DNA of 64,000 nucleotides, taken from Shewanella mangrovisoli (GTDB lineage Bacteria > Pseudomonadota > Gammaproteobacteria > Enterobacterales > Shewanellaceae). The translations under genes and the position numbers were made by a program. Positions 1 to 64,000 of this stretch are shown here, one piece after another (position 1 is the stretch's first letter; each line of letters opens with the position of its first letter). The DNA lies in contig NZ_CP080412.1 of the NCBI RefSeq assembly GCF_019457635.1, positions 2,976,001 through 3,040,000 on the forward strand, read 5' to 3'. Under the pieces are notes generated by a model. It did not search any database. It was not told the DNA's origin and saw only the letters and a program-made list of their open reading frames with translations.

Positions 1-201
1 GAGATTTTCAACTGCGTCCTGTAAATGGTGGATCTCGACTTCTGCCAGATTGGCCACTCGCTCCCTCACACAAGCGGCAACCGTCGCGGCATAGTCTGCA
101 TCCTCTATCCCAACCGAGTTTGCAGCCGCTATCACTGCATCTCTTATCCTTGTTTCATCAAAAGGTGTGCGGCAACCATCCCGCTTGATCACGACTGGCA
201 T
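1..201 (-). CDS. nrdD: Anaerobic ribonucleoside-triphosphate reductase, N-terminal fragment
   Basis: NrdD is the class III glycyl-radical enzyme that makes deoxyribonucleotides without oxygen. Only the first 67 codons are inside the window; the gene continues off the left edge. The translated start (MPVVIKRDGCRTPFDETRI) and the following DADYAATVAACV segment match the N-terminal ATP-cone of NrdD, the allosteric nucleotide-binding domain. The ATG at 201-199 has a GGAGAGGAA ribosome site about 8 bases upstream. An FNR-like palindrome lies about 110 bases upstream, fitting anaerobic control. The radical and active-site domains are out of view, so intactness cannot be judged. Confidence 0.85.
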   Translation of the reverse strand, partial: MPVVIKRDGCRTPFDETRIRDAVIAAANSVGIEDADYAATVAACVRERVANLAEVEIHHLQDAVENL

Positions 202-554
202 TGTTCAGTTCCTCTCCATTCCGATTAAAATTAACACTACATATAGTGCTCAGATAATCAATAAACACAATATCTAGGCAATTAAGCGGCATTAACACCT
301 AAAATTCCATGATCCAGATCATGATTTATAGGATGGATAAAAAGAACAAAGAAGAACTGTAGCCAAGCCCAATGATCTCAGTTTTAAGCCTTGACCTTGG
401 CCATAAAGCAGGATAGCGGACGCTAAAAATACCCGCTAATCACGACAAAGGACCTTGGCCCTAAAGCCAAAGTCCTTTTAATAAAAAATCCTTGGAAGAA
501 AAGAAGTCCGTAGCTCGGCGTTTACCCTTAGCTTAGGTTTGCACTCAAGCAGGG
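202..554. other. Intergenic region between nrdD and the hypothetical gene at 555
   Basis: This 353-base gap holds the nrdD leader and FNR-like site. It also has two imperfect copies of a 17-mer reading GACCTTGGCC(A/C)TAAAGC, at 393-409 and 451-467. The second lies inside a hairpin (447-478) that could end the minus-strand gene, though its T-tract is poor. No coding sequence is evident. Confidence 0.5.
309..322. promoter_or_regulatory. FNR/EtrA-like binding palindrome upstream of nrdD
   Basis: ATGATCCAGATCAT is a near-perfect inverted repeat. It matches the FNR consensus TTGAT-N4-ATCAA except for the outermost base of each half. It lies about 110 bases upstream of the nrdD ATG. The related CRP consensus shares the GATC-type core, so CRP binding is an alternative. 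No strong -10 could be fixed, so site-to-promoter spacing is uncertain. Confidence 0.5.
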
Positions 555-1250
555 TTAACGCTTGGCTAAGGCAAGATAACTACTCAGTTGCCCCGATGCC
601 GATTGCTGCATTCCCATGGAAGAGGCCACTTGCATGGTCGATTTAAGCCCCTGCCATAACTGCTTTTGGCTGTCGCTGAGTGTTGGATTGCTATTTAGAT
701 AATCGGTTAACTGGCCAAATACCTTGGTGGCTTTTTGTGCCAGCACAGGGGATTGCGCATCATCCATATTCGACAATACATTCTTAGCATCGACTAAGGT
801 GTTGATCATCGGACTGTTGGGTGACTTTTCCGCTAAGGACTTCAGCTCGTCATCGATAAAGTCTTGCAGGGATTGCTTGCTCGGCTTTTGGCTCGGCAAA
901 TTAATGCCGTTTTGTGACAGTCGCTCAACCTGTGCATCGGACAAAATGCCGTCCTTTTGCAGCCGAGACACTAGGGCCGGAATATCTGACACACTAAACT
1001 GGCCATCGGCAAAAAAGTCCTTCGACATGGCTTGGATTTTTTGCGCCCTAAGCGCGCGGGGTGACAAGGCAATCTCATCACTCGGTTTCGTCTCAGTCTT
1101 AGGCGTATCCTTGGTGGATGAGTTGGCATCCGTGCTGGGCTCAGTCTTACTTGTGTCAGTCTTACTCGTGTCCGTCTTCTTGCTGTTCAGGCCATAGGCA
1201 TCGGCAACACTGCTACGGTTCAGATTTAAGGCATTTAAAAGAGGATTCAT
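555..1250 (-). CDS. Hypothetical protein with Thr/Ser/Lys-rich N-terminal linker
   Basis: I do not recognise this family. The predicted protein is about 231 residues with no signal peptide or membrane segment. A low-complexity stretch near residues 25-60 repeats TDTSKTDTSKT and is followed by more Thr, Ser, Lys and Pro. The C-terminal two thirds is helical and Gln/Ser-rich, with a segment FADGQFSVSDIPALV that looks superficially like an EF-hand but lacks the acidic calcium ligands. The ATG at 1250 is preferred; a GTG at 1274 adds eight residues, and neither has a convincing Shine-Dalgarno. It stands alone between nrdD and the patatin gene. Codon use looks native, so a lineage-specific protein is likely. 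Confidence 0.6.
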   Translation of the reverse strand: MNPLLNALNLNRSSVADAYGLNSKKTDTSKTDTSKTEPSTDANSSTKDTPKTETKPSDEIALSPRALRAQKIQAMSKDFFADGQFSVSDIPALVSRLQKDGILSDAQVERLSQNGINLPSQKPSKQSLQDFIDDELKSLAEKSPNSPMINTLVDAKNVLSNMDDAQSPVLAQKATKVFGQLTDYLNSNPTLSDSQKQLWQGLKSTMQVASSMGMQQSASGQLSSYLALAKR

Positions 1251-1414
1251 CGTCAATAATTCGGCATCTAACACTGTGTGATGGGGTTAAAGCAAAAAAT
1301 AAGCCAATCAAACAGTCACTTGCCTAAATTATTATTCGTTTCGCGATCACGTGCTTGCCAGAACGAACAAAATCTAATCTCGAAACGTCAACACGCCCTA
1401 AGTATCCTCGCGAC

Positions 1415-2362
1415 TTAGCCTTTCCAGATCGCGGCTTCAATCAAGTGCGCCACTTTAGCGACAGCCGCCTCCCCCGCCGCTATGGCCTCATCGGCGCGGT
1501 GAAATTCCATGGTGCCGATATTGGCGACTTCGGGCACAACCAAGACATCGGGCGGATCTCCCATCAAACGCGCCCGTTTATGGCGCTGCTCTAAAATCCC
1601 CATCGATTGAGACATCACCGCAATCATGCCGGGGTTGGATTTAGTGCCGAGGGAGAACTTGTCGGTTAAGCTGCTGACATACTCCCGCCCCCGAGCAAAT
1701 AAATCCATAAAGCCGGTTTCTTGGCGCGCGGGCATTTCGGTTTCTTCCTTCGGCGCCTTATGGCTGGTCATATTGACGGGCAATACCTGCAGCCGCCCAG
1801 AATGAAACCCGTGCAAATCCACGGCAATCACAATATCAACGCCCATCGCGCGGCTCACTGACACAGGCACAGGGTTCACCACAGCGCCATCGACTAACCA
1901 ACGGTCTCCTTGACGCACGGGGGCTAATATCCCCGGCATTGAGCAAGAGGCGCGCACGGCTTGGCGTAAATCGCCATGACGAAACCAGATTTCTTGCCCC
2001 GAATACAAGTCCGTGGCAATCGCCGCAAAGGGGCGCTCTAAGTCTTCAATATTGATATCACCGATGCGCGATTGCAGCACATCGAAGACTTTCTCGCCGC
2101 CGATCAAACCGCCCTTACGCCAACGAATATCCATTAGCCCGAGGACATCCCAGCTCGAAAAACTGCGTACCCATTCCTCAAGCTCGGTCAAATGATTATG
2201 GGCATAGGCCGCCCCGACGAGCGCGCCGATTGAACATCCGGCCACTTTATCGGGTTTGACTCCCATGGCGGCAAGGCCATTGAGTACACCTATGTGAGCC
2301 CAGCCCTTGGCGGCTCCGCTTCCAAGAGCGATGCCAATGGTGGGTTTTGTCCCCTTGCCCAT
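1415..2362 (-). CDS. Patatin-like phospholipase, RssA/NTE family
   Basis: This 315-residue protein belongs to the bacterial patatin-like phospholipase family, close in length to E. coli RssA. The oxyanion-hole glycines are seen in GIALGSGAAKGWAH (residues 10-23). The nucleophile elbow is GCSIG with Ser44, and the catalytic Asp is Asp158 in LVDGAVVNPVPV. Together these form the Ser-Asp dyad of the family. It should be a cytosolic or membrane-associated lipid acyl hydrolase; the natural substrate is unknown. RssA was named for its link to rssB in E. coli, but no rssB is nearby here. The ATG at 2362 is the natural start. Confidence 0.88.
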   Translation of the reverse strand: MGKGTKPTIGIALGSGAAKGWAHIGVLNGLAAMGVKPDKVAGCSIGALVGAAYAHNHLTELEEWVRSFSSWDVLGLMDIRWRKGGLIGGEKVFDVLQSRIGDINIEDLERPFAAIATDLYSGQEIWFRHGDLRQAVRASCSMPGILAPVRQGDRWLVDGAVVNPVPVSVSRAMGVDIVIAVDLHGFHSGRLQVLPVNMTSHKAPKEETEMPARQETGFMDLFARGREYVSSLTDKFSLGTKSNPGMIAVMSQSMGILEQRHKRARLMGDPPDVLVVPEVANIGTMEFHRADEAIAAGEAAVAKVAHLIEAAIWKG

Positions 2363-2663
2363 AATATGTTTCCCTTAACAACTCAATGATTTGAATAAGC
2401 TAAGTTCCGCTCTGAACACTGTCAATGATTAATAGCTGATTATTTGTGAATTCAAGTAATGGGTGGCATTAAGCGCATTTGAACAACCAGCCTACCTAAC
2501 GAACCTATGGAACGGTTCTGCATATCGAGAGTGAAGAACCAATGGCGGCTAGCCATATCTGCGGCGATTTAACGGATCCAGTAAGATAATGACCAATCAA
2601 GATAGCTGAGCATAGTGATTTAAGGCTATAATCTGCCCTCACTCAGATTTAGGGGATATACCT
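2363..2663. other. Intergenic region between the divergent patatin and helicase genes
   Basis: This 301-base gap must hold both divergent promoters. I see no strong operator palindrome or hairpin in it. The last bases give the helicase an AGGGGA ribosome-binding site. Confidence 0.4.
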
Positions 2664-4013
2664 TTGCAGTTTACTGATTTTTCTCTGGACCAGCGTCTGT
2701 TACAAAGCTTAAAGCATATGGGGATTGCGACCCCAACCGCCATCCAGGAACAAGCACTGCCTATCGCATTGGCAGGTAAAGATTTAATGGCGTCATCAAA
2801 GACAGGCTCAGGTAAGACCTTAGCTTTTTTGTTGCCAGCGATGCAAAGGGTTATCTCCACCCGCGCCTTAACCAAGCGCGATCCTAGAGTACTGATTTTA
2901 TTACCAACCCGCGAATTGGCCCACCAAGTGTATAGCCAGCTACGTTTGCTGGTTGCCAACACTCAATACAAAGCCATTAGCGTGTTGGGCGGTGAAAACT
3001 TTAACGATCAAGCTAAAGCTCTGGCAAAAGAGCCACATTTTATCGTGGCAACGCCGGGACGCATCGCCGATCATTTAGAACAAAAAAACCTCTTCCTCAA
3101 TGGATTAGAACTGCTTGTCCTCGATGAAGCCGACCGTATGCTGGATCTGGGTTTTGCGCCGCAATTAAAAGCCATTAACGCAGCAGCAGATCATAAGCGC
3201 CGTCAAACCTTAATGTTTTCGGCCACTTTAGATCACAGTGAAATCAATGAGATTGCAGCTGCATTACTCAAAAATCCATCACATGTGGCGATTGGTGCAG
3301 CCCACACTGAGCATCAGGACATTACTCAGCGGATTTATCTGTGTGATCATTTAGATCACAAAGAAGCCCTGCTCACGCGTTTGCTCAGCGATGAAACCCA
3401 CAAGCAAGTGATTATTTTTACCGCCACCCGCGCCGATACCGAGCGCTTAGCCAGCAAACTCTCGGCGCAGGGTTTTGCCACCGCGGCGTTAAGCGGCGAG
3501 CTGAAGCAGGCGGCCCGTAATCAAATCATGGATCAATTTGCCCGCGGTCAGCAGCAGATTCTGGTGACCACAGATGTGGCATCCCGTGGCTTAGACTTAC
3601 TCAATGTCTCCCTCGTCATTAACTTCGACATGCCCAAATTTGCCGAAGAATATGTCCACCGCATTGGTCGTACCGGCCGCGCGGGCGCTAAGGGTGATGC
3701 AATCTCCCTCGTTGGTCCTAAAGATTGGGATAACTTTAAGAAAGTACAACTCTTCCTCAGAAAGACCTTTGAGATCAGTGTGATTCAGGGTCTCGAAGCT
3801 AAATTTAGTGGTTTAAAAGACAAGCCAAAGACCGCCGCAACTAAAGCGGTCGCTAAGGCTGGAACAAAAGCCAAGGTGAAAACCAAATCAAAAACGGTTA
3901 AAACGGCCGCCTCCCGTGACAAACGCTTTATCACCGGGGTTGATGTGGGTGATGCGCCCATGCGTAAAAAACCTGCGGCGCCATTGCTGCAGGATCATGA
4001 CGACGAGCGTTAA
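2664..4013 (+). CDS. DEAD-box ATP-dependent RNA helicase (SrmB-like)
   Basis: This 449-residue superfamily 2 RNA helicase would remodel RNA or ribosome-assembly intermediates in the cytosol. Motifs in order are the Q-motif region TPTAIQEQALP (24-34), Walker A SKTGSGKT (45-52), PTRELA (81-86), DEAD (154-157), SAT (186-188), and the C-terminal TDVASRGLD and HRIGRTGR. A Lys/Ala/Thr-rich basic tail after about residue 380 (KAKVKTKSKTVK) resembles RNA-binding tails of SrmB and RhlE types. The start is a TTG at 2664 with a well-placed AGGGGA eight bases upstream. The exact subfamily is uncertain, so no symbol is given. A hairpin with no U-tract (4025-4049) follows the stop. Confidence 0.92.
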   Translation: MQFTDFSLDQRLLQSLKHMGIATPTAIQEQALPIALAGKDLMASSKTGSGKTLAFLLPAMQRVISTRALTKRDPRVLILLPTRELAHQVYSQLRLLVANTQYKAISVLGGENFNDQAKALAKEPHFIVATPGRIADHLEQKNLFLNGLELLVLDEADRMLDLGFAPQLKAINAAADHKRRQTLMFSATLDHSEINEIAAALLKNPSHVAIGAAHTEHQDITQRIYLCDHLDHKEALLTRLLSDETHKQVIIFTATRADTERLASKLSAQGFATAALSGELKQAARNQIMDQFARGQQQILVTTDVASRGLDLLNVSLVINFDMPKFAEEYVHRIGRTGRAGAKGDAISLVGPKDWDNFKKVQLFLRKTFEISVIQGLEAKFSGLKDKPKTAATKAVAKAGTKAKVKTKSKTVKTAASRDKRFITGVDVGDAPMRKKPAAPLLQDHDDER

Positions 4014-4111
4014 TGATTTACTCGCGAGAGTCCATAGTGCAGACTCTCGACATTACGGGTGGGAATATGCTCCTGCCATATGTAAGAAATGTTGATATTT
4101 AAAGGTGTAAC

Positions 4112-4549
4112 ATGCGAATTTGTGGTGTTGAATTAAAAGGCGGCGAAGCCATTATCAGTCTGCTGAGCTACGAAGGTGAAACCTTCAACGTACCAAGCTG
4201 CCGTAAAGTGTCTTTTAGCGTCGCTCAATCAGCCTCAGCGGAAACTATCCGTGAATTTCACTTCGCTTTCCATAAGTTAATGGAAGATTATAAGGTCGAT
4301 GAAATCGTCGTTATTGAGCGCGAGCAAAAAGGCAAACTGGCAGGCTCTGCCACCAGCTTTAAACTCGAAGCCGCAATTCAACTCGGCGATCTGCCGGTGA
4401 CCTTGTTGTCGCCTGTTGCGATCAAGGAACAAAACAAGCGTAATCCGCCTCAAGTTGATTTTGACAGCTTAGATCTCAAGCGCGTTCAACAACCCGCCTT
4501 TGAAGCGGCCTACGCTCAGCAAAATCGTCGTATCTTCGGTAAAGCTTAA
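4112..4549 (+). CDS. DUF3010 family protein
   Basis: The 145-residue product matches the small gammaproteobacterial DUF3010 family, starting MRICGVELKGGEAIISLL. The glycine-rich first strand and the DEIVVIEREQKGKLAG segment suggest a ribonuclease-H-like or actin-like fold; that is inference from the pattern, and no function is established. An ATG at 4112 lies 98 bases after the helicase stop and only five bases separate its stop from the metallopeptidase start. The two are probably co-transcribed. There is no signal peptide or membrane segment, so it is likely cytosolic. Confidence 0.8.
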   Translation: MRICGVELKGGEAIISLLSYEGETFNVPSCRKVSFSVAQSASAETIREFHFAFHKLMEDYKVDEIVVIEREQKGKLAGSATSFKLEAAIQLGDLPVTLLSPVAIKEQNKRNPPQVDFDSLDLKRVQQPAFEAAYAQQNRRIFGKA

Positions 4550-4554
4550 AGCCT

Positions 4555-5115
4555 GTGAGCTTAGCGCAACTTAGCGCTAAGCTCGTTTCCCCACAGCTCA
4601 AAACAATGCAAACCTTAAAATATTTAAGCGGTTATAGTCCGGATATCCAACGCCAAGTTCAACAGCTACTCGAAGGTGGGAAGCTTGCGGATGTTTTGCT
4701 GCGTCGTCATCCCACGGTCCACGAGATCCGCAGCGACAAAGCCCTCTATGACTATACCCAAGGGATAAAAAATCAGTTTTTACGCCAATCCTCTCCCCTG
4801 TCGAAAGTGATCTTCGATGACAAAATTAGCATGAGTCATCATGCACTTGGCTTACATTCTTACGTATCCAGAGTGCAAGGGAATAAAATCAAGGCTAAGA
4901 ACGAAATCCGTATCTCTTCACGTTTAAAGCGCGTCCCCGAACCCTTGCTCAGAATGGTGGTTGTACACGAACTCGCCCACTTAAAAGAGAAGGACCATAA
5001 TAAAGCTTTCTATAAGTTGTGTACTTATATGGAGCCCGATTACCATCAATTCGAATTCGATCTGCGTTTACTGCTAACCTGTATCGACGCTAATCAATCG
5101 CCCTACTCAAACTAA
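4555..5115 (+). CDS. YgjP-like zinc metallopeptidase-fold protein (DUF45/M48 type)
   Basis: The family is recognised from the zinc-binding motif HELAHLKEKDHNKAFY: His138 and His142 of HExxH with Glu139, and a third ligand at His148. This spacing is typical of the YgjP/WLM-like minigluzincins. The upstream HSYVSRVQGNKIKAKNEIRI strand is also characteristic. The protein (186 residues from the GTG at 4555) has no signal peptide and should be cytosolic. The substrate is unknown. The GTG lies five bases after the DUF3010 stop; an ATG at 4606 is an alternative start, and neither has a strong ribosome site. Confidence 0.85.
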   Translation: MSLAQLSAKLVSPQLKTMQTLKYLSGYSPDIQRQVQQLLEGGKLADVLLRRHPTVHEIRSDKALYDYTQGIKNQFLRQSSPLSKVIFDDKISMSHHALGLHSYVSRVQGNKIKAKNEIRISSRLKRVPEPLLRMVVVHELAHLKEKDHNKAFYKLCTYMEPDYHQFEFDLRLLLTCIDANQSPYSN

Positions 5116-5193
5116 ACAAACTTATTCGACTAGGCTCGCATTTTACTCGTCGATTTATCACGTGCAGTTGACTGATAATAATTTTCATTTAGA

Positions 5194-5700
5194 ATGAATC
5201 TGTCTTATCCGTTACCGCACTCAAGCCGTGTAAAAAGTCGTATGAAAAAGCTAAAGATTGGTAAAAAGCTAGAAAAGTGGTGTAACAAACAGGCCAAGAA
5301 ACTGCAAAAGCAGCAGGTAAAATCTAATAGCCCTGTTGAATTGCAAAACCTTTATTCGGCTAATACCCCAATAATGCATGCGACTCGCGCTCAACATAAA
5401 AAACAGCAGCGTAAACACTTAAGCCAATTATTAGCCGAATATGTGGCCAAACAGCAAATCCAAACTCTTGATAAGACCACCCGCAAGAAACAACTGAAAT
5501 TAGCTAAAGCCCATTTTAGTGCCGCGAATGATGCTAAATTTTTATCGTCCGCCGTTATTAAGCGTATTCGTCCACTAGCCAGTGAACGCAGTTTTGCACT
5601 TCGTCCTTATAAAAAATCCCCCTGCGGAGGCTGCCCAGCTTTAAAAGGTCGTCTGTGTAAATGTGCGTTAAAGGCAATGCAGAAACGTCAAGCCAGTTAA
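5194..5700 (+). CDS. Hypothetical Lys-rich protein with C-terminal four-cysteine cluster
   Basis: I do not recognise this family. The 168-residue product is strongly basic and rich in Lys and Gln throughout, for example KKLKIGKKLEKW and KKQQRKHLSQLL. It ends in a compact cysteine cluster, CGGCPALKGRLCKC, with Cys144, Cys147, Cys155 and Cys157. That looks like a small zinc-binding knuckle. The composition suggests nucleic-acid or ribosome binding, but this is inference only. No signal peptide or membrane segment is present. It is 78 bases downstream of the metallopeptidase. The ATG at 5194 has no obvious Shine-Dalgarno, and an internal ATG (residue 17) is possible. Confidence 0.65.
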   Translation: MNLSYPLPHSSRVKSRMKKLKIGKKLEKWCNKQAKKLQKQQVKSNSPVELQNLYSANTPIMHATRAQHKKQQRKHLSQLLAEYVAKQQIQTLDKTTRKKQLKLAKAHFSAANDAKFLSSAVIKRIRPLASERSFALRPYKKSPCGGCPALKGRLCKCALKAMQKRQAS

Positions 5701-5982
5701 TTCATTTGAGTTGACCGCCGTAACCCTATCAAATTAGATAAAGACAAAGCAGCGTAACGCGAAGTAACTCGCTTATATAGGCACTCGGCGCATCTATAAA
5801 GCGATATCAGCATTTTCCCTGTTCTTGCTTAGATGCGTATTAACTCGGCCAACTTAACTCTATCCATCGCTTATATTAAAGCAGTAAAGCTTGCCCCTAA
5901 TTTGGTTAAACATCCTTACTACTAAACCAGTGGTTTAATGGATAAGTGTTTTCCAGCCGTTATCGCTAAACGCAGCCCAAAT
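5701..5982. other. Intergenic region upstream of the bidirectional terminator
   Basis: Between two convergent genes. No coding sequence, RNA motif or repeat is apparent here apart from the terminator at its right end. Confidence 0.4.
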
Positions 5983-6018
5983 AAAAACGCCGATGACATC
6001 AGATTCATCGGCGTTTTT
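5983..6018. terminator. Bidirectional rho-independent terminator between convergent genes
   Basis: A 14-bp perfect inverted repeat (AAAAACGCCGATGA and its complement) has an 8-base loop. Terminal A/T runs give a U-tract in both directions. It serves the gene ending at 5700 and mepM ending at 6049. Confidence 0.9.
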
Positions 6019-6048
6019 ATATTCGGTTCGCTCGGATTAAAGAATGGC

Positions 6049-7353
6049 TTAACCTAAATTCATTAACGCTTGGCGGCTCTTCACAATATTAGTGAAGGTA
6101 CGTAATTCTTGGTTCGCTAATTGGCTTGCCATCGGGATATCGGCTCTCATTGGATCCACTGGCTTACCATTAACGTGGAATTCATAATGCAAATGTGGAC
6201 CGGTAGAACGTCCAGTATTACCTGATAAAGCAATCACTTGGCCACGAGTGACACGTTGACCTTTGCGCACTAATGCCTTAGAAAGGTGTAAATAACGTGT
6301 ACGGTACTTACCACCGTGTTCAATCACAATATATTTACCCGCGAATTGGTGATCGGTGACTAAGCTTACGACACCATCGCCAGGGGCAATAACTTTAGTA
6401 CCAATAGGCACTGAAAAGTCGGTACCGTTATGGGGTGAAATACGGCCAGTAATTGGATGTTTACGCGTAGGGTTAAAACGAGAACTCATGCGTGGTTGTT
6501 TAGCCAATGGAATACGTTGGAAGGCACGCACTAAGCTTTGGCCTTTCGCATCGTAATAACTGCCATCGGTATGTTGGAATGCACTAATTTCAGAGCGGCC
6601 CGTTTTAATGCTCACGCCTAATATTTGGCTGCTTCCGGTTGCTTCGCCCTCAACATATTGATCATTTACCAAAACAGAAAATTTATCACCCGCACGTAAA
6701 TCCCGAGCAAAATTCACTTTCTCTTTGAGTAAATCTTCAATCCGCTGAATATCGGCCGCCGCTAAACCCATTTTTTGTGCCGAGACATAGAATGAGCCTT
6801 TAATATCGCCAGTAACGATACGGTTTTGCCACACACCTTCAACGTTAATTTCTTCTACGTTAAAGCTACCATCTTCGTAACGGGTAAATACTACTTGGCG
6901 GGCAGCGTTAAAATACAGTTCTAACTTTTGCAGTTGGCCTTCATTATCCAGCCAAAATTGAATACGGTTACCGGGTAATAAGGTATCGAGCGCCAGAATG
7001 TTTAAGTCGGCCTCTAATACTTTATACATGGTTTGTTGGTCAACACCGGCTTTAGAAAATAAAGCACTTAAGGTATCGCCGGAGGCAATGACACGTTCAA
7101 AATGAGGGGTATTATCGACAATTGGAGCTGTTTCAACAGGCTCAGAAACCTGTGGCAAAATCGTCTCAAGATCAAGCGCGACGGGAATACGTTGAGCAGT
7201 AGGAACCACATGGTTGGCATTCGGCATTAACATCGCCGCACCGATTAATAAACCACCAACTAGGAGAATATTTTTATGGACTGAAGATAAATTCTGCAAA
7301 CGAATTTGCGGAAAATTAGCCAAATTGGGTTTACCTGTCTGCAACGCTTTCAC
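6049..7353 (-). CDS. mepM: Murein DD-endopeptidase, MepM-like (M23, LysM-associated)
   Basis: This 434-residue envelope protein resembles E. coli MepM (YebA), which cuts D-Ala-mDAP crosslinks so the murein sacculus can expand. An N-terminal signal anchor (about residues 28-43) is followed by a LysM-like region (RVIASGDTLSALFSKAG) and the OapA/Csd3-type middle domain. The C-terminal M23 domain has zinc-ligand motifs HNGTDF and HLHYEF. The protein acts in the periplasm. The listed start is a GTG at 7353, but AAAAGG is almost adjacent to it. A TTG three codons in, with that AGG eight bases away, is also plausible. A terminator lies just downstream at 5983-6018. Confidence 0.9.
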   Translation of the reverse strand: MKALQTGKPNLANFPQIRLQNLSSVHKNILLVGGLLIGAAMLMPNANHVVPTAQRIPVALDLETILPQVSEPVETAPIVDNTPHFERVIASGDTLSALFSKAGVDQQTMYKVLEADLNILALDTLLPGNRIQFWLDNEGQLQKLELYFNAARQVVFTRYEDGSFNVEEINVEGVWQNRIVTGDIKGSFYVSAQKMGLAAADIQRIEDLLKEKVNFARDLRAGDKFSVLVNDQYVEGEATGSSQILGVSIKTGRSEISAFQHTDGSYYDAKGQSLVRAFQRIPLAKQPRMSSRFNPTRKHPITGRISPHNGTDFSVPIGTKVIAPGDGVVSLVTDHQFAGKYIVIEHGGKYRTRYLHLSKALVRKGQRVTRGQVIALSGNTGRSTGPHLHYEFHVNGKPVDPMRADIPMASQLANQELRTFTNIVKSRQALMNLG

Positions 7354-7610
7354 CTTTTGTTATCGTTATTGCGTTATATTTTTGAACCAGTCCCACAGGG
7401 GGAAGCCCGAATTTTGTCAACTTATCCCAAAAAACCGATTATGACAAACGCTATTTTGCACTTTTATAGCACTATTTACTAAAAACATGCGTCAGTTAGC
7501 ACTTTAAACCGATTGTGTGTTCTGTATATAGATGTTAAATAGCGCAAAATATCGTTTATCATTTCAATAAAAACAAAGTGTTAAGCTAATACTTCTCCAT
7601 TTAAGTCACA

Positions 7611-10600
7611 CTAAGGCAAAATCACCTTGATTTCACTCCCATGGGAGGTTTTCAAGATATCAATTCGGGTGCCTATCTGCTCTTTCATTTCAGACACATG
7701 GGAAATCACCCCAATCATCCTGCCCGCCGACTGCAAATCCATCAGGGTTCGAATGGCAAGTTCGAGTGAGTCCTGATCTAAGCTGCCAAAGCCTTCGTCG
7801 ATAAATAAGGTGTCGAGTTTTATCCCCCCTGCGTAGGCTTGAACCACATCCGATAAACCCAAGGCCATCGACAAGGCCGCCATAAAACTCTCACCACCAC
7901 TTAAGGTCGCCACGGGACGCACTTTAGAGGTGTAGGCATCCTCGACTTCAAGCTCTAGCCCAGAGGCCTTATTGCCCTTAGATCTGTCTTCTTTGCGCAA
8001 TAATCGGTAGCGACCTTTACTCATTAAATGCAGCCTCTGCGTTGCCGCAAGCAACACATCGTCGAGCAATACGCTAAGCACAAAGCGTTGCAGTGAAATT
8101 TTGTTGCCCGTATTACCATTGGCAACATCGGCCAAAGTGCCAATCACTGCGTATTCATCCTCAAGGGATTTGGCCTTTTGATCAACAATCGCCAGCTGAG
8201 TTTGGGTATTGTTAAGTAGGGTGAGCCGAGTGTTGAGTTGACTCCATACCTCTTCCGCCGTTTTAAGCTGTGCGAGTCGCTCCGTGAGCAAGGCCTCTAA
8301 GGCATCAAGATCGGGTGATGTCGACTCGCTCAACTTGGTTTTAAGCTGAGTCAGTTGCGACTGATTTAAGGCGCACTGCCTATGATAGGTCTCTATGCCC
8401 TCAGCTAGCGCCTGCATTTGCTCATCCGTTAACAAGGCCTCGCGCAATGCATCTCTATCGGTAAAGCCTGCGTTATCCAGTGCCGTCAGTAGCGCCTGCT
8501 GTGCTTGCGCCTGCAGCTCTGCCGCGCCATTACAACGCTCTATCGCCGCCGATAATGCCGTTTGCGCCGCCACACTCTGCTGCGCAGCCTGCTGCTGCGC
8601 GGCTCTGAGCGCATCAATCTGACGTTTTATCTGCTCGAGTTGTTGCTGGTTATGTGCAATCGCTTGATTTAATACCTCCAGTGTTCGGTATTCTTCTGGG
8701 ATCCGCAGCGCTTTTTCAGCAAATTGACCCGATAAGCGCTCGACTTTGCCTTCTTGTTCACGGTAACGCTCACGCTCAAGTTCTAATTGCTGCGTCAACG
8801 TCGACTCTTGCTGTTGCAAGGTTTTGATCTGTTGCTGTAACTGCTGCAGCGCTTGCGCCGCAGCGTCTGCCTGTTTGGCTTGCTGTGTCAGTTCGTCTAA
8901 CGTTTGGCGATGGGATTCAAGCGACAATTCAACCCTATCGCCAAGGGCTGTTGCCAGCTCATTCGCCTGCTGTTGCTGTGCTTCTAATTGTTTTTGCAGC
9001 CCGCGATATTCTGCCCGCGCTTTATTAAGATTATCGAGCGCCAAGGCCTCGGCATCCTGCGCCGCCTGCAATTGCAGTTCCGTTGGTAAATCCTCATGGC
9101 TCACCGCGGGTTGAGGATGGGCCGAACTGCCACAAACCGGACATGGTTCATGGGGTTTTAACTCTCTAGCTAAAATAGCTGCCTGACCTTGAAACCACTT
9201 CAGTTGCAAAGACTTATAAGCCGTTGAGGCTTCTTGATATTGGGTATTAAGCGCTTTTCCTTGTGAGCCAACCTGCTCAAGCAATCCTTGAGTGTGTGCG
9301 ACTTTGGCACATATCTGCTGCCACTGCTTGAACTGCTCGAGCATATGACGGTACTGCTGCAGCGCCTGCGCTGTGGCAAGTTGCTGCTCGCTTTGCTGCT
9401 GCAAGGCTGGCAGTTGATTCTCACAATGGCTGCGCTGCTCCACTAGCGTTGCAAGCGCATTTTTACTCTCCTGCCCCTGCAACTTGGTGTGTTGTAGAAT
9501 CTCTTTAGCCTGCGCTAAAGCTTGTTCAAGGCTGGCAAACTCTGCCAGCTGTGGCACTAAGGCACTGAGATGACTGTATTGCTGCTCAACCTCACGCAGC
9601 TTATGTTCGAGGGGAATGATTTCCTGCGCCGCAGTTTCAGCATGAGCGAGTGCGAGCTTAGCGGCATCGAATGTCGACTGCGCGCTATCGCGCTGAGCGG
9701 CGGCGAGACTCGCTTCTTGCTCCCGCGATAAGGCATTATCTAATAAGTGTTTTACCCGTAATGCTTGCTTGGCGACGTCAAGCCGCGTCGTTTGGGTTGC
9801 AATCTGCGCTTGCTGCTCATTAAGGTGAAGCGCCTCAACCTGTAATTCCTGTAAGCGAGTAAATTCAGCAAAGAGTTGCTGCGCGCTATCACGCTGTTTT
9901 AATGCCGCTAAATGCGCCGCAACACTCTGCTCCTTTGCCGCCGTTGCCGCCGCAAATTCGGGTTCAATGTGACTAAACTCTGCGGCAAGTTCATCATCGG
10001 ATGTCAGTGCTGCCGTTTGCAAAATACCGTCACGGCGGGCGCGCTGCTCTTTGACAAGGTTGCGAATATCCGCCGCCTTGGCTTTTAGGGTATCTTCGAT
10101 GCGTTTATAAATATGAGTTTGAAATAGCTGGCTAAAAATTTGCTCACGCGCCTTAGAGTCGGCCATCAGCAATTCACGAAATTTCCCCTGCGGCAGCACC
10201 ATCACTTGACGGAACTGCTCCACATCTAGGCCAGTTAGAGCCTCGATTTCGGCCGTGGCGTCTGACACTTTACTGGCGACGATAAGGGTTTCACTGCCAT
10301 CTGGGGCAATCTTATACAGCTGTGCCTCACTCTTTTGTACCGTTGAGCCATCACCGCTTTTCTTTAATCTTTCCTGCTCGGGGACGCGGCGAATACGATA
10401 ACCCGTACTGCCTAATTGAAAACTAAAAGTCACCTCGGTGAGCAAGTTATCATCGGCCATATCGCAGCGCATCTGGCTGCCTTCACGCTCGTTACCTGTG
10501 GTTTTGCCGTAAAGTGCAAAACAAATTCCGTCGAGCAGCGTAGTTTTGCCCGCACCAGTTGGCCCGTTGATCAGGAATAAGGGGTTATCCCCCAGTTCGG

Positions 10601-10667
10601 TAAAATCAATAGTTTGAGTCGAGGCGAAGGGGCCAAAGGCCGACATTGACAGCGTGAGTGGCTTCAT
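7611..10667 (-). CDS. sbcC: Nuclease SbcCD subunit C (SMC-like ATPase)
   Basis: SbcC forms with SbcD the Mre11/Rad50-type complex that opens DNA hairpins and protein-blocked ends. The 1018-residue protein has an N-terminal Walker A (GPTGAGKTTLLD) and long Gln/Ala/Leu-rich coiled coils. A central zinc hook (CPVCGSSAHP) joins the arms, and the C-terminal ABC signature LSGGESFMAALSMALG precedes Walker B (LFIDEGFGSLD). Length matches E. coli SbcC. The start ATG overlaps the sbcD stop as ATGA, so the two are translationally coupled. No terminator is obvious after its stop. Confidence 0.96.
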   Translation of the reverse strand: MKPLTLSMSAFGPFASTQTIDFTELGDNPLFLINGPTGAGKTTLLDGICFALYGKTTGNEREGSQMRCDMADDNLLTEVTFSFQLGSTGYRIRRVPEQERLKKSGDGSTVQKSEAQLYKIAPDGSETLIVASKVSDATAEIEALTGLDVEQFRQVMVLPQGKFRELLMADSKAREQIFSQLFQTHIYKRIEDTLKAKAADIRNLVKEQRARRDGILQTAALTSDDELAAEFSHIEPEFAAATAAKEQSVAAHLAALKQRDSAQQLFAEFTRLQELQVEALHLNEQQAQIATQTTRLDVAKQALRVKHLLDNALSREQEASLAAAQRDSAQSTFDAAKLALAHAETAAQEIIPLEHKLREVEQQYSHLSALVPQLAEFASLEQALAQAKEILQHTKLQGQESKNALATLVEQRSHCENQLPALQQQSEQQLATAQALQQYRHMLEQFKQWQQICAKVAHTQGLLEQVGSQGKALNTQYQEASTAYKSLQLKWFQGQAAILARELKPHEPCPVCGSSAHPQPAVSHEDLPTELQLQAAQDAEALALDNLNKARAEYRGLQKQLEAQQQQANELATALGDRVELSLESHRQTLDELTQQAKQADAAAQALQQLQQQIKTLQQQESTLTQQLELERERYREQEGKVERLSGQFAEKALRIPEEYRTLEVLNQAIAHNQQQLEQIKRQIDALRAAQQQAAQQSVAAQTALSAAIERCNGAAELQAQAQQALLTALDNAGFTDRDALREALLTDEQMQALAEGIETYHRQCALNQSQLTQLKTKLSESTSPDLDALEALLTERLAQLKTAEEVWSQLNTRLTLLNNTQTQLAIVDQKAKSLEDEYAVIGTLADVANGNTGNKISLQRFVLSVLLDDVLLAATQRLHLMSKGRYRLLRKEDRSKGNKASGLELEVEDAYTSKVRPVATLSGGESFMAALSMALGLSDVVQAYAGGIKLDTLFIDEGFGSLDQDSLELAIRTLMDLQSAGRMIGVISHVSEMKEQIGTRIDILKTSHGSEIKVILP

Positions 10668-11866
10668 GCGGATTGGTCCCCTTTTGCTGCAACGCGAGTA
10701 GATCCACCGCTATCGCCTTCATCCCTGTGAAGCTTAGTTAAAATCTCATCCATGACCGCTTGCTGCGCATCACTCAATTCCTCGCCAGAGACTTGGCTGA
10801 AAAAATCACGGAACATCTCCATTTCGCCTTTTTTGATATGGTCGCGATTGAGTGCCACGGCCTGTTCGCCCGCCATTAATCCAGTACGTTCTAGATGCAG
10901 CACATTGGGATAAACACTGCGCAGCTTGCCCATGGCATCTAAAATGGCGTGTTTATCAAGGAGTCTGACCATCAGGTAATCCTCACGCTTGGCATCGGTC
11001 TTCCCAAGATCTAATAAATGCGCCAATTCTCCTTCGATAATCCGCACATCACGCAGTGCGGTTAAGGGCAAGAGTTGGATCTGCGCTGGAGTGTGCGCGG
11101 CGACATCAACTAAAGTGACAGACTTATGTTGATGCTGTTCGCTAAAGGAGTATTTCAAAATCGAGCCGGAATAACGTACATGTTCACTGCCTTTATATTG
11201 CGGTCCGTGTAAGTGGCCGAGGGCGACATAGTCAAACTCACTAAAAAGCCGTGGGGAGATTTTATCAGCGCCACCAATACTCAACGGCCGCTCAGACTCT
11301 GACTCACTGCCGCCATCTAAAAAGCAATGACTAACAACGACTTTAGGTAACCCTTGGCTATCGTGGGAGCGTACTTGTTCTAACAGTAGCGCCATCGCCT
11401 CCTCATGGCTGGATACGCTGAGCCCCTTAGCATCCGCCTCAAATACTTGGCGCACAGTTGCAGGTTCGGCGTAAGGCAGCGGGTAAAAGTAAGCATCGCC
11501 ACTTGGGCTAGCTAAGCGGATCGGCGTTAAATCAGTCTGCAGTGGCCCAATAATGTGCAAACCACTCGCCGACATTTGTTTAGCCGCAAAGCCTAAGCGT
11601 TCGTGCCCATCGTGGTTACCGGCAATCATCAGCACTTGTACTCCTAACTCGGTGATGAGGCGATTAAGCACCTCATCGAGCAAAGCCACGGCGCTGGCGG
11701 GAGGAATCGACCTATCGTAAATATCCCCGGCAATAATCACCGCATCGACAGAGTGTTGCTTTGCCAATGCCCCAATTTGATCAAGCACATAGGCTTGATC
11801 TTCTAAAAGTGATTGATTGTGTAACTGGCGACCAATGTGCCAGTCCGAGGTATGGATAAATCTCAT
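10664..11866 (-). CDS. sbcD: Nuclease SbcCD subunit D (Mre11-like exonuclease)
   Basis: SbcD is the metallophosphoesterase subunit of SbcCD, acting on hairpin and blocked DNA ends. The 400-residue protein shows the calcineurin-type motifs in order: TSDWHIGR (residues 7-14), GDIYDR, GNHDGHERL, and later VVSHCFLDGG and ALGHLHGPQ. These supply the two-metal site. It is the first gene of the sbcDC pair, with an ATG at 11866 and AAGG about ten bases upstream. The C-terminus ends in a short Gly/Ser-rich tail that probably contacts SbcC loosely or not at all. Confidence 0.96.
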   Translation of the reverse strand: MRFIHTSDWHIGRQLHNQSLLEDQAYVLDQIGALAKQHSVDAVIIAGDIYDRSIPPASAVALLDEVLNRLITELGVQVLMIAGNHDGHERLGFAAKQMSASGLHIIGPLQTDLTPIRLASPSGDAYFYPLPYAEPATVRQVFEADAKGLSVSSHEEAMALLLEQVRSHDSQGLPKVVVSHCFLDGGSESESERPLSIGGADKISPRLFSEFDYVALGHLHGPQYKGSEHVRYSGSILKYSFSEQHQHKSVTLVDVAAHTPAQIQLLPLTALRDVRIIEGELAHLLDLGKTDAKREDYLMVRLLDKHAILDAMGKLRSVYPNVLHLERTGLMAGEQAVALNRDHIKKGEMEMFRDFFSQVSGEELSDAQQAVMDEILTKLHRDEGDSGGSTRVAAKGDQSA

Positions 11867-12149
11867 CGTTGCGAAACCTTAATGGATACTAAGCCGATTC
11901 TATCGCGTGGGTGCTTACCGTTTAACTTGTGAAGTTTCTGGTGCAAACGCTTGGCAATAACACAGCCAATTGACCCTAAAAACGCTTTAAAAATGCTAGG
12001 TTATCCTAAACATTGCTGCGGAGTATAGCGAATACCAAGGGACTGAGGAGATTTACAGCAATAAGGCCGAAAACTGTGCTCATGGGATTATGCAGCACAA
12101 ATAGGCAATCAGCCTTATCAAGGGAGAGGCAAACACGATAGCGGCTAAA

Positions 12150-12920
12150 TCAAAACAGTTGATATTGGCTCGCCAACAGTTTCACACTCATGGCCAAAGA
12201 CATAGTCACCACCAATGGCTTAATGATCTTAGTGCCCTTGGTCACGACTAAACGCGAACCTAAGGTCGCACCGATAGCCTGCCCGGCAAGCATCACTAAA
12301 CCGAGCACCCAAATCACTTTGCCACCCAAGGTGAAGAAGATAAGTGAAGCGATATTGGTCGAGAAATTTAACACCTTGGCGTGTGCAGTCGCTTTTGCCA
12401 GTCCAAAACCGGCCAGTGTCACAAAGGCCAGCGCGAAGAAACTCCCTGTGCCAGGGCCAAAAAAGCCATCGTACAAACCCACACCGAGCGCGGCGGTAAA
12501 GGCAAAGGCGGTAGGCGTTAACACTTGGTGACGGTCATCTTCCGAAATCTTTTTCGAAAACAGGAAATAACAACCAATGGCGAGGATTAAAAAAGGTAAG
12601 ACTAACTCCAGCACTTTGGCATCGACCAACTGCACCAGAATCGTGCCTAAGGCGGCGCCCGCAAAGGCACAGATAAGGGACAGTTTAACGGCCTTCAAAT
12701 CGACCAAACCCTTACGCACAAAGTACAAGCTCGCAAAAAAGCTGCCACCGCAGGCCTGTAATTTGTTAGTCCCGAGCGCCACCGCTGGCGGTAAACCCGC
12801 CCACATTAACGCTGGGATAGTCAGCAATCCCCCGCCGCCGGCGATAGAGTCGATAAACCCCGCCACCATAGCCACGCCAAAGAGTAATGCCGCAATTTGT
12901 AGAGTCAGTTCAAATTCCAT
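12150..12920 (-). CDS. TSUP family membrane permease, YfcA-like
   Basis: This integral inner-membrane protein belongs to the TauE/SafE (TSUP) family of anion exporters or permeases. It closely resembles E. coli YfcA in length and motifs: GFIDSIAGGGGLLTIPALM near the N-terminus, ALGTNKLQACGG, and GFYDG-like GLYDGFFGPGTGSF in the second half. These two glycine-rich repeats mark the internal duplication of the family, with about eight hydrophobic segments overall. The substrate is unknown; sulfur oxyanions are typical for relatives. The ATG at 12920 is chosen by homology, while an ATG at 12959 adds 13 polar residues. It diverges from a LysR regulator. Confidence 0.88.
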   Translation of the reverse strand: MEFELTLQIAALLFGVAMVAGFIDSIAGGGGLLTIPALMWAGLPPAVALGTNKLQACGGSFFASLYFVRKGLVDLKAVKLSLICAFAGAALGTILVQLVDAKVLELVLPFLILAIGCYFLFSKKISEDDRHQVLTPTAFAFTAALGVGLYDGFFGPGTGSFFALAFVTLAGFGLAKATAHAKVLNFSTNIASLIFFTLGGKVIWVLGLVMLAGQAIGATLGSRLVVTKGTKIIKPLVVTMSLAMSVKLLASQYQLF

Positions 12921-13061
12921 GATTGTTATTATTGAGTAATAGGAGCTAAGGCTTCGCATTAGACTGCGTTTGCCTTATAAACGCAAAGGAGTTATTGTCG
13001 CGCTAGCGTGAGTAAAGCTCACACTAAATACCCTTATCATTTACTCGATTCGGATACGCCT

Positions 13062-13970
13062 ATGTTTACTTCCTTGCCGCCCCTCAATGCATTACGGGCA
13101 TTCGAGTCTGCCGCCCGCTTGCAAAGCATGACACTTGCTAGCAAAGAACTGTATGTCACCCACGGCGCCATCAGTAAACAAATCCGTGTATTAGAAGAAT
13201 TCTTAGGTTTTGCCCTCTTCGTACGCCAGCATAAAAAAGTCGCACTCACGGACGAAGCCAAGCGCTACTTGCCCCATGTGCAAGCGGCTCTGCAAACCTT
13301 ATCAAGCGCCACCGCCGATTTACGCAGCCAAGGCTCGCGGCCACAAACCTTAGCCATCAATGTGTTACCCAGTTTAACCATCAACTGGTTAATCCCCCGG
13401 ATGGAGCAATTTAAATCTCGGCATCCGCATTTGTATGTGGATCTCTCGATTGGTGACTTTGCCGTCGACTTCAGCCAGGGCCGTTATGACATTGCCATTC
13501 GCAGCAGCACTCAACTCCCCAAAGGGGTTAATTACATCAAATTGATGGATGAAGACTTGTGCTTGGTGTGCGCGCCGTCACTCGCGCCTAAACTCAAAAG
13601 CATCGAAGACATCAATAAAGTCACGCTGCTGAAACACACCACACGGCCAGAGCTGTGGGAGTATTGGGCGGATAAAGTGGGGCTAGTACTCACGCAGGCG
13701 CAAACCTTTGGCGTCGAACATTTTTATATGTTGAGTCAAGCCGCGGCCAGTGGCATGGGCGCAGCGCTGATCCCACGTTTTTTTATCGAAGAACAATTGG
13801 CCAATGGCAGCTTGGTAATCCCGTTTGAAGCGCCTTTTGGCAGCCCATACGCCTATTACTTACTCACGCCCAAATCCCCTAGCCTACCGCTAAAAGTACA
13901 AGCCTTTATCGATTGGATGCTCGAGTTATTTGCCCCATATCGGCAATCGTCAGATAACGACAGAGCCTAG
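13062..13970 (+). CDS. LysR-type transcriptional regulator, GcvA-like
   Basis: The 302-residue product has an N-terminal winged helix (LPPLNALRAFESAARLQSMTLASKEL then THGAISKQIRVLEEFLG). The PBP2-like effector domain follows, with the GcvA-subgroup look LAINVLPSLTINWLIPRM. It would bind DNA as an oligomer and respond to a small ligand. Its divergent neighbour is the TSUP permease, a usual LysR target, so it may regulate it; this is inference. The ATG at 13062 (MFTSLPPLNAL) matches the family start; an upstream GTG at 13008 would add 18 unrelated residues. Confidence 0.9.
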   Translation: MFTSLPPLNALRAFESAARLQSMTLASKELYVTHGAISKQIRVLEEFLGFALFVRQHKKVALTDEAKRYLPHVQAALQTLSSATADLRSQGSRPQTLAINVLPSLTINWLIPRMEQFKSRHPHLYVDLSIGDFAVDFSQGRYDIAIRSSTQLPKGVNYIKLMDEDLCLVCAPSLAPKLKSIEDINKVTLLKHTTRPELWEYWADKVGLVLTQAQTFGVEHFYMLSQAAASGMGAALIPRFFIEEQLANGSLVIPFEAPFGSPYAYYLLTPKSPSLPLKVQAFIDWMLELFAPYRQSSDNDRA

Positions 13971-13975
13971 AGAGT

Positions 13976-14002
13976 AAAAAACCACCTGAGCGGTGGTTTT
14001 TT
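13976..14002. terminator. Bidirectional terminator after the LysR gene
   Basis: The stem ACCACC/GGTGGT is extended by flanking A and T runs around a five-base loop. It ends transcription from the LysR gene and from the convergent RraB-like gene. Confidence 0.85.
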
Positions 14003-14024
14003 AACGGCTTATCTGGCGATAGGC

Positions 14025-14411
14025 TTAGTGATGGCAATGCTCATCGTGAACATGGTCGTCATCCATAAACTCATCATCACCTTCTTGATGTTGCATTACG
14101 CCCCATCCATCGGTCATGCCGCCGAACTCGACCGCAAAATCATTGAGAATGGTTTCTTGCTCAACCAAGTCATCGTAGTCTGGCACCATGTTGATGCATA
14201 CAATGATTTCCCACTTGCCGAGTTCATCGTTAAGGTTCAGCTCAACTTCGCCTTCTAAATCGGAGTTAGCTAACTCTTCGAGTGCAGATTCAGCATCACG
14301 CTGATCATCGAAAACTAAAAAGAAATCAACATCGAGGGCTTTAGTGAGGTCAATTCCGGCTTCGGCCATCGCAGCCAGCATTTTGCCATTATCGTCGTCT
14401 GGAAATTGCAT
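14025..14411 (-). CDS. RraB-family protein (ribonuclease E inhibitor-like)
   Basis: The 128-residue acidic protein matches the RraB domain family: ALDVDFFLVFDDQRDAESAL, then WEIIVCINMVPDYDDLVEQE, and the family-ending FGGMTDGWGVMQ. E. coli RraB binds RNase E and inhibits or redirects RNA decay. The whole-protein match to E. coli RraB looks moderate, so the exact role is inferred. An unusual C-terminal tail is rich in Asp, Glu and His (DDDHVHDEHCHH) and could bind metal. It lies 22 bases after the S4-domain gene and probably shares its transcript. Confidence 0.75.
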   Translation of the reverse strand: MQFPDDDNGKMLAAMAEAGIDLTKALDVDFFLVFDDQRDAESALEELANSDLEGEVELNLNDELGKWEIIVCINMVPDYDDLVEQETILNDFAVEFGGMTDGWGVMQHQEGDDEFMDDDHVHDEHCHH

Positions 14412-14433
14412 ATCCTACTCCACAGTATCTGGC

Positions 14434-14664
14434 TTATTCAGCCGCAATGATTTGAACCGATTCACCGTTAAAGCTGACGATGTCACCCGCAACGACTTTT
14501 TTACGTTTGCGCGTTTCCACTTCGCCATTGACGGTAACCAAACCTTCATCAATAACATGCTTGGCTTCGCCACCGGCATTCGACATGCCTTGTACCTTTA
14601 ATACTTTGTACAATTCAATAAAATCTTCGCCAGGATACAAAACTAACTGATTAATTTGCGCCAC
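14434..14664 (-). CDS. ybcJ: S4-domain RNA-binding protein, YbcJ-like
   Basis: This 76-residue protein is essentially one S4 RNA-binding domain, as in E. coli YbcJ. The motif VLKVQGMSNAGGEAKHVIDEGLVTVNGEVETRKRKKV is spread through residues 22-58 and holds the Gly-Ala-Lys turn and the basic RNA-contact surface. It would bind structured RNA, probably ribosomal or tRNA-like. The ATG at 14664 begins MAQINQLVLYPGEDF. It precedes the RraB-like gene with a 22-base gap on the same strand, which joins two RNA-related genes. Confidence 0.88.
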   Translation of the reverse strand: MAQINQLVLYPGEDFIELYKVLKVQGMSNAGGEAKHVIDEGLVTVNGEVETRKRKKVVAGDIVSFNGESVQIIAAE

Positions 14665-14734
14665 TTAAACACGCCTCAAAAAATAAACCTGCGGCATTAT
14701 AGCAGCATGTCCCATGGGATGCAGATAATTTAAC

Positions 14735-15271
14735 TTATCTTTGCCTTTCATCAGCGAGCAGCCCGTAGGCGCATTCATCCTGCCACTCATCGCCTATCTT
14801 AAAATGCTGCCGAAATACGCCTTCGAGTTGAAAGCCACATTTCTCCATCACTCGGGCCGAACCGATGTTGTCTTTGGCGCAGTGCCCAACCAATTTATGG
14901 ACAGACAAACTCAAACAGGCCCAATCAACAACCGCCTGTAAACTCTCAGTGGCATAGCCTTTACCGTGCCCCGCGTGCGCCAGCAAATAACCGACCTCGG
15001 CACGTTGCTCCTCCACACTTTGACAATGAAGGCCTGTTAAACCGATAAACTCACCGGTATCAAGGGTTTCAATCACCATTGTGAGCCAATCGCCAGAGGC
15101 ATAGTCCCAGGTGGCTGAGCGCTGCTCAAACTTTTGCCGGATCACTTCGGGAGCTTCAGGAATACGCACATAGCGATTGATGTCAGGATCTTGATGTAAT
15201 GCCAAGAAGTGTGGCCAATCCTGCTCTTGTAAACTGCGAAGTCTTAATCTGTCGGTATAGAGTTCAAGCAT
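14735..15271 (-). CDS. GNAT family N-acetyltransferase (RimJ/RimL-like)
   Basis: The 178-residue product is a RimJ/RimL-type GNAT acetyltransferase. The start MLELYTDRLRLRSLQEQDW is the classic family opening. The acetyl-CoA-binding loop is at AEVGYLLAHAGHGKGYATES, and the typical GSARVMEKCGFQLEG follows. It could acetylate a protein N-terminus or a small molecule; the substrate is unknown. The start at 15271 is supported by GGGGAG eight bases upstream, so the longer 196-residue frame is not used. A terminator separates it from the parvulin gene upstream. Confidence 0.9.
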   Translation of the reverse strand: MLELYTDRLRLRSLQEQDWPHFLALHQDPDINRYVRIPEAPEVIRQKFEQRSATWDYASGDWLTMVIETLDTGEFIGLTGLHCQSVEEQRAEVGYLLAHAGHGKGYATESLQAVVDWACLSLSVHKLVGHCAKDNIGSARVMEKCGFQLEGVFRQHFKIGDEWQDECAYGLLADERQR

Positions 15272-15297
15272 AGCGGCTCCCCAATGGATGGACGAAC

Positions 15298-15328
15298 TAA
15301 AAAAATGGCAGCCAAACGCTGCCATTTT
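15298..15328 (-). terminator. Rho-independent terminator after the parvulin gene
   Basis: A perfect 11-bp stem (AAAATGGCAGC with GCTGCCATTTT) around a five-base loop has a T-tract on the minus strand. It ends the gene at 15345. Confidence 0.88.
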
Positions 15329-15344
15329 CTCGGCAAGGAGATGA

Positions 15345-15623
15345 TTAACCGCGGCTGGTCACTTCAAGTAAGTGGTAACCAAACTGGGTTTTAACTGGAC
15401 CTTGAACCACGTTTAATGGTGCACTAAACACCACTTCATCAAACTCACGCACCATCATGCCAGGGCCGAATGAACCTAATTCACCACCCTGCGCACCCGA
15501 TGGGCATGAGGAATGGGCGCGGGCGATTTGCGCAAAATCGGCACCGTCGAGGATCTGTTGTTTAAGTGCTTGGCACTGCTCTTCGCTGCTCACTAACAAA
15601 TGTCTTGCTGTAGCCTGAACCAT
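15345..15623 (-). CDS. ppiC: Parvulin-type peptidyl-prolyl isomerase, PpiC-like
   Basis: The 92-residue single-domain parvulin speeds cis-trans isomerisation of X-Pro bonds and lacks a signal peptide, so it is cytosolic. It shows the family pattern ARHLLVSSEEQCQALKQQI, ADFAQIARAHSSCPSGAQGG, LGSFGPGMMVREFD and the closing FGYHLLEV. The start at 15623 (MVQATARHLLV) has AGGAG about nine bases upstream; the longer 105-residue frame has no such site. It is close in size to E. coli PpiC. Confidence 0.93.
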   Translation of the reverse strand: MVQATARHLLVSSEEQCQALKQQILDGADFAQIARAHSSCPSGAQGGELGSFGPGMMVREFDEVVFSAPLNVVQGPVKTQFGYHLLEVTSRG

Positions 15624-15748
15624 GATAAAACTCCTTGAATAATCCTGAGACATTTGCCCCAAATATCATATGGTTCCCGTTTTTATAACATCTAAACGGA
15701 TGTGAATGTTGAGTATAAAAACATTCTGTTTAATTAAAAAGTCTTAAA

Positions 15749-15786
15749 CTGCGCCGTCATTAATTTTGTTATCGATAACGGCGCAG
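15749..15786 (-). terminator. Putative terminator hairpin after the DUF885 gene
   Basis: A perfect 9-bp stem (CTGCGCCGT with ACGGCGCAG) encloses a 20-base loop containing the palindrome GTTATCGATAAC. The T-tract is weak, so this may be a different 3' structure. Confidence 0.45.
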
Positions 15787-15802
15787 CATAATTGACTCGG
15801 TA

Positions 15803-17632
15803 TTAAGCCTTAGTCGCCGCAATCCAGCGATCGATCTTCTGCTCCATCACCGCCATAGGGAGCGAGCCAGAGGTGAGGATCTGATCATGGAAGGCTTTTA
15901 GGTCAAACTTATCACCCAGAGCTTTTTCAGCACGTTCACGTAGGGCAAGGATTTTTAGCTGACCTACTTTATAGGAGAGCGCTTGACCCGGAATCGCCAT
16001 GTAACGTTCAACCTCGGCAATAATATCCGACTCGGCCATGGGCGAATTGTCCTTCATATATTGAATCGCTTGCTCGCGGCTCCAGCCTTTGGCATGTAAT
16101 CCCGTATCCACTACCAAACGCATCGCACGCAGCATTTCGTCTGACAACTTACCAAAGTATTGATAAGGGTCGCTAAAGAGCCCCATTTCGATGCCTAAGT
16201 ATTCAGCATAGAGCGCCCAGCCCTCTTCGAAGGCCGTATAGCCACTGAAACGTTGGAACTCAGGAACGCCAGTGAGCTCTTGCTTAATGGCGATTTGGAA
16301 ATGGTGACCAGGCGCGGCCTCATGTAATGACAACGTCGTCATACCCCATTTCGGCTGAGCTTTTAGGTTATAGGTGTTGATATAAAACACCCCTGGACGA
16401 CTACCATCCACTGCGGGCGATTCATAGGATGCGCCCGCTGCCGATTGCTCTCTAAAGCTTTCAACCGGTTTAACCACATAGTCGGCCTTTGGCATCACAT
16501 TAAAATACTGTGGCAATACTTGGTTAATCTTATCTTTTAACACCATGTAGCCATCGATTAGGCCTTGGCGATCGTTATAGAAGTATTGTGGCTCAGACGA
16601 TAAGGAGGCGAAAAAGGCTTTTAAGTCCCCTTTAAAACCCACCTGTTCACGGACTTTGTCCATCTCAGAAAGAATGCGCGCAACCTCATTCAGACCGATT
16701 TGATGAATTTCATCCACTGGCATGGTTGTGGTGGTATGAGAATTGGCTAAATGCTGATACCAAGCCTTACCGTTTGGCAGGCCAGACCAACCGTCCGTTG
16801 CACGGGACTTAGGTAAATAAGTCTGCTTGAAGTAATCGCGCAGTCCCGTTAATGCAGGCACTAAACGCTCATTAATCATCGCTTGATAACTTGCCGTTAG
16901 CTCAGCCTTATCTTGATCCGAAAACCCTTCTGGGAAGTGATTAATCGGTGAATAGAAAATGCTTTGGCTAGCATCCGTGGTAAGCATGGCATCAAGCTGT
17001 GGAATAATCCGTTCAACTAACACGCGAGGTAACACCACTTTACTGGCAATACCTTCATTCATGCGATTTTCAGCCAATTGGATCCAATCGATAAAGCCGT
17101 TAACACGCTGCTCCCAGTTACGATAATCCTGTACTGTTTTAAAGGGCTGCGCACTCTCACCGCTCCCCAGTTGCACCATAGTGATCACTGTGCTGTAGAA
17201 TTGGCTGATCGGCATAAAGCGTGATGGGAAGGTTTCGTCCACTAGAGCCATTTCGCGGTCATAAACAAACAGCGCATAGCTGAGTTGTAAATCGGCTGGC
17301 AATTGCTCAAGGTCAATCGCTCTCACTTGCGCTAAATAACGGGTATTAAGATCATGACGCGCCTTGAGATATTCCTCGGTTAAGTCTCCACCAAACTGCG
17401 CGTTGTAATCATTAATACCGACAAAAGTGGCGTAAATCGGCTCTAACTTTAAGTAATCTTTAAAATAGGCATCGACTAAGGCTGCGTATTTAGACTCAGC
17501 GGTTTGAGTTTCTGTTTGCGCTGGAGCAGCTTGGGTCGTACCTTCCTGTACTGCTGTCGTTGTTTCCGGCTTTGAGCAGCCTTGTAAAGCAAACACTAAC
17601 GCTATCGTTCCCGCCAATAAACTTAATTTCAT
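15803..17632 (-). CDS. DUF885 family lipoprotein (putative metallopeptidase)
   Basis: This 609-residue envelope lipoprotein belongs to the DUF885 family. A signal peptide ends in the lipobox ALQGC with lipidated Cys19, followed by a Thr/Gln/Ala-rich linker. The central motif LHEAAPGHHFQ resembles a zinc-peptidase HExxxxHH site and is diagnostic of the family. The C-terminal SREQAIQYMKDNSPM and YMAIPGQALSYKVGQL blocks are also conserved. It probably degrades peptides in the periplasm, but biochemical function is not firmly established. It lies alone on the minus strand, divergent from the GGDEF-like gene. Confidence 0.88.
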   Translation of the reverse strand: MKLSLLAGTIALVFALQGCSKPETTTAVQEGTTQAAPAQTETQTAESKYAALVDAYFKDYLKLEPIYATFVGINDYNAQFGGDLTEEYLKARHDLNTRYLAQVRAIDLEQLPADLQLSYALFVYDREMALVDETFPSRFMPISQFYSTVITMVQLGSGESAQPFKTVQDYRNWEQRVNGFIDWIQLAENRMNEGIASKVVLPRVLVERIIPQLDAMLTTDASQSIFYSPINHFPEGFSDQDKAELTASYQAMINERLVPALTGLRDYFKQTYLPKSRATDGWSGLPNGKAWYQHLANSHTTTTMPVDEIHQIGLNEVARILSEMDKVREQVGFKGDLKAFFASLSSEPQYFYNDRQGLIDGYMVLKDKINQVLPQYFNVMPKADYVVKPVESFREQSAAGASYESPAVDGSRPGVFYINTYNLKAQPKWGMTTLSLHEAAPGHHFQIAIKQELTGVPEFQRFSGYTAFEEGWALYAEYLGIEMGLFSDPYQYFGKLSDEMLRAMRLVVDTGLHAKGWSREQAIQYMKDNSPMAESDIIAEVERYMAIPGQALSYKVGQLKILALRERAEKALGDKFDLKAFHDQILTSGSLPMAVMEQKIDRWIAATKA

Positions 17633-17712
17633 CTTTTATATTTCTCCTTTTGGGTCCGTGATAGCCAAACTCTTCCTATACTTAGTTCAAAGTCTGCTTA
17701 CGGGATTCATCT

Positions 17713-18222
17713 ATGATCTACTCATTTCGTAACTCAGGTTTTAGGGATCCTGAAACAGGGGTCTATAACCAAACCTATTTCATGGAAGTATTCAACCGAG
17801 AGTGGCACAGGCACATACGTGAGCAACAAAGCTTGGCGTTATTGTATCTGTGCCCTCACATTCATGAAACCGTCAAACAACCCCATTTACTCGAATTCTT
17901 TACTAAACAGGTACAAGAAGCACTGCTACGGGCGACAGATTTGATTGCAAGGTTAGATCACAACCATTTTGCGTTAGGACTTTTCAATATTGATGAGGAA
18001 GGTACTGAGGTGGTGTTAAAGCGAATCGAACAACATATTCAAGAATTTAATCAAGAATTTGGTAAAAATCACAAACTGAAAATCGATTATAAACTCGCTG
18101 CCTGCCTGTGCTTACCGACCCAAGAAAAGCGTATCGAATTATTATTTAACAATGTCTCAAAGCTGTCACTCGAACTCGAACGAAACCAGCAACAATCGCA
18201 AGTTTTAGTAAAGCTTCAATAA
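17713..18222 (+). CDS. Degenerate GGDEF-domain protein
   Basis: The 169-residue protein is a stand-alone GGDEF-like domain. Its N-terminal DPETGVYNQTYFMEVFNREW fits the DxxTGLxNRxxF opening of diguanylate cyclases. ATDLIARLDHNHFALGLF is where RYGGDEF should lie, so the signature is replaced by LDHNH and the catalytic acid is lost. It cannot be a normal c-di-GMP synthase and may be a binding or scaffold protein; that is inference. No sensory domain or membrane segment is present. It is divergent from DUF885 and followed by a strong terminator. Confidence 0.75.
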   Translation: MIYSFRNSGFRDPETGVYNQTYFMEVFNREWHRHIREQQSLALLYLCPHIHETVKQPHLLEFFTKQVQEALLRATDLIARLDHNHFALGLFNIDEEGTEVVLKRIEQHIQEFNQEFGKNHKLKIDYKLAACLCLPTQEKRIELLFNNVSKLSLELERNQQQSQVLVKLQ

Positions 18223-18224
18223 AG

Positions 18225-18248
18225 AAAAAGCCCCTTACGGGGCTTTTT
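18225..18248. terminator. Bidirectional terminator after the GGDEF-like gene
   Basis: AAAAAGCCCC with GGGGCTTTTT forms a 10-bp stem around a TTAC loop. It also ends the convergent TonB2 operon. Confidence 0.92.
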
Positions 18249-18273
18249 AGATCTGTATCGCGAATACAATGAA

Positions 18274-19521
18274 TTACAGTTCGACGTTGTGCATACGCGC
18301 TTTTTCTTTGATATAAGCGATATAGCTGTTTGCACTCTTCTCAGTCTTCTTATCCTTCGCGGCTAATACAGCGCGGTTATAAGCTGACTTGTACTGTTTC
18401 AAACTTAAATGGGCTAGCGCCAATTCGAAGTTTGCTTCACCAGGATGTTCAATACCTAAAGAGATGGCTTTCTCAAGCACAGGGATCGCTTCAGAGTATT
18501 TCTCATTCAAGCTCAGTAAACGACCTTGTTTCAGGTACAGCTTGCCATCGTTATTGATAGCAGCCGCTTTTCCATAAAACTCAGCAGCTTCTTTGAACTC
18601 TTTCGCGTTTTGGTAGAAACCAGCCAAAATCTCATAAGATTTTGCATCTTCAGTGATGAGGCCCGACTTCATGTTCTTTTGGAATACTTTAGCTGCTTGA
18701 TATGGCGCACCTTTCTGTGCCATCAGCTGAGCTAAACGAGTGATGTTAGCTCCAGAATCCAAGAAACCATTACGGTAAGCCAAATCATAAGTCGCTAGCG
18801 ACTTATCATAGTCTTCTACCATCAGATAAAACTGTGCTAACTGAACCCATAATCTGCCATCATCCGGGAATAACGGCACCATGACTTCTAACACACCAAC
18901 GGCTTTTTTATACTTCTTCTGGTTGAAGTAAGACGTCAGTTTCATCTGATACAGACCTTTATCAGGAGCTTCGGCGAGTGAAAGACCTTTATCAGCCACT
19001 TCAATCACTTTGTCCCACTGTTTCAGTTCTGTGTAAGCGATACCGATACGACGATACATTTGAGAGTCAGCCTTACAAGTGAAGTCCATCCACTTGTAAT
19101 AGTAAGGAATCGCTTCCTTAAACTTCTTCTCTTGTAACAACAAGTCGGCATAAAGGCGCAGTGTCGCCGCGTGATCAGTTCCACCTAAAATATCCGCTTC
19201 AACGGCTTGTTTCAGGTACTTGATCGCAGTATCCATCTTGCCTTTTTCGGCATAGAAGTTACCGAGCATACGCGCAACATACGCTTTATCGAAATCGTTC
19301 TTTGGGTTGGCTTCCAACAATACGGCAATCGCTTCATCAAGCTGGCCATTGGTGTAAGCTTCAAAGGATTTCTGAACCTTCTTCGCAGCACTTTCACCTA
19401 CCGCTTTAGATTGGCGCTTATCGATTTCACATTTCTCAGCTGCAACAGCTGAAGAAACGGATAAGGCACCACCACAAAGAGACAGTAATAACGCAACTGC
19501 GATTTTATTAGCATTACGCAT
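18274..19521 (-). CDS. TPR-repeat periplasmic protein of the TonB2 operon
   Basis: The 415-residue protein has a cleavable signal peptide (about residues 1-27, ending SSAVAA) and many tetratricopeptide-type helical repeats. Examples are NFYAEKGKMDTAIKYLKQAV and ADLLLQEKKFKEAIPYYYKW. In vibrios a TPR protein lies at the end of the TonB2/TtpC operon and is required for its function. The same position here, after tonB with a two-base gap, supports that role. It is probably a periplasmic protein-interaction scaffold. Its stop is close to a strong terminator. Confidence 0.85.
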   Translation of the reverse strand: MRNANKIAVALLLSLCGGALSVSSAVAAEKCEIDKRQSKAVGESAAKKVQKSFEAYTNGQLDEAIAVLLEANPKNDFDKAYVARMLGNFYAEKGKMDTAIKYLKQAVEADILGGTDHAATLRLYADLLLQEKKFKEAIPYYYKWMDFTCKADSQMYRRIGIAYTELKQWDKVIEVADKGLSLAEAPDKGLYQMKLTSYFNQKKYKKAVGVLEVMVPLFPDDGRLWVQLAQFYLMVEDYDKSLATYDLAYRNGFLDSGANITRLAQLMAQKGAPYQAAKVFQKNMKSGLITEDAKSYEILAGFYQNAKEFKEAAEFYGKAAAINNDGKLYLKQGRLLSLNEKYSEAIPVLEKAISLGIEHPGEANFELALAHLSLKQYKSAYNRAVLAAKDKKTEKSANSYIAYIKEKARMHNVEL

Positions 19522-19523
19522 TG

Positions 19524-20147
19524 TTATTTGCCTCCTTTATCTAAAGTGAAGTCTAGTTGTACTGTCATGCCTGGTTGTTTAAGTGGTTTGCCGTCAACAA
19601 TCTTTGGCTTGTACTTCCACTTTTTCAGTGCACGAATTGCTTCTTTGTCGAATAAACGTTTAGGTTCAGCTTGGATAACTTCAACATCATCTACACCACC
19701 TAATTCGTTAATCGTAAAGCGTAATTGTACCCAACCTTCTTTACCGTCACGCGCCGCAGCAATTGGATATTGTGGTTCGATACGGACGATAGGTGTTGCA
19801 TCACCGTCACGCGTCATCATATTACCCAATTTGAAACCACCGGCACTGTGACCACCTGCTTCAACCCCACCCATATTGAACGACATAGACGTATCAATAT
19901 TTGATGAAGTGTCTGGTGGCGTAGTATCAGGCTTCTGTGGTTGCTCTGGTGGTGGTGGCGGCTTAGGCACTACCCTTGGCTTATTCTGTGCTTTTGCATC
20001 CTGTCTATCCATGGTGATTTCAATTACAGGGGTCTCGGCCGATGTTTCAGCGCGTTGCGCCCCACCACCGACCAAGAACGCCATAAAAGCGAACAGACCA
20101 AAAGTCACAGCAGCACCAATAATGATTGATACTAGTGCTCTTAGCAT
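19524..20147 (-). CDS. tonB2: TonB2-type energy transducer
   Basis: This 207-residue TonB protein carries proton-motive energy from the ExbBD motor to outer-membrane receptors. It has an N-terminal membrane anchor (residues 3-27) and a Pro-rich spacer (PRVVPKPPPPPEQPQKP). The C-terminal TonB domain includes RIEPQYPIAAARDGKEGWVQ and ALKKWKYKPKIVDGKP. It is short like vibrio TonB2 and lacks the long periplasmic linker of TonB1. It starts one base after the exbD stop. Confidence 0.93.
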   Translation of the reverse strand: MLRALVSIIIGAAVTFGLFAFMAFLVGGGAQRAETSAETPVIEITMDRQDAKAQNKPRVVPKPPPPPEQPQKPDTTPPDTSSNIDTSMSFNMGGVEAGGHSAGGFKLGNMMTRDGDATPIVRIEPQYPIAAARDGKEGWVQLRFTINELGGVDDVEVIQAEPKRLFDKEAIRALKKWKYKPKIVDGKPLKQPGMTVQLDFTLDKGGK

Positions 20148-20148
20148 A

Positions 20149-20553
20149 TTAATCGTTCCCCGCAGATACCGAAATCTTATCTATACCAGCCGCTTTGACT
20201 TGGTCTAGAACTTTAACAACTAAGCCGTGTTGCGTATCTTTGTCGGCCTGGATCAGCACAGCTGCTTCAGGCGCTTCAGCTAGCATACGCTCAACGTTTG
20301 CAGTTACACGCTCGATATCAACCTGACGGTTTTCCATCATGATCACGCCAGTTTTGCTGACGCCGATAAAGATGTTAGCCGAAGGCTTAGAAGTCGCTTG
20401 TGAAGCTTTTGGTTTGTTATAGTCCAAACCAGATGGTTTCACGAATGACGTTGTTACAATGAAGAAGATCAGCATGATGAACACGATGTCGAGCATCGGT
20501 GTCATATCAATTTGCGCTTCCTCGTCTACACTGGAATGCTTTTTACGTGCCAT
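20149..20553 (-). CDS. exbD2: Biopolymer transport protein ExbD2
   Basis: The 134-residue product is an ExbD/TolR family protein: a short cytosolic head, a membrane helix with the proton-conducting Asp in IDMTPMLDIVFIMLIFFIV, and a periplasmic domain ending in VLDQVKAAGIDKISV. It forms the motor with ExbB. The ATG at 20553 (MARKKHSSVD) is preferred over a TTG two codons earlier, as GAGAGA lies upstream. Part of the TonB2 operon. Confidence 0.93.
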   Translation of the reverse strand: MARKKHSSVDEEAQIDMTPMLDIVFIMLIFFIVTTSFVKPSGLDYNKPKASQATSKPSANIFIGVSKTGVIMMENRQVDIERVTANVERMLAEAPEAAVLIQADKDTQHGLVVKVLDQVKAAGIDKISVSAGND

Positions 20554-20566
20554 GTTCAATCTCTCT

Positions 20567-21094
20567 CTAGTGGTGCGGCATGCTGTCTTTTAGCTTTTCT
20601 AAGCTGATTTTCATTTTGGCATCAAGGCGAGTACTGAAGAATACTCCCGATAATGCTGCAACCATCCCCGCCATAGTGGGCATTGTTGCCATTGAAATAC
20701 CAGCCGCCATTAAACGAGCATTACTCGTCCCCTGAACTGCCATCACATCGAACACTGAAATCATACCGGTAACAGTACCTAATAAACCTATCATAGGACA
20801 AATCGCTACTAAGGTTTTAATGACCAGCATACGTGCATTCAAATCTTGCTTCGCTTGGGACAGCCAAGCTTCACGGATACGGTGTGCATACCAAGAGGTG
20901 GTTTCCTCTCTAGCATCCCATGCAGCTATGATTGCTTTATGTTGCTTTGGTGATATCCAATTAAGATACCAGTAACGCTCAAGCATCAATACCCACATTA
21001 AGAACAGCACAAACGCTACTAACCAGAGGACGTCGCCTCCGGAGGCCATGAAGCCCCTGACGGAATCCCATATGTCCATCAGGTGAATCATCAT
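20567..21094 (-). CDS. exbB2: ExbB-like motor protein of the TonB2 system
   Basis: The 175-residue protein is a MotA/TolQ/ExbB channel subunit. It has one N-terminal membrane span (about 20-38, LWLVAFVLFLMWVLMLERYW) and two later spans with the family block VAICPMIGLLGTVTGMISVF. It is shorter than ExbB1 and so resembles vibrio ExbB2. Its start overlaps the ttpC stop by one base. With ExbD it forms the inner-membrane proton motor for TonB2. Confidence 0.92.
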   Translation of the reverse strand: MMIHLMDIWDSVRGFMASGGDVLWLVAFVLFLMWVLMLERYWYLNWISPKQHKAIIAAWDAREETTSWYAHRIREAWLSQAKQDLNARMLVIKTLVAICPMIGLLGTVTGMISVFDVMAVQGTSNARLMAAGISMATMPTMAGMVAALSGVFFSTRLDAKMKISLEKLKDSMPHH

Positions 21095-22449
21095 TAGTCA
21101 GCCCTCTTCTCAGCGTGCGCTGCGATGATACCAGCACTTTGCTCTTCCAGAACTTGCACGATTGACTTGCTACGAGCAACAACCACTGCGTGCATTAACA
21201 TCAGAGGCAGAGCCGCAACCAGACCTTGAACTGTAGTGATCAGCGCCATAGAAATACCGCCAGCCATCAGTTTTGGATCGCCAGTACCGAACAATTGGAT
21301 ACTTTGGAAGGTTGCAATCATACCGGTTACTGTACCTAACAGACCCATCATAGGTGCGATAGCGGCCAGAACTTTGATGATTGAAATGCGAGACTCTAAC
21401 GCTGGCGTTTCTTTCAGAATCGCTTCGTCAAGTTTCAGCTCTAATGTTTCAACGTCAACGTCTTTGTTCTCTTGATACACTTTCAGGATACGACCTAAGG
21501 CGTTGTTACCTGGCTTATCAATGTTCTTACGTTGGCTGTTCACACGAGCGCCGATGATAGTCATAGTCACTAAACGTTCGATAGAGATCAACAGACCTAA
21601 TGCTAACAGTGCGATAATGATGTAACCGATTGTACCACCCGCTTCTAAACGATCTTCAAAGCTAGCTTTGTTAGTGAAGATGTTTAACAGAACGCCACGA
21701 GCTGGGTCGATGTAGAATGGCGCAGTACCAGAAGTAGTTTGTTCCCACTTACCTACTGCACTAACTTGGTAGCCTTCTGGTTGTTGTGATAACTCTTGAA
21801 TTAAACCTAATTCAGGGTTGTAAACAACATACTTGCCATCAGCAGTTAAGTTGTAAGTACCAATGCGGTGAATCGTGGTGTTTTTAACGCTACCGTCGAT
21901 ACCGGTTACAGAACCTTCGAATTTAACAACCTTACCAGATTGTGCCATTTCGAATAATTGTTCTTGCCAGAATTGCTCTAACTCTTCGATTTTTGGTAAT
22001 TGCTTACGCGCACCTAAATCAGCGATGAACTTATCGCGATTTGGGTATTGAGCACTGACGTTTGAGCTAGCTAATTTACCAGCGAAATCGCCCGCTTCAC
22101 CTTTAACCACACCGAACATCTCACCCAAGTCACCTTGAGCAGTTTTCAGGTCTTCTTCTAACTGAGCAATTTTACGCTCGTTGTCTAAGAAAGCTTGGTT
22201 TAGGTCTTTACCGCGTTGCTTCTCAGCCGCTAAAGCATCTTTTTCACGCTTTAACAGAGCCGCTTTATCGCCACGCTCAGCTTGGAACTCTTGTTCACGT
22301 TTGCTGTTAACTTTGCCTTCAGCAGCGCGATCAACTTTAACTTGCTGCAATAATTGATCGATGGTCTTAGGCGCATCAGCAGCGCTAGCCATACCAGCAG
22401 TTAAAGAAAAACTTGCAGCTAATACAGCTGTAGTAATTAACTTCTTCAT
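21094..22449 (-). CDS. ttpC: TtpC-like ExbB-family protein with periplasmic coiled coil
   Basis: The 451-residue protein combines a signal peptide, a periplasmic coiled coil (residues 30-115, rich in Lys/Glu, e.g. KREKDALAAEKQRGKDLNQA), a middle beta domain, and a C-terminal MotA/TolQ/ExbB domain. The last has the same signature as ExbB2, IKVLAAIAPMMGLLGTVTGM. In Vibrio, TtpC bridges the TonB2 motor across the periplasm. It therefore gives this operon two ExbB-family subunits. It overlaps its neighbours by a base on each side, as TAATG, which signals tight translational coupling. Confidence 0.9.
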   Translation of the reverse strand: MKKLITTAVLAASFSLTAGMASAADAPKTIDQLLQQVKVDRAAEGKVNSKREQEFQAERGDKAALLKREKDALAAEKQRGKDLNQAFLDNERKIAQLEEDLKTAQGDLGEMFGVVKGEAGDFAGKLASSNVSAQYPNRDKFIADLGARKQLPKIEELEQFWQEQLFEMAQSGKVVKFEGSVTGIDGSVKNTTIHRIGTYNLTADGKYVVYNPELGLIQELSQQPEGYQVSAVGKWEQTTSGTAPFYIDPARGVLLNIFTNKASFEDRLEAGGTIGYIIIALLALGLLISIERLVTMTIIGARVNSQRKNIDKPGNNALGRILKVYQENKDVDVETLELKLDEAILKETPALESRISIIKVLAAIAPMMGLLGTVTGMIATFQSIQLFGTGDPKLMAGGISMALITTVQGLVAALPLMLMHAVVVARSKSIVQVLEEQSAGIIAAHAEKRAD

Positions 22450-23231
22450 TATTGTGCAGTCTCCGCAGCAGGAATTGGTAACGCGAATAGATCTAGAGCG
22501 CCTTGTTTACGGGCAATGCGGATACCTTTTGTCAGTTCACGCAAATAGCTGTCATCTAACTTATCCCAACCCTTAGATTCTGGGTTGTACATCCAGCCAG
22601 TCTTTTGATCTAAGCTCTGAGCATAAAGAGCTACGCGACCTAAGTTAAAGAAGTCTACTAATACTTCTTTACCATCTAAGGTCAATTTACCTTGGTTAAC
22701 TGCAACAGCACTACCGTATTCACGCTCGATGCTGTACGCATCCAGAATCAAACGGTATTTTTCAGCTAAAGTTACTTCAGCAGTGTTTAACAGTGTTTTT
22801 AACTCTTTAACGCGGTTAGCACGAACTTCAGAGTTAAATGGCAGATCTAATTGAACGAACTGTTCTAAAGACTCAACCATTTTAAACATTAAAGGCACAA
22901 CGCCCTGACGCAGTTTATCTACGCCGTTAATGTCAGTTTGAATCGCGTCCATCGTTTTTTGTTGGTCAGCGACTAAGCTGGCAACGTAATCGTTATAGGA
23001 CTTCAGTGATTCACGCTCATCAGCAACAGAACCATACTCAAAAAGCATGTCTTGTGCTTGATCGAAATACTTATCAACATTCTTTTGCGACGCAGCAGCA
23101 TCAGCATGGATCATACTATCCGCTTTTTGCACGTCGGTAAGAGGATCTGCAACTACTAAGTTGCTGCTCGCTAATGCCAGCACGCCAACAAGTGCAGTAG
23201 CGATTTTTGTTCTATTGCTTACCTTGGACAT
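22449..23231 (-). CDS. DUF3450 periplasmic coiled-coil protein
   Basis: The 260-residue first gene of the TonB2 operon encodes a DUF3450 family protein. It has a signal peptide ending about residue 30 (NLVVADPL), then a predicted coiled coil (MIHADAAASQKNVDKYF onward) and a C-terminal globular part with GKLTLDGKEVLVDFFNLGR. DUF3450 genes regularly precede ttpC in vibrios and Shewanella. The molecular role is unknown. The ATG at 23231 is preferred over the TTG three codons upstream. It overlaps ttpC by one base. Confidence 0.85.
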   Translation of the reverse strand: MSKVSNRTKIATALVGVLALASSNLVVADPLTDVQKADSMIHADAAASQKNVDKYFDQAQDMLFEYGSVADERESLKSYNDYVASLVADQQKTMDAIQTDINGVDKLRQGVVPLMFKMVESLEQFVQLDLPFNSEVRANRVKELKTLLNTAEVTLAEKYRLILDAYSIEREYGSAVAVNQGKLTLDGKEVLVDFFNLGRVALYAQSLDQKTGWMYNPESKGWDKLDDSYLRELTKGIRIARKQGALDLFALPIPAAETAQ

Positions 23232-23240
23232 AGTTCCCAA

Positions 23241-23701
23241 CCAATTTGAAGTGAATAAAAAAGTTAACTTAACAGCAACATCACTTTAAGTAAGACTTAC
23301 TTTAGTAAATGCTTACTGTAAGTCCATCTTTCTCTTGTGATTCTTAGTTTTTTCTTCCCTTTCCTATGCCTTTACAGGCATAGACCCGCTGGCATCATTT
23401 CACAAAATGTTGACCTGTGTCAACATTCGGGACACGTAAAAACTAGTGTAAAGAAGTCTTAGTTATGAATTTTTTTACGAAAGGTGTTTTTTTGAGCTAA
23501 AAATGTAAAATCAACTATGATTTAAACGCGTAAAATGCAGATAAATCATATAAAAACAGTCTGATACGGAAACGAATTAACTCAGAAGAATGTCAACTGG
23601 TTCCGTAAAGCCACAATGTACAACTTAATCCCACCGCCAGTATTCATTTATGGAGTGCAAGCTCTATGTCTTCCCATTTTTAACTGCCATTTATATCTGA
23701 T
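23241..23701. other. Upstream region of the TonB2 operon
   Basis: This 461-base gap to the IS remnant has no coding sequence. It contains CTTAC/GTAAG inverted repeats at 23288-23321 and AT-rich DNA. No clear Fur box was seen. Confidence 0.5.
23288..23302. promoter_or_regulatory. Candidate operator upstream of the DUF3450-TonB2 operon
   Basis: AAGTAAG-A-CTTACTT is a perfect 15-base palindrome 57 bases before the DUF3450 start. A second small inverted repeat, CTTAC-T-GTAAG, follows. The regulator is unknown. Confidence 0.4.
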
Positions 23702-23763
23702 TGAATCGCCACCGGTTTCCTAGACGCCTTTTAGTTAGATAAACTAACCCAAAGGAGGTATCT

Positions 23764-24043
23764 ATGAACCATAAACGTTATCCCGAAGAATTTAAAATCG
23801 AAGCTGTTAAGCAACTTACAGTTACAGGTCATTCTTTTGCTGATGTCACTCAGCGTTTAGGAACAACCACCCACAGTCTTTAATGCCTGGATTAAACGCT
23901 ACGGCCCCAATTCAACAGGACATTTGCAAAAGTTTGAAGAGTCCGCCGAGATTCTACGCTACAGAAAGAGCTCAAGCGTGTCACTGAAGAACGTGACTTG
24001 TAATAAAGCCGCGGCGTACATCGCAAGCCACCCCGAGTAAGAT
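23764..24043 (+). pseudogene. IS3 transposase OrfA remnant
   Basis: The ATG at 23764 has AAAGGAGG just upstream and encodes MNHKRYPEEFKIEAVKQ, the typical OrfA helix-turn-helix start. A frameshift after TTTHSL leads to a stop. The AWIKRYGPNSTG continuation is read in another frame, and a second shift follows near 23955 before the leucine-zipper part (LQKELKRVTEERDL). Confidence 0.85.
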
Positions 24044-24905
24044 AAGTGTTTATTCAAGAGCATCGCCACAGCCATTCAGGACGGCAATTTTGTCAGCTGT
24101 TTGATGTTCATCATAGCTGGTATTACGCATGAAGACTCAGCCCTAAATCAAAGCATAATGAACTGCTTACTGGGCAGTTTAGCAGAGTTGGCTCGAATCT
24201 GGTGGAGTTTATGGATATCGTCAAGTCCACCGTGATATGCGGGATATTGGCGAGCAATGCTGGATTAATCGAGTACATCGGCTCATGCAGTGAGCAGGAC
24301 TTCTAGTGCAAATTGGATATCGGAAACCTCGTGCTCGTAGCGGTGAACAGCATGTAGTGACGCCAAATCGTTTAGAGCGACAATTTAATCCATCGACCTC
24401 CAATATGGCTTGGGTAACCGATATTACCTTCATCAAAACACATGAAGGTTGGTTATATCTTGGTGCAATGATGGGCTTATTTTCTCGTTGTATTATTGGT
24501 TGGTCGATGGGCAGCAGAATAACCAAAGAACTGGTATTATACGGGCTTTTAATGGCCGCATGGCGCAGTAAGCCGACAGGTAAAGGTTAGTCCATTCTTA
24601 TCAGGGAAGCCAATATACTAGCCATGAATGGAGTGAATTTCTTACTGCATACGGATTGGAAGGCAGCATGAGTCGACGTGGTAATTGCCATGATAATGCA
24701 GTGGCAGAGAGCTTCTTTCAGCTGTTAAAGCGTTAGCGGAAAAAACGGAAGATTTATTCGACAAGAGAATCGGTTAAAAGTGATATTTTTAATTATATTT
24801 AGATGTTTTAAAACCCTAAATGGCAGCATAGTTGCAATGAAGGCTTATCACCGTTAGAGTATGAACGTCAGTATTTTAATGAGTCTAAAAGTTGTCTCGT
24901 GAAAT
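24040..24905 (+). pseudogene. IS3 transposase OrfB (DDE integrase) remnant
   Basis: Pieces of the rve integrase core are recognisable across several frames and stops. GYGYRQVHRDMRD begins near 24205 and WVTDITFIKTHEGWLYL (first catalytic Asp) near 24410. The expected HSDQGSQYTS is HSYQGSQYTS near 24595, so the second catalytic Asp is Tyr. NCHDNAVAESFF (catalytic Glu) is near 24685. Inactive. Confidence 0.85.
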
Positions 24906-25038
24906 ACTGGCGACTCACGCCTTTAAATCATTTATTAATCAACATTGATCATTTCAACTTATCGTACATATTGTTTTTACCCACTCAACATTAATAAATA
25001 AGTTGTTTTCTTAGATTATATAATATCATCTACATATA

Positions 25039-25069
25039 AAAATGCCAGCTACAACAAGAGCTGGCATTT
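25039..25069 (-). terminator. Terminator after the TonB-dependent receptor
   Basis: AAATGCCAGCT with AGCTGGCATTT forms an 11-bp stem around an 8-base loop, 18 bases past the receptor stop. Confidence 0.85.
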
Positions 25070-25086
25070 ATTATTAAGAACCTAAC

Positions 25087-27810
25087 TTAGAACTTCACAT
25101 TCACTTTAGCATACCAGTATTGGCCAGCCGTATCATAAGAAACCGGAATAGTGTTCATATCTTGGTTGTTAGTAATATATGGAGCCTCTTGGTCAAATAA
25201 ATTACGAACCCCCACAGTCAGTGCAGTATTTTCAAATACAAAGTAAGTACCTTGAACGTCATGATACCATACTGCATCTGCAATATTATCTAAGTTACTA
25301 GCACTTGCGTATAAATCTTCACCTTCTGATTGATAGCGAGTTTGCCAACCTACAGACCAATTATCCATTGTGTATGTCAAGTTTAAGTTTGTGCGTAATT
25401 TAGAGAAGACAGCAAGTGTCGTTTCCCATTGATCCGCAGCAACTTTACCTGCCGCTTCTACTTTATCAGCACCATCAAATGGAGTGTAATCATACTTTTC
25501 AAGATATGTTCCATTTAAGGTTGCAGAGAAACTGCCACTCATTAAATCGGTTTTATAAGTAAAATCGAAATCATAGCCAGCAGTTTCAAATGTGGATAAG
25601 TTAGCATTTGTTAACAATATCCCAGCAACAGTGCCAAGTGCAGAGCGGTATGGTGAAGTTGCGTGTGGCGCATCACCAGTTAAACTTGGCCCCTTGACAA
25701 ATTGACACAATGGGCTGGAAAAGTTTTCAGAGCTCCAGCAACCATTGATTACGTTATCAGTACCAGCAGTTCCAATCCCGTTTGTAATTTCAATATTGAA
25801 ATAATCAACACTCATCGTTATGCCAATATCATGACTATATACAAAGCCAGCAGTAAAACTATCAGACTCTTCCGGTTTTAGCTCCGGATTACCACCAACT
25901 ACGGTACTCGACTGGTTTGATGAAAGCGTGAAGTTACCTGGTAAACCTTCAGCAGCACAGTTTGCCTTAACGGTCGCTGATTGAGCGCCTGTAGCGTACT
26001 GTTTACAAGGTTCCGTGTAAGCTAAGTTTGTTTCACTTTGAGGTGAGAATAATTCACCAATACCAGGAGCTCGGAAACCAGATGCTATTGTTGTACGCAG
26101 CATTAGACCATCAACTGGAACCCACTCCAATCCAAATTTGGTATTAGTTGTACTATCGTCCAAGAAGTCAAAATCAGAATAACGAACAGCAGCTGTTGCA
26201 CGAAGAGACTCGGCAAATGCAACCCCTTCTAAAATAGGAAGATCTAATTCAGTATAAAGCTCATTTACCGAATATTCTCCTGATGTAGGTTCACCTGCTA
26301 CTGAATATATCTGGCCAATTGACGCCGCACCGTCTGGTGTATTTGAGTACTCTTCCCAACGTTTTTCAAAACCTGCGGCAAACATAATTTCACCACCTGG
26401 TAATTCAATCCCAACTCCACCTGAGATATTACCTTGCAATTGACGTGTTTCACCACGCACAACTGGCGAGTTTGGTACCAACATGTAAGCTAACATCGCA
26501 TCTGTCAGTGTGTTCTCTTCTAATATATTCCACACACCAGGGCAATCAGAATCAGCAGCACATAGGTCAGGATCTAGCATGGTATCAACACGAGTAGGGT
26601 TAACTCGACCTGTATCCAAGCGTGTATCGACATAACGAGCAAAGTTATATGCTAAGTCCCAGTCATAATTACCAAGTGACCCCTCAAATCCAAACACCAT
26701 TCTATAATCTGAAAAGTCTTGAGAAAATCCACGGCCACCAGTTTCAGATAAGCGACGAACAACGTAAATGTCTTCACCTGTAACGTTATATGGGTTAGAT
26801 GCAGGCATTAACGGACCCCAGAAAGTTCCTTCAGGTGCCATTAACTGATCTGATTGACGGTTAGTAAAGCCACCTTCAATAAAAGTAGATAGTGTATCAG
26901 TGATTTCGTATCTTCCCGCACCATTAATACTAAATACTTCTTGTGGAGTAACCATGTAACTAGCTGGCGCGAAGTTGTATGCATCTTTTGTTGGATCAAA
27001 TAGACGAACTTGTCCAGTAGTTTTATCTTTTACATAACCATCTGAAGATGGTGTTCCATCCGCGTAAAAAAATTGTCCCTGTGGGATTGTACCTGAACCA
27101 CTACAATATTTACCGTTAGCATTCTCAGAGATTGGACATGAAGAAAAATCACGGTCTCCTTGCCCAATAGCCTTACGGTCCGTATATTGAAGTGATAAAA
27201 CTACGTTACCACGTTCGGATGATGTTCCGGTTGTTAGAGAGAATAACGTTTTATCGCCATCGCCCTCACCAGTAATATCATACTGAACGTTGAATTCTGC
27301 ACCTTCAAAATTCTTCTTGGTTATAAAGTTAATAACACCAGCAATGGCATCAGAACCGTACACAGTTGAAGCACCATCACGTAAAACTTCAATGCGTTCA
27401 ACATATGCAGTTGGAATAGAGTTTAAATCGCCAGATGCGAATCGACGGCCGTTAATTAAAACTAAGGTACGACCCGAACCCAATCCACGCAGTGATGCAG
27501 TAGCATAACCACGGCTACCGTTGTTAACGGAAGAACCTTCAGCACCACCGTTAATTGCAGGGATATTTTGCACAAAATCTTCTAAAGTAACAGCACCAGA
27601 AGCTGCAATATCCTCTGAAGAAAACACTGAAATAGGGCTAGCTGTTTCTAAATCTGTACGTTTAATACGTGACCCAGTTACTTCGATTCGCTCAACCTTC
27701 GCACCATCTTCGTCTGCTGCAAACACTGTTGGTACAGTCAATGTTGTCGCAGTTACACCACCAATCAATGCGAAACGCACAGACTTGGCTAAAAAGTTAT
27801 TCTTATGCAT
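25087..27810 (-). CDS. TonB-dependent outer-membrane receptor
   Basis: This 907-residue protein is a large outer-membrane beta-barrel receptor. A signal peptide ends near residue 31 (TVFAAD). A plug follows: VERIEVTGSRIKRTD near residues 38-52, SLRGLGSGRTLVLINGRR and YGSDAIAGVINFITKK. The barrel has many aromatic strand ends and closes with YWYAKVNVKF, a normal C-terminal outer-membrane signature. The plug/barrel style is that of receptors for large or organic ligands, not typical siderophore receptors. The ligand is unknown. The nearby TonB2 operon is the likely energy source. An AGGGAGA ribosome site precedes the ATG. Confidence 0.92.
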   Translation of the reverse strand: MHKNNFLAKSVRFALIGGVTATTLTVPTVFAADEDGAKVERIEVTGSRIKRTDLETASPISVFSSEDIAASGAVTLEDFVQNIPAINGGAEGSSVNNGSRGYATASLRGLGSGRTLVLINGRRFASGDLNSIPTAYVERIEVLRDGASTVYGSDAIAGVINFITKKNFEGAEFNVQYDITGEGDGDKTLFSLTTGTSSERGNVVLSLQYTDRKAIGQGDRDFSSCPISENANGKYCSGSGTIPQGQFFYADGTPSSDGYVKDKTTGQVRLFDPTKDAYNFAPASYMVTPQEVFSINGAGRYEITDTLSTFIEGGFTNRQSDQLMAPEGTFWGPLMPASNPYNVTGEDIYVVRRLSETGGRGFSQDFSDYRMVFGFEGSLGNYDWDLAYNFARYVDTRLDTGRVNPTRVDTMLDPDLCAADSDCPGVWNILEENTLTDAMLAYMLVPNSPVVRGETRQLQGNISGGVGIELPGGEIMFAAGFEKRWEEYSNTPDGAASIGQIYSVAGEPTSGEYSVNELYTELDLPILEGVAFAESLRATAAVRYSDFDFLDDSTTNTKFGLEWVPVDGLMLRTTIASGFRAPGIGELFSPQSETNLAYTEPCKQYATGAQSATVKANCAAEGLPGNFTLSSNQSSTVVGGNPELKPEESDSFTAGFVYSHDIGITMSVDYFNIEITNGIGTAGTDNVINGCWSSENFSSPLCQFVKGPSLTGDAPHATSPYRSALGTVAGILLTNANLSTFETAGYDFDFTYKTDLMSGSFSATLNGTYLEKYDYTPFDGADKVEAAGKVAADQWETTLAVFSKLRTNLNLTYTMDNWSVGWQTRYQSEGEDLYASASNLDNIADAVWYHDVQGTYFVFENTALTVGVRNLFDQEAPYITNNQDMNTIPVSYDTAGQYWYAKVNVKF

Positions 27811-27840
27811 TGTCTATCTCCCTGGACATATTATGTCTTT

Positions 27841-27865
27841 ATTATAATCCGCTTATTTAATAAGC
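27841..27865 (-). promoter_or_regulatory. Promoter and palindrome upstream of the TonB-dependent receptor
   Basis: On the minus strand a TATAAT -10 lies at 27846-27841. Immediately upstream, GCTTATT-T-AATAAGC (27851-27865) is a perfect 15-base palindrome within the -10/-35 spacer, a natural repressor position. The -35 is weak. It does not match the Fur consensus. Confidence 0.45.
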
Positions 27866-28014
27866 AGTTTCAAACAGGAGTACCACGAAAAATACGGAGC
27901 ACTCAGCGAAACAATAAAATCACATATGAAACCTTTAATCAACATAAAGCAAACAAATAAAACAAAATGAAGACAAGGTAATCATAAGAGAACTGAGGAA
28001 GCGTCGGTAAAAAC

Positions 28015-28046
28015 AAAAACGCCAGTCATTGCTGACTGGCGTTTTT
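28015..28046 (-). terminator. Terminator after the porin gene
   Basis: A 14-bp perfect stem (AAAAACGCCAGTCA and its complement) surrounds a TTGC loop. U-tracts are possible in both directions; the porin lies on the minus strand. Confidence 0.92.
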
Positions 28047-28089
28047 TGTTAACTTTTAGTTATCTAGTTTCTAGATAAACAACTGAGGC

Positions 28090-29298
28090 TTAAAGCGTAT
28101 AGCGGATACCAATGGCGATGCCGTCGTCTTCTGACAATGACATTCTGGCTTCTTGCGCTTGATCTGAGCTGGTAAAGTCGCTGTAGTCTTTACGTGCTTC
28201 AACATACAGAACCGTGTTTGGATCCCAAACAAAGTGTAAACCTACAACTACAAACTGACGTTTGAACACATCATTAGGATCGGCGTTAAAGTTGGGTTGA
28301 ATAACATAATCTTTACCAGCATCCAGAATGTTGTAAGACACAAATGGACGTAAACCGTTATCAAACTTGTAAGAAACTAAAGTTTCAACACCATAGGCAT
28401 CTTTGATCAAGCGGCCAATGTTATCGGTATCATGGTTTTCTTCTTTGTGAACGTTGGCAGCTACATATAAGCCATCTTTATCGAAGTCGCCCCAAGTTGC
28501 GCCCACGCCGTAGATCAGATCAACAGCGGTTTTTTGATCGCCATTGCCATAAGCAATATCAAATTCACCGCGGTTAATACCCGCCATCAAGCTAAGCTTA
28601 TCTGTCGCTTTATAAGTTACAGAGCCGCCATAGGTGTAATCATAGGTGACTTGTTGCGCTTCTTTCTTACCAGCGTTCCATTCCACTTCACAGGCTTCTT
28701 CTGTGATGTTTTCGATATCACAGGTATAGAAGCTGCTGTTTTTCAATTGCGCCTGAACCGCAAAACTCACGTCACCAATGCTGTTACGGTATTGAACAAC
28801 TTTGTCACCACGACCGACGCCGTTTACCGCACCGTCGTCTTTGTTAAAAGTGTAAACACCTGCCGCGTTACCATCCCATACAAAACCGTAGTTGGTGTTG
28901 TAAACCACGTCATACCAAGCACCCCATTGCTTGCCAATAGTGATAGTGCCGTACTCATCGTGGCTAATGCCCGCATAACCTAAGCGGTTGTAGAAAAACT
29001 CATCTTGTACAGATTCGAAGCGGTTGTTATAGACAATATCGCTGCTGCCAACAGGGTTCACACCCCATTCCAATTTAGCAAAGGCGTTCCAACCGTGGGT
29101 TAACTCACGGCTGAAACCAAAATTAATTCGTGAAGCACCATTAACAACCTCAGTTTCACCTTGAGTGTTGATTACACGCGCATCGATAAAGCCACCGATT
29201 TCTACCGCATTTTTATCATCTTTGTAGATTTCGATTGCAGATACTGTTGGGGCGAGAAAGAGTGCTGCTAGCGCAGTTGCTACTAACGTTTTGTTCAT
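28090..29298 (-). CDS. General outer-membrane porin (Gram-negative porin family)
   Basis: The 402-residue product is a trimeric-type 16-stranded porin. Its signal peptide (MNKTLVATALAALFLAPTVSA, cut after residue 21) is followed by the family start IEIYKDDKNAVEIGGFIDARV. Acidic barrel segments include GKQWGAWYDVVYNTN and FSRELTHGWNAFAKLEWG. The C-terminus IGIRYTL ends without the canonical Phe. It would let small hydrophilic solutes cross the outer membrane. A two-cysteine loop (CDIENITEEACEVEW) is unusual for porins. It is a single gene with its own terminator. Confidence 0.92.
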   Translation of the reverse strand: MNKTLVATALAALFLAPTVSAIEIYKDDKNAVEIGGFIDARVINTQGETEVVNGASRINFGFSRELTHGWNAFAKLEWGVNPVGSSDIVYNNRFESVQDEFFYNRLGYAGISHDEYGTITIGKQWGAWYDVVYNTNYGFVWDGNAAGVYTFNKDDGAVNGVGRGDKVVQYRNSIGDVSFAVQAQLKNSSFYTCDIENITEEACEVEWNAGKKEAQQVTYDYTYGGSVTYKATDKLSLMAGINRGEFDIAYGNGDQKTAVDLIYGVGATWGDFDKDGLYVAANVHKEENHDTDNIGRLIKDAYGVETLVSYKFDNGLRPFVSYNILDAGKDYVIQPNFNADPNDVFKRQFVVVGLHFVWDPNTVLYVEARKDYSDFTSSDQAQEARMSLSEDDGIAIGIRYTL

Positions 29299-29518
29299 TT
29301 GGTGCTTAACCTTTTCGTTTATGTTTTATCAACGTCATTCCGTTGTTATATTTCCTTACAATTTCCCGGTGAGAGTAGCAAATTTTCATTACACTCTCCA
29401 AGCGAAACCTAAAGATTATGTAGAGAAACATCACAAAAACAGCGTGTTTAACCTCTATAAAACAGGTTAAAACACTACAAAGACCAGCAAACAAAACACA
29501 AAACACACAATGGAAACA

Positions 29519-31963
29519 CTAAATTAACAACAACTGATTCGACGTAATGCTGGTGTAATTTAGTTTCATTATTGAAAAAACAGGCTCTGCAATAGGGCCA
29601 ATTTGCTTATCAATGTAGTACTGATAATCAATTGTAGACGATCTATGCGAAACGGGTTCAGGACCGTTTACAGTAATTACATAATCAATCTGTGCCCCTC
29701 GCTTGCCAAAGGATGCCTTTCCTGTTAACTCACAAAGCTGGCGCGCGACTTTCACATGGGGAGAAGACTTAGCCGTGTATTCGTCTAAATTTCGGCGCAT
29801 ACGTTTACTAAACACTAACTCATCATCGCGCTTGCCCGCTTGAAGTTCGCCGATAACATCAGCCAAATAACCACTAATATCCCGTTGGTTAAACATGCGC
29901 TCATAGAGTTCAGCCTGCACCTTGCGGGCTAAGGGGCTCCAATCGCTACGAACCTGCTCCATTCCCTTAAAAGTGATTTCTAACGCTCCGCTATGGTTAC
30001 GCCAAGCTCCAACATAGCGCTTTTTACTCCCCTCCTCCGAGCCCCGCAGGGTCGGCATAAAAAACTGTTCGTAGTGGCGCTCAAATTGCAGCTCGAGAAA
30101 ACTTTCTAGCTGAAACTCCTGCGCAATTTTACTTTGCCATTGCTGATTCATTCGCGCGGCAATCTGCTTACCTAAGGCATTAATATCACTGAGATCGGGT
30201 TCTGGGCCTAAATAGACGAAGGTGGAGTCGGTATCCCCATAAATGACTTGGTAGCCCATCTCCTCAATCCACACGCGGGTTTGTTTCATAATTTGATGAC
30301 CGCGCATGGTGATGGAGCTTGCCAGTTTCGCATCGTGGAACACACAGCCTTGGGAGCCTAAAACCCCATAGAGCGAATTCATAATGATTTTAATCGCTTG
30401 CGATAAAGGCGCATTCGCCTCCCGCTTAGCTTTCTCACGTTGCTCTGAGAGATTTTGGATGAGTTTGGGCAGAATAGGTTGATGCCGATTAAAACGCGCG
30501 CCCAAAAAACCCGGAACAGTTTCAGGCTCATCTAATGCAGATCCGTCCTCATTATCTAAACCTTCAATCAACCCCTTAGGATCAATCAAAAAAGTTCGGA
30601 TAATCGATGGATAAAGGCTTTTAAAGTCAAACACTAAAATATGCTGATAAAAACCAGGGACAGAATCCATAACATAACCGCCAGGGCTTTCAATCCCTTG
30701 ACTGGCAGGCTCAGCGGGCGCGACGAAACCTGCCCTATGTAAATGCGGTAGATACAAGTGGTTAAATGCGGCGACCGAGGCGCCTACGCGCCCCAGTTCT
30801 AACCCCGTTAACTCGGCGCGAGCGAGGGCAAAATCCCACAATTGCGTATGTTCAAAGATATCCCACACTAAGCGACTATCGGTCAGATTATAGTGGGCAA
30901 GCCCTTGTTTGTTTTCGGCAAATAGCACATCAATCTCTTGAGCTCGATTTTCCACATCATGAATCGCTTTACCTTCACCCAGTAACGCTTGGGCGACAAA
31001 CTCCAAGGAGAAACGCTCAAATTGATAAAAGGCCGCCTTTAACCAATCGATACCATCGAGCACCACTCGCCCTGGCAAACTTAAGGTTTCTGGCCGAAAT
31101 TTATTCTCAACCTTCCACTCAAGGAGCGCGCCACCTCGACCAATACGCAGCGGGATCCGGTGCAGTAACGCACGCCGATATAGCAGGGCTAAGTCAAAGG
31201 TCACCACCGACCAACCAATAATCACATCGGGATCAAACTCCGTAAACCAGGCGATGAGACGATGGATAAGCGCTGCCTCATCGTTCACCCATTCGATATA
31301 GATTGCAGCATCTGGCTGCGCCTCGCCCACCATAATGACTTTTTCATAGGGCTGAGATTGTGCATCGCGTCCATAAAGGGCCACGGAATAGAGTAAACCG
31401 TCAAAACTGCATTCAAAATCGAGGGAGATAGAGCGCAGTTTAATTGCTGACTGCGGCGCAACCGCTTTGGCGCGTATGGCCCTAAAAACAGGCAACTGTC
31501 CATCTATGCCTACTTTGCCGACAAAATGCCCTAAAAATGCCACATCGAGCGCCACAAAACGCTCGATTAAAAAACGCTGCTCGGGACGGATATCCGCCTC
31601 AAATAAGGGGATCCCCGCATCCGTCGCTATCCGCTGCAAGTGACGAAACACACTACTCGATGGAGCATAAATTGCCGCCACGGATTGTCTTTTAAAGCTT
31701 TTAAGCGTAATCGGTACAAAGCGCAGCGCCAGCCCCGGCGTCTGTAACTGCAATGCAGCCATATCGCTTTGATGACAAAAACAAATGTACTCAGAGTCAG
31801 GTAACTCCACCAGCACAGGGCCTGAAACGGTGGCGAGATAATACTGCAACACAAGCGTTGCACCGCGCGTAATAGCATGGCGCGTGAGGACGCGTCCCTG
31901 TACACTCACAGGCGCAGCCGTGTCAGGCGTTAGACACTCGGGGGGATTCAACTGCGGTTTCAC
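29519..31963 (-). CDS. polB: DNA polymerase II (family B)
   Basis: Pol II is a damage-inducible family B polymerase used in translesion synthesis and replication restart. The protein shows the exonuclease region (SISLDFECSFDGLLY and WSVVTFDLALLY), then polymerase motif A (FDFKSLYPSIIRTF), motif B (KIIMNSLYGVLGSQG) and motif C (YGDTDSTF). Homology starts near residue 40 of the longest frame. A GTG at 31963, giving 814 residues, is the likely start; the TTG at 32047 is not. It diverges from dinG around one LexA box, matching known SOS control. Confidence 0.95.
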   Translation of the reverse strand: MKPQLNPPECLTPDTAAPVSVQGRVLTRHAITRGATLVLQYYLATVSGPVLVELPDSEYICFCHQSDMAALQLQTPGLALRFVPITLKSFKRQSVAAIYAPSSSVFRHLQRIATDAGIPLFEADIRPEQRFLIERFVALDVAFLGHFVGKVGIDGQLPVFRAIRAKAVAPQSAIKLRSISLDFECSFDGLLYSVALYGRDAQSQPYEKVIMVGEAQPDAAIYIEWVNDEAALIHRLIAWFTEFDPDVIIGWSVVTFDLALLYRRALLHRIPLRIGRGGALLEWKVENKFRPETLSLPGRVVLDGIDWLKAAFYQFERFSLEFVAQALLGEGKAIHDVENRAQEIDVLFAENKQGLAHYNLTDSRLVWDIFEHTQLWDFALARAELTGLELGRVGASVAAFNHLYLPHLHRAGFVAPAEPASQGIESPGGYVMDSVPGFYQHILVFDFKSLYPSIIRTFLIDPKGLIEGLDNEDGSALDEPETVPGFLGARFNRHQPILPKLIQNLSEQREKAKREANAPLSQAIKIIMNSLYGVLGSQGCVFHDAKLASSITMRGHQIMKQTRVWIEEMGYQVIYGDTDSTFVYLGPEPDLSDINALGKQIAARMNQQWQSKIAQEFQLESFLELQFERHYEQFFMPTLRGSEEGSKKRYVGAWRNHSGALEITFKGMEQVRSDWSPLARKVQAELYERMFNQRDISGYLADVIGELQAGKRDDELVFSKRMRRNLDEYTAKSSPHVKVARQLCELTGKASFGKRGAQIDYVITVNGPEPVSHRSSTIDYQYYIDKQIGPIAEPVFSIMKLNYTSITSNQLLLI

Positions 31964-32050
31964 TCTAAGGCTCTCGCTGTTTATTGATTCTCGGGACACA
32001 GAATAAAATTGCCATAAAATGGCAGAAAAGTTTCTTAGGCTATGCAATCA

Positions 32051-32066
32051 CTGTTATTATGTACAG
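32051..32066. promoter_or_regulatory. LexA (SOS) box shared by divergent polB and dinG
   Basis: CTGTTATTATGTACAG matches the SOS consensus CTGT-N8-ACAG exactly in its eight conserved bases. It lies 26 bases before the dinG ATG and about 88 bases before the polB GTG. polB and dinG are classical LexA targets in E. coli. Confidence 0.85.
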
Positions 32067-32091
32067 CATTAATTCGATAAAGTAGTGCCGC

Positions 32092-34164
32092 ATGTTACCT
32101 GACAACGTAAAAAACCAGATCCGCGCTATCTATAAAGATATTGCCGCCGCTTTGCCTAATTTTAGGCCACGCCGCGAGCAGAATTTTATGGTGGCAGAAA
32201 TCTCTAAGACCCTGGCTGGCGACTATGACAAAGATAGACGCATCATAGTGGTCGAAGCGGGTACGGGGATTGGTAAATCATTGTCTTATATCTTGGGCAC
32301 GATCCCGCTTGCGCTCGCGAGTAAGAAAAAGGTCTGTATCGCTACGGCAACCGTTGCGCTGCAAGAGCAGTTACTGCACAAAGACTTACCGTTTTTTCTC
32401 GAACAATCAGGGCTAAACTTTCGCTTCGGTCTGGTCAAAGGGCGCCAGCGTTATGTCTGTTTATCTAAACTTGCCATGCTGATCGGCGATGATAACAGTA
32501 CCCAAATGGCCATGTGGCAAACAAAGCCGGATAACAGCCAAATTGCTATGCTGCAGGAGCTACTCAGCGACTATAATGAAGGCCGCTGGAATGGTGAAAT
32601 CGATACGCTATCGACACCGATACCGGACCATCTCTGGCAGCAAATCGCCTGCGATAAACACAGTTGTCATCGGCAACTCGCCAGTCATCGTAATTGCCCG
32701 TTTCACAAGGCCCGCGAGGATGTGGATACCTGGGATGTACTGATCGCCAACCACAGTTTGCTGTTCGCCGACTTAGAGCTCGGTGGCGGGGTCATTTTAC
32801 CCGATCCCGAAGACGTATTTTACGTCATTGACGAAGCCCACCACTTACCTATCGTCGCGCGGGACTTTTCTAGCGCACAGGCAACGCTTAGGGGAGCCGC
32901 CGACTGGCTCGAAAAAGTCGGGAAGACCAGCGCAAAATTACAAAATCAGATAAAGAGCAACAATATTATCGCCCCTGCGCAGGCGATGCAGGATCATATC
33001 GGTGACTTAATCGCTCAGCTCAATCAAGTCGCCCACTTTTGTGACACTCAAACCAAACAGTTTGCCAATCCCGAGAGCCGCTATCGGTTCGAACACGGTA
33101 AATTGCCCGATGCACTAAAAATTCCCGCCGAGAATCTCGCGGCCACCTCTAATCTTGCCCTTAAGCAATTTAACAAGATGCAATTATTGCTGGCCGAGGC
33201 GATAAAAGATGGCGATATTCCTAAGCATCAAGCGGAAGCGTTACAGGCCGAAATGGGTTTTATGCTGCAGCGACTCGAAAATCTACAAAAGCTCTGGAAA
33301 ATGATGGCAAAGGAAGATTCCACGAAAGGCGCGCCCCTCGCCCGCTGGATTGAATTGCTCACAGGCAAACAGGTCGATTATCTGTTTAGCGCCTCACCGA
33401 TTGAAGTCGGGTTTATGCTCGAGTCTATGCTGTGGCAAAAGGCGGCTGGCGTCGTGCTATGTAGTGCAACGCTTCGGGCGCTGAATAACTTCGACCATTT
33501 CGCCCATCAAGTGGGATTATCGGTAAAGGACGGCAGTCGTTATCTCGCCCTGCAATCCCCCTTCGATTATCCGAATAATGCCACGCTCTACTTACCTAAG
33601 ATGAAAACCGAGCCGACGGATGATGCCTATACAGCTGAGCTTGCCGAACAGATTCTAGAGCTGATTGAAGGCGAAATGGCCACCTTAGTGTTGTTTGCAT
33701 CTTACTGGCAAATGGAGAAAGTCGCCGAATTGCTCGAGGGCAAACTCACGCAGGAAATTCTTATTCAAGGTAATGCTCCGCGTCAGCAATTACTTGAAAA
33801 CCACAAAGCCAAATGTGACAAAGGTGAACCGAGTATCTTGTTCGGCACCGGCAGTTTTTCTGAAGGCTTAGACTTACCCGGAGATTACCTCACCAATCTC
33901 ATCGTCACTAAACTGCCCTTTGCCGTGCCAACCTCACCCGTCGAGCAAGCCCATGCCGAGTATGTGAAAATAAAGGGTGGAAATCCGTTTCTGCAACTCA
34001 CCATTCCAGATGCATCGCGAAAGCTAATCCAAAGTTGTGGTAGATTACTGCGTAAAGAGCAGGATTACGGCCGAGTCACTATCCTAGATAGACGATTAGT
34101 GACCAAACGTTACGGCAAATCCTTGCTAGACGCTCTGCCCCCCTTTAGACGAGTCATTGAGTAG
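32092..34164 (+). CDS. dinG: ATP-dependent DNA helicase DinG
   Basis: DinG is an XPD-like 5'-3' helicase that resolves R-loops and D-loops and is SOS-induced. The 690-residue protein has Walker A (EAGTGIGKSLSYIL), a DEAH-type Walker B (YVIDEAHHLP), and iron-sulfur cluster cysteines at KGRQRYVCLSK and CDKHSCHRQLASHRNC. C-terminal motifs LCSATLRALNNFD, LFGTGSFSEGLDLPG and QSCGRLLRKEQD complete the set. The ATG at 32092 lies just after a LexA box. The next gene begins nine bases after its stop. Confidence 0.95.
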   Translation: MLPDNVKNQIRAIYKDIAAALPNFRPRREQNFMVAEISKTLAGDYDKDRRIIVVEAGTGIGKSLSYILGTIPLALASKKKVCIATATVALQEQLLHKDLPFFLEQSGLNFRFGLVKGRQRYVCLSKLAMLIGDDNSTQMAMWQTKPDNSQIAMLQELLSDYNEGRWNGEIDTLSTPIPDHLWQQIACDKHSCHRQLASHRNCPFHKAREDVDTWDVLIANHSLLFADLELGGGVILPDPEDVFYVIDEAHHLPIVARDFSSAQATLRGAADWLEKVGKTSAKLQNQIKSNNIIAPAQAMQDHIGDLIAQLNQVAHFCDTQTKQFANPESRYRFEHGKLPDALKIPAENLAATSNLALKQFNKMQLLLAEAIKDGDIPKHQAEALQAEMGFMLQRLENLQKLWKMMAKEDSTKGAPLARWIELLTGKQVDYLFSASPIEVGFMLESMLWQKAAGVVLCSATLRALNNFDHFAHQVGLSVKDGSRYLALQSPFDYPNNATLYLPKMKTEPTDDAYTAELAEQILELIEGEMATLVLFASYWQMEKVAELLEGKLTQEILIQGNAPRQQLLENHKAKCDKGEPSILFGTGSFSEGLDLPGDYLTNLIVTKLPFAVPTSPVEQAHAEYVKIKGGNPFLQLTIPDASRKLIQSCGRLLRKEQDYGRVTILDRRLVTKRYGKSLLDALPPFRRVIE

Positions 34165-34173
34165 GATTAAGAT

Positions 34174-34947
34174 TTGGAGTTGTTACTCGAGCCCAGTAAT
34201 TGGGCCCTGTTGGCTGTCATTGGCTTAATTGCAGGTTTTATCGATGCCGTGGTCGGTGGTGGAGGTCTGCTCTCCATTCCTGCCCTGCTCACCCTCGGGA
34301 TCCCGCCCCACACCGCCTTAGGTACCAATAAATTTGCCGCCAGTTTTGGCTCATCCATGGCAGCTTGGACCTATTATCGCCAGCATCTGCTCAAACCCAG
34401 TTTTTGGTATATGGCGTTTATCGCCACCTTTATTGGTGCGGTACTTGGCAGTGTGTTGGTGTACTTGTTAAATGCCCAGTGGCTTGAAAAAGCTTTACCA
34501 CTGCTCATTATTGGCATCGCGATATACAGCTTGCTGAGCCCAAATGCCATCTCGGATACCGATTGCCAGGCACCAACAAAAGCTCAATCTAAACTCAAAC
34601 AAAGTCTACAAGGGCTCTTGCTGGGTGCTTATGATGGTTTTGCGGGCCCAGGTATTGGCGCCTTTTGGACTGTGAGTTCAGGCGCTTTATACAAATTACC
34701 GCTGTTGCATAGCTGCGCGCTTGCCAGAGCCATGACCTTTACCAGTAACTTGACGGCGCTGGCGATCTTTGGCTTTCTTGGGCAAGTCCATTGGCAAATC
34801 GGCCTGTGGATGGGGTTATGTATGATGCTCGGCTCCTTTATCGGCGCCCGCTGTGCGATAAAATTTGGAATGCCTTTTATTCGGCCTTTGTTTATATTAA
34901 TTGTCCTGTCAATTGCCGCTAATCTGGCGTGGAGCGCATGGTTTTGA
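34174..34947 (+). CDS. TSUP family membrane permease (second copy type)
   Basis: A second TauE/SafE-type permease, distinct from the one at 12150. It has GFIDAVVGGGGLLSIPALL and ALGTNKFAASFGSSMAAW near the N-terminus, the repeat-like GLLLGAYDGFAGPGIGAFW in the middle, and about eight hydrophobic segments. The substrate is unknown. The start is a TTG at 34174, with AGGA seven bases upstream, and lies nine bases after the dinG stop. The priC frame overlaps its 3' end by about 19 bases, so dinG-TSUP-priC form a likely operon. Confidence 0.88.
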   Translation: MELLLEPSNWALLAVIGLIAGFIDAVVGGGGLLSIPALLTLGIPPHTALGTNKFAASFGSSMAAWTYYRQHLLKPSFWYMAFIATFIGAVLGSVLVYLLNAQWLEKALPLLIIGIAIYSLLSPNAISDTDCQAPTKAQSKLKQSLQGLLLGAYDGFAGPGIGAFWTVSSGALYKLPLLHSCALARAMTFTSNLTALAIFGFLGQVHWQIGLWMGLCMMLGSFIGARCAIKFGMPFIRPLFILIVLSIAANLAWSAWF

Positions 34948-35606
34948 ACACTTCGCAGCTAATCAGCACGTTGAAAAATCAGCTCACAACCCTTGAGCAA
35001 GAAGTGCTGCAACACGACAGTCACCTTGCGCCGAGTCAGCGCAAACTCCTGCAGGATATTGAGCGCTTTAATCAGTCGCTGTTTATTCAAAATGGCGCTC
35101 AGCTGATGCCCTGCATCGAACAAATACGTAATAGTATCGGCCAGTTAGAGAAACAGATCGCCCTGAAATTGACGCCGCAAACCATCGCCTTAAGCTGTGA
35201 ACGTATTCAAGACCGTTTTACCGCGGTTAAACGGGCGCTACTGACGACCTCAATCGATATAAAGTCTAAAAATCAACAACATGCCAGTAAGCGCGCGCGT
35301 TTTGCCCAGCAACAGGCACAGTCGCACCAAGCCAGCGGGTTTGCTTGGATTGCCAGCAATGTGTTACAAAATAGCCACGAAATCTATGCCGAATTAAACA
35401 AGCATCTGAATTGGGCGAAGAAATTTGAACAAAAAATTGCAGAAATGGAGTCAAAACTTGAAAACTGTCATAGTGCTGACAAAATCCGTTTGCAAAATGA
35501 CATCCTTTTGATGCATCGTCGTTTGGGTAAATGCAGGCAAGCCATCAGTTATATTGAAGATCGCATTCAAGCATTCGAACGTCCGCATCAGAGCCATAAT
35601 CGTTAA
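34929..35606 (+). CDS. priC: Primosomal replication protein PriC-like
   Basis: PriC helps reload the replicative helicase at stalled forks. The 225-residue product is helical and matches PriC in the C-terminal block LLMHRRLGKCRQAISYIEDRIQAFE. The N-terminal part (LEQEVLQHDSHLAPSQRKLL) is also similar in pattern. It is longer than E. coli PriC (about 175 residues), with an extra Gln-rich segment in the middle. The start may be the GTG at 34929, the ATG at 34938 or the TTG at 34944; the TTG has GGAG nine bases upstream. It overlaps the TSUP gene. Confidence 0.75.
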   Translation: MERMVLNTSQLISTLKNQLTTLEQEVLQHDSHLAPSQRKLLQDIERFNQSLFIQNGAQLMPCIEQIRNSIGQLEKQIALKLTPQTIALSCERIQDRFTAVKRALLTTSIDIKSKNQQHASKRARFAQQQAQSHQASGFAWIASNVLQNSHEIYAELNKHLNWAKKFEQKIAEMESKLENCHSADKIRLQNDILLMHRRLGKCRQAISYIEDRIQAFERPHQSHNR

Positions 35607-35615
35607 GGAGCAACA

Positions 35616-36308
35616 ATGAAATCACTTTTGCCAATCAGCAGCCTGCTAGTGTTACTCGGCTCTGCCTCAGCCTTTGCCGCAGATCTGAATATCCCTATGT
35701 CCTTCGAATACCTTGCCCTCGATGGCAAAAAAGTCGAGTCCAGCGTATTCAACCACAAAAGCAGCTTAGAGTTGGCGCCCGGCACTCACAAAATCGCGAT
35801 CCGTTACCATGAGATGGTTGAAGACGATTTCAGTGACAGCCAAACCTTCGTTAAGTCATCGCCTTTTATCGTGACCTTAGAAGTGGACGGCGATCATCAA
35901 TATTATTTGCAAGCCGCAGAGGGCAAGGTCGTTAAAAAGCCTAAAACCTTCGCTCAAAACCCAAAAGTGGTGTTAACCCGTGCTGATAAAGGTCAGGTGA
36001 ATTACCAAGTGACAAACACCGATATTGAAGAAGAGAGCTTTGTCTCCCGTCTCTTTAGCGGTAATCAAGCGGTAGATGTGTCAGGTACTGCCGCCGCAGC
36101 AACGGGCGCAGCAGGCACAGCGGCGGTTGTTGCCGCGCCAGCACCCACTTCGGCGCAGGCAGCCGTTAACGCCACCTCATTAACCGCTCCAGTTGATACA
36201 TCTAAAGCAGCTGGTGCGAATCCACAGCAAATGTTGCAATACTGGTGGTTACAGGCCGATGAGAAAACACGTAAAGAGTTTATGAGCTGGGCGATTTCAC
36301 AACTCTAA
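35616..36308 (+). CDS. DUF2057 family periplasmic protein (YccT-like)
   Basis: The 230-residue protein has a signal peptide ending about residue 21 (GSASAFAAD) and a DUF2057 domain: [43 protein letters not shown]. The middle-C-terminal linker is Ala/Thr-rich ([17 protein letters not shown]). It ends in a helical segment ([15 protein letters not shown]). E. coli YccT has been linked to envelope and curli control; the exact role here is unknown. An AAGGAG ribosome site lies a few bases before the ATG. The gene sits ten bases after priC. Confidence 0.82.
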
Positions 36309-36313
36309 ACAAG

Positions 36314-37216
36314 ATGATCCCATTGGTTTATCACGCCAGCTACTCCAAGCTGGCGTTACCCTCCCACCACCGCTTTCCCACGACCAAATACGCGCGTCTT
36401 TACCAATATCTGCTCGATAATCAACTGGCTGTACCAGCTCAATTTCATACTCCCTCACCCATGACGGCTGAAGATGTTATGCAAGTGCATCAGCAAGATT
36501 ATGTCGAACAATTTATCCAAGGCAGCTTAGCTAGTGCGGCCTTAAGACGCATCGGCTTTCCATGGAGTGAAGCCTTGGTCGAACGCACCTTGCACTCAGT
36601 ATCGGGGACGAGTTTGACCGCACGTTTAGCCTTGCAAACGGGTATCGCCCTTCACTTAACTGGCGGCTATCACCATGCTCATTATGACTTTGGCAGTGGC
36701 TACTGTATTTTCAATGACTTAATTATTGCCGCTCACAAACTGATGGCCGAGCAGCTGTTACATAAAGTGTTGATTTTTGACTGTGATGTGCACCAAGGCG
36801 ATGGCACCGCCACCCTTAGCCACAGGCATCAAGGTATAATAAGTTGCTCCATCCACTGCAAAGAGAATTTCCCGAGTCGCAAACAGCAATCCCACTATGA
36901 TATTGAATTGACTAAGGGTTCGGATGATAGCGCTTACCAGGAAACCGTCGAGCAGACTCTCGAACTGCTGATTCGCCTCCATCAGCCGGATCTCATCCTG
37001 TATGACGCTGGCGTCGATATCCACCAAGATGACGACTTAGGGCACCTAATGATCAGCAAGCAGGGTTTGTATCAACGTGATTTAACCGTGTTATCTATGG
37101 CAAAAGCGGCAAATATTCCTGTTGCGGCGGTAATTGGCGGCGGCTACAGCCGAGACGAACTACAATTAAGCCAAAGACATAGCCAACTTTTTATTGCAGC
37201 CAACCATTTGTGGTAG
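36314..37216 (+). CDS. Histone-deacetylase-family metallohydrolase
   Basis: The 300-residue protein is an acetylpolyamine or lysine deacetylase-like member of the arginase/deacetylase fold, of the short HDAC11-like type. Catalytic His pair: GGYHHAHYDFGSGYCIFND. Zinc ligands lie in IFDCDVHQGDGTATLS (Asp-Val-His) and YDAGVDIHQDDDLG, and IGGGYSRD holds the active-site Tyr. The substrate is unknown. It starts six bases after DUF2057 and is followed by comFB at 34 bases, so it probably shares the operon. Confidence 0.92.
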   Translation: MIPLVYHASYSKLALPSHHRFPTTKYARLYQYLLDNQLAVPAQFHTPSPMTAEDVMQVHQQDYVEQFIQGSLASAALRRIGFPWSEALVERTLHSVSGTSLTARLALQTGIALHLTGGYHHAHYDFGSGYCIFNDLIIAAHKLMAEQLLHKVLIFDCDVHQGDGTATLSHRHQGIISCSIHCKENFPSRKQQSHYDIELTKGSDDSAYQETVEQTLELLIRLHQPDLILYDAGVDIHQDDDLGHLMISKQGLYQRDLTVLSMAKAANIPVAAVIGGGYSRDELQLSQRHSQLFIAANHLW

Positions 37217-37249
37217 CAAACTCAATAAAAATCATCATGGAGCACAGCG

Positions 37250-37537
37250 ATGCAACTCGAAATCCGTAACTATTACGAAGTTCTCTTAATGGAAATGTTA
37301 TCCGATGAAGGTCTAATGGATGAATTGCCGGAGGATTATTTAGCCGATCTCTGCTGTGTTACGCTTAATCAACTGCCAGTACGCTATATTCGCCACCTAG
37401 TAGATACCTATTTCTTCGAAGATTACAACGAGTTACAAGAAATGAAACGAGAAATCCAAGCCGCATTAGAAAAATCTCGTGCCTTTCTTAAACAGAATCT
37501 ACAAAAAAGAATGCAGCAGGAAGAAGCCGACAGCTAA
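37250..37537 (+). CDS. ComFB-family small protein
   Basis: The 95-residue protein matches the late-competence ComFB domain: DYLADLCCVTLNQLPVRYIRH, where the ALNxLPPRYV-like core is typical. The remainder is helical and acidic/basic with a Lys/Gln-rich tail. ComFB family members have been reported to bind cyclic dinucleotides in some bacteria; this is recalled knowledge and not proven here. It lies 33 bases after the deacetylase with GGAGCACAGCG before the ATG. Confidence 0.8.
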   Translation: MQLEIRNYYEVLLMEMLSDEGLMDELPEDYLADLCCVTLNQLPVRYIRHLVDTYFFEDYNELQEMKREIQAALEKSRAFLKQNLQKRMQQEEADS

Positions 37538-37682
37538 GTCGCGCGGTAATGGCATAACTAAGTTGATTAGCCCATAAGCTTGTAATTCAGCTGAATTGGC
37601 TAAATAAATGAGCTTACGTTGTTAGAGATAATGAATTCGGATTGAAGATAAAGAATATTAAAACATGATGAGGAGATTTGGA

Positions 37683-37781
37683 GGTTCCCCTAGAGCCGAC
37701 ACCCCGGCACACGAGTCGCTTGCTGCGGTTGCTCCCTTCCGGGCCTGGCCGAGTTCACAAGTTATCATTGCGGGGGGACCC
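37683..37781 (-). ncRNA. ffs: 4.5S RNA of the signal recognition particle
   Basis: On the minus strand the sequence contains the universally conserved SRP apical loop CCAGGCCCGGAAGGGAGCA followed by GCAGC, and the pairing GTGTGCCGGGGTGT of the distal stem. The 5' GGGTCCCC and 3' GGGGAACC ends pair to close the hairpin. The RNA binds Ffh for co-translational membrane targeting. Ends are estimated from the terminal pairing, so a few bases may be off. Confidence 0.93.
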
Positions 37782-37800
37782 TAGGGTCACCATAACTTCG

Positions 37801-37829
37801 AGTGTATCACTTGGTGGATGATCACTGAA
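37801..37829 (-). promoter_or_regulatory. Predicted sigma70 promoter of the 4.5S RNA gene
   Basis: On the minus strand a TTCAGT -35 and TACACT -10 are separated by exactly 17 bases, upstream of the mature 5' end. The match is moderate (3/6 and 4/6). Confidence 0.45.
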
Positions 37830-37941
37830 CGACGCGGATTATCCCCCATGGCTCCTATGGGATCAAGTGCTAATCCGTCCGTTTGGCAAATATCCGGTTT
37901 AATTGGACAATCTATAGGCAAACTAGCCAAGTGAAAATGAT

Positions 37942-37965
37942 AAAAGCCTGCTAATGCAGGCTTTT
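37942..37965 (-). terminator. Terminator after the ComEA-like gene
   Basis: AAAAGCCTGC with GCAGGCTTTT is a 10-bp stem around a TAAT loop, about 45 bases past the comEA stop on the minus strand. Confidence 0.88.
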
Positions 37966-38009
37966 TCTTATAAGGGCTCCAGCACCAAGAGTCTGGAGGT
38001 GCCTTATCC

Positions 38010-38375
38010 CTAGAGCTTTATCATATGGCGATTTTGCTCAATTAACTTAGCGCCAATGCCAGAGACATTGGCTAGCTCATCAATGGCCTTAAATTTACCA
38101 TTTTGCGTTCGATAGTCGATGATGGCCTGCGCCTTGGCCGCTCCAATGCCCTTAAGCAGCTGTAACTGTTCCGATGAAGCGGTATTGATATTTACCTGAG
38201 CCGAATCAGGCATGGCCTGCTTAGCATCGGTAGTGGCCTTTTTAACCTCTGTCTGAGCTTGCGCTTGAACTTTGCTAACATCTTTTGCGGGATCCGCCGC
38301 CATCGCAGGTAAAGCGAATAGGGTGGAAAATGCAATGGCACTCACCATCGCGGGTAAACGATGTGTTATTTTCAT
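38010..38375 (-). CDS. ComEA-like helix-hairpin-helix DNA-binding protein
   Basis: The 121-residue protein has a signal peptide (cut near AMAAD, about residue 26), a charged Ala/Lys linker, and a C-terminal double helix-hairpin-helix: [20 protein letters not shown] and [20 protein letters not shown]. These contact DNA backbone. In competent bacteria ComEA in the periplasm ratchets incoming DNA; in Shewanella the role is presumed the same but not shown here. It is a single gene with its own terminator. Confidence 0.88.
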
Positions 38376-38580
38376 AATGCTTCCTCTTTCCTTGAAATTC
38401 GGCCTTTCGTCCTACTTCCGTGGCCTTCAATCAAACATAGACGAAGCTTTTATGAATTTCCAAACGGCTAAGTATAAAATATTATCTATGACTAAAATAG
38501 CCTGTTCCCTTGCGGGTTAATCCTTTCTAGAAAGCCAAAGGACGCCGTTAAGGCATCCTTTCGCGAAGTACCACAAACCA

Positions 38581-39774
38581 TTACGCCAGCATCGCCAAGG
38601 CTTGGTTTAAATCCTCGATGATATCGTCGCAATCCTCTAAGCCGATTGAGAGCCGCAGTAAATTATCGCTTATTCCCGCTGCCTGGCGCGCCTCTGGCGT
38701 GTAGGGTGAGTGGGTCATGGAAGCTGGGTGCTGAATAAGGGATTCCGCATCCCCCAAACTTACAGCGATTGAAAACAGCTTAAGGTAACCCACAAAAGCC
38801 ATCGCTTGCTCAAGAGAGGCGGCTAACTCAAAGGCAATCACGCCACCAGCTCTCGCCATCTGTCCACCGATAAATCGATGCCCTGAATGGGATTTAAGCC
38901 CGGGATAATACACCCGAGTCACTGCGGGATGTTGCTCCAAAAACTCGGCGACACGCTGCGCACTGTCACAATGGCGCTGCAAACGCACATCTAAGGTTTT
39001 TAGCCCTCGCAAAATCAGCCACGCATCGTGGGGAGACATCACAGCACCGATATCCTTTAGGATCTCATATTTCACTCTGTGCAGCTGCTCTTCACTGCCA
39101 CACACGACGCCGGCAATTACATCGCCGTGCCCATTCAAGTACTTAGTTGCACTGTGTACCACTAAATCGATACCGAATGCTAAGGGTTGCTGCAGTAACG
39201 GTGTCATAAAAGTATTATCGACAATGCTGACAAGTTGATGCCGTTTCGCAATATCGGCAATACCTTTGAGATCAAACACCTGTAGATGAGGATTTACCGG
39301 GGTTTCGCAAAAAATCACTCGAGTGTTGGGTTTGATGGCCCGCTCAATGGCCGCTAAATCGGTAAAATCAACTAAGGTGACTTCGATGCCAAAACGGGCA
39401 AATTGGCTGGTCATAAGGGCAAAGGTGCAACCATAAACCGCATTGGAAGCCACTAAATGATCGCCCATCTGCAAGTTAGCCAGCAGCGCCGCCGACACAG
39501 CCCCCATGCCAGAGGCCGTTGCCGCCGCCGCTTCTGCGCCTTCTAAAACAGCCATTTTACGTTCCAGCTCGGCAACTGTAGGGTTACCTAGGCGAGTATA
39601 AATATAACCGGGTTCGTTGCCGGCAAATCGCTCGCCGCCTTGCTGCGCCGACTCAAAGACAAAGGTCGCCGTTTGATAAAGTGGCGTCACTAAAGTACCA
39701 AAGGCTTCTCGCTCATGCCCGGCATGAATGGCTTGGGTTGCGGCTTTCCACGGCTTGCTTGATTCATCTTGCAT
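38581..39774 (-). CDS. mdeA: Methionine gamma-lyase (PLP-dependent)
   Basis: This Cys/Met-metabolism PLP enzyme of 397 residues splits methionine into methanethiol, ammonia and 2-oxobutyrate. It has the catalytic Tyr114 and the MGL-diagnostic Cys116 in NAVYGCTFAL, and the PLP lysine Lys211 in HSATKYLNGHGD. Those numbers match the well-studied Pseudomonas putida enzyme. A cystathionine gamma-lyase would lack Cys116, so the MGL call is favoured. The C-terminal SLGDAESLIQHPASMTHSPY block is typical. It stands alone on the minus strand. Confidence 0.92.
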   Translation of the reverse strand: MQDESSKPWKAATQAIHAGHEREAFGTLVTPLYQTATFVFESAQQGGERFAGNEPGYIYTRLGNPTVAELERKMAVLEGAEAAAATASGMGAVSAALLANLQMGDHLVASNAVYGCTFALMTSQFARFGIEVTLVDFTDLAAIERAIKPNTRVIFCETPVNPHLQVFDLKGIADIAKRHQLVSIVDNTFMTPLLQQPLAFGIDLVVHSATKYLNGHGDVIAGVVCGSEEQLHRVKYEILKDIGAVMSPHDAWLILRGLKTLDVRLQRHCDSAQRVAEFLEQHPAVTRVYYPGLKSHSGHRFIGGQMARAGGVIAFELAASLEQAMAFVGYLKLFSIAVSLGDAESLIQHPASMTHSPYTPEARQAAGISDNLLRLSIGLEDCDDIIEDLNQALAMLA

Positions 39775-40010
39775 TGCTCACTCCTTGTTGTCGCAGTGCC
39801 TCATTCGCTTGTTGTTTCATTGTTCGTTTTAATGAGGCCATGCTTAGCGTCTTGATAAGTCCTATTGATAAGTTAATGAAACATTAGCCTTATCGAATAA
39901 GCACTAACATACCCCGCTAGGCGGGCGAAACCAGTGCCATGGTGAAAATAGCATCAGAGGTGCTGTAACTAAGTTGTTACATTCAAGGTTTTTTGGCAGA
40001 CAATCAGCAA
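39775..40010. other. Intergenic region upstream of mdeA
   Basis: About 235 bases separate mdeA from the terminator of the ycjXF unit. I see no clear MetJ-like repeat or coding sequence. Confidence 0.4.
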
Positions 40011-40046
40011 TAAAAAATGCGCTAATAACAAAGTCATTAGCGCATT
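40011..40046 (-). terminator. Terminator after ycjF
   Basis: AATGCGCTAAT with ATTAGCGCATT is an 11-bp stem followed on the minus strand by TTTTTT. A smaller hairpin (AATGCACT with AGTGCATT, 40061-40084) precedes it. Confidence 0.87.
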
Positions 40047-40092
40047 AGCATTTAGCCTAAAATGCACTCGCGGTGTAGTGCATTCGGTTAGG

Positions 40093-41295
40093 TTATTTCT
40101 CTTTGGGTGTTGAGCCTGTTTTAAGCTCTGCTGCCTCTAATGGGCTCTTAAGCGCATCACGTCCGTCTTTAGTCAATAACTTACCGGCAAACTGTTTAAG
40201 CTCGGTCAATAACTCTTGATGAACTTTGGACAATTTGGGGCGCTGCTCCTCCCTAAACTGAATAGGTCGACATAGCGCCATGGCTTGATACCCTAAGCGC
40301 GCCGTGAGCAGCCCGCCCCCTAAGCCTTGGGCAAGCCGTGCGGATAATTTCCCCGTCATCTCAAGCGACAGCAATTGGGTACCCAAATCGGTCACTAACT
40401 CGCTGGTACCGGCATAGATGATGTTGATGATGATGCTGCGAATGAGTTTAATCCGGCTCCAATAGCCTAACTCTATCCCATAACAGGCGGCGACATCCCG
40501 CAGCATGCGTTGGTTACGCCAAAGAATAATGGCCATATCCAATGCCGCCAATGGACTCGCGGCAAGCAACACGGCTGATTCGGCCGCGTATCGACGGACG
40601 ATTTTTTTCGCCAGTTCATCCCGCTCAGTCAGCACTAAGTTCTCAAATAGCAGCACTTTTTCGGCGTCATTGTGCTCATCTTTGAGCGACTGACGTAGCC
40701 GCTGTAGCCCCTGACTATCGGGATAATGGCGCACTATGTTATTGATAAAACCATCGGCCTCCCCCATTTGCATACTGAGGGCAAGCCTTGCGCCCGACTC
40801 TTGCGTATCGGCAACCTGCTTGAGGCGTTTTAATTTACGGTATTCGCCCAAGGCTCCGACCATAGCCCAGCTGCCGACTAAACCGAGTACGGCGCCATAA
40901 AAGCTAAATAACCAAGGGCTTGCTAACCAAGCATCCCGCAAACCTAGTGCCGTTTGCACTAAAACCAGTAGCAATAACCCAATGACGGAAAAGCGCGCCA
41001 GCCAAGACCAACGGCGAGATTGATGCAATTGTGGCCGAATGGACGACACATCCAATGCTTGCGGATGGGCCGCCAAGGCATCATCGACAACCTCATCCAC
41101 CGCTTTTAAGGGTGTCTGTGGTGCAAAGGCTTGGGCACTCTTAAGCTCATCTGACGCTGACTGGAGCTTGACCTTGTCAGAATCAAATACTTGTTGTTTT
41201 TTGAGCGGTTGGCTTTCAAGTGTATTTTCAGACATTGGCTTATCGAGCGCGTTTGTCTCTGACTCACTTGAAGCTGATAACGAATCTAAACTCAT
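40093..41295 (-). CDS. ycjF: YcjF-family inner-membrane protein (DUF697)
   Basis: The 400-residue protein belongs to the YcjF/DUF697 family of the phage-shock regulon. Its N-terminus is acidic and polar, rich in Ser, Lys and Glu. Two hydrophobic spans are seen near residues 100-112 (FSVIGLLLLVLVQTAL) and 130-150 (FSFYGAVLGLVGSWAMVG). The C-terminal DUF697 domain follows. It overlaps ycjX by four bases, so they are coupled. The exact role is unknown; family members respond to membrane stress. Confidence 0.88.
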   Translation of the reverse strand: MSLDSLSASSESETNALDKPMSENTLESQPLKKQQVFDSDKVKLQSASDELKSAQAFAPQTPLKAVDEVVDDALAAHPQALDVSSIRPQLHQSRRWSWLARFSVIGLLLLVLVQTALGLRDAWLASPWLFSFYGAVLGLVGSWAMVGALGEYRKLKRLKQVADTQESGARLALSMQMGEADGFINNIVRHYPDSQGLQRLRQSLKDEHNDAEKVLLFENLVLTERDELAKKIVRRYAAESAVLLAASPLAALDMAIILWRNQRMLRDVAACYGIELGYWSRIKLIRSIIINIIYAGTSELVTDLGTQLLSLEMTGKLSARLAQGLGGGLLTARLGYQAMALCRPIQFREEQRPKLSKVHQELLTELKQFAGKLLTKDGRDALKSPLEAAELKTGSTPKEK

Positions 41296-42752
41296 TCCAG
41301 TTTATCCCCCACGAGGTACTGCAGAAGGTGATCGAGACGGATATGGTCAAAATGCACCGCAGATGGATCGACATTGCTGTTATTCGGCGGAGCAAATCCC
41401 ATAAAATGAAACCCTTGATCGCGCCAAAAGTTGGGCTCGGGTAAGCGAGTGGGCACTTCGCCGGGAAAAAGCGTCAAGGCTTGGCCGTTCAATCCAATCC
41501 CCTGCACGACTTCCACATCCCCTTCTTGAGTGGTCACCATGCCATGACGCGTCGCCTTAATGGCACTAATAGCCATAGTCTCGACTTTACAACCATCGAA
41601 ACTGGCAAAGTGTTGGCTGTGTTTGAGCATATCGGTGAGCAGGGATAACACATGACTTTGTTGATCCCGCGTCACATGATCAACCTTACTGGCGGCAAAT
41701 AATAATCTGTCTATCCGCGGCGCAAACAATCGGCGCAAGTAACTGGATTGACCGTATTGGAAGCTTTCCATAATGGCATTTAACGCCGCGCCCATATCCT
41801 CAAACTGGGTTTTGCCACGGTTTAAAGCGCTGAAGCAATCAACCAGTACTAACTGGCGATCAAACCCCGCAAAATGCTGTTTATAGAAAGGTTTTACTAC
41901 CTTGGCGACATATTCTTGATAGCGTTTTTCTAGGACATGAAAGGCGCTGTGTTTATCGCTCTGCTTAAGCTCGCTCCACTGATTGTCAGTCACCGATAAC
42001 AGCGGAAAAAATGCCAGCAGCGGCGCGCCTTCCCATTCCCCTGGTAATAACATCCGTCCGGGTTGCGCCTGATAATAGCCCTGCACATGCACTAAATCGT
42101 GCAATAGTTGCTGATACTCGTCGGCAATGCGTTTGAGCTGCAGTTCATCGGCCGCCTCGGTTAAATTGAGCGCACTTAACGAAGTTTGAAACTCAGCATA
42201 TAAAGGCGAGCTTTTTAACACAGCGACACGTTGTTGCTGCGCGCTGCACCACTCGATAAAGCTTTGGCGTAGCATAGGTAAATCTAATAGCCACTCGCCG
42301 GGATAATCGACAATATCTAAATACAGCGTAGCGGTATCAGCAAACTTGGCCAGCAGCCCCTTCTGCGGCTGATATTTGATGGCTAAACGCAGCTCCGAAA
42401 TCGTGCGGGTCGATGCTGGCCAAGTCGGAGGTGTCGAAGTAAGCGCTAACATGGCGCCCTGATAATCGAAGCTGGCAATTTCAAGATCCGGCTGCATCGC
42501 CCGCTTCACCCCGAGCAAACGTTGCTCACGGCTCACTTGCCACAGGGGTAAGGCATTCCCATGGCGGGAATGGGAGACCTGAGAAGCCGCGCCACTATTG
42601 AGTAGTTGATTGACTAATCCGGTAATAAATGCGGTTTTGCCCGCCCCCGATAACCCTGTTACCGCGAGTCGTAAATGCCTGTCAGCCGTTCTATGGAGCA
42701 GGGATTGGCTCTTCTGAGTTAATTTATGGAGCGAAACGTCAAGCATTCCCAT
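41292..42752 (-). CDS. ycjX: YcjX-family putative ATP/GTP-binding protein
   Basis: The 486-residue protein has a P-loop near its start (TGLSGAGKTAFITGLVNQL) and the family pattern LDIVDYPGEWLLDLPML as Walker B. The DUF463/YcjX domain fills most of the length, with VLVDCFSALNRGKTQ and LLFAASKVDHV as likely base-specificity motifs. It is a psp-regulon P-loop protein of unknown biochemical role. The ATG at 42752 has an AGGGA site about ten bases upstream. A GC-rich hairpin lies between it and pspC. Confidence 0.92.
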   Translation of the reverse strand: MGMLDVSLHKLTQKSQSLLHRTADRHLRLAVTGLSGAGKTAFITGLVNQLLNSGAASQVSHSRHGNALPLWQVSREQRLLGVKRAMQPDLEIASFDYQGAMLALTSTPPTWPASTRTISELRLAIKYQPQKGLLAKFADTATLYLDIVDYPGEWLLDLPMLRQSFIEWCSAQQQRVAVLKSSPLYAEFQTSLSALNLTEAADELQLKRIADEYQQLLHDLVHVQGYYQAQPGRMLLPGEWEGAPLLAFFPLLSVTDNQWSELKQSDKHSAFHVLEKRYQEYVAKVVKPFYKQHFAGFDRQLVLVDCFSALNRGKTQFEDMGAALNAIMESFQYGQSSYLRRLFAPRIDRLLFAASKVDHVTRDQQSHVLSLLTDMLKHSQHFASFDGCKVETMAISAIKATRHGMVTTQEGDVEVVQGIGLNGQALTLFPGEVPTRLPEPNFWRDQGFHFMGFAPPNNSNVDPSAVHFDHIRLDHLLQYLVGDKLE

Positions 42753-42816
42753 AAGGATGTCCCTAAATGTTGAATGAGGTTAACTATACACTGGATTTGA
42801 CGGGAGATTAAGCAAC

Positions 42817-42838
42817 AAGGGCGGACATGGCCGCCCTT
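42817..42838 (-). terminator. GC-rich hairpin after pspC
   Basis: AAGGGCGG with CCGCCCTT gives a perfect 8-bp stem around a six-base loop, nine bases past the pspC stop. The T-tract is poor, so it may only reduce read-through into ycjXF. Confidence 0.5.
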
Positions 42839-42846
42839 TAGAGGGA

Positions 42847-43233
42847 TTACAAGCTATTGATTTGTCTTTTTAAATCAAAGTTATCAGATGTTACATGGCG
42901 TTCAAGGTTTTGCAGTCTCACCTCTAGGCTTCTAAATTGCCTGCTCACATCGCTCAGCGCTTGTTTAGCAGGCTCTCCCGATTGCCAAGGTTTCTTCTTC
43001 ACCTCAATGTCATCCCTAACAGTACTATTTTGGGGTTTGATGTCGAGTATCACCCATAACGCAACATAGATGATAAACACGACGCCCGAACCACCTAATA
43101 GGAAGATAGAAACCGCAAGTACTCGCACTAACCATGTTTCAATTGCAAAGTATTCGGCTATCCCCGCACACACACCTGCGACTTTACCTGACTGGGGAAT
43201 ACGATACATAGTACGGCCACTAGTTCCTCTCAT
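42847..43233 (-). CDS. pspC: Phage shock protein C
   Basis: PspC is an inner-membrane sensor and effector of the Psp envelope-stress response. The 128-residue protein has the PspC domain, SGKVAGVCAGIAEYF then a membrane span (LAVSIFLLGGSGVVFIIYV). Its cytosolic tail has a helical segment (QFRSLEVRLQNLERHV). The ATG at 43233 has GGAGGGG six bases upstream and overlaps the pspB 3' end by 14 bases. Confidence 0.94.
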   Translation of the reverse strand: MRGTSGRTMYRIPQSGKVAGVCAGIAEYFAIETWLVRVLAVSIFLLGGSGVVFIIYVALWVILDIKPQNSTVRDDIEVKKKPWQSGEPAKQALSDVSRQFRSLEVRLQNLERHVTSDNFDLKRQINSL

Positions 43234-43459
43234 GTTTGCCCCTCCATTCAGGCGATTCTGAATCCAGAATGGCCTCTAAGGTTTCGATGCGTGCAGCCAT
43301 CTTATCGGCTTTAGCAATCAAATCATTGAGCTGTGAAAACTCTTCCTCAGTGAGTCCCTGGCTCACTTGTCGCTTACTGCGATAATGAAGAACTAACCAT
43401 ATGGGCGCCACCACTATCATAAAGATGATAATTGGTGCCATTAGTATGTCCATATCCAT
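43220..43459 (-). CDS. pspB: Phage shock protein B
   Basis: PspB is a small inner-membrane partner of PspC that relieves PspA inhibition of PspF. The 79-residue product has an N-terminal membrane helix (MDILMAPIIIFMIVVAPIWLVLH is spread over residues 3-25) and a cytosolic leucine-rich coil (LNDLIAKADKMAARIETLEA). An AGAGGTGAG site precedes the ATG. It overlaps pspC by 14 bases. Confidence 0.94.
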   Translation of the reverse strand: MDMDILMAPIIIFMIVVAPIWLVLHYRSKRQVSQGLTEEEFSQLNDLIAKADKMAARIETLEAILDSESPEWRGKHERN

Positions 43460-43476
43460 AACTCACCTCTGAATTG

Positions 43477-44160
43477 TTATTCTTTTGACTTAGTCGCAGC
43501 TTTGCCTTTTACTTTGGCCTTTAATGCTTCCAGCTCGGCATTCACTGAATCTTCAGCTTCCAGTGCGGCAAACTCATCGGCTAAGGTCTTTTTATTACCC
43601 AGATCGTAGGATTCAACCTGCGCTTCTAACCCTTCGACACGGCGCTCATATTGCTCAAATTTCAGCATAGCGTTGTCGATTTTGCTTGAGTCTAACTGCT
43701 TCTTCACTTCTAAACGTGATGAGGCGGTTTGTTTACGCAAAATAATGGTCTTTTGGCGCGCCTTAGCATCCAGTAACTTTTCTTGCAGCAGGCTGACTTC
43801 ATCCTTTAAGCGCACAATGTGCTCGTCGATCACTGCCAACTCTTGGTTTAAGGTATCCACTAAGCCCGCGGCTTTTTGTTTTTCAACTAAAGCTGCTTTG
43901 GCTAAATCTTCGCGATCCTTCGACAGTGCCAGCTCCGCTTTGTCTTGCCAATCTTGAACTTGTTCTTCAACACGGCTGATACGACGGATTAATTCTTTCT
44001 TTTCAGCTAACACTTTTGCTGATGTTGAACGAACTTCTACCAGTGTATCTTCCATCTCTTGGATAATCAGACGAACCATTTTTTCAGGGTCTTCTGCTTT
44101 ATCGAGTAATGCGCTGATATTGGAGTTAATGATATCGGCGAAACGAGAGAAAATTCCCAT
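43477..44160 (-). CDS. pspA: Phage shock protein A
   Basis: PspA inhibits PspF in unstressed cells and forms ESCRT-III-like membrane-protecting scaffolds under stress. The 227-residue protein is almost all coiled coil, starting with the amphipathic helix MGIFSRFADIINSNISALL. The next helix contains EDPEKMVRLIIQEMEDTL. It starts at 44160 with a GAGGA site, so the upstream 19 residues of the frame are discarded. A sigma54-type promoter lies about 30 bases upstream. Confidence 0.95.
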   Translation of the reverse strand: MGIFSRFADIINSNISALLDKAEDPEKMVRLIIQEMEDTLVEVRSTSAKVLAEKKELIRRISRVEEQVQDWQDKAELALSKDREDLAKAALVEKQKAAGLVDTLNQELAVIDEHIVRLKDEVSLLQEKLLDAKARQKTIILRKQTASSRLEVKKQLDSSKIDNAMLKFEQYERRVEGLEAQVESYDLGNKKTLADEFAALEAEDSVNAELEALKAKVKGKAATKSKE

Positions 44161-44199
44161 AATGCTATCCTCAAATTGATGTTGGTCTCGCTTAGGGTA

Positions 44200-44218
44200 A
44201 TACACTAAGTGTGCCAAC
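44200..44218 (-). promoter_or_regulatory. Predicted sigma54 promoter of pspABC
   Basis: On the minus strand TTGGCACACTTAGTGTAT has the -24 TGGCAC exactly, with GG-N10-GT where GG-N10-GC is usual. Spacing leaves a leader of about 27 bases before pspA. The divergent pspF encodes the expected activator. Confidence 0.65.
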
Positions 44219-44337
44219 TTTTATTTTATGTTTAAATTCATAAAGATAAACATATTTTTAACTTTTTCTTTATTTTATGGCTCAAGCCACTTATTATCAT
44301 TTTCACCAAAATTTAGCGCGAAAGACTAAAAAATATC

Positions 44338-45426
44338 GTGGATAATAAATTTCAGCAAGACAACCTCATCGGCCAATCGAACGCCCTACTCGAAGTGTTA
44401 GAGCATGTGTCACAGATAGCGCCGCTCTCTAAACCTGTGCTCATTATTGGTGAACGGGGTACGGGTAAGGAGCTGATTGCTGAACGCTTACATTATCTGT
44501 CTAAACGCTGGGATCAAAGCTTTATTAAGCTAAATTGTTCATCTTTGAGTGAAAATTTGCTAGAAAGTGAATTATTCGGCCATGAGTCAGGTGCCTTTAC
44601 CGGCGCCAAAGGCAAACACGAAGGCCGTTTTGAGCGCGCCGACGGTGGCACCCTGTTCCTCGATGAGTTAGCCAACACCTCGGGATTAATCCAAGAAAAA
44701 CTGCTGCGGGTCATCGAATACGGTGAATTTGAACGGGTCGGCGGCAGTAAAACCATACAAGCGGATGTGCGCCTTATCTGCGCGGCTAACGAAGATTTAC
44801 CTTCTCTCGCCGACGCCGGCGAATTTAGGGCCGACTTGCTCGACCGTCTAGCGTTCGATGTGATCACCTTGCCGCCACTGCGTTGTCGCCCCGAAGATAT
44901 CATGACCTTAGCCGAATACTTTGCCGTGGGCATGGCGCGGCAACTTAAGCTGGAACTCTTCAGTGGCTTCAGTGCCAGCGCGGTCGAACAGCTGATGAGC
45001 CATGATTGGCCAGGGAATATCCGTGAACTAAAAAACGTCGTAGAGCGCAGTGTGTATCGCAACAGTGGTGAGAACCGCCCTATTGAGCAGATTATTCTCG
45101 ACCCCTTTGCCTCTCCCTATCGCCCAACCACGCGAGTGCGTACCCGTGAGCGCCAAATCACGGCGCCTGAAGCGCCGCTGAGCGCGCCCGTGGTAACGTC
45201 GGCCAAAACCGATACCGACACGGCCGCCATTGCAGAGTCCATGACCAATCCGTTTAGTTTTCCTTTGGACTTTAAAGAGCAAACCGAACGTTATGAGATG
45301 GAGCTTATCCAACAAGCCTTGTCGGTCAGTCAGTACAATCAAAAGAAGACGGCTGAAATCCTTGGTTTAAGCTATCACCAGCTGCGCGGCATTCTGAAAA
45401 AGTACAATTTGCTCGATAAAGCATAA
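44338..45426 (+). CDS. pspF: PspF, sigma54-dependent activator of the psp genes
   Basis: This 362-residue AAA+ activator drives psp transcription with sigma54. Walker A is GERGTGKE, and the sigma54-contact loop GAFTGA sits in SGAFTGAKGKHEGRF. Walker B is GGTLFLDE and the arginine finger region is near FRADLLDRL. The C-terminal Fis-type helix-turn-helix is KKTAEILGLSYHQLRGIL. It lacks a receiver domain, as PspF does, so PspA regulates it directly. The start is a GTG at 44338. It diverges from pspA, and the sap genes follow. Confidence 0.94.
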   Translation: MDNKFQQDNLIGQSNALLEVLEHVSQIAPLSKPVLIIGERGTGKELIAERLHYLSKRWDQSFIKLNCSSLSENLLESELFGHESGAFTGAKGKHEGRFERADGGTLFLDELANTSGLIQEKLLRVIEYGEFERVGGSKTIQADVRLICAANEDLPSLADAGEFRADLLDRLAFDVITLPPLRCRPEDIMTLAEYFAVGMARQLKLELFSGFSASAVEQLMSHDWPGNIRELKNVVERSVYRNSGENRPIEQIILDPFASPYRPTTRVRTRERQITAPEAPLSAPVVTSAKTDTDTAAIAESMTNPFSFPLDFKEQTERYEMELIQQALSVSQYNQKKTAEILGLSYHQLRGILKKYNLLDKA

Positions 45427-45495
45427 GCAGATTGCCCACGGGCGAGATGCACTGCTAAAATAGCCGTTCATAGTCGATAAAATAATGATTTATAA

Positions 45496-47121
45496 ATGAG
45501 TGTGCTAATAAGACGCCTGTGCCTATCAACTGCAGTTTTCTGCATGAGTGGGTTGTTGGTTGCATGTGGCCCCCAACGACTCCCTTCTGGTTTGGTCTAT
45601 TGTTCCGAAGGGAATCCCGAGTCTTTTAATCCGCAGTTGGTAACCTCTGGCACCACTATCGACGCGACCTCACACCAAATTTATAGCCGCTTAGTGGACT
45701 ATGATGCTCTCTCAGGCCAGCTCGTGCCAGCACTTGCAACCAGTTGGGCCGAGAGCGACGATGGCTTAAGTTACCGTTTCACTCTCAGGGAAAATGTTAA
45801 GTTTCAACATTCATCCCGTTTTACCCCGAGTCGCGATTTTAATGCCGACGATGTGCTGTTTTCCTTCAATCGAATTATCGACAAACATCACCCTTACCAT
45901 GGCGTATCACGTACCGGTTATCCCTTTTTCCAAAGTATTGGCTTTTCAGAACAAGTTAAAAGTGTCGAAAAAATCAATGATCACGAGGTGATCTTTCGGC
46001 TAGCGCGCAAAGATGCGTCGTTTTTATCGAATCTCGCCACTGACTTTGCAGTCATCCTCTCGAGCGAATATGCCGATCAGCAACTGGCACAGGGGCACCC
46101 TGAAAATCTCGATCATTTCGCCATCGGCACAGGGCCCTTTACCTTAGTGCATTACGCTAAAAACGAATATATTCGCTATCGCCGTAATCCCGACTTTTGG
46201 GGTGAGCCCGCTAAAGTCGATATGCTGGTCTACGATATCACCCCAAAAAGCACGGTGAGACTGGCAAAACTTATCGCCGGCGACTGCAGCGTATCGGCCC
46301 TGCCCAAGGCGGGAGAACTGCCCGTTATCAAACAACATGAACAGCTGAGCATTGAGTCTCAACCCGGTCTTAACGTCGCCTTTTGGGCCTTTAACACACA
46401 AAAACCTCCTTTAGATGATGTACGCGTGCGCCGCGCCCTCGCCTATGCCGTGGATAAGCAGAATATCTTACGTGCCGTATATCAAAACACCGCAATAGAA
46501 GCCATTGGAGTGCTGCCGCCAGCGTCTTGGGCCTACGACAGCAATAAAAAACTGTTAGATTACAATCCGCAAAAAGCGCGTGATTTGTTAAAAGAAGCGG
46601 GAATAAAAAATCTCAGCATCGATATCTGGGCCATGCCCGTCGCCCGCGCGTATAATCCTAATGCGTTAAAAACCGCCGAGTTAATTCAATCTGACTTGGC
46701 CAATATCGGCGTTAAGGTCAATATTATCAGTTACGATTGGAGCGTCTTTAGCCAAAGATTGAGCCGAGATGAATATGACTCAGTCCTTATCGGCTGGAAC
46801 GCCGATAACAGTGACCCCGATAACTTCTTCACTCCCTTGTTGAGTTGCTCGGCGATGCAATCAAACAACAACCGCTCTCGCTGGTGCAATAAAGAGTTTG
46901 ATGCCATTCTAGACAGAGCAAGGGAAGTCTCGACTCAGGCCGAGCGCAAGGAGATTTACCAAGAGGCCGAAGCTTTCTTAGCCGAGCAAGTGCCGATGTT
47001 GAGTCTGGCCCACTCCAAGCGAGTCGCACTCACTCGCAGCAATATCCATGATATGCAGTTAACCCCCTTTGGCGGCATCTCATTTGCCCGAACCAGCCAA
47101 GCTGAGCAGGAGACACACTGA
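45496..47121 (+). CDS. sapA: Peptide ABC transporter substrate-binding lipoprotein SapA
   Basis: SapA is the periplasmic binding protein of the Sap peptide transporter linked to antimicrobial-peptide resistance and potassium uptake. The 541-residue protein has a lipobox (GLLVACG, Cys near residue 24), unlike E. coli SapA, which is soluble. It has the SBP family 5 signatures YCSEGNPESFNPQLVTSGTT and DDVRVRRALAYAVDK. It begins the sapABCDF cluster and its TGA overlaps the sapB ATG by one base. Confidence 0.9.
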   Translation: MSVLIRRLCLSTAVFCMSGLLVACGPQRLPSGLVYCSEGNPESFNPQLVTSGTTIDATSHQIYSRLVDYDALSGQLVPALATSWAESDDGLSYRFTLRENVKFQHSSRFTPSRDFNADDVLFSFNRIIDKHHPYHGVSRTGYPFFQSIGFSEQVKSVEKINDHEVIFRLARKDASFLSNLATDFAVILSSEYADQQLAQGHPENLDHFAIGTGPFTLVHYAKNEYIRYRRNPDFWGEPAKVDMLVYDITPKSTVRLAKLIAGDCSVSALPKAGELPVIKQHEQLSIESQPGLNVAFWAFNTQKPPLDDVRVRRALAYAVDKQNILRAVYQNTAIEAIGVLPPASWAYDSNKKLLDYNPQKARDLLKEAGIKNLSIDIWAMPVARAYNPNALKTAELIQSDLANIGVKVNIISYDWSVFSQRLSRDEYDSVLIGWNADNSDPDNFFTPLLSCSAMQSNNNRSRWCNKEFDAILDRAREVSTQAERKEIYQEAEAFLAEQVPMLSLAHSKRVALTRSNIHDMQLTPFGGISFARTSQAEQETH

Positions 47122-48152
47122 TGTTCAGATACCTGTTACGGCGCCTCAATCTGTTTCTTGCCACTTCGCTCGTGATGGTCGGTGTGTTGTTTTATGCAAC
47201 AGGGTTATTTCCTGTTGAGCGCACCTTCGCCCTCACGGGGATCCATGCACCATCAGAGAGTCAACTGGTGCAAATTGAGCAGGACTATAAGTTAGATAGC
47301 AATAAAGCCATGCAGTTTATTGCTTATTTACAGCAGAGGCTGAGCGGCAATTTGGGCGTCTCCGTCACTTCGCATCAGAGTGTGGCCGAAGAACTAAGCT
47401 CTGTGCTACCCGCCTCCTTCGAACTTGCGGTTATGGCGGCCGTGATAGCCATTGGTTTAGGTGTGCCGCTTGGCGTGTTGGCCTCCCAGAGCCAACATAA
47501 ACTTACCCAAAATACCATTATGGCGATTACCCTGACGGGCTATTCCGTTCCTGTATTCTGGTTAGGTTTGTATTTGTCACTCTGGTTTGGAGTCGACCTA
47601 GGCTGGCTGCCAATCTCGGGGCAACTCAATCTGTTATATGAGATAAAACCTGTTACCGGATTTATGTTGGTCGACATTTTGCTGTCTGATTCGGAATATC
47701 GCATATCGGCCTTTAAAGATGCCTTATTGCATATCGTCCTGCCAGCCACCACACTCGCAGTGCTGCCTTTTACCGTGGTCGTGCGTAGCACGCGCTCGGC
47801 GATGATGAATGTGATGAACCAAACCTTTATCCGCGCCGCAGAAGCCAGAGGCATGCACACCAACACCATTATTTTGCGCCACGCCTTACCCAACGCGCTG
47901 ATCCCCGTATTGAAGCACTTAGGATTAATGCTCGGAGCATTTGCGAGCTATGCGATTGTTGTTGAAATGATTTTCTCTTGGCCGGGTGTAGGTTCTTGGT
48001 TGGTGTCGGGTATTTATCAGCGGGATTATACGGTTATCCAAGGCGGGATTTTAGCCGTGGCCTTGTTGATCATCTTTTTAAGTATTTTGATTGAAGTGCT
48101 GCATACCGTCTTCAATCCCTTGAGCAGAAAAGATCTTTATGCCTCCAATTAA
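47121..48152 (+). CDS. sapB: Sap ABC transporter permease SapB
   Basis: This 343-residue inner-membrane permease is of the DppB/OppB type. It has six or so spans, the family start MFRYLLRRLNLFLATSLVM, and the EAA-like loop FIRAAEARGMHTNTIILRHA that contacts the ATPases. It works with SapC. It overlaps sapA by one base and sapC by 14 bases. Confidence 0.92.
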   Translation: MFRYLLRRLNLFLATSLVMVGVLFYATGLFPVERTFALTGIHAPSESQLVQIEQDYKLDSNKAMQFIAYLQQRLSGNLGVSVTSHQSVAEELSSVLPASFELAVMAAVIAIGLGVPLGVLASQSQHKLTQNTIMAITLTGYSVPVFWLGLYLSLWFGVDLGWLPISGQLNLLYEIKPVTGFMLVDILLSDSEYRISAFKDALLHIVLPATTLAVLPFTVVVRSTRSAMMNVMNQTFIRAAEARGMHTNTIILRHALPNALIPVLKHLGLMLGAFASYAIVVEMIFSWPGVGSWLVSGIYQRDYTVIQGGILAVALLIIFLSILIEVLHTVFNPLSRKDLYASN

Positions 48153-49029
48153 AATTTATCAGGAAGATCAAATCGCCTCGCCGATGATGCGAGTCTGGCA
48201 GAATTTTTCGGCAAACCCCTTTGCCTTGGCGGGTTTGTGGACCATTGCTTTTCTGCTGCTGCTCACCCTGTTTGGACCTATGATAGCCCCCTTCTCACCC
48301 GAGGCGCAGGATCCGCGCGCATTGCTGTTACCGCCCTCTTGGGACCCTTCGGGCACAGTGGCACACTTTTTAGGTACAGACGATCTGGGCCGTGACATCT
48401 TTAGCCGCTTGCTACATGGCGCGCATTTAACCTTCGGCATGGCGCTGATGATTGTCGGCACCGCGCTGTTTATGGGTTTCATCATAGGCTCGCTCTCAGG
48501 CATGATGCGCGGCTTAAAGTCCAGTATCTTGGGGCATTTGCTCGATGCATTGCTGTCAATCCCCTCACTATTAATGGCGATTTTAGTGGTTGCAGTGATG
48601 GGGCCAGGGCTTGAAAACGTCTTCTGGGCCGTCGGTATTGCCTTAACGCCGCAGTTTGTGCGCTCAATTCATCAATCGGTGCATGAAGAGTTACAAAAAG
48701 AATATGTGACTGCCGCCCGTTTAGACGGCGCCAATTCGCTGCAGATTTTTTGGTATGTGATCATGCCAAACGTGTGGGAAGTAGTGATTATTCAAACCAC
48801 CTTAGCCATTTCTGCCGCGATTTTAGATATTGCCGCCCTTGGCTTTTTAAGCCTTGGCGCCCAAGCTCCCAGTCCTGAATGGGGTGCAATGGTCGCCCAG
48901 GGCATGGATAATTTATTGACCGCACCTTGGACTGTGACCATTCCAGGGCTGGCGATTCTTTTTAGTGTGCTCGCCATTAACTTGGTGGGCGATGGCTTGA
49001 GATCGGCGCTTGCGCCCATCAGAAACTAA
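48139..49029 (+). CDS. sapC: Sap ABC transporter permease SapC
   Basis: The 296-residue DppC/OppC-type permease has an N-terminal tail, then spans with FLGTDDLGRDIFSRLLHGA and the EAA loop YVTAARLDGANSLQIFWYVI. It pairs with SapB to form the channel. The ATG at 48139 lies inside the last 14 bases of sapB, and sapD follows three bases after its stop. Confidence 0.92.
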   Translation: MPPIKIYQEDQIASPMMRVWQNFSANPFALAGLWTIAFLLLLTLFGPMIAPFSPEAQDPRALLLPPSWDPSGTVAHFLGTDDLGRDIFSRLLHGAHLTFGMALMIVGTALFMGFIIGSLSGMMRGLKSSILGHLLDALLSIPSLLMAILVVAVMGPGLENVFWAVGIALTPQFVRSIHQSVHEELQKEYVTAARLDGANSLQIFWYVIMPNVWEVVIIQTTLAISAAILDIAALGFLSLGAQAPSPEWGAMVAQGMDNLLTAPWTVTIPGLAILFSVLAINLVGDGLRSALAPIRN

Positions 49030-49032
49030 CCT

Positions 49033-50040
49033 ATGCCATTACTCGACGTTAGAAACCTGACCATTGAGCTCGACACGCCCCACGGCAGAGTTCGCGCCCT
49101 TGAGAAAGTGAGTTTGACCCTGAACGCGGGGGAAATCCACGGTCTCGTGGGTGAATCGGGCTCGGGCCGCAGTCTGCTCGCCAGAGCCATTCTTGGGATC
49201 CCAGGCCCCAATTGGACCATTACCGCCGACCGCATGATGTGGGATGGTAATAATCTGATGGCCATGACCTCGAAGGAGCGCCGTAATCTGATGGGCTCGG
49301 ATATGGCGATGATCTTCCAAGACCCGTCAGGCAGCCTTGACCCTTCGCAAACCGTGGGCAGTCAGTTGATGCAGGCCATGCCTAAGAATCCGAAGGCTTA
49401 TTTTTGGCAAAAACACAAACATGCCAAACTCACGGCACAAAAATGGTTGCATAAGGTCGGGATTAAAAATCCGCAAAAAGTGATGTCGAGCTATGCTTGG
49501 GAGCTTTCGGAAGGCGAATGCCAAAAAGTGATGATCGCCATGGCGATTGCCAACCAACCGCGATTATTGATTGCCGACGAACCGACCAACTCGATGGAGC
49601 TGAGCACTCAGGCGCAGATTTTCCGTTTACTGTCACAGCTTAACCAACTGCAAAACGTGTCGATTTTAATCATCAGCCACGAGCTTGAAACGCTGGCTCA
49701 GTGGTGCGATCACCTATCCGTGCTCTATTGCGGCCAAGTGATGGAATCTGGCCCAACGGAAGAACTGATCAATCAGCCGTATCATCCTTACACTAAGGCA
49801 CTCTTGGATAATATGCCGGATTACTCGGGGATAGAGGCGCACAAGGCCATCATGCCGACTCTGCCAGGCTCGGCCCCCGCCCTGCAGCATCTGCCCATTG
49901 GTTGTCGCCTAGGGCCAAGATGCCCTGAGGCACAAAAGAAATGCGTTAATCAGCCAAGTTTGAGTCATTTACGCGACCGCTACTTTGCCTGCCATTTCCC
50001 TTACCACGGTGAAACGACAAATGACGACCCCACTGCTTAA
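49033..50040 (+). CDS. sapD: Sap ABC transporter ATP-binding protein SapD
   Basis: The 335-residue ATPase is recognised by its order in the sap operon and by its full-length similarity, including PIGCRLGPRCPEAQKKC near the end. Walker A reads GESGSGRS; in the usual P-loop the R is K. The signature is LSEGECQKVM, as in SapD relatives rather than LSGGQ, and Walker B is RLLIADEPTN. The Lys-to-Arg change may weaken nucleotide hydrolysis at this site. SapF has a normal Walker A. The 3' end overlaps sapF by 20 bases. Confidence 0.92.
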   Translation: MPLLDVRNLTIELDTPHGRVRALEKVSLTLNAGEIHGLVGESGSGRSLLARAILGIPGPNWTITADRMMWDGNNLMAMTSKERRNLMGSDMAMIFQDPSGSLDPSQTVGSQLMQAMPKNPKAYFWQKHKHAKLTAQKWLHKVGIKNPQKVMSSYAWELSEGECQKVMIAMAIANQPRLLIADEPTNSMELSTQAQIFRLLSQLNQLQNVSILIISHELETLAQWCDHLSVLYCGQVMESGPTEELINQPYHPYTKALLDNMPDYSGIEAHKAIMPTLPGSAPALQHLPIGCRLGPRCPEAQKKCVNQPSLSHLRDRYFACHFPYHGETTNDDPTA

Positions 50041-50806
50041 AGTTAACGATCTCTTTAAGAGGTACGATACCGGCTATAAAGGCTTTACCCGCCAATATAA
50101 CGATGCCTTAGCCCCGGTTTCCTTTGAATTAAACCGCGGTGAAACCCTAGCGATTGTGGGTGAAGCGGGTTCAGGTAAGAGTACGTTAGCGCGTATTTTG
50201 GTGGGCGCAGAGCCCCGCAGCGGCGGTGAAATTTACTTTGAGGGCGAAGCCCTTGATAGTCGCAATATTAAGCAGCGCTGTCGCCTTATTCGGATGATTT
50301 TCCAAGATCCCAATACCTCACTCAACCCAAGGCTCACCATTGGCCAATTACTAGATGAACCGCTGCGCTTTAACACTGAGTTATCCGCCAAGGAGCGTAG
50401 TGGCCAAGTGATCGATACCTTAAGGAAGGTCGGTTTATTACCCGAGCATGCGGATTTTTATCCCCATATGATTTCCGAAGGTCAAAAACAGCGGGTTGCG
50501 GTGGCACGGGCGCTGATGCTCAATCCGAAGATTATCATCGCCGATGAAGCCTTAACCGCCTTGGATCTCTCGGTACGCTCACAGATCCTTAATCTGCTGC
50601 TCAAATTGCAGAAGGACTTAGGCTTGTCCTATATCTTCGTGTCCCATAACCTCAATATTATTCGCCATGTCAGCGATAAAATTATGGTGTTACACAAAGG
50701 GGTGATGGTTGAGAAAGCCCCAACAGAACAGATATTTAATTCGCCTCAGCACGAATATACCCAAAGGCTGATTCAGGAGCAGAGCCTGTTTGTTCATAAG
50801 CGTTAA
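50021..50806 (+). CDS. sapF: Sap ABC transporter ATP-binding protein SapF
   Basis: This 261-residue ATPase is the second of the Sap pair. It shows Walker A GEAGSGKSTLARILVG, the signature ISEGQKQRVAVARAL, and Walker B IIIADEALTALD. It is shorter than SapD and lacks the C-terminal cysteine domain. The ATG at 50021 is preferred over an upstream in-frame ATG at 49985. It ends the sap cluster. Confidence 0.92.
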   Translation: MTTPLLKVNDLFKRYDTGYKGFTRQYNDALAPVSFELNRGETLAIVGEAGSGKSTLARILVGAEPRSGGEIYFEGEALDSRNIKQRCRLIRMIFQDPNTSLNPRLTIGQLLDEPLRFNTELSAKERSGQVIDTLRKVGLLPEHADFYPHMISEGQKQRVAVARALMLNPKIIIADEALTALDLSVRSQILNLLLKLQKDLGLSYIFVSHNLNIIRHVSDKIMVLHKGVMVEKAPTEQIFNSPQHEYTQRLIQEQSLFVHKR

Positions 50807-50911
50807 ACTGCTCCAACCACTTAAATATTCAGGCGAATTGGCTAAAAATAGATGCCATTTAGCCGCCGAAGTATTTATCCTATTGGTCATTTTGATAGAA
50901 GAAGCTTAAAC

Positions 50912-52114
50912 ATGATTATCAAACCCAAAATTCGTGGATTCATTTGTACCACAACTCATCCCGTTGGTTGTGAAGCTAACGTTCAAGAGCAAATTGCTTT
51001 AACCAAAGCCAAAGGCAAAATCGCCAACGGCCCAAAGAAAGTGCTTGTTGTTGGTTCATCGAGTGGCTATGGCCTGTCTTCACGCATTGCCGCCGCCTTC
51101 GGCAGCGATGCTGCAACCATTGGTGTGTTCTTCGAAAAGCCTGGTACTGAAGCGAAACCTGGTACTGCAGGCTGGTACAACTCTGCCGCTTTCGACAAGT
51201 TTGCCAAAGCTGAAGGTTTGTACTCTAAGAGCATCAACTGCGATGCTTTCAGCCATGAAGCTAAGCAAAAAGTTATCGAGCTTATCAAGCAAGATTTAGG
51301 TCAAGTGGACATGGTGGTCTATTCATTAGCATCGCCCGTGCGCAAACTGCCTGACTCAGGCGAGCTAGTGCGTTCTGCACTCAAGCCAATCGGTGAAGTG
51401 TATACAGCGACTGCCGTTGATACCAACAAAGACTGCATTATCGAAGCCACCGTTGAGCCTGCGACTGAGCAAGAAATTGCCGATACTGTCACTGTGATGG
51501 GTGGTCAAGATTGGGAACTGTGGATTAACGCACTCGCCGAGGCTGGTGTATTAAGCGATAACTGCAAAACCGTAGCCTACAGCTATATCGGCACTGAGTT
51601 AACCTGGCCAATCTACTGGCACGGCGCATTAGGTCAAGCCAAGATGGACTTAGACCGTGCGGCTAAAGCCTTAAATGATAAACTCGTGGCCAAAGGCGGC
51701 AGCGCTAACGTTGCCGTGCTCAAAAGCGTTGTCACCCAAGCCAGCTCTGCCATCCCAGTGATGCCACTGTATATTGCGATGGTATTTAAGAAGATGCGCC
51801 AAGAAGGCCTGCACGAAGGCTGTATGGAACAAATCTACCGCATGTTCAGCGAGCGTCTGTTCCGTGCCGATGGTGCAAAACCTGAGACCGACAGCGACAA
51901 CCGTCTGCGTTTAGACGATTGGGAACTGCGCGAAGATATCCAGCAGCATTGCCGTGATCTGTGGCCACAAGTGACCACTGAAAATCTGTCAGAGCTAACC
52001 GATTATCAAGAATATAAAGCCGAGTTCATTAAACTGTTCGGCTTTGGCATCGAAGGTATCGACTACGATGCTGATGTTAATCCATACGTTGAGTTCGATG
52101 TGATCGAGCTGTAA
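50912..52114 (+). CDS. fabV: Enoyl-ACP/trans-2-enoyl-CoA reductase FabV
   Basis: FabV reduces the enoyl intermediate in fatty-acid elongation and is the triclosan-resistant type of reductase. The 400-residue protein starts [19 protein letters not shown] and has the NAD-binding [20 protein letters not shown]. The catalytic Tyr-X8-Lys is seen in [16 protein letters not shown]. The start at 50912 is by homology, as the upstream 20 residues do not belong. A terminator follows at 52139. It is the only FabI-type function seen in the window. Confidence 0.95.
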
Positions 52115-52138
52115 TCGTCGCGATGACAGCTTACCTTT

Positions 52139-52162
52139 AAACGCCACCCTCGGGTGGCGTTT
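52139..52162 (+). terminator. Terminator after fabV
   Basis: AAACGCCACC with GGTGGCGTTT is a 10-bp stem around CTCG, followed by T residues. Confidence 0.92.
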
Positions 52163-52232
52163 TTATTTGCTGCAAACCCACGGCAATAGGCTAAACTAGC
52201 ATGACCATTCAAACACTAACTAAGGACAAAGA

Positions 52233-52445
52233 ATGAAGATCAGTGCACGTAATACCCTGAGTGGCACTATTACCGCGATTGAAATTGGTTCTGTAAACAA
52301 CGAAATCACTATCGAACTGGCACCGGGCGTAGTGTTAACCTCTGTCGTGACTAAAGCTTCCTGTGAGCGTTTAAACTTGAAGGTGGGTGATTCGGCTTAC
52401 GCACTCATTAAAGCCAGCAGCGTGATGATTGGCGTGGATGATTAA
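52233..52445 (+). CDS. TOBE-domain molybdopterin/molybdate-binding protein (Mop-like)
   Basis: The 70-residue protein is a single TOBE domain, as in clostridial-type Mop: MKISARNTLSGTITAIEIG followed by NEITIELAPGVVLTSVVTK, CERLNLKVGD and ALIKASSVMIGVDD. Such proteins form oligomers that bind molybdate or related oxyanions for storage or sensing. AAGGACA precedes the ATG. It is a single gene between two terminators. Confidence 0.85.
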   Translation: MKISARNTLSGTITAIEIGSVNNEITIELAPGVVLTSVVTKASCERLNLKVGDSAYALIKASSVMIGVDD

Positions 52446-52495
52446 GCGGCTAATATAGCGCCCAGAACATTTGATAACGCGGTTTCAAGACAAAC

Positions 52496-52524
52496 AAAAA
52501 GGCCAAGTAAACACTTGGCCTTTT
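52496..52524. terminator. Terminator after the Mop-like gene
   Basis: AAAAGGCCAAGT with ACTTGGCCTTTT is a 12-bp stem around AAAC. It may also end ppiD on the minus strand. Confidence 0.9.
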
Positions 52525-52591
52525 CTATTTGCTTCGCGAAAGCTTTTATTGCTTCGCCAATATAAGGGATAAGCTTAGTTATCCCTCATCA

Positions 52592-54457
52592 TTAACCTTC
52601 TACAGGGTAATGAACTTTCGCATTCGCTTTCAGTGACTCAATCAGACCACGGTAATCCGCTTCGCTGTATTGTGCATTTAAGCGTTGTTTCAGCGCATTG
52701 ACTAACTCATCGCTAACAGACTCTGCCGCGTTCACTTTATCCAGAGCAATCACAGCGTAGCCATTGGCTAAAGCAACAGTGTCAACCACAGGTGCAGCAC
52801 TCGGCGTTGGCATTTGGAAGGCTTTGCCTACAATGGCTGCATCTACGTCTTGTGCGCCACGGCCCAGTTTAGTCTTAGCCGTTAAAGTCACATCAGTCGC
52901 GCCCGCTTTAACTTGGGTCATCAGCTCTTGTGCCTTAGCTCGTGCCGCTTCGTTCGCTTGATCTTGCTTCAAACGCTCAGCGATGTCTGCCTTCACTTCG
53001 GCTAATGGCATAGTGCCCGCATCGTGATGTTCCTTCATACGGATAACCACAACATGGTTTGGCTCAAGCTCGATGACTTCACTGTTTAGACCTTGGCGTA
53101 AAACCGTGTCAGAGAACGCCGCTTTAACTACGTCAGGCTTGTTCAATGCCGCTGGCACATCATCACGTGAGAACATTGGCGTAGTCTTAATCTCAACACC
53201 CACCACTTTTGCGGTTTCGGCTAAGGTATCAGGCACTTCGTAGCTGGTATCAGCCAGTTTGCTTTGTAAGCTATAGAATTGATCGACCGCTTTTTTCTCT
53301 TGCAGCTGAGCCACAATCTTCGCTTTCACATCCGCAAATGGCACGGTAGTACCAGGTTGAACGTCTAACAGTTTGATGATGTGGAAACCAAAATCCGTTT
53401 TCACAACACCAGAATGCTGACCTTTTTGCAGTGCAAACAGTGCAGTATCAAAGCTTGGGTCCATGACACCGGGTTCAAACCAGTCTAATTTACCGCCCTG
53501 CTCCGCACTTAAGGTATCTTCAGAGTTGGCTTTAGCTAACTCTGCAAAATCAGCACCGTTATCTAACTGCTTAGCCAAATCTTCAGCCTTGGCTTTCGCC
53601 GCCGCTTCATCGCTGCCTGGACCAATCAGAATGTGCGCCGCTAAACGTTTCTCGTTAGACACATATTGCGTCTTATGTTCATCGTAGTAAGTCTGAGCTT
53701 CTTCATCGGTCACTTTGCTGTCTTTAGCAAAATCAGCCGCGTTTAACTCGACATACTCTAAGCTCACCTTCTCAGGGCTCATAAACTGGCCTTGATTAGT
53801 GTCGTAGTAGTTTTTAACTTGCTCGTCTGTCACAGAGGCATTCGCAAGGAATGGCGCAGAATCGACGACTAAGTAGCGAATGTCGCGAGTTTGACCTTGC
53901 AGCTCAGCTAATTGCTTAGCTTCACCAGGTAATACGAATTCAGTGCCCACTAACGCCGCAGTTAACTGACGACGGGTCATATCGACACGCATCATGCTTC
54001 TGAAAGTTTGTGGCTGATAGCCTAACTGACGCAAAATCGCTTGATAACGGTCGTTATCGAATTTGCCATCGGTTTGGAAAGCGGGTTCTGATTTAATCGC
54101 CGTGATAATTTGCTCGTCAGACACACGTAGCCCCATCGCGGCGGCAGCTTGGTCAATCAATTTATCGGCCACTAAACGTTCGAGTACGCTCTGCTTGATG
54201 CTTTCTAGGTATCTTTCGTCGGCAGATAACGCAGCAAACATTTCGCCCAGTTGTTGCTCCATACGAGCGCGTTCGCTCTGATAGGCCTGCTCTAACTCGG
54301 CTTTAGTGATTTTGTCACCGTTGACTTCTGCGGCAGGGACGTCCGATTTTGAGCCTAAATAGCTACTCACGCCTGCAAATGCAAAAGATAAAATCACAAG
54401 TACGAGAATGCCTTTAGCAATCACGCCTTGCGAACCGTCGCGGATCTTTTCTAACAT
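52592..54457 (-). CDS. ppiD: Periplasmic folding chaperone PpiD
   Basis: PpiD is anchored in the inner membrane and helps proteins emerge from the Sec translocon. The 621-residue protein has an N-terminal anchor (LVLVILSFAFAGVSSYLGS), a SurA-type chaperone region, and a central parvulin domain (LAAHILIGPGSDEAAAKA through FGFHIIKLLD). A second, less clear parvulin-like region follows. It is the next gene after hupB on the minus strand, the same order as in E. coli lon-hupB-ppiD. Confidence 0.93.
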   Translation of the reverse strand: MLEKIRDGSQGVIAKGILVLVILSFAFAGVSSYLGSKSDVPAAEVNGDKITKAELEQAYQSERARMEQQLGEMFAALSADERYLESIKQSVLERLVADKLIDQAAAAMGLRVSDEQIITAIKSEPAFQTDGKFDNDRYQAILRQLGYQPQTFRSMMRVDMTRRQLTAALVGTEFVLPGEAKQLAELQGQTRDIRYLVVDSAPFLANASVTDEQVKNYYDTNQGQFMSPEKVSLEYVELNAADFAKDSKVTDEEAQTYYDEHKTQYVSNEKRLAAHILIGPGSDEAAAKAKAEDLAKQLDNGADFAELAKANSEDTLSAEQGGKLDWFEPGVMDPSFDTALFALQKGQHSGVVKTDFGFHIIKLLDVQPGTTVPFADVKAKIVAQLQEKKAVDQFYSLQSKLADTSYEVPDTLAETAKVVGVEIKTTPMFSRDDVPAALNKPDVVKAAFSDTVLRQGLNSEVIELEPNHVVVIRMKEHHDAGTMPLAEVKADIAERLKQDQANEAARAKAQELMTQVKAGATDVTLTAKTKLGRGAQDVDAAIVGKAFQMPTPSAAPVVDTVALANGYAVIALDKVNAAESVSDELVNALKQRLNAQYSEADYRGLIESLKANAKVHYPVEG

Positions 54458-54490
54458 CAGATTTCTCGCTCGTTGCGATTAACAAAATAA

Positions 54491-54519
54491 AAAGGCGCAT
54501 CAACTTGAGATGCGCCTTT
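54491..54519 (-). terminator. Terminator upstream of ppiD (hupB side)
   Basis: AAAGGCGCATC with GATGCGCCTTT forms an 11-bp stem around a seven-base loop with T residues on the minus strand. Confidence 0.85.
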
Positions 54520-54622
54520 CTGTAATTTATGGGGATTATTCAGACGCTACCACTGGTAAGTGCTAAAACCCCGAGTAATGGTAGAAATTGTGCTTCAAAA
54601 TCCATTACTTTCAATTCGTAAA

Positions 54623-54644
54623 AAGCACTGTTTAAACAGTGCTT
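54623..54644 (-). terminator. Terminator after hupB
   Basis: AAGCACTG-TTTAAA-CAGTGCTT is a perfect palindrome 40 bases after the hupB stop, followed by TTTTT on the minus strand. Confidence 0.82.
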
Positions 54645-54683
54645 ATCATTACGAACGCCTTACAAAGGCTACGATATCAAAAA

Positions 54684-54956
54684 TTAATTGACAGCGTCTT
54701 TCAGAGCTTTACCAGCTTTGAATGCTGGAATTTTTGCTGCTGCGATTTTGATTTCTTGACCCGTTTGTGGGTTGCGACCAGTACGCTCAGCACGTTCACG
54801 CACTTCAAAAGTACCAAAACCAACAAGAGAAATTTTATCGCCTTCTTTCAGACCTTCGGTCACAGCAGCGATAAAAGAATCCAGTGCACGGCCAGCAGCG
54901 GCTTTAGAAATGTCAGCACCAGAAGCGATTTTCTCGATTAGTTCAGATTTGTTCAT
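54684..54956 (-). CDS. hupB: DNA-binding protein HU-beta
   Basis: HU-beta is a small dimeric nucleoid protein that bends DNA. The 90-residue protein starts [20 protein letters not shown] and has the beta-arm [20 protein letters not shown]. It starts at 54956 with AAGGGGA nearby; the longer frame adds 13 unrelated residues. Two terminators isolate it from ppiD, and lon lies upstream, as in E. coli. Confidence 0.96.
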
Positions 54957-55215
54957 GTCATCCCCTTGAATGTAATTTTTTTGCGCCGCAACCAAATCCG
55001 TCTCTAGAGCGGTCTGCGGAGGCTTTTATAACAAGCTTGAATTCAAAGTTCAAGCTGAGTTCGAAAACCAAAGAAATAAAACTGGATACAGCTCAAAGCC
55101 AGTTGCGCCAAGGGCTTGGAGCAACCGACTCTCCACAGACCTAGGCTACCACAGGTCTGCGCTTTGTTAAGCCCCTTTTTTCATTTTTTTTAGCGTGATA
55201 GCGCATTTTCTTGCG

Positions 55216-57573
55216 TTATGCCAAGTTTTTAACCACTTCGAAGCCTTCAACCGGTCTTTCCAGCGCCAGTTTTAACACTTCGTCGACCCAACGCACGGGA
55301 CGAATTTCCAGATCGGCAATCACATTGGCAGGAATTTCTTCCAGATCACGCTCGTTTTCTTTTGGAATAAGTACCAATTTAATGCCACCACGGTGTGCCG
55401 CGAGCAGTTTTTCTTTTAAACCGCCAATAGGTAACACTTCTCCGCGTAAGGTAATTTCACCCGTCATCGCCACATCGGCGCGCACAGGATTACCCGTTAA
55501 GCTAGACACTAATGCAGTACACATTGCCGCGCCCGCAGATGGACCATCTTTTGGCGTCGCCCCTTCTGGCACGTGAACATGGATATCCCGCTTCTCATAA
55601 AAGTCGCCATTGATACCTAATTGTTCCGCACGGGCACGCACGACCGTCATCGCCGCTTGAATCGACTCTTGCATCACATCGCCAAGTGAGCCAGTGTAGG
55701 TCAACTTGCCTTTGCCGGGCACAGAGGTCGCTTCAATGGTGAGCAGATCGCCACCCACTTCGGTCCACGCCAAACCTGTGACTTGACCGATTTGGTTGTT
55801 CGACTCCGCCTTACCATAGTCAAAACGCTGCACACCGAGGAAAGACTTGAGATTGTCCGCAGTAACAGTGACTGACTTGATAGACTTATCCAGCAGGATC
55901 ATTTTCACGACCTTGCGGCAAATCTTCGACAATTCACGCTCTAATGCACGCACACCGGCTTCACGGGTGTAGTAGCGGATAATGCCAACTATCGCACTGT
56001 CCTCAATGTGAATTTCGTTCGCTTTAAGACCGTTACGCTCGATTTGCTTGGTCAGTAAATGCTGCTTAGCGATATTGAGCTTCTCATCTTCGGTGTAACC
56101 CGACAGACGAATAACTTCCATACGGTCCAGCAATGGGCCAGGAATATTCATCGAGTTCGAGGTCGCCACGAACATCACATCGGATAAGTCGTAATCGACT
56201 TCGAGGTAATGGTCGTTAAAAGTCGCGTTTTGTTCAGGATCAAGCACCTCTAACAGTGCTGACGCTGGGTCGCCGCGCATATCCGAGCTCATTTTGTCGA
56301 TTTCATCGAGCAAGAATAAGGGGTTTTTCACGCCCACTTTCGCCATCTTTTGAATGACTTTACCCGGCATTGAGCCAATGTAAGTACGGCGATGACCACG
56401 GATTTCCGCTTCATCACGCACGCCGCCTAAGGCAACACGCACATACTTACGACCAGTTGCTTTCGCAATCGATTGACCTAATGAGGTTTTACCTACCCCT
56501 GGTGGGCCGACTAAGCACAGGATAGGCCCCTTAAGTTGACGCACACGGCTCTGCACTGCCAAGTATTCCAGAATACGGTCTTTGACCTTTTCCAGACCAT
56601 AGTGGTCGGTATCCAGCACTTCTTGAGCTTTGGCTAAATCGCGTTTGATTTTAGAGCGTTGACTCCAAGGCACAGAGGTCATCCAATCCACGTAACTGCG
56701 AACTACGGTCGCTTCGGCAGACATAGGTGACATCATGCGTAATTTATTCAGCTCGGCGACGGCCTTCTCTTTGGCATCGCTCGGCATGTTGGCTTCTTCA
56801 ATCTTACGATTTAAGACTTCAAACTCATCGTGGCCTTCGTCTAAGTCACCCAATTCTTTTTGGATGGCTTTCATCTGTTCGTTCAGATAATACTCACGCT
56901 GGCTCTTTTCCATCTGTTTTTTAACGCGGGTACGGATACGTTTCTCGACCTGTAGCAGGTCAATTTCCGACTCCATCATCGCCATTAAATATTCCAGACG
57001 CTCACCGACGTTCGTCATCTCCAGCACGGACTGTTTGTCCTCAAGCTTGAGTGGCATGTGGGCCGCCATGGTATCGGCAAGGCGCGCCGCTTCATCGATG
57101 CCCGAGAGTGAGGTCAAGACTTCAGGTGGGATCTTCTTGTTGAGCTTGATATAGCCTTCAAATTGGCCAATCGCGCTACGAACCAAGACTTCCTCTTCTT
57201 TATCTTCTAAAGGCTCAGACTCGAGATATTCCGCCTTAGCCACAAAGAAATCCGCTTCTTGGGTATAACGGGTAATACGGGCGCGGCGACCACCTTCGAC
57301 CAGTACTTTTACCGTACCGTCAGGCAGTTTAAGCAGCTGCAGAATAGATGCCACTGTACCGACTTCAAAGATATCGTCTTTGGTCGGCTCGTCTAACTCA
57401 GCGTCACGCTGAGCGACTAAAATAATTTGCTTATCCTGGGCCATTGCCGTTTCGAGACAACGAATCGATTTTTCTCGGCCAACGAACAACGGAATTACCA
57501 TATGGGGATAGACCACCACATCTCTCAGTGGTAGCACGGGGAGTTCGATATGCGCTTCACGCTCTAAGGTCAT
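55216..57573 (-). CDS. lon: ATP-dependent protease Lon
   Basis: Lon unfolds and degrades misfolded and regulatory proteins in the cytosol. The 785-residue protein has the N-terminal substrate domain ([20 protein letters not shown]), Walker [14 protein letters not shown], Walker [12 protein letters not shown], and the serine-lysine dyad in [11 protein letters not shown] and [15 protein letters not shown] predicted sigma32 promoter lies upstream. clpX lies before it and hupB after it on the same strand. Confidence 0.97.
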
Positions 57574-57613
57574 AGTTCGATTCCGTTTAGATGAAAGGGA
57601 TTAGTTAAGGAGT

Positions 57614-57640
57614 ATATTGGGGCGCTTTACAGGGTTTCAA
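57614..57640 (-). promoter_or_regulatory. Predicted sigma32 heat-shock promoter of lon
   Basis: On the minus strand TTGAAA is followed 12 bases later by CCCCAATAT, near the E. coli lon heat-shock -10 (CCCCATAT) and the CTTGAAA -35. It sits about 40 bases before the lon ATG. Confidence 0.55.
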
Positions 57641-57650
57641 TGGGCAAAAT

Positions 57651-57676
57651 AAAAAAAGGAGCCCGATGGACTCCTT
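57651..57676 (-). terminator. Terminator after clpX
   Basis: AAGGAG with CTCCTT and an inner CC/GG pair is followed by TTTTTTT on the minus strand. Confidence 0.8.
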
Positions 57677-57705
57677 GATTTTCAGATTATTAGCAATCAG
57701 TACAA

Positions 57706-58986
57706 TTATTGCTCGCCAGAGGCAGCTTGCGCTTCGTTACGCTCGTAAATCAGGATAGGTGCAGACTCACCATTCACCACAGATTCATCGACAACGGCCT
57801 TTACTACGCCCTCAATTGAAGGAATATCGTACATAGTATCCAGTAAGATACCTTCAACGATTGAACGTAGGCCACGGGCACCGGTTTTACGGGACATGGC
57901 TTTATGTGCAATCGCTTTGAGCGCATCTTCGCGGAACTCTAGCTCAACCCCTTCCATCTCAAACAGCGCGTTGTATTGTTTTGTCAGCGCGTTTTTAGGC
58001 TCAGACAGAATTTGCACTAGGGCCTCTTCGTCCAGCTCGGTCAGCGTCGCTACAACGGGCAGACGGCCGATAAACTCAGGGATCAAGCCATATTTGACTA
58101 AATCTTCGGGTTCGACTTGGGATAAGGTTTGCGAAATCGTTGCCTTATCTTTCTCGCCCTTGACCTGTGCACCGAAACCGATACCTGAACCTACCTGAGC
58201 ACGCTGTTCAATCACTTTTTCAAGACCAGCAAATGCCCCACCACAGATAAACAGGATCTTAGAGGTATCTACCTGTAAGAACTCTTGCTGTGGATGCTTG
58301 CGACCACCTTGAGGCGGAACCGCGGCAACGGTACCTTCGATAAGTTTCAGCAGTGCTTGCTGCACGCCTTCACCCGATACGTCACGGGTAATCGATGGGT
58401 TATCCGATTTACGGCTGATCTTGTCGATTTCGTCGATATAGACGATACCGCGCTGTGCCTTTTCAACATCGTAATCGCACTTTTGCAGCAGCTTTTGAAT
58501 GATGTTTTCAACGTCTTCACCCACATAACCCGCTTCGGTTAAGGTGGTGGCGTCTGCCATAGTAAATGGGACATTCAATGAGCGCGCGAGCGTTTCAGCC
58601 AGCAGCGTCTTACCACTGCCCGTTGGACCAATCAGCAGAATGTTACTCTTGCCTAATTCCACGCCATCTTTAGGAGAAGAATTTCTCAGGCGCTTATAGT
58701 GATTGTACACAGCGACAGACAGCACTTTCTTGGCTCTGTCCTGACCAATCACATAATCGTCTAAATGCGCACGCAACTCATGTGGCGTTGGCAATTTATC
58801 ATTATCACGCTTAGGGGAGATTTCTTTAATCTCTTCACGAATGATGTCGTTGCATAATTCAACACATTCGTCGCATACGTATACTGATGGGCCTGCAATC
58901 AGTTTTCTGACTTCATGCTGGCTCTTACCGCAAAAAGAGCAGTACAGCAATTTACCGCTGTCACCATTATTTTTGTTGTCGCCCAT
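57706..58986 (-). CDS. clpX: ATP-dependent Clp protease ATP-binding subunit ClpX
   Basis: ClpX unfolds tagged proteins and feeds them to ClpP. The 426-residue protein has the N-terminal zinc domain ([14 protein letters not shown] and CDECVELC), Walker [13 protein letters not shown], Walker [10 protein letters not shown], and the [18 protein letters not shown] region. It lies 99 bases after clpP on the minus strand and upstream of lon. A terminator follows it, so lon has its own promoter. Confidence 0.97.
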
Positions 58987-59085
58987 TAATTACCTCATTT
59001 GCAGTCTGCTCTACTGCTTGTCTTAAACTTGCTAACCCTTTACTGGGCTTTGCTTAATAGAGCATAGCCCAGTCAAAAGTAAAAA

Positions 59086-59694
59086 TCAGCCGCGTTTAGT
59101 CATCACAGCGTCAACTAAACCATATTCAACTGCTTGAGTCGCACTCATGAAGTTGTCGCGGTCGGTATCACGTTCAATCACTTCGAGTGGCTGGCCAGTA
59201 TGCTCTGACAGCATCAGGTTCAATTTATGCTTGATGCCTAAGATCTCTTGGGCATGAATCGCAATATCAGAAGCCTGACCTTGGAATCCACCCAGTGGTT
59301 GGTGGATCATCACGCGAGAGTTAGGTAAGCAGAAACGCTTGCCCTTTTCGCCACCCGCTAATAAAAACGCGCCCATGCTGGCCGCTTGACCGATACACAC
59401 AGTGCTGACATTCGGCTTAATAAATTGCATGGTATCGTAAATCGCCATGCCCGCAGTGACCGAGCCACCGGGTGAGTTGATATATAGGAAGATATCTTTA
59501 TCTGGGCTTTCTGACTCGAGGAATAGCAACTGCGCTACAATCAGATTCGCCATATGCTCTTCAACTTGACCCACTAAGAAGATAATCCGCTCTTTTAACA
59601 GACGAGAATAAATATCGAATGAGCGTTCACCCTTAGCCGTCTGTTCGATCACCATAGGCACTAAAGCACTTTGTATGTCTGACGCATTATGCAT
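59086..59694 (-). CDS. clpP: ATP-dependent Clp protease proteolytic subunit ClpP
   Basis: ClpP is the tetradecameric serine protease chamber that works with ClpX or ClpA. The 202-residue protein has catalytic Ser in [14 protein letters not shown], His in [12 protein letters not shown], and Asp in TDRDNF. It starts at 59694 with AGGGA eight bases upstream. A promoter-hairpin arrangement lies between it and tig. Length matches E. coli ClpP. Confidence 0.97.
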
Positions 59695-59714
59695 TATTCG
59701 TTTCCCTAAATAAA

Positions 59715-59748
59715 AATGGCTCGCATGAGGAGCCTCATACGAGCCATT
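59715..59748 (-). terminator. Long hairpin between tig and clpP (terminator or leader)
   Basis: On the minus strand AATGGCTCGTATGAGG and CCTCATGCGAGCCATT pair as a 16-bp stem (one G-U) with a CU loop and then TTTTTATTT. It ends about 20 bases before the clpP ATG, next to its ribosome site. It overlaps the -10 of a predicted clpP promoter. Confidence 0.75.
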
Positions 59749-59776
59749 ATAAATGGCGAACTGCCAATCAAGTCAA
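59746..59776 (-). promoter_or_regulatory. Predicted clpP promoter overlapping the tig-clpP hairpin
   Basis: On the minus strand TTGACT (-35) lies 19 bases before a perfect TATAAT (-10). Transcription would start inside the 5' arm of the hairpin at 59715-59748. The 19-base spacer is long. Confidence 0.5.
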
Positions 59777-59783
59777 GCTTAGG

Positions 59784-61088
59784 TTATGCGCGACCTGTAG
59801 CCTTGTTCATAAATTCTTCAAAAGCGACTTCTTTTTCGGTCACTTTGGCAGATTTCAGCAGTGCTTCAACAGCTTGCTCTTCAAGCGCAACGTTGCGCAT
59901 GTTTTGCATCAGCTCTTTGTTGCTGTTGTAATACGCAACAACTTCACTTGGATCTTCGTATGCAGAAGCCATAGAAGCGATTAACGCTTGTACACGCTCA
60001 TCTTCCGCTTTCAGCTCGTTAGTCTTGATAACTTCGCCTAATAACAGACCGATTTTCACGCGACGAGCCGCTTGCTCAGTGAATAATTCCGCTGGCAGTT
60101 CTGGCATGTTAGCCGTTTGACCGCCGAAACGTTGCATCGCTTGTTGACGCAGTACGTTAACTTCGCCATCGATCAGTGCTTTTGGCAGTTCGATGTCGTT
60201 GTTAGCTAATAAACCAGTGATCACTTGCTCTTTCACGTTTGCTTTTAACGCTTGCTCAAGTTCACGGTTCATGTTCTTACGGATTTCAGTTTTCAGCGCT
60301 TCTAAGCCACCTTCGCTGATACCGAATAATGCAGCAAACTCATCGTTTACTTCTGGTAAGTTAGCCGCTAACACTTCAGTTAGAGTAATAGCAAACTTAG
60401 CCGCTTTACCTTTTAAGTTTTCAGCGTGATATTCTTCTGGGAAAGTCACGTCGATAACGAATTCTTCACCGGCTTTGTGACCTAAGATACCCGCTTCGAA
60501 ACCAGGGATCATACGGCCGCTGCCTAATTGCAGTTCGAAATCATCAGCTTTACCGCCTTCGAATTCAACACCGTCAACTGAACCAACAAAGTTCATTTTC
60601 ACTTTGTCGCCGTCAGCCGCTTCACGCTCAACAGCGGCAAAAGTCGCGTGTTGCTTACGTAAAGTTTCGATCATGCTGTCTACGTCAGCATCGGTTACAG
60701 ACGCTTTTGGTTGTTCTACTTCGATTGCATCTAAACCTTTCAGCTCGACTTCTGGGTAGATTTCGAAAGTCGCGACGAATTCGAATTTTTCACCGTCAGT
60801 CGCACCAGGTACGAAAGTTGGTGCGCCAGCTGGGTTTAATTTCTCAGCGATGATCGCTTCGATAAAGTTACGTTGCATCACTTCACCAGTGATGTCTTGA
60901 CGAATAGCGGCGCCATAACGTTTGTTGATTACAGTAACAGGCACTTTGCCAGGACGGAAACCTGGGATACGAGCACGCTTAGCTTCACGTTGTAAACTGT
61001 CTTTAACCAGTTTTTCAATTTGTTCAGCAGGAACAGAAATGGTCAGGCGACGCTCTAGGCCTTGGGTTGCTTCAACAGAAACTTGCAT
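59784..61088 (-). CDS. tig: Trigger factor
   Basis: Trigger factor is the ribosome-bound chaperone and prolyl isomerase for nascent chains. The 434-residue protein starts [20 protein letters not shown] and has the ribosome-docking [17 protein letters not shown], the FKBP domain ([17 protein letters not shown]) and a C-terminal helical chaperone domain. Start 61088 has GAGG about seven bases upstream; the longer frame adds 17 non-homologous residues. clpP and clpX lie downstream on the same strand. Confidence 0.96.
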
Positions 61089-61296
61089 TGTTTTACCTCG
61101 AAATTTGTCTAACGTCCTTTGTAATAGTCGAGTCATCAACTATTCAGGTATTCGTTTCTTGATCATTAAATTTGACTACAATGCCCACCACTATTGGCTT
61201 TCGGCACAGGTCGCTGTTAGTTGATATCTATCAAGACGCGACATTATAGCCACCGTTTTGTGCAGAGTCGAGCCTCTACGGCCGAATCTAGGGTAT

Positions 61297-61325
61297 AAAA
61301 AAAGCGACCAGAGGTCGCTTTTTTT
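61297..61325. terminator. Bidirectional terminator after the tRNA operon
   Basis: AAAAAAAGCGACC with GGTCGCTTTTTTT is a 13-bp stem around a three-base loop. Confidence 0.93.
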
Positions 61326-61350
61326 ATTTTGTACTCAAAGTACTTAAAAA

Positions 61351-61427
61351 TGGGGTGACTGATGGGGCTCGAACCCACGACAACCGGAATCACAATCCGG
61401 GACTCTACCAACTGAGCTACAATCACC
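61351..61427 (-). tRNA. tRNA-His (GTG)
   Basis: The minus strand folds as a full cloverleaf with acceptor GTGATTG/CAGTCAC, anticodon GTG in ATTGTGATT, T-loop GGTTCGAGCC, and encoded CCA. The base before position 1 gives G-1, which pairs with C73 as required for tRNA-His. Confidence 0.95.
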
Positions 61428-61435
61428 ACTGAAAC

Positions 61436-61512
61436 TGGCACGCCCGGCAGGATTCGAACCTGCGACCATCCGCTTAGAAGGCGGATGCTCTATCCAACTG
61501 AGCTACGGGCGC
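61436..61512 (-). tRNA. tRNA-Arg (TCT)
   Basis: The cloverleaf on the minus strand has acceptor GCGCCCG, anticodon TCT in CCTTCTAAG, T-loop GGTTCGAATCC, and an encoded CCA. It is upstream of tRNA-His in the same operon. Confidence 0.95.
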
Positions 61513-61621
61513 ATGGTTTACAGACTCTGCTGTATCCTAACCTACGTGGGATAAATAATTTAGGTTATCCGCTATTACCCGCTCAAATTAACTGAATAAT
61601 CATGAGCCAATAATATTAAAG

Positions 61622-61698
<77 letters not shown>

Positions 61699-61713
61699 AA
61701 GGTCTTACATATT

Positions 61714-61793
61714 CTGGTATTCATTCAGAGGTTCCCTCTGGTCCACTCCCATCCAAATCAGGATGCGCTATTGGACTACATTAATTACCAATA
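61714..61793 (-). pseudogene. Decayed tRNA-Pro at the head of the tRNA operon
   Basis: Minus-strand sequence parallels tRNA-Pro along its length: TTAATGTAGTCCAATAGCGCAT, split here as TTAATGTAGTCC and AATAGCGCAT, then CCTGATTTGGATG, GGACCAGAGGG and AACCTCTGAATG ending in TACCA. The anticodon loop and T-loop are altered and the acceptor no longer pairs well. It lies 15 bases upstream of the intact tRNA-Pro. Confidence 0.7.
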
Positions 61794-61841
61794 ATCTTTG
61801 TTTTCATAGCAAATGAGCACATCTGCTTGAGAACGGAGCGC

Positions 61842-61870
61842 ATCTTAGCCCCTCACTCTGCACCCGTCAA
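61842..61870 (-). promoter_or_regulatory. tRNA operon promoter with GC-rich discriminator
   Basis: On the minus strand TTGACG (-35) and TAAGAT (-10) are 17 bases apart, followed by GCGCTCC. A GC-rich discriminator is typical of stringently controlled stable-RNA promoters. The decayed tRNA would be the first unit of the transcript. Confidence 0.7.
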
Positions 61871-62051
61871 CGATTTTTTTAAGCATTCAAACTAGATGCT
61901 GAATTATCAGGCGAATACGCCTGTTTTTATCCATTTCGCCGCGGCTTTCACCATGACACACCCGCAACGCCCTGTTAAAATAGCCACGATTGCCACTCTC
62001 TGTGTTAACGACAGTTTTCACCATCGCCCATATAAAGGATATCCTACACCC

Positions 62052-62906
62052 ATGACAGCCCAAATAATCGACGGCAAGGCGATTGCTCAATCCATCCGCA
62101 CACAACTTCGCGATAAAGTAACCGCCCGCAAAGAGGCAGGACAACGCGTACCAGGTTTAGCCGTCATTCTCGTGGGAGCCGACCCCGCTTCTCAGGTTTA
62201 TGTTGGTAGTAAACGTAAAGCCTGTGAAGAAGTGGGATTTATTTCACGCTCTTACGATCTCGATACCAGTTATACCGAAGAAGCCTTATTAGCCCTTATC
62301 GACGAACTCAATGATGATCCGACGATCGACGGTATCTTAGTACAGCTTCCTCTGCCTGCGCATATTGAAGACTCTAAAGTGATCGAGCGCATTCGCCCCG
62401 ATAAAGATGTCGACGGTTTTCACCCCTATAACGTTGGCCGTTTAGCCCAGCGCATTCCCGTATTACGTTCATGCACCCCAATGGGGATCATGACCTTAAT
62501 CAAATCAACGGGTGTCGATACCTACGGATTAGATGCCGTTGTAGTAGGCGCATCAAACATTGTCGGTCGACCAATGACACTGGAGCTATTGCTTGCGGGC
62601 TGCACCACAACCACATGCCATCGTTTTACAAAAAATCTCGAACAAAAAATCCGTCAGGCAGATTTAGTCGTGGTAGCCGTGGGTAAACCGGGCTTTATCC
62701 CAGGTGAATGGATTAAGCCTGGCGCGATTGTTATCGATGTGGGTATTAACCGCTTAGAAAACGGCACCTTAGTGGGCGATGTGCAATACGATGTTGCTGC
62801 CCAAAACGCCAGCTTTATCACCCCAGTACCCGGTGGTGTCGGTCCTATGACGATTGCCAGCTTACTTGAAAATACCCTGTATGCTGCAGAGCAATATCAC
62901 GACTAA
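62052..62906 (+). CDS. folD: Bifunctional methylenetetrahydrofolate dehydrogenase/cyclohydrolase
   Basis: FolD interconverts 5,10-methylene-, methenyl- and 10-formyl-tetrahydrofolate for purine and formyl-Met synthesis. The 284-residue protein has the catalytic Lys in [29 protein letters not shown], the NADP loop [17 protein letters not shown], and the closing [18 protein letters not shown]. The start at 62052 is by homology; its AAGGAT site is unusually far (about 14 bases), and 52 extra upstream codons are open but not conserved. Confidence 0.95.
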
Positions 62907-63048
62907 TCAGCTTCGCCATCGCGTAGATAATGGCTTAAATGATGGCGTAAGTTATGGCGTAAATCGCAGCATTTAAACCTGCTATTTAGCCATCTAAGCT
63001 CCAGTAGCCTGTAACGAATAACGTAAACTTAATCAAACGCGTGAAACC

Positions 63049-63081
63049 AATAAAAAACCTGCCATTGGCAGGTTTTTTATT
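63049..63081. terminator. Bidirectional terminator between folD and cysS
   Basis: AATAAAAAACCTGCC with GGCAGGTTTTTTATT is a 15-bp stem around ATT. Confidence 0.93.
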
Positions 63082-63128
63082 ATCGATGCAAATCTCACTT
63101 AGGCGATGAGGTTATTTCTTACGCCAAC

Positions 63129-64000
63129 CTATTTCTTACGCCAAGTGGTACCGCTTGGACCATCTTCTAAGACTACACCAAGCTCATTTAACCGATTGCG
63201 CGCAACATCAGCCGCTGGCCAATCTTTCTCGGCGCGGGCACGATTACGCTCAACGATAAGCGCTTCAATCTCTGCCACTTCATCGTCACTACCTTCACCT
63301 TTAAAGAAGGCATCGGGCGCTTGGTGCAATAAGCCCAATACATCGGCCAGTTGCTTCATGGCAACTGCCATAGCTGACGCCTGCGCCATATCGGTGGTTT
63401 TCAAACGGTTGATCTCACGTACCATATCAAACAGCACTGAGTAGGCTTCTGGCGTATTAAAGTCATCGTCCATGGCCGCTTTAAATTTAGCGACAAACTC
63501 TTCGGCAGGTGCAGCTGTAACAGTCAGGTCAACATCTTTAATCGCAGTGTATAAACGCTCTAGGGCGGCACGCGCCTGCTTGAGGTTTTCTTCTGAGTAG
63601 TTGATTTGGCTACGATAATGACCCGATAGCAGGAAGTAACGCACGGTTTCAGCGTCGTAATGGCCTAATACATCACGAATGGTGAAGAAATTACCTAAAG
63701 ACTTTGACATCTTCTCGCGGTCAACCATCACCATGCCAGTGTGCATCCAGTAATTCACATACGGCGTATCATGGGCGCAGCAAGACTGAGCAATTTCGTT
63801 CTCATGGTGCGGGAATTGTAAATCTGAACCGCCACCGTGAATATCGAAATGCAGACCTAAATGCTTGCTATTCATCGCCGAACATTCGATATGCCAGCCT
63901 GGACGACCCGGTCCCCATGGCGATTCCCATGTTGGCTCGCCCGGTTTAGACATTTTCCACAGCACGAAATCCATTGGATTTTGCTTGTTATCGTCAACCT
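63129..64000 (-). CDS. cysS: Cysteinyl-tRNA synthetase, C-terminal part
   Basis: CysRS charges tRNA-Cys. The last 290 or so codons are inside the window; the frame stays open to the right edge, where [20 protein letters not shown] continues upstream of any start. Class I motifs seen are WHIECSAM and [17 protein letters not shown] (zinc ligands), the KMSKSLGN signature, and the helical C-terminal tRNA-binding domain ending in [13 protein letters not shown]. The HIGH motif is outside the window. A 15-base direct repeat covers the stop region. Confidence 0.95.

Follow-up and report, generated by a model that had tools for sequence, protein, structure and literature searches.

In E. coli, polB and dinG are both LexA targets, with a box of the form CTGT-N8-ACAG; the two genes lie apart, each with its own box, and priC is found elsewhere. 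Published work places dinG in the LexA set (PMC4576408). In Shewanella itself, dinG of S. piezotolerans WP3 is in the core set of genes that change in a lexA deletion mutant under all conditions; priC and polB go unmentioned in the main text of the paper, and its table of box-bearing genes includes neither dinG nor polB (PMC4471891). In S. oneidensis MR-1, pressure shock raises dinG together with lexA, recN and dinB (PMC10896736). In V. cholerae, SOS operons are lengthened by read-through, e.g. rmuC-ubiEJB-tatABC and recN-smpA; the genes that share a transcript with an SOS gene mostly have promoters of their own as well, and the SOS table established by experiment for this species does not include dinG (PMC5963079).

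The locus analysed here lies in a 64-kb (64,000-nucleotide) stretch of Shewanella mangrovisoli DNA, referred to as the window, in which the 16-mer CTGTTATTATGTACAG sits between divergent polB (GTG start at 31963, minus strand) and dinG (ATG at 32092, plus strand; Table 1). The pairing of polB and dinG as LexA targets and the form of the box are as in E. coli; the differences are that a single box here appears to serve both genes, and that priC follows dinG. With the V. cholerae operons the locus shares the principle that ordinary genes behind an SOS gene would be drawn into the response, although the genes are different, and those operons were defined by RNA-seq and RT-PCR whereas the present arrangement is predicted from sequence. 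The literature searched yielded no published statement or test of priC induction, and a search of it by the MR-1 locus tag likewise found no match. The parts of the proposed arrangement are of known kinds, but their combination, and the hidden hairpin described below, were not found described in that literature. Taken as a whole, a model in which LexA acts on polB and dinG, the dinG transcript extends to the DUF2057 gene, a hairpin forms the boundary and internal elements provide a further supply is, in our assessment, probably correct.

Table 1. Features of the polB-dinG region, in positions of the window.
Feature	Position	Strand	Remarks
polB, DNA polymerase II	29519..31963	-	NF004421, 1240 bits, cut-off 570
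LexA box CTGTTATTATGTACAG	32051..32066	.	common to polB and dinG
Extended -10 candidate TGT-TATTAT for dinG	32052..32060	+	predicted; near-invariant; TG from the CTGT half-site
dinG, ATP-dependent DNA helicase	32092..34164	+	NF008729, 971 bits, cut-off 598
E1, codon-constrained stretch in dinG	34031..34056	+	117 nt upstream of TSUP; candidate internal promoter or site
TSUP (TauE/SafE family) permease	34174..34947	+	related to PRK10621 model
priC	34938..35606	+	PF07445, 186.4 bits, cut-off 23.3; 10-nt overlap with TSUP
E2, codon-constrained stretch in priC	35458..35485	+	TGTCA-N6-TGACA in promoter-like TTGAAA-16-CAAAAT; candidate internal regulated promoter
DUF2057 protein	35616..36308	+	related to curli inhibitor CsgI/YccT
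Histone-deacetylase-family protein	36314..37216	+	PF00850
E3, conserved hairpin in deacetylase codons 7-15	36333..36356	+	candidate 3'-end or attenuation element
ComFB-family protein	37250..37537	+	PF10719
SRP RNA gene	37687..37784	-	RF00169, 68.8 bits; convergent with the dinG gene run

The very short gaps behind dinG that had been noted in the original prediction are correctly described: in the window they are 9 nt (dinG-TSUP), an overlap of 10 nt (TSUP/priC), 9 nt (priC-DUF2057), 5 nt (DUF2057-deacetylase) and 33 nt (deacetylase-ComFB). The order dinG-TSUP-priC-DUF2057, on one strand and with tiny or overlapping gaps, is conserved in Shewanella, with a genus-wide median of 8 nt for dinG-TSUP and 9 nt for priC-DUF2057, and with TSUP and priC overlapping in 68 of 68 cases. 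A strong terminator after dinG had been named as an observation that would overturn the proposed unit; no intrinsic terminator was found at the dinG-TSUP, TSUP-priC or priC-DUF2057 junctions in 68-69 genomes, nor between DUF2057 and the deacetylase gene in 47 genomes, the scan covering intrinsic terminators; Rho-dependent termination is invisible in sequence. Because of the tight gaps and the lack of such terminators, a transcript entering dinG should reach DUF2057 unless Rho acts. Read-through from dinG into TSUP, priC and DUF2057 is therefore very likely, and it is likely that priC is in this way switched on together with dinG under SOS conditions.

The proposal of an SOS read-through unit extending from dinG to ComFB is accordingly well supported for TSUP, priC and DUF2057, and less well for the two last genes, given the hairpin conserved in the first codons of the deacetylase, the terminator that follows the latter in some species, and the retention of ComFB where the deacetylase has gone; the inclusion of deacetylase and ComFB in the SOS unit is doubtful. 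The distal proteins are also not wholly the poorly understood set they had been taken for, in view of the relationships of DUF2057 and the TSUP protein given in Table 1. No known RNA family scored above threshold in the dinG-to-ComFB run, the SRP RNA downstream being the only exception, and no solved structure matching the PriC of the window by sequence was found.

The 148 genomes sampled from the order (families designated by codes, e.g. f2, f6, f9) include 72 with dinG as well as priC. The two genes adjoin each other on the same strand in 62 of the 72, in most cases separated by some 800 nt with TSUP in the interval; the exceptions are family f18 (all six genomes) and four of five genomes in f6. 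Upstream of dinG, a box scoring at least 12 is present throughout the named Shewanella loci, in each of the five f6 genomes and in a single f18 genome, and part of f2 has a degenerate form; the 42 linked genomes of f9, f10, f11, f12, f15, f16 and f21 all lack one. Likewise, no LexA box was detected in six tested loci in which TSUP-priC or priC stands apart from dinG. Since 42 of the 62 linked genomes and these six separated loci have no box, the neighbourhood is older than, or independent of, SOS control. The linkage of dinG and priC thus appears to be old, and its SOS control lineage-specific. The idea that recruitment into the SOS response explains the gene order was considered and is unsupported, linkage being present without a LexA box in those 42 genomes of seven other families.

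It may be, then, that an old neighbourhood has been kept for reasons other than SOS, e.g. so that a helicase acting in replication conflicts and a restart protein are expressed together, and that LexA control was added locally in Shewanella and its relatives, without a selected effect on priC. We regard the chances of this as evenly balanced. The counts of linked genomes with and without a box, the box-free state of the six separated loci, and the absence of dinG from the V. cholerae SOS table (PMC5963079) are all in line with it; however, it is compatible with priC induction by read-through, and removes only the argument that linkage implies recruitment into the SOS response. The two explanations, an old neighbourhood on the one hand and LexA control with read-through on the other, can be true together.

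A second alternative is that in practice LexA governs only polB and dinG, with TSUP-priC and DUF2057-deacetylase-ComFB transcribed mainly from internal promoters, to which SOS read-through adds little. A synonymous-constraint scan, corrected for amino acid and run with a strict filter since variable columns could inflate the signal, gave three internal outliers, i.e. dinG codons 648-655 (E1, excess 0.24), priC codons 175-182 (E2, 0.30) and the E3 hairpin (0.36); the TSUP start reached 0.18, as expected for a start region, and the control genes polB and metC at most 0.08 and 0.13, respectively. E1 precedes TSUP and E2 precedes DUF2057, each by about 120-135 nt, and E2, with the sequence CTTGAAAACTGTCATAGTGCTGACAAAAT, combines a promoter-like arrangement with a palindrome. 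E1 and E2 may thus be internal promoters, and most V. cholerae genes co-transcribed with SOS genes likewise have their own (PMC5963079). By contrast, E1 has no evident promoter consensus, E2 is degraded in more distant species, and even if both elements are active, no intrinsic terminator halts transcripts coming from dinG. A main supply from internal promoters is, on this evidence, possible though less likely than not, and read-through from dinG is the preferred reading. E1 lies in the region of dinG encoding the GRLLR motif, with an AGA codon kept across most Shewanella. Neither element is a genome-wide repeat, E1 being unique and E2 having no other copy within one mismatch.

The third constrained element is E3. 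In the window its stem, CGCCAGC-TACTCCAA-GCTGGCG at 36334-36355, has a predicted stability of -16.2 kcal/mol, and 40 of 44 distinct sequences retain the stem as GCCAGC..GCTGGC. Codon identity given the same amino acid is 0.81 over deacetylase codons 7-14, against a mean of 0.46, with the loop codons varying freely. Two pairs have changed on both sides (in loci L014 and L054), 98.8 percent of alignment cells pair, and sliding the partner strand lowers pairing to at most 44 percent. With two compensatory events among 28 very similar sequences, the covariation is by itself modest evidence for pairing; together with the codon data, it makes good evidence for a conserved E3 hairpin. In six loci from other groups, this hairpin was not found at the start of the deacetylase. 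The idea that E3 is a genome-wide repeat was rejected; elsewhere in the genome there are three further stems of its letters.

The fate of the deacetylase gene in other species is informative with respect to E3. In 13 genomes that have DUF2057 and ComFB, tblastn detected no deacetylase; several of these still carry remnants of the final codons of the gene, readable in L018 and L023, so the gene was evidently lost. Repeated loss between DUF2057 and ComFB is seen at L008, L009, L010, L018, L023, L028 and L037. Several of the species lacking the gene retain a near-identical stem at that place (L008, L018, L028, L037), some with a terminator-like T-run, while ComFB stays, in most cases 234-554 nt behind DUF2057. 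A terminator follows the deacetylase gene in three of 46 genomes, and DUF2057 in four of the 13 genomes without deacetylase. Because the stem persists, in terminator-like form, where the deacetylase is lost, E3 may mark a transcript end, and it is probably an end-forming, stabilising or attenuating element for part of the transcript.

The LexA box was confirmed as a perfect match, and is the sole CTGT-N8-ACAG in the window. The pattern alone is not significant, since 0.77 such matches are expected by chance in shuffled sequence and at least one occurs in half of the window shuffles; the whole genome has 42, against 31 for a reversed control, the genome-wide ranking of boxes resting on an exact-pattern search. 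The central eight bases of the box are, however, A+T at seven positions, and every other site in the genome with at least seven of eight central A/T lies at an SOS-type locus, i.e. dinB, recN, yebG, two umuD-like genes, lexA (two boxes) and an integron integrase gene. The genome has a lexA of matching type, itself the one with two such boxes (L121). The LexA-type box upstream of the integron integrase gene is at 984-999 of locus L122 (G000:C1 4634383-4634398). With a matrix built from Shewanella SOS sites, the polB-dinG box scores 17.7, and the next best site in the window 12.6 (at 15726). No convincing second box was found inside the gene run, the best candidate in dinG scoring 10.7 (at 32457).

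Conservation is the strongest feature of the box. Of the 70 named Shewanella/Parashewanella dinG loci, 67 show the full CTGT-N8-ACAG at 39-68 nt upstream of dinG and 59 have the identical 16-mer, while the three loci without a full box have one altered base in a half-site; the mean information per position is 1.92 bits in the box, compared with 0.57 and 0.49 in the flanks. By virtue of its position, its A+T-rich core and this conservation, the box exceeds chance. A chance match, despite the 0.77 expected in the window, is most improbable, being contradicted by genus-wide conservation at a nearly fixed place and by the published lexA dependence of dinG. The proposal that one operator serves polB and dinG is likewise supported by the genus-wide persistence of the box at a near-fixed position, and the box is best regarded as a real, shared LexA operator, to which LexA is predicted to bind. 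The central bases are conserved beyond what LexA alone requires, likely because a promoter element, the putative extended -10 of dinG, overlaps the operator.

We infer LexA binding at the box, a single transcript, and the roles of the hairpin and internal elements, from these patterns, which can be combined as follows. The operator, overlapping the dinG promoter and close to the divergent polB start, would enable LexA to repress both genes, and removal of LexA upon DNA damage would allow both to be transcribed. The dinG-side transcript would most likely run via TSUP and priC to DUF2057, such that the SOS response would increase PriC along with DinG. E3 would probably end, stabilise or attenuate part of this transcript, leaving less for deacetylase and ComFB, and the distal genes may receive a damage-independent supply from weak promoters located within dinG and priC. 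The more specific proposal, that a dinG-TSUP-priC-DUF2057 transcript brings PriC-dependent restart into the Shewanella SOS response, with its end set by a hairpin within the coding start of the next gene and with internal promoters keeping PriC available without damage, is tentative, and we rate it a little short of an even chance.

As a candidate regulatory element, the hairpin within the deacetylase coding sequence stands on its own. The dinG-TSUP-priC neighbourhood, found across the order, points to a functional connection between DinG and PriC and provides a context for the TSUP permease. Should priC be induced with dinG, a single step would increase both a helicase that removes barriers posed by transcription and a factor that loads the replicative helicase again, which would couple damage sensing to fork restart in a manner not shown by E. 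coli. PriC would then be, unlike in E. coli, an SOS-tuned restart factor in Shewanella.
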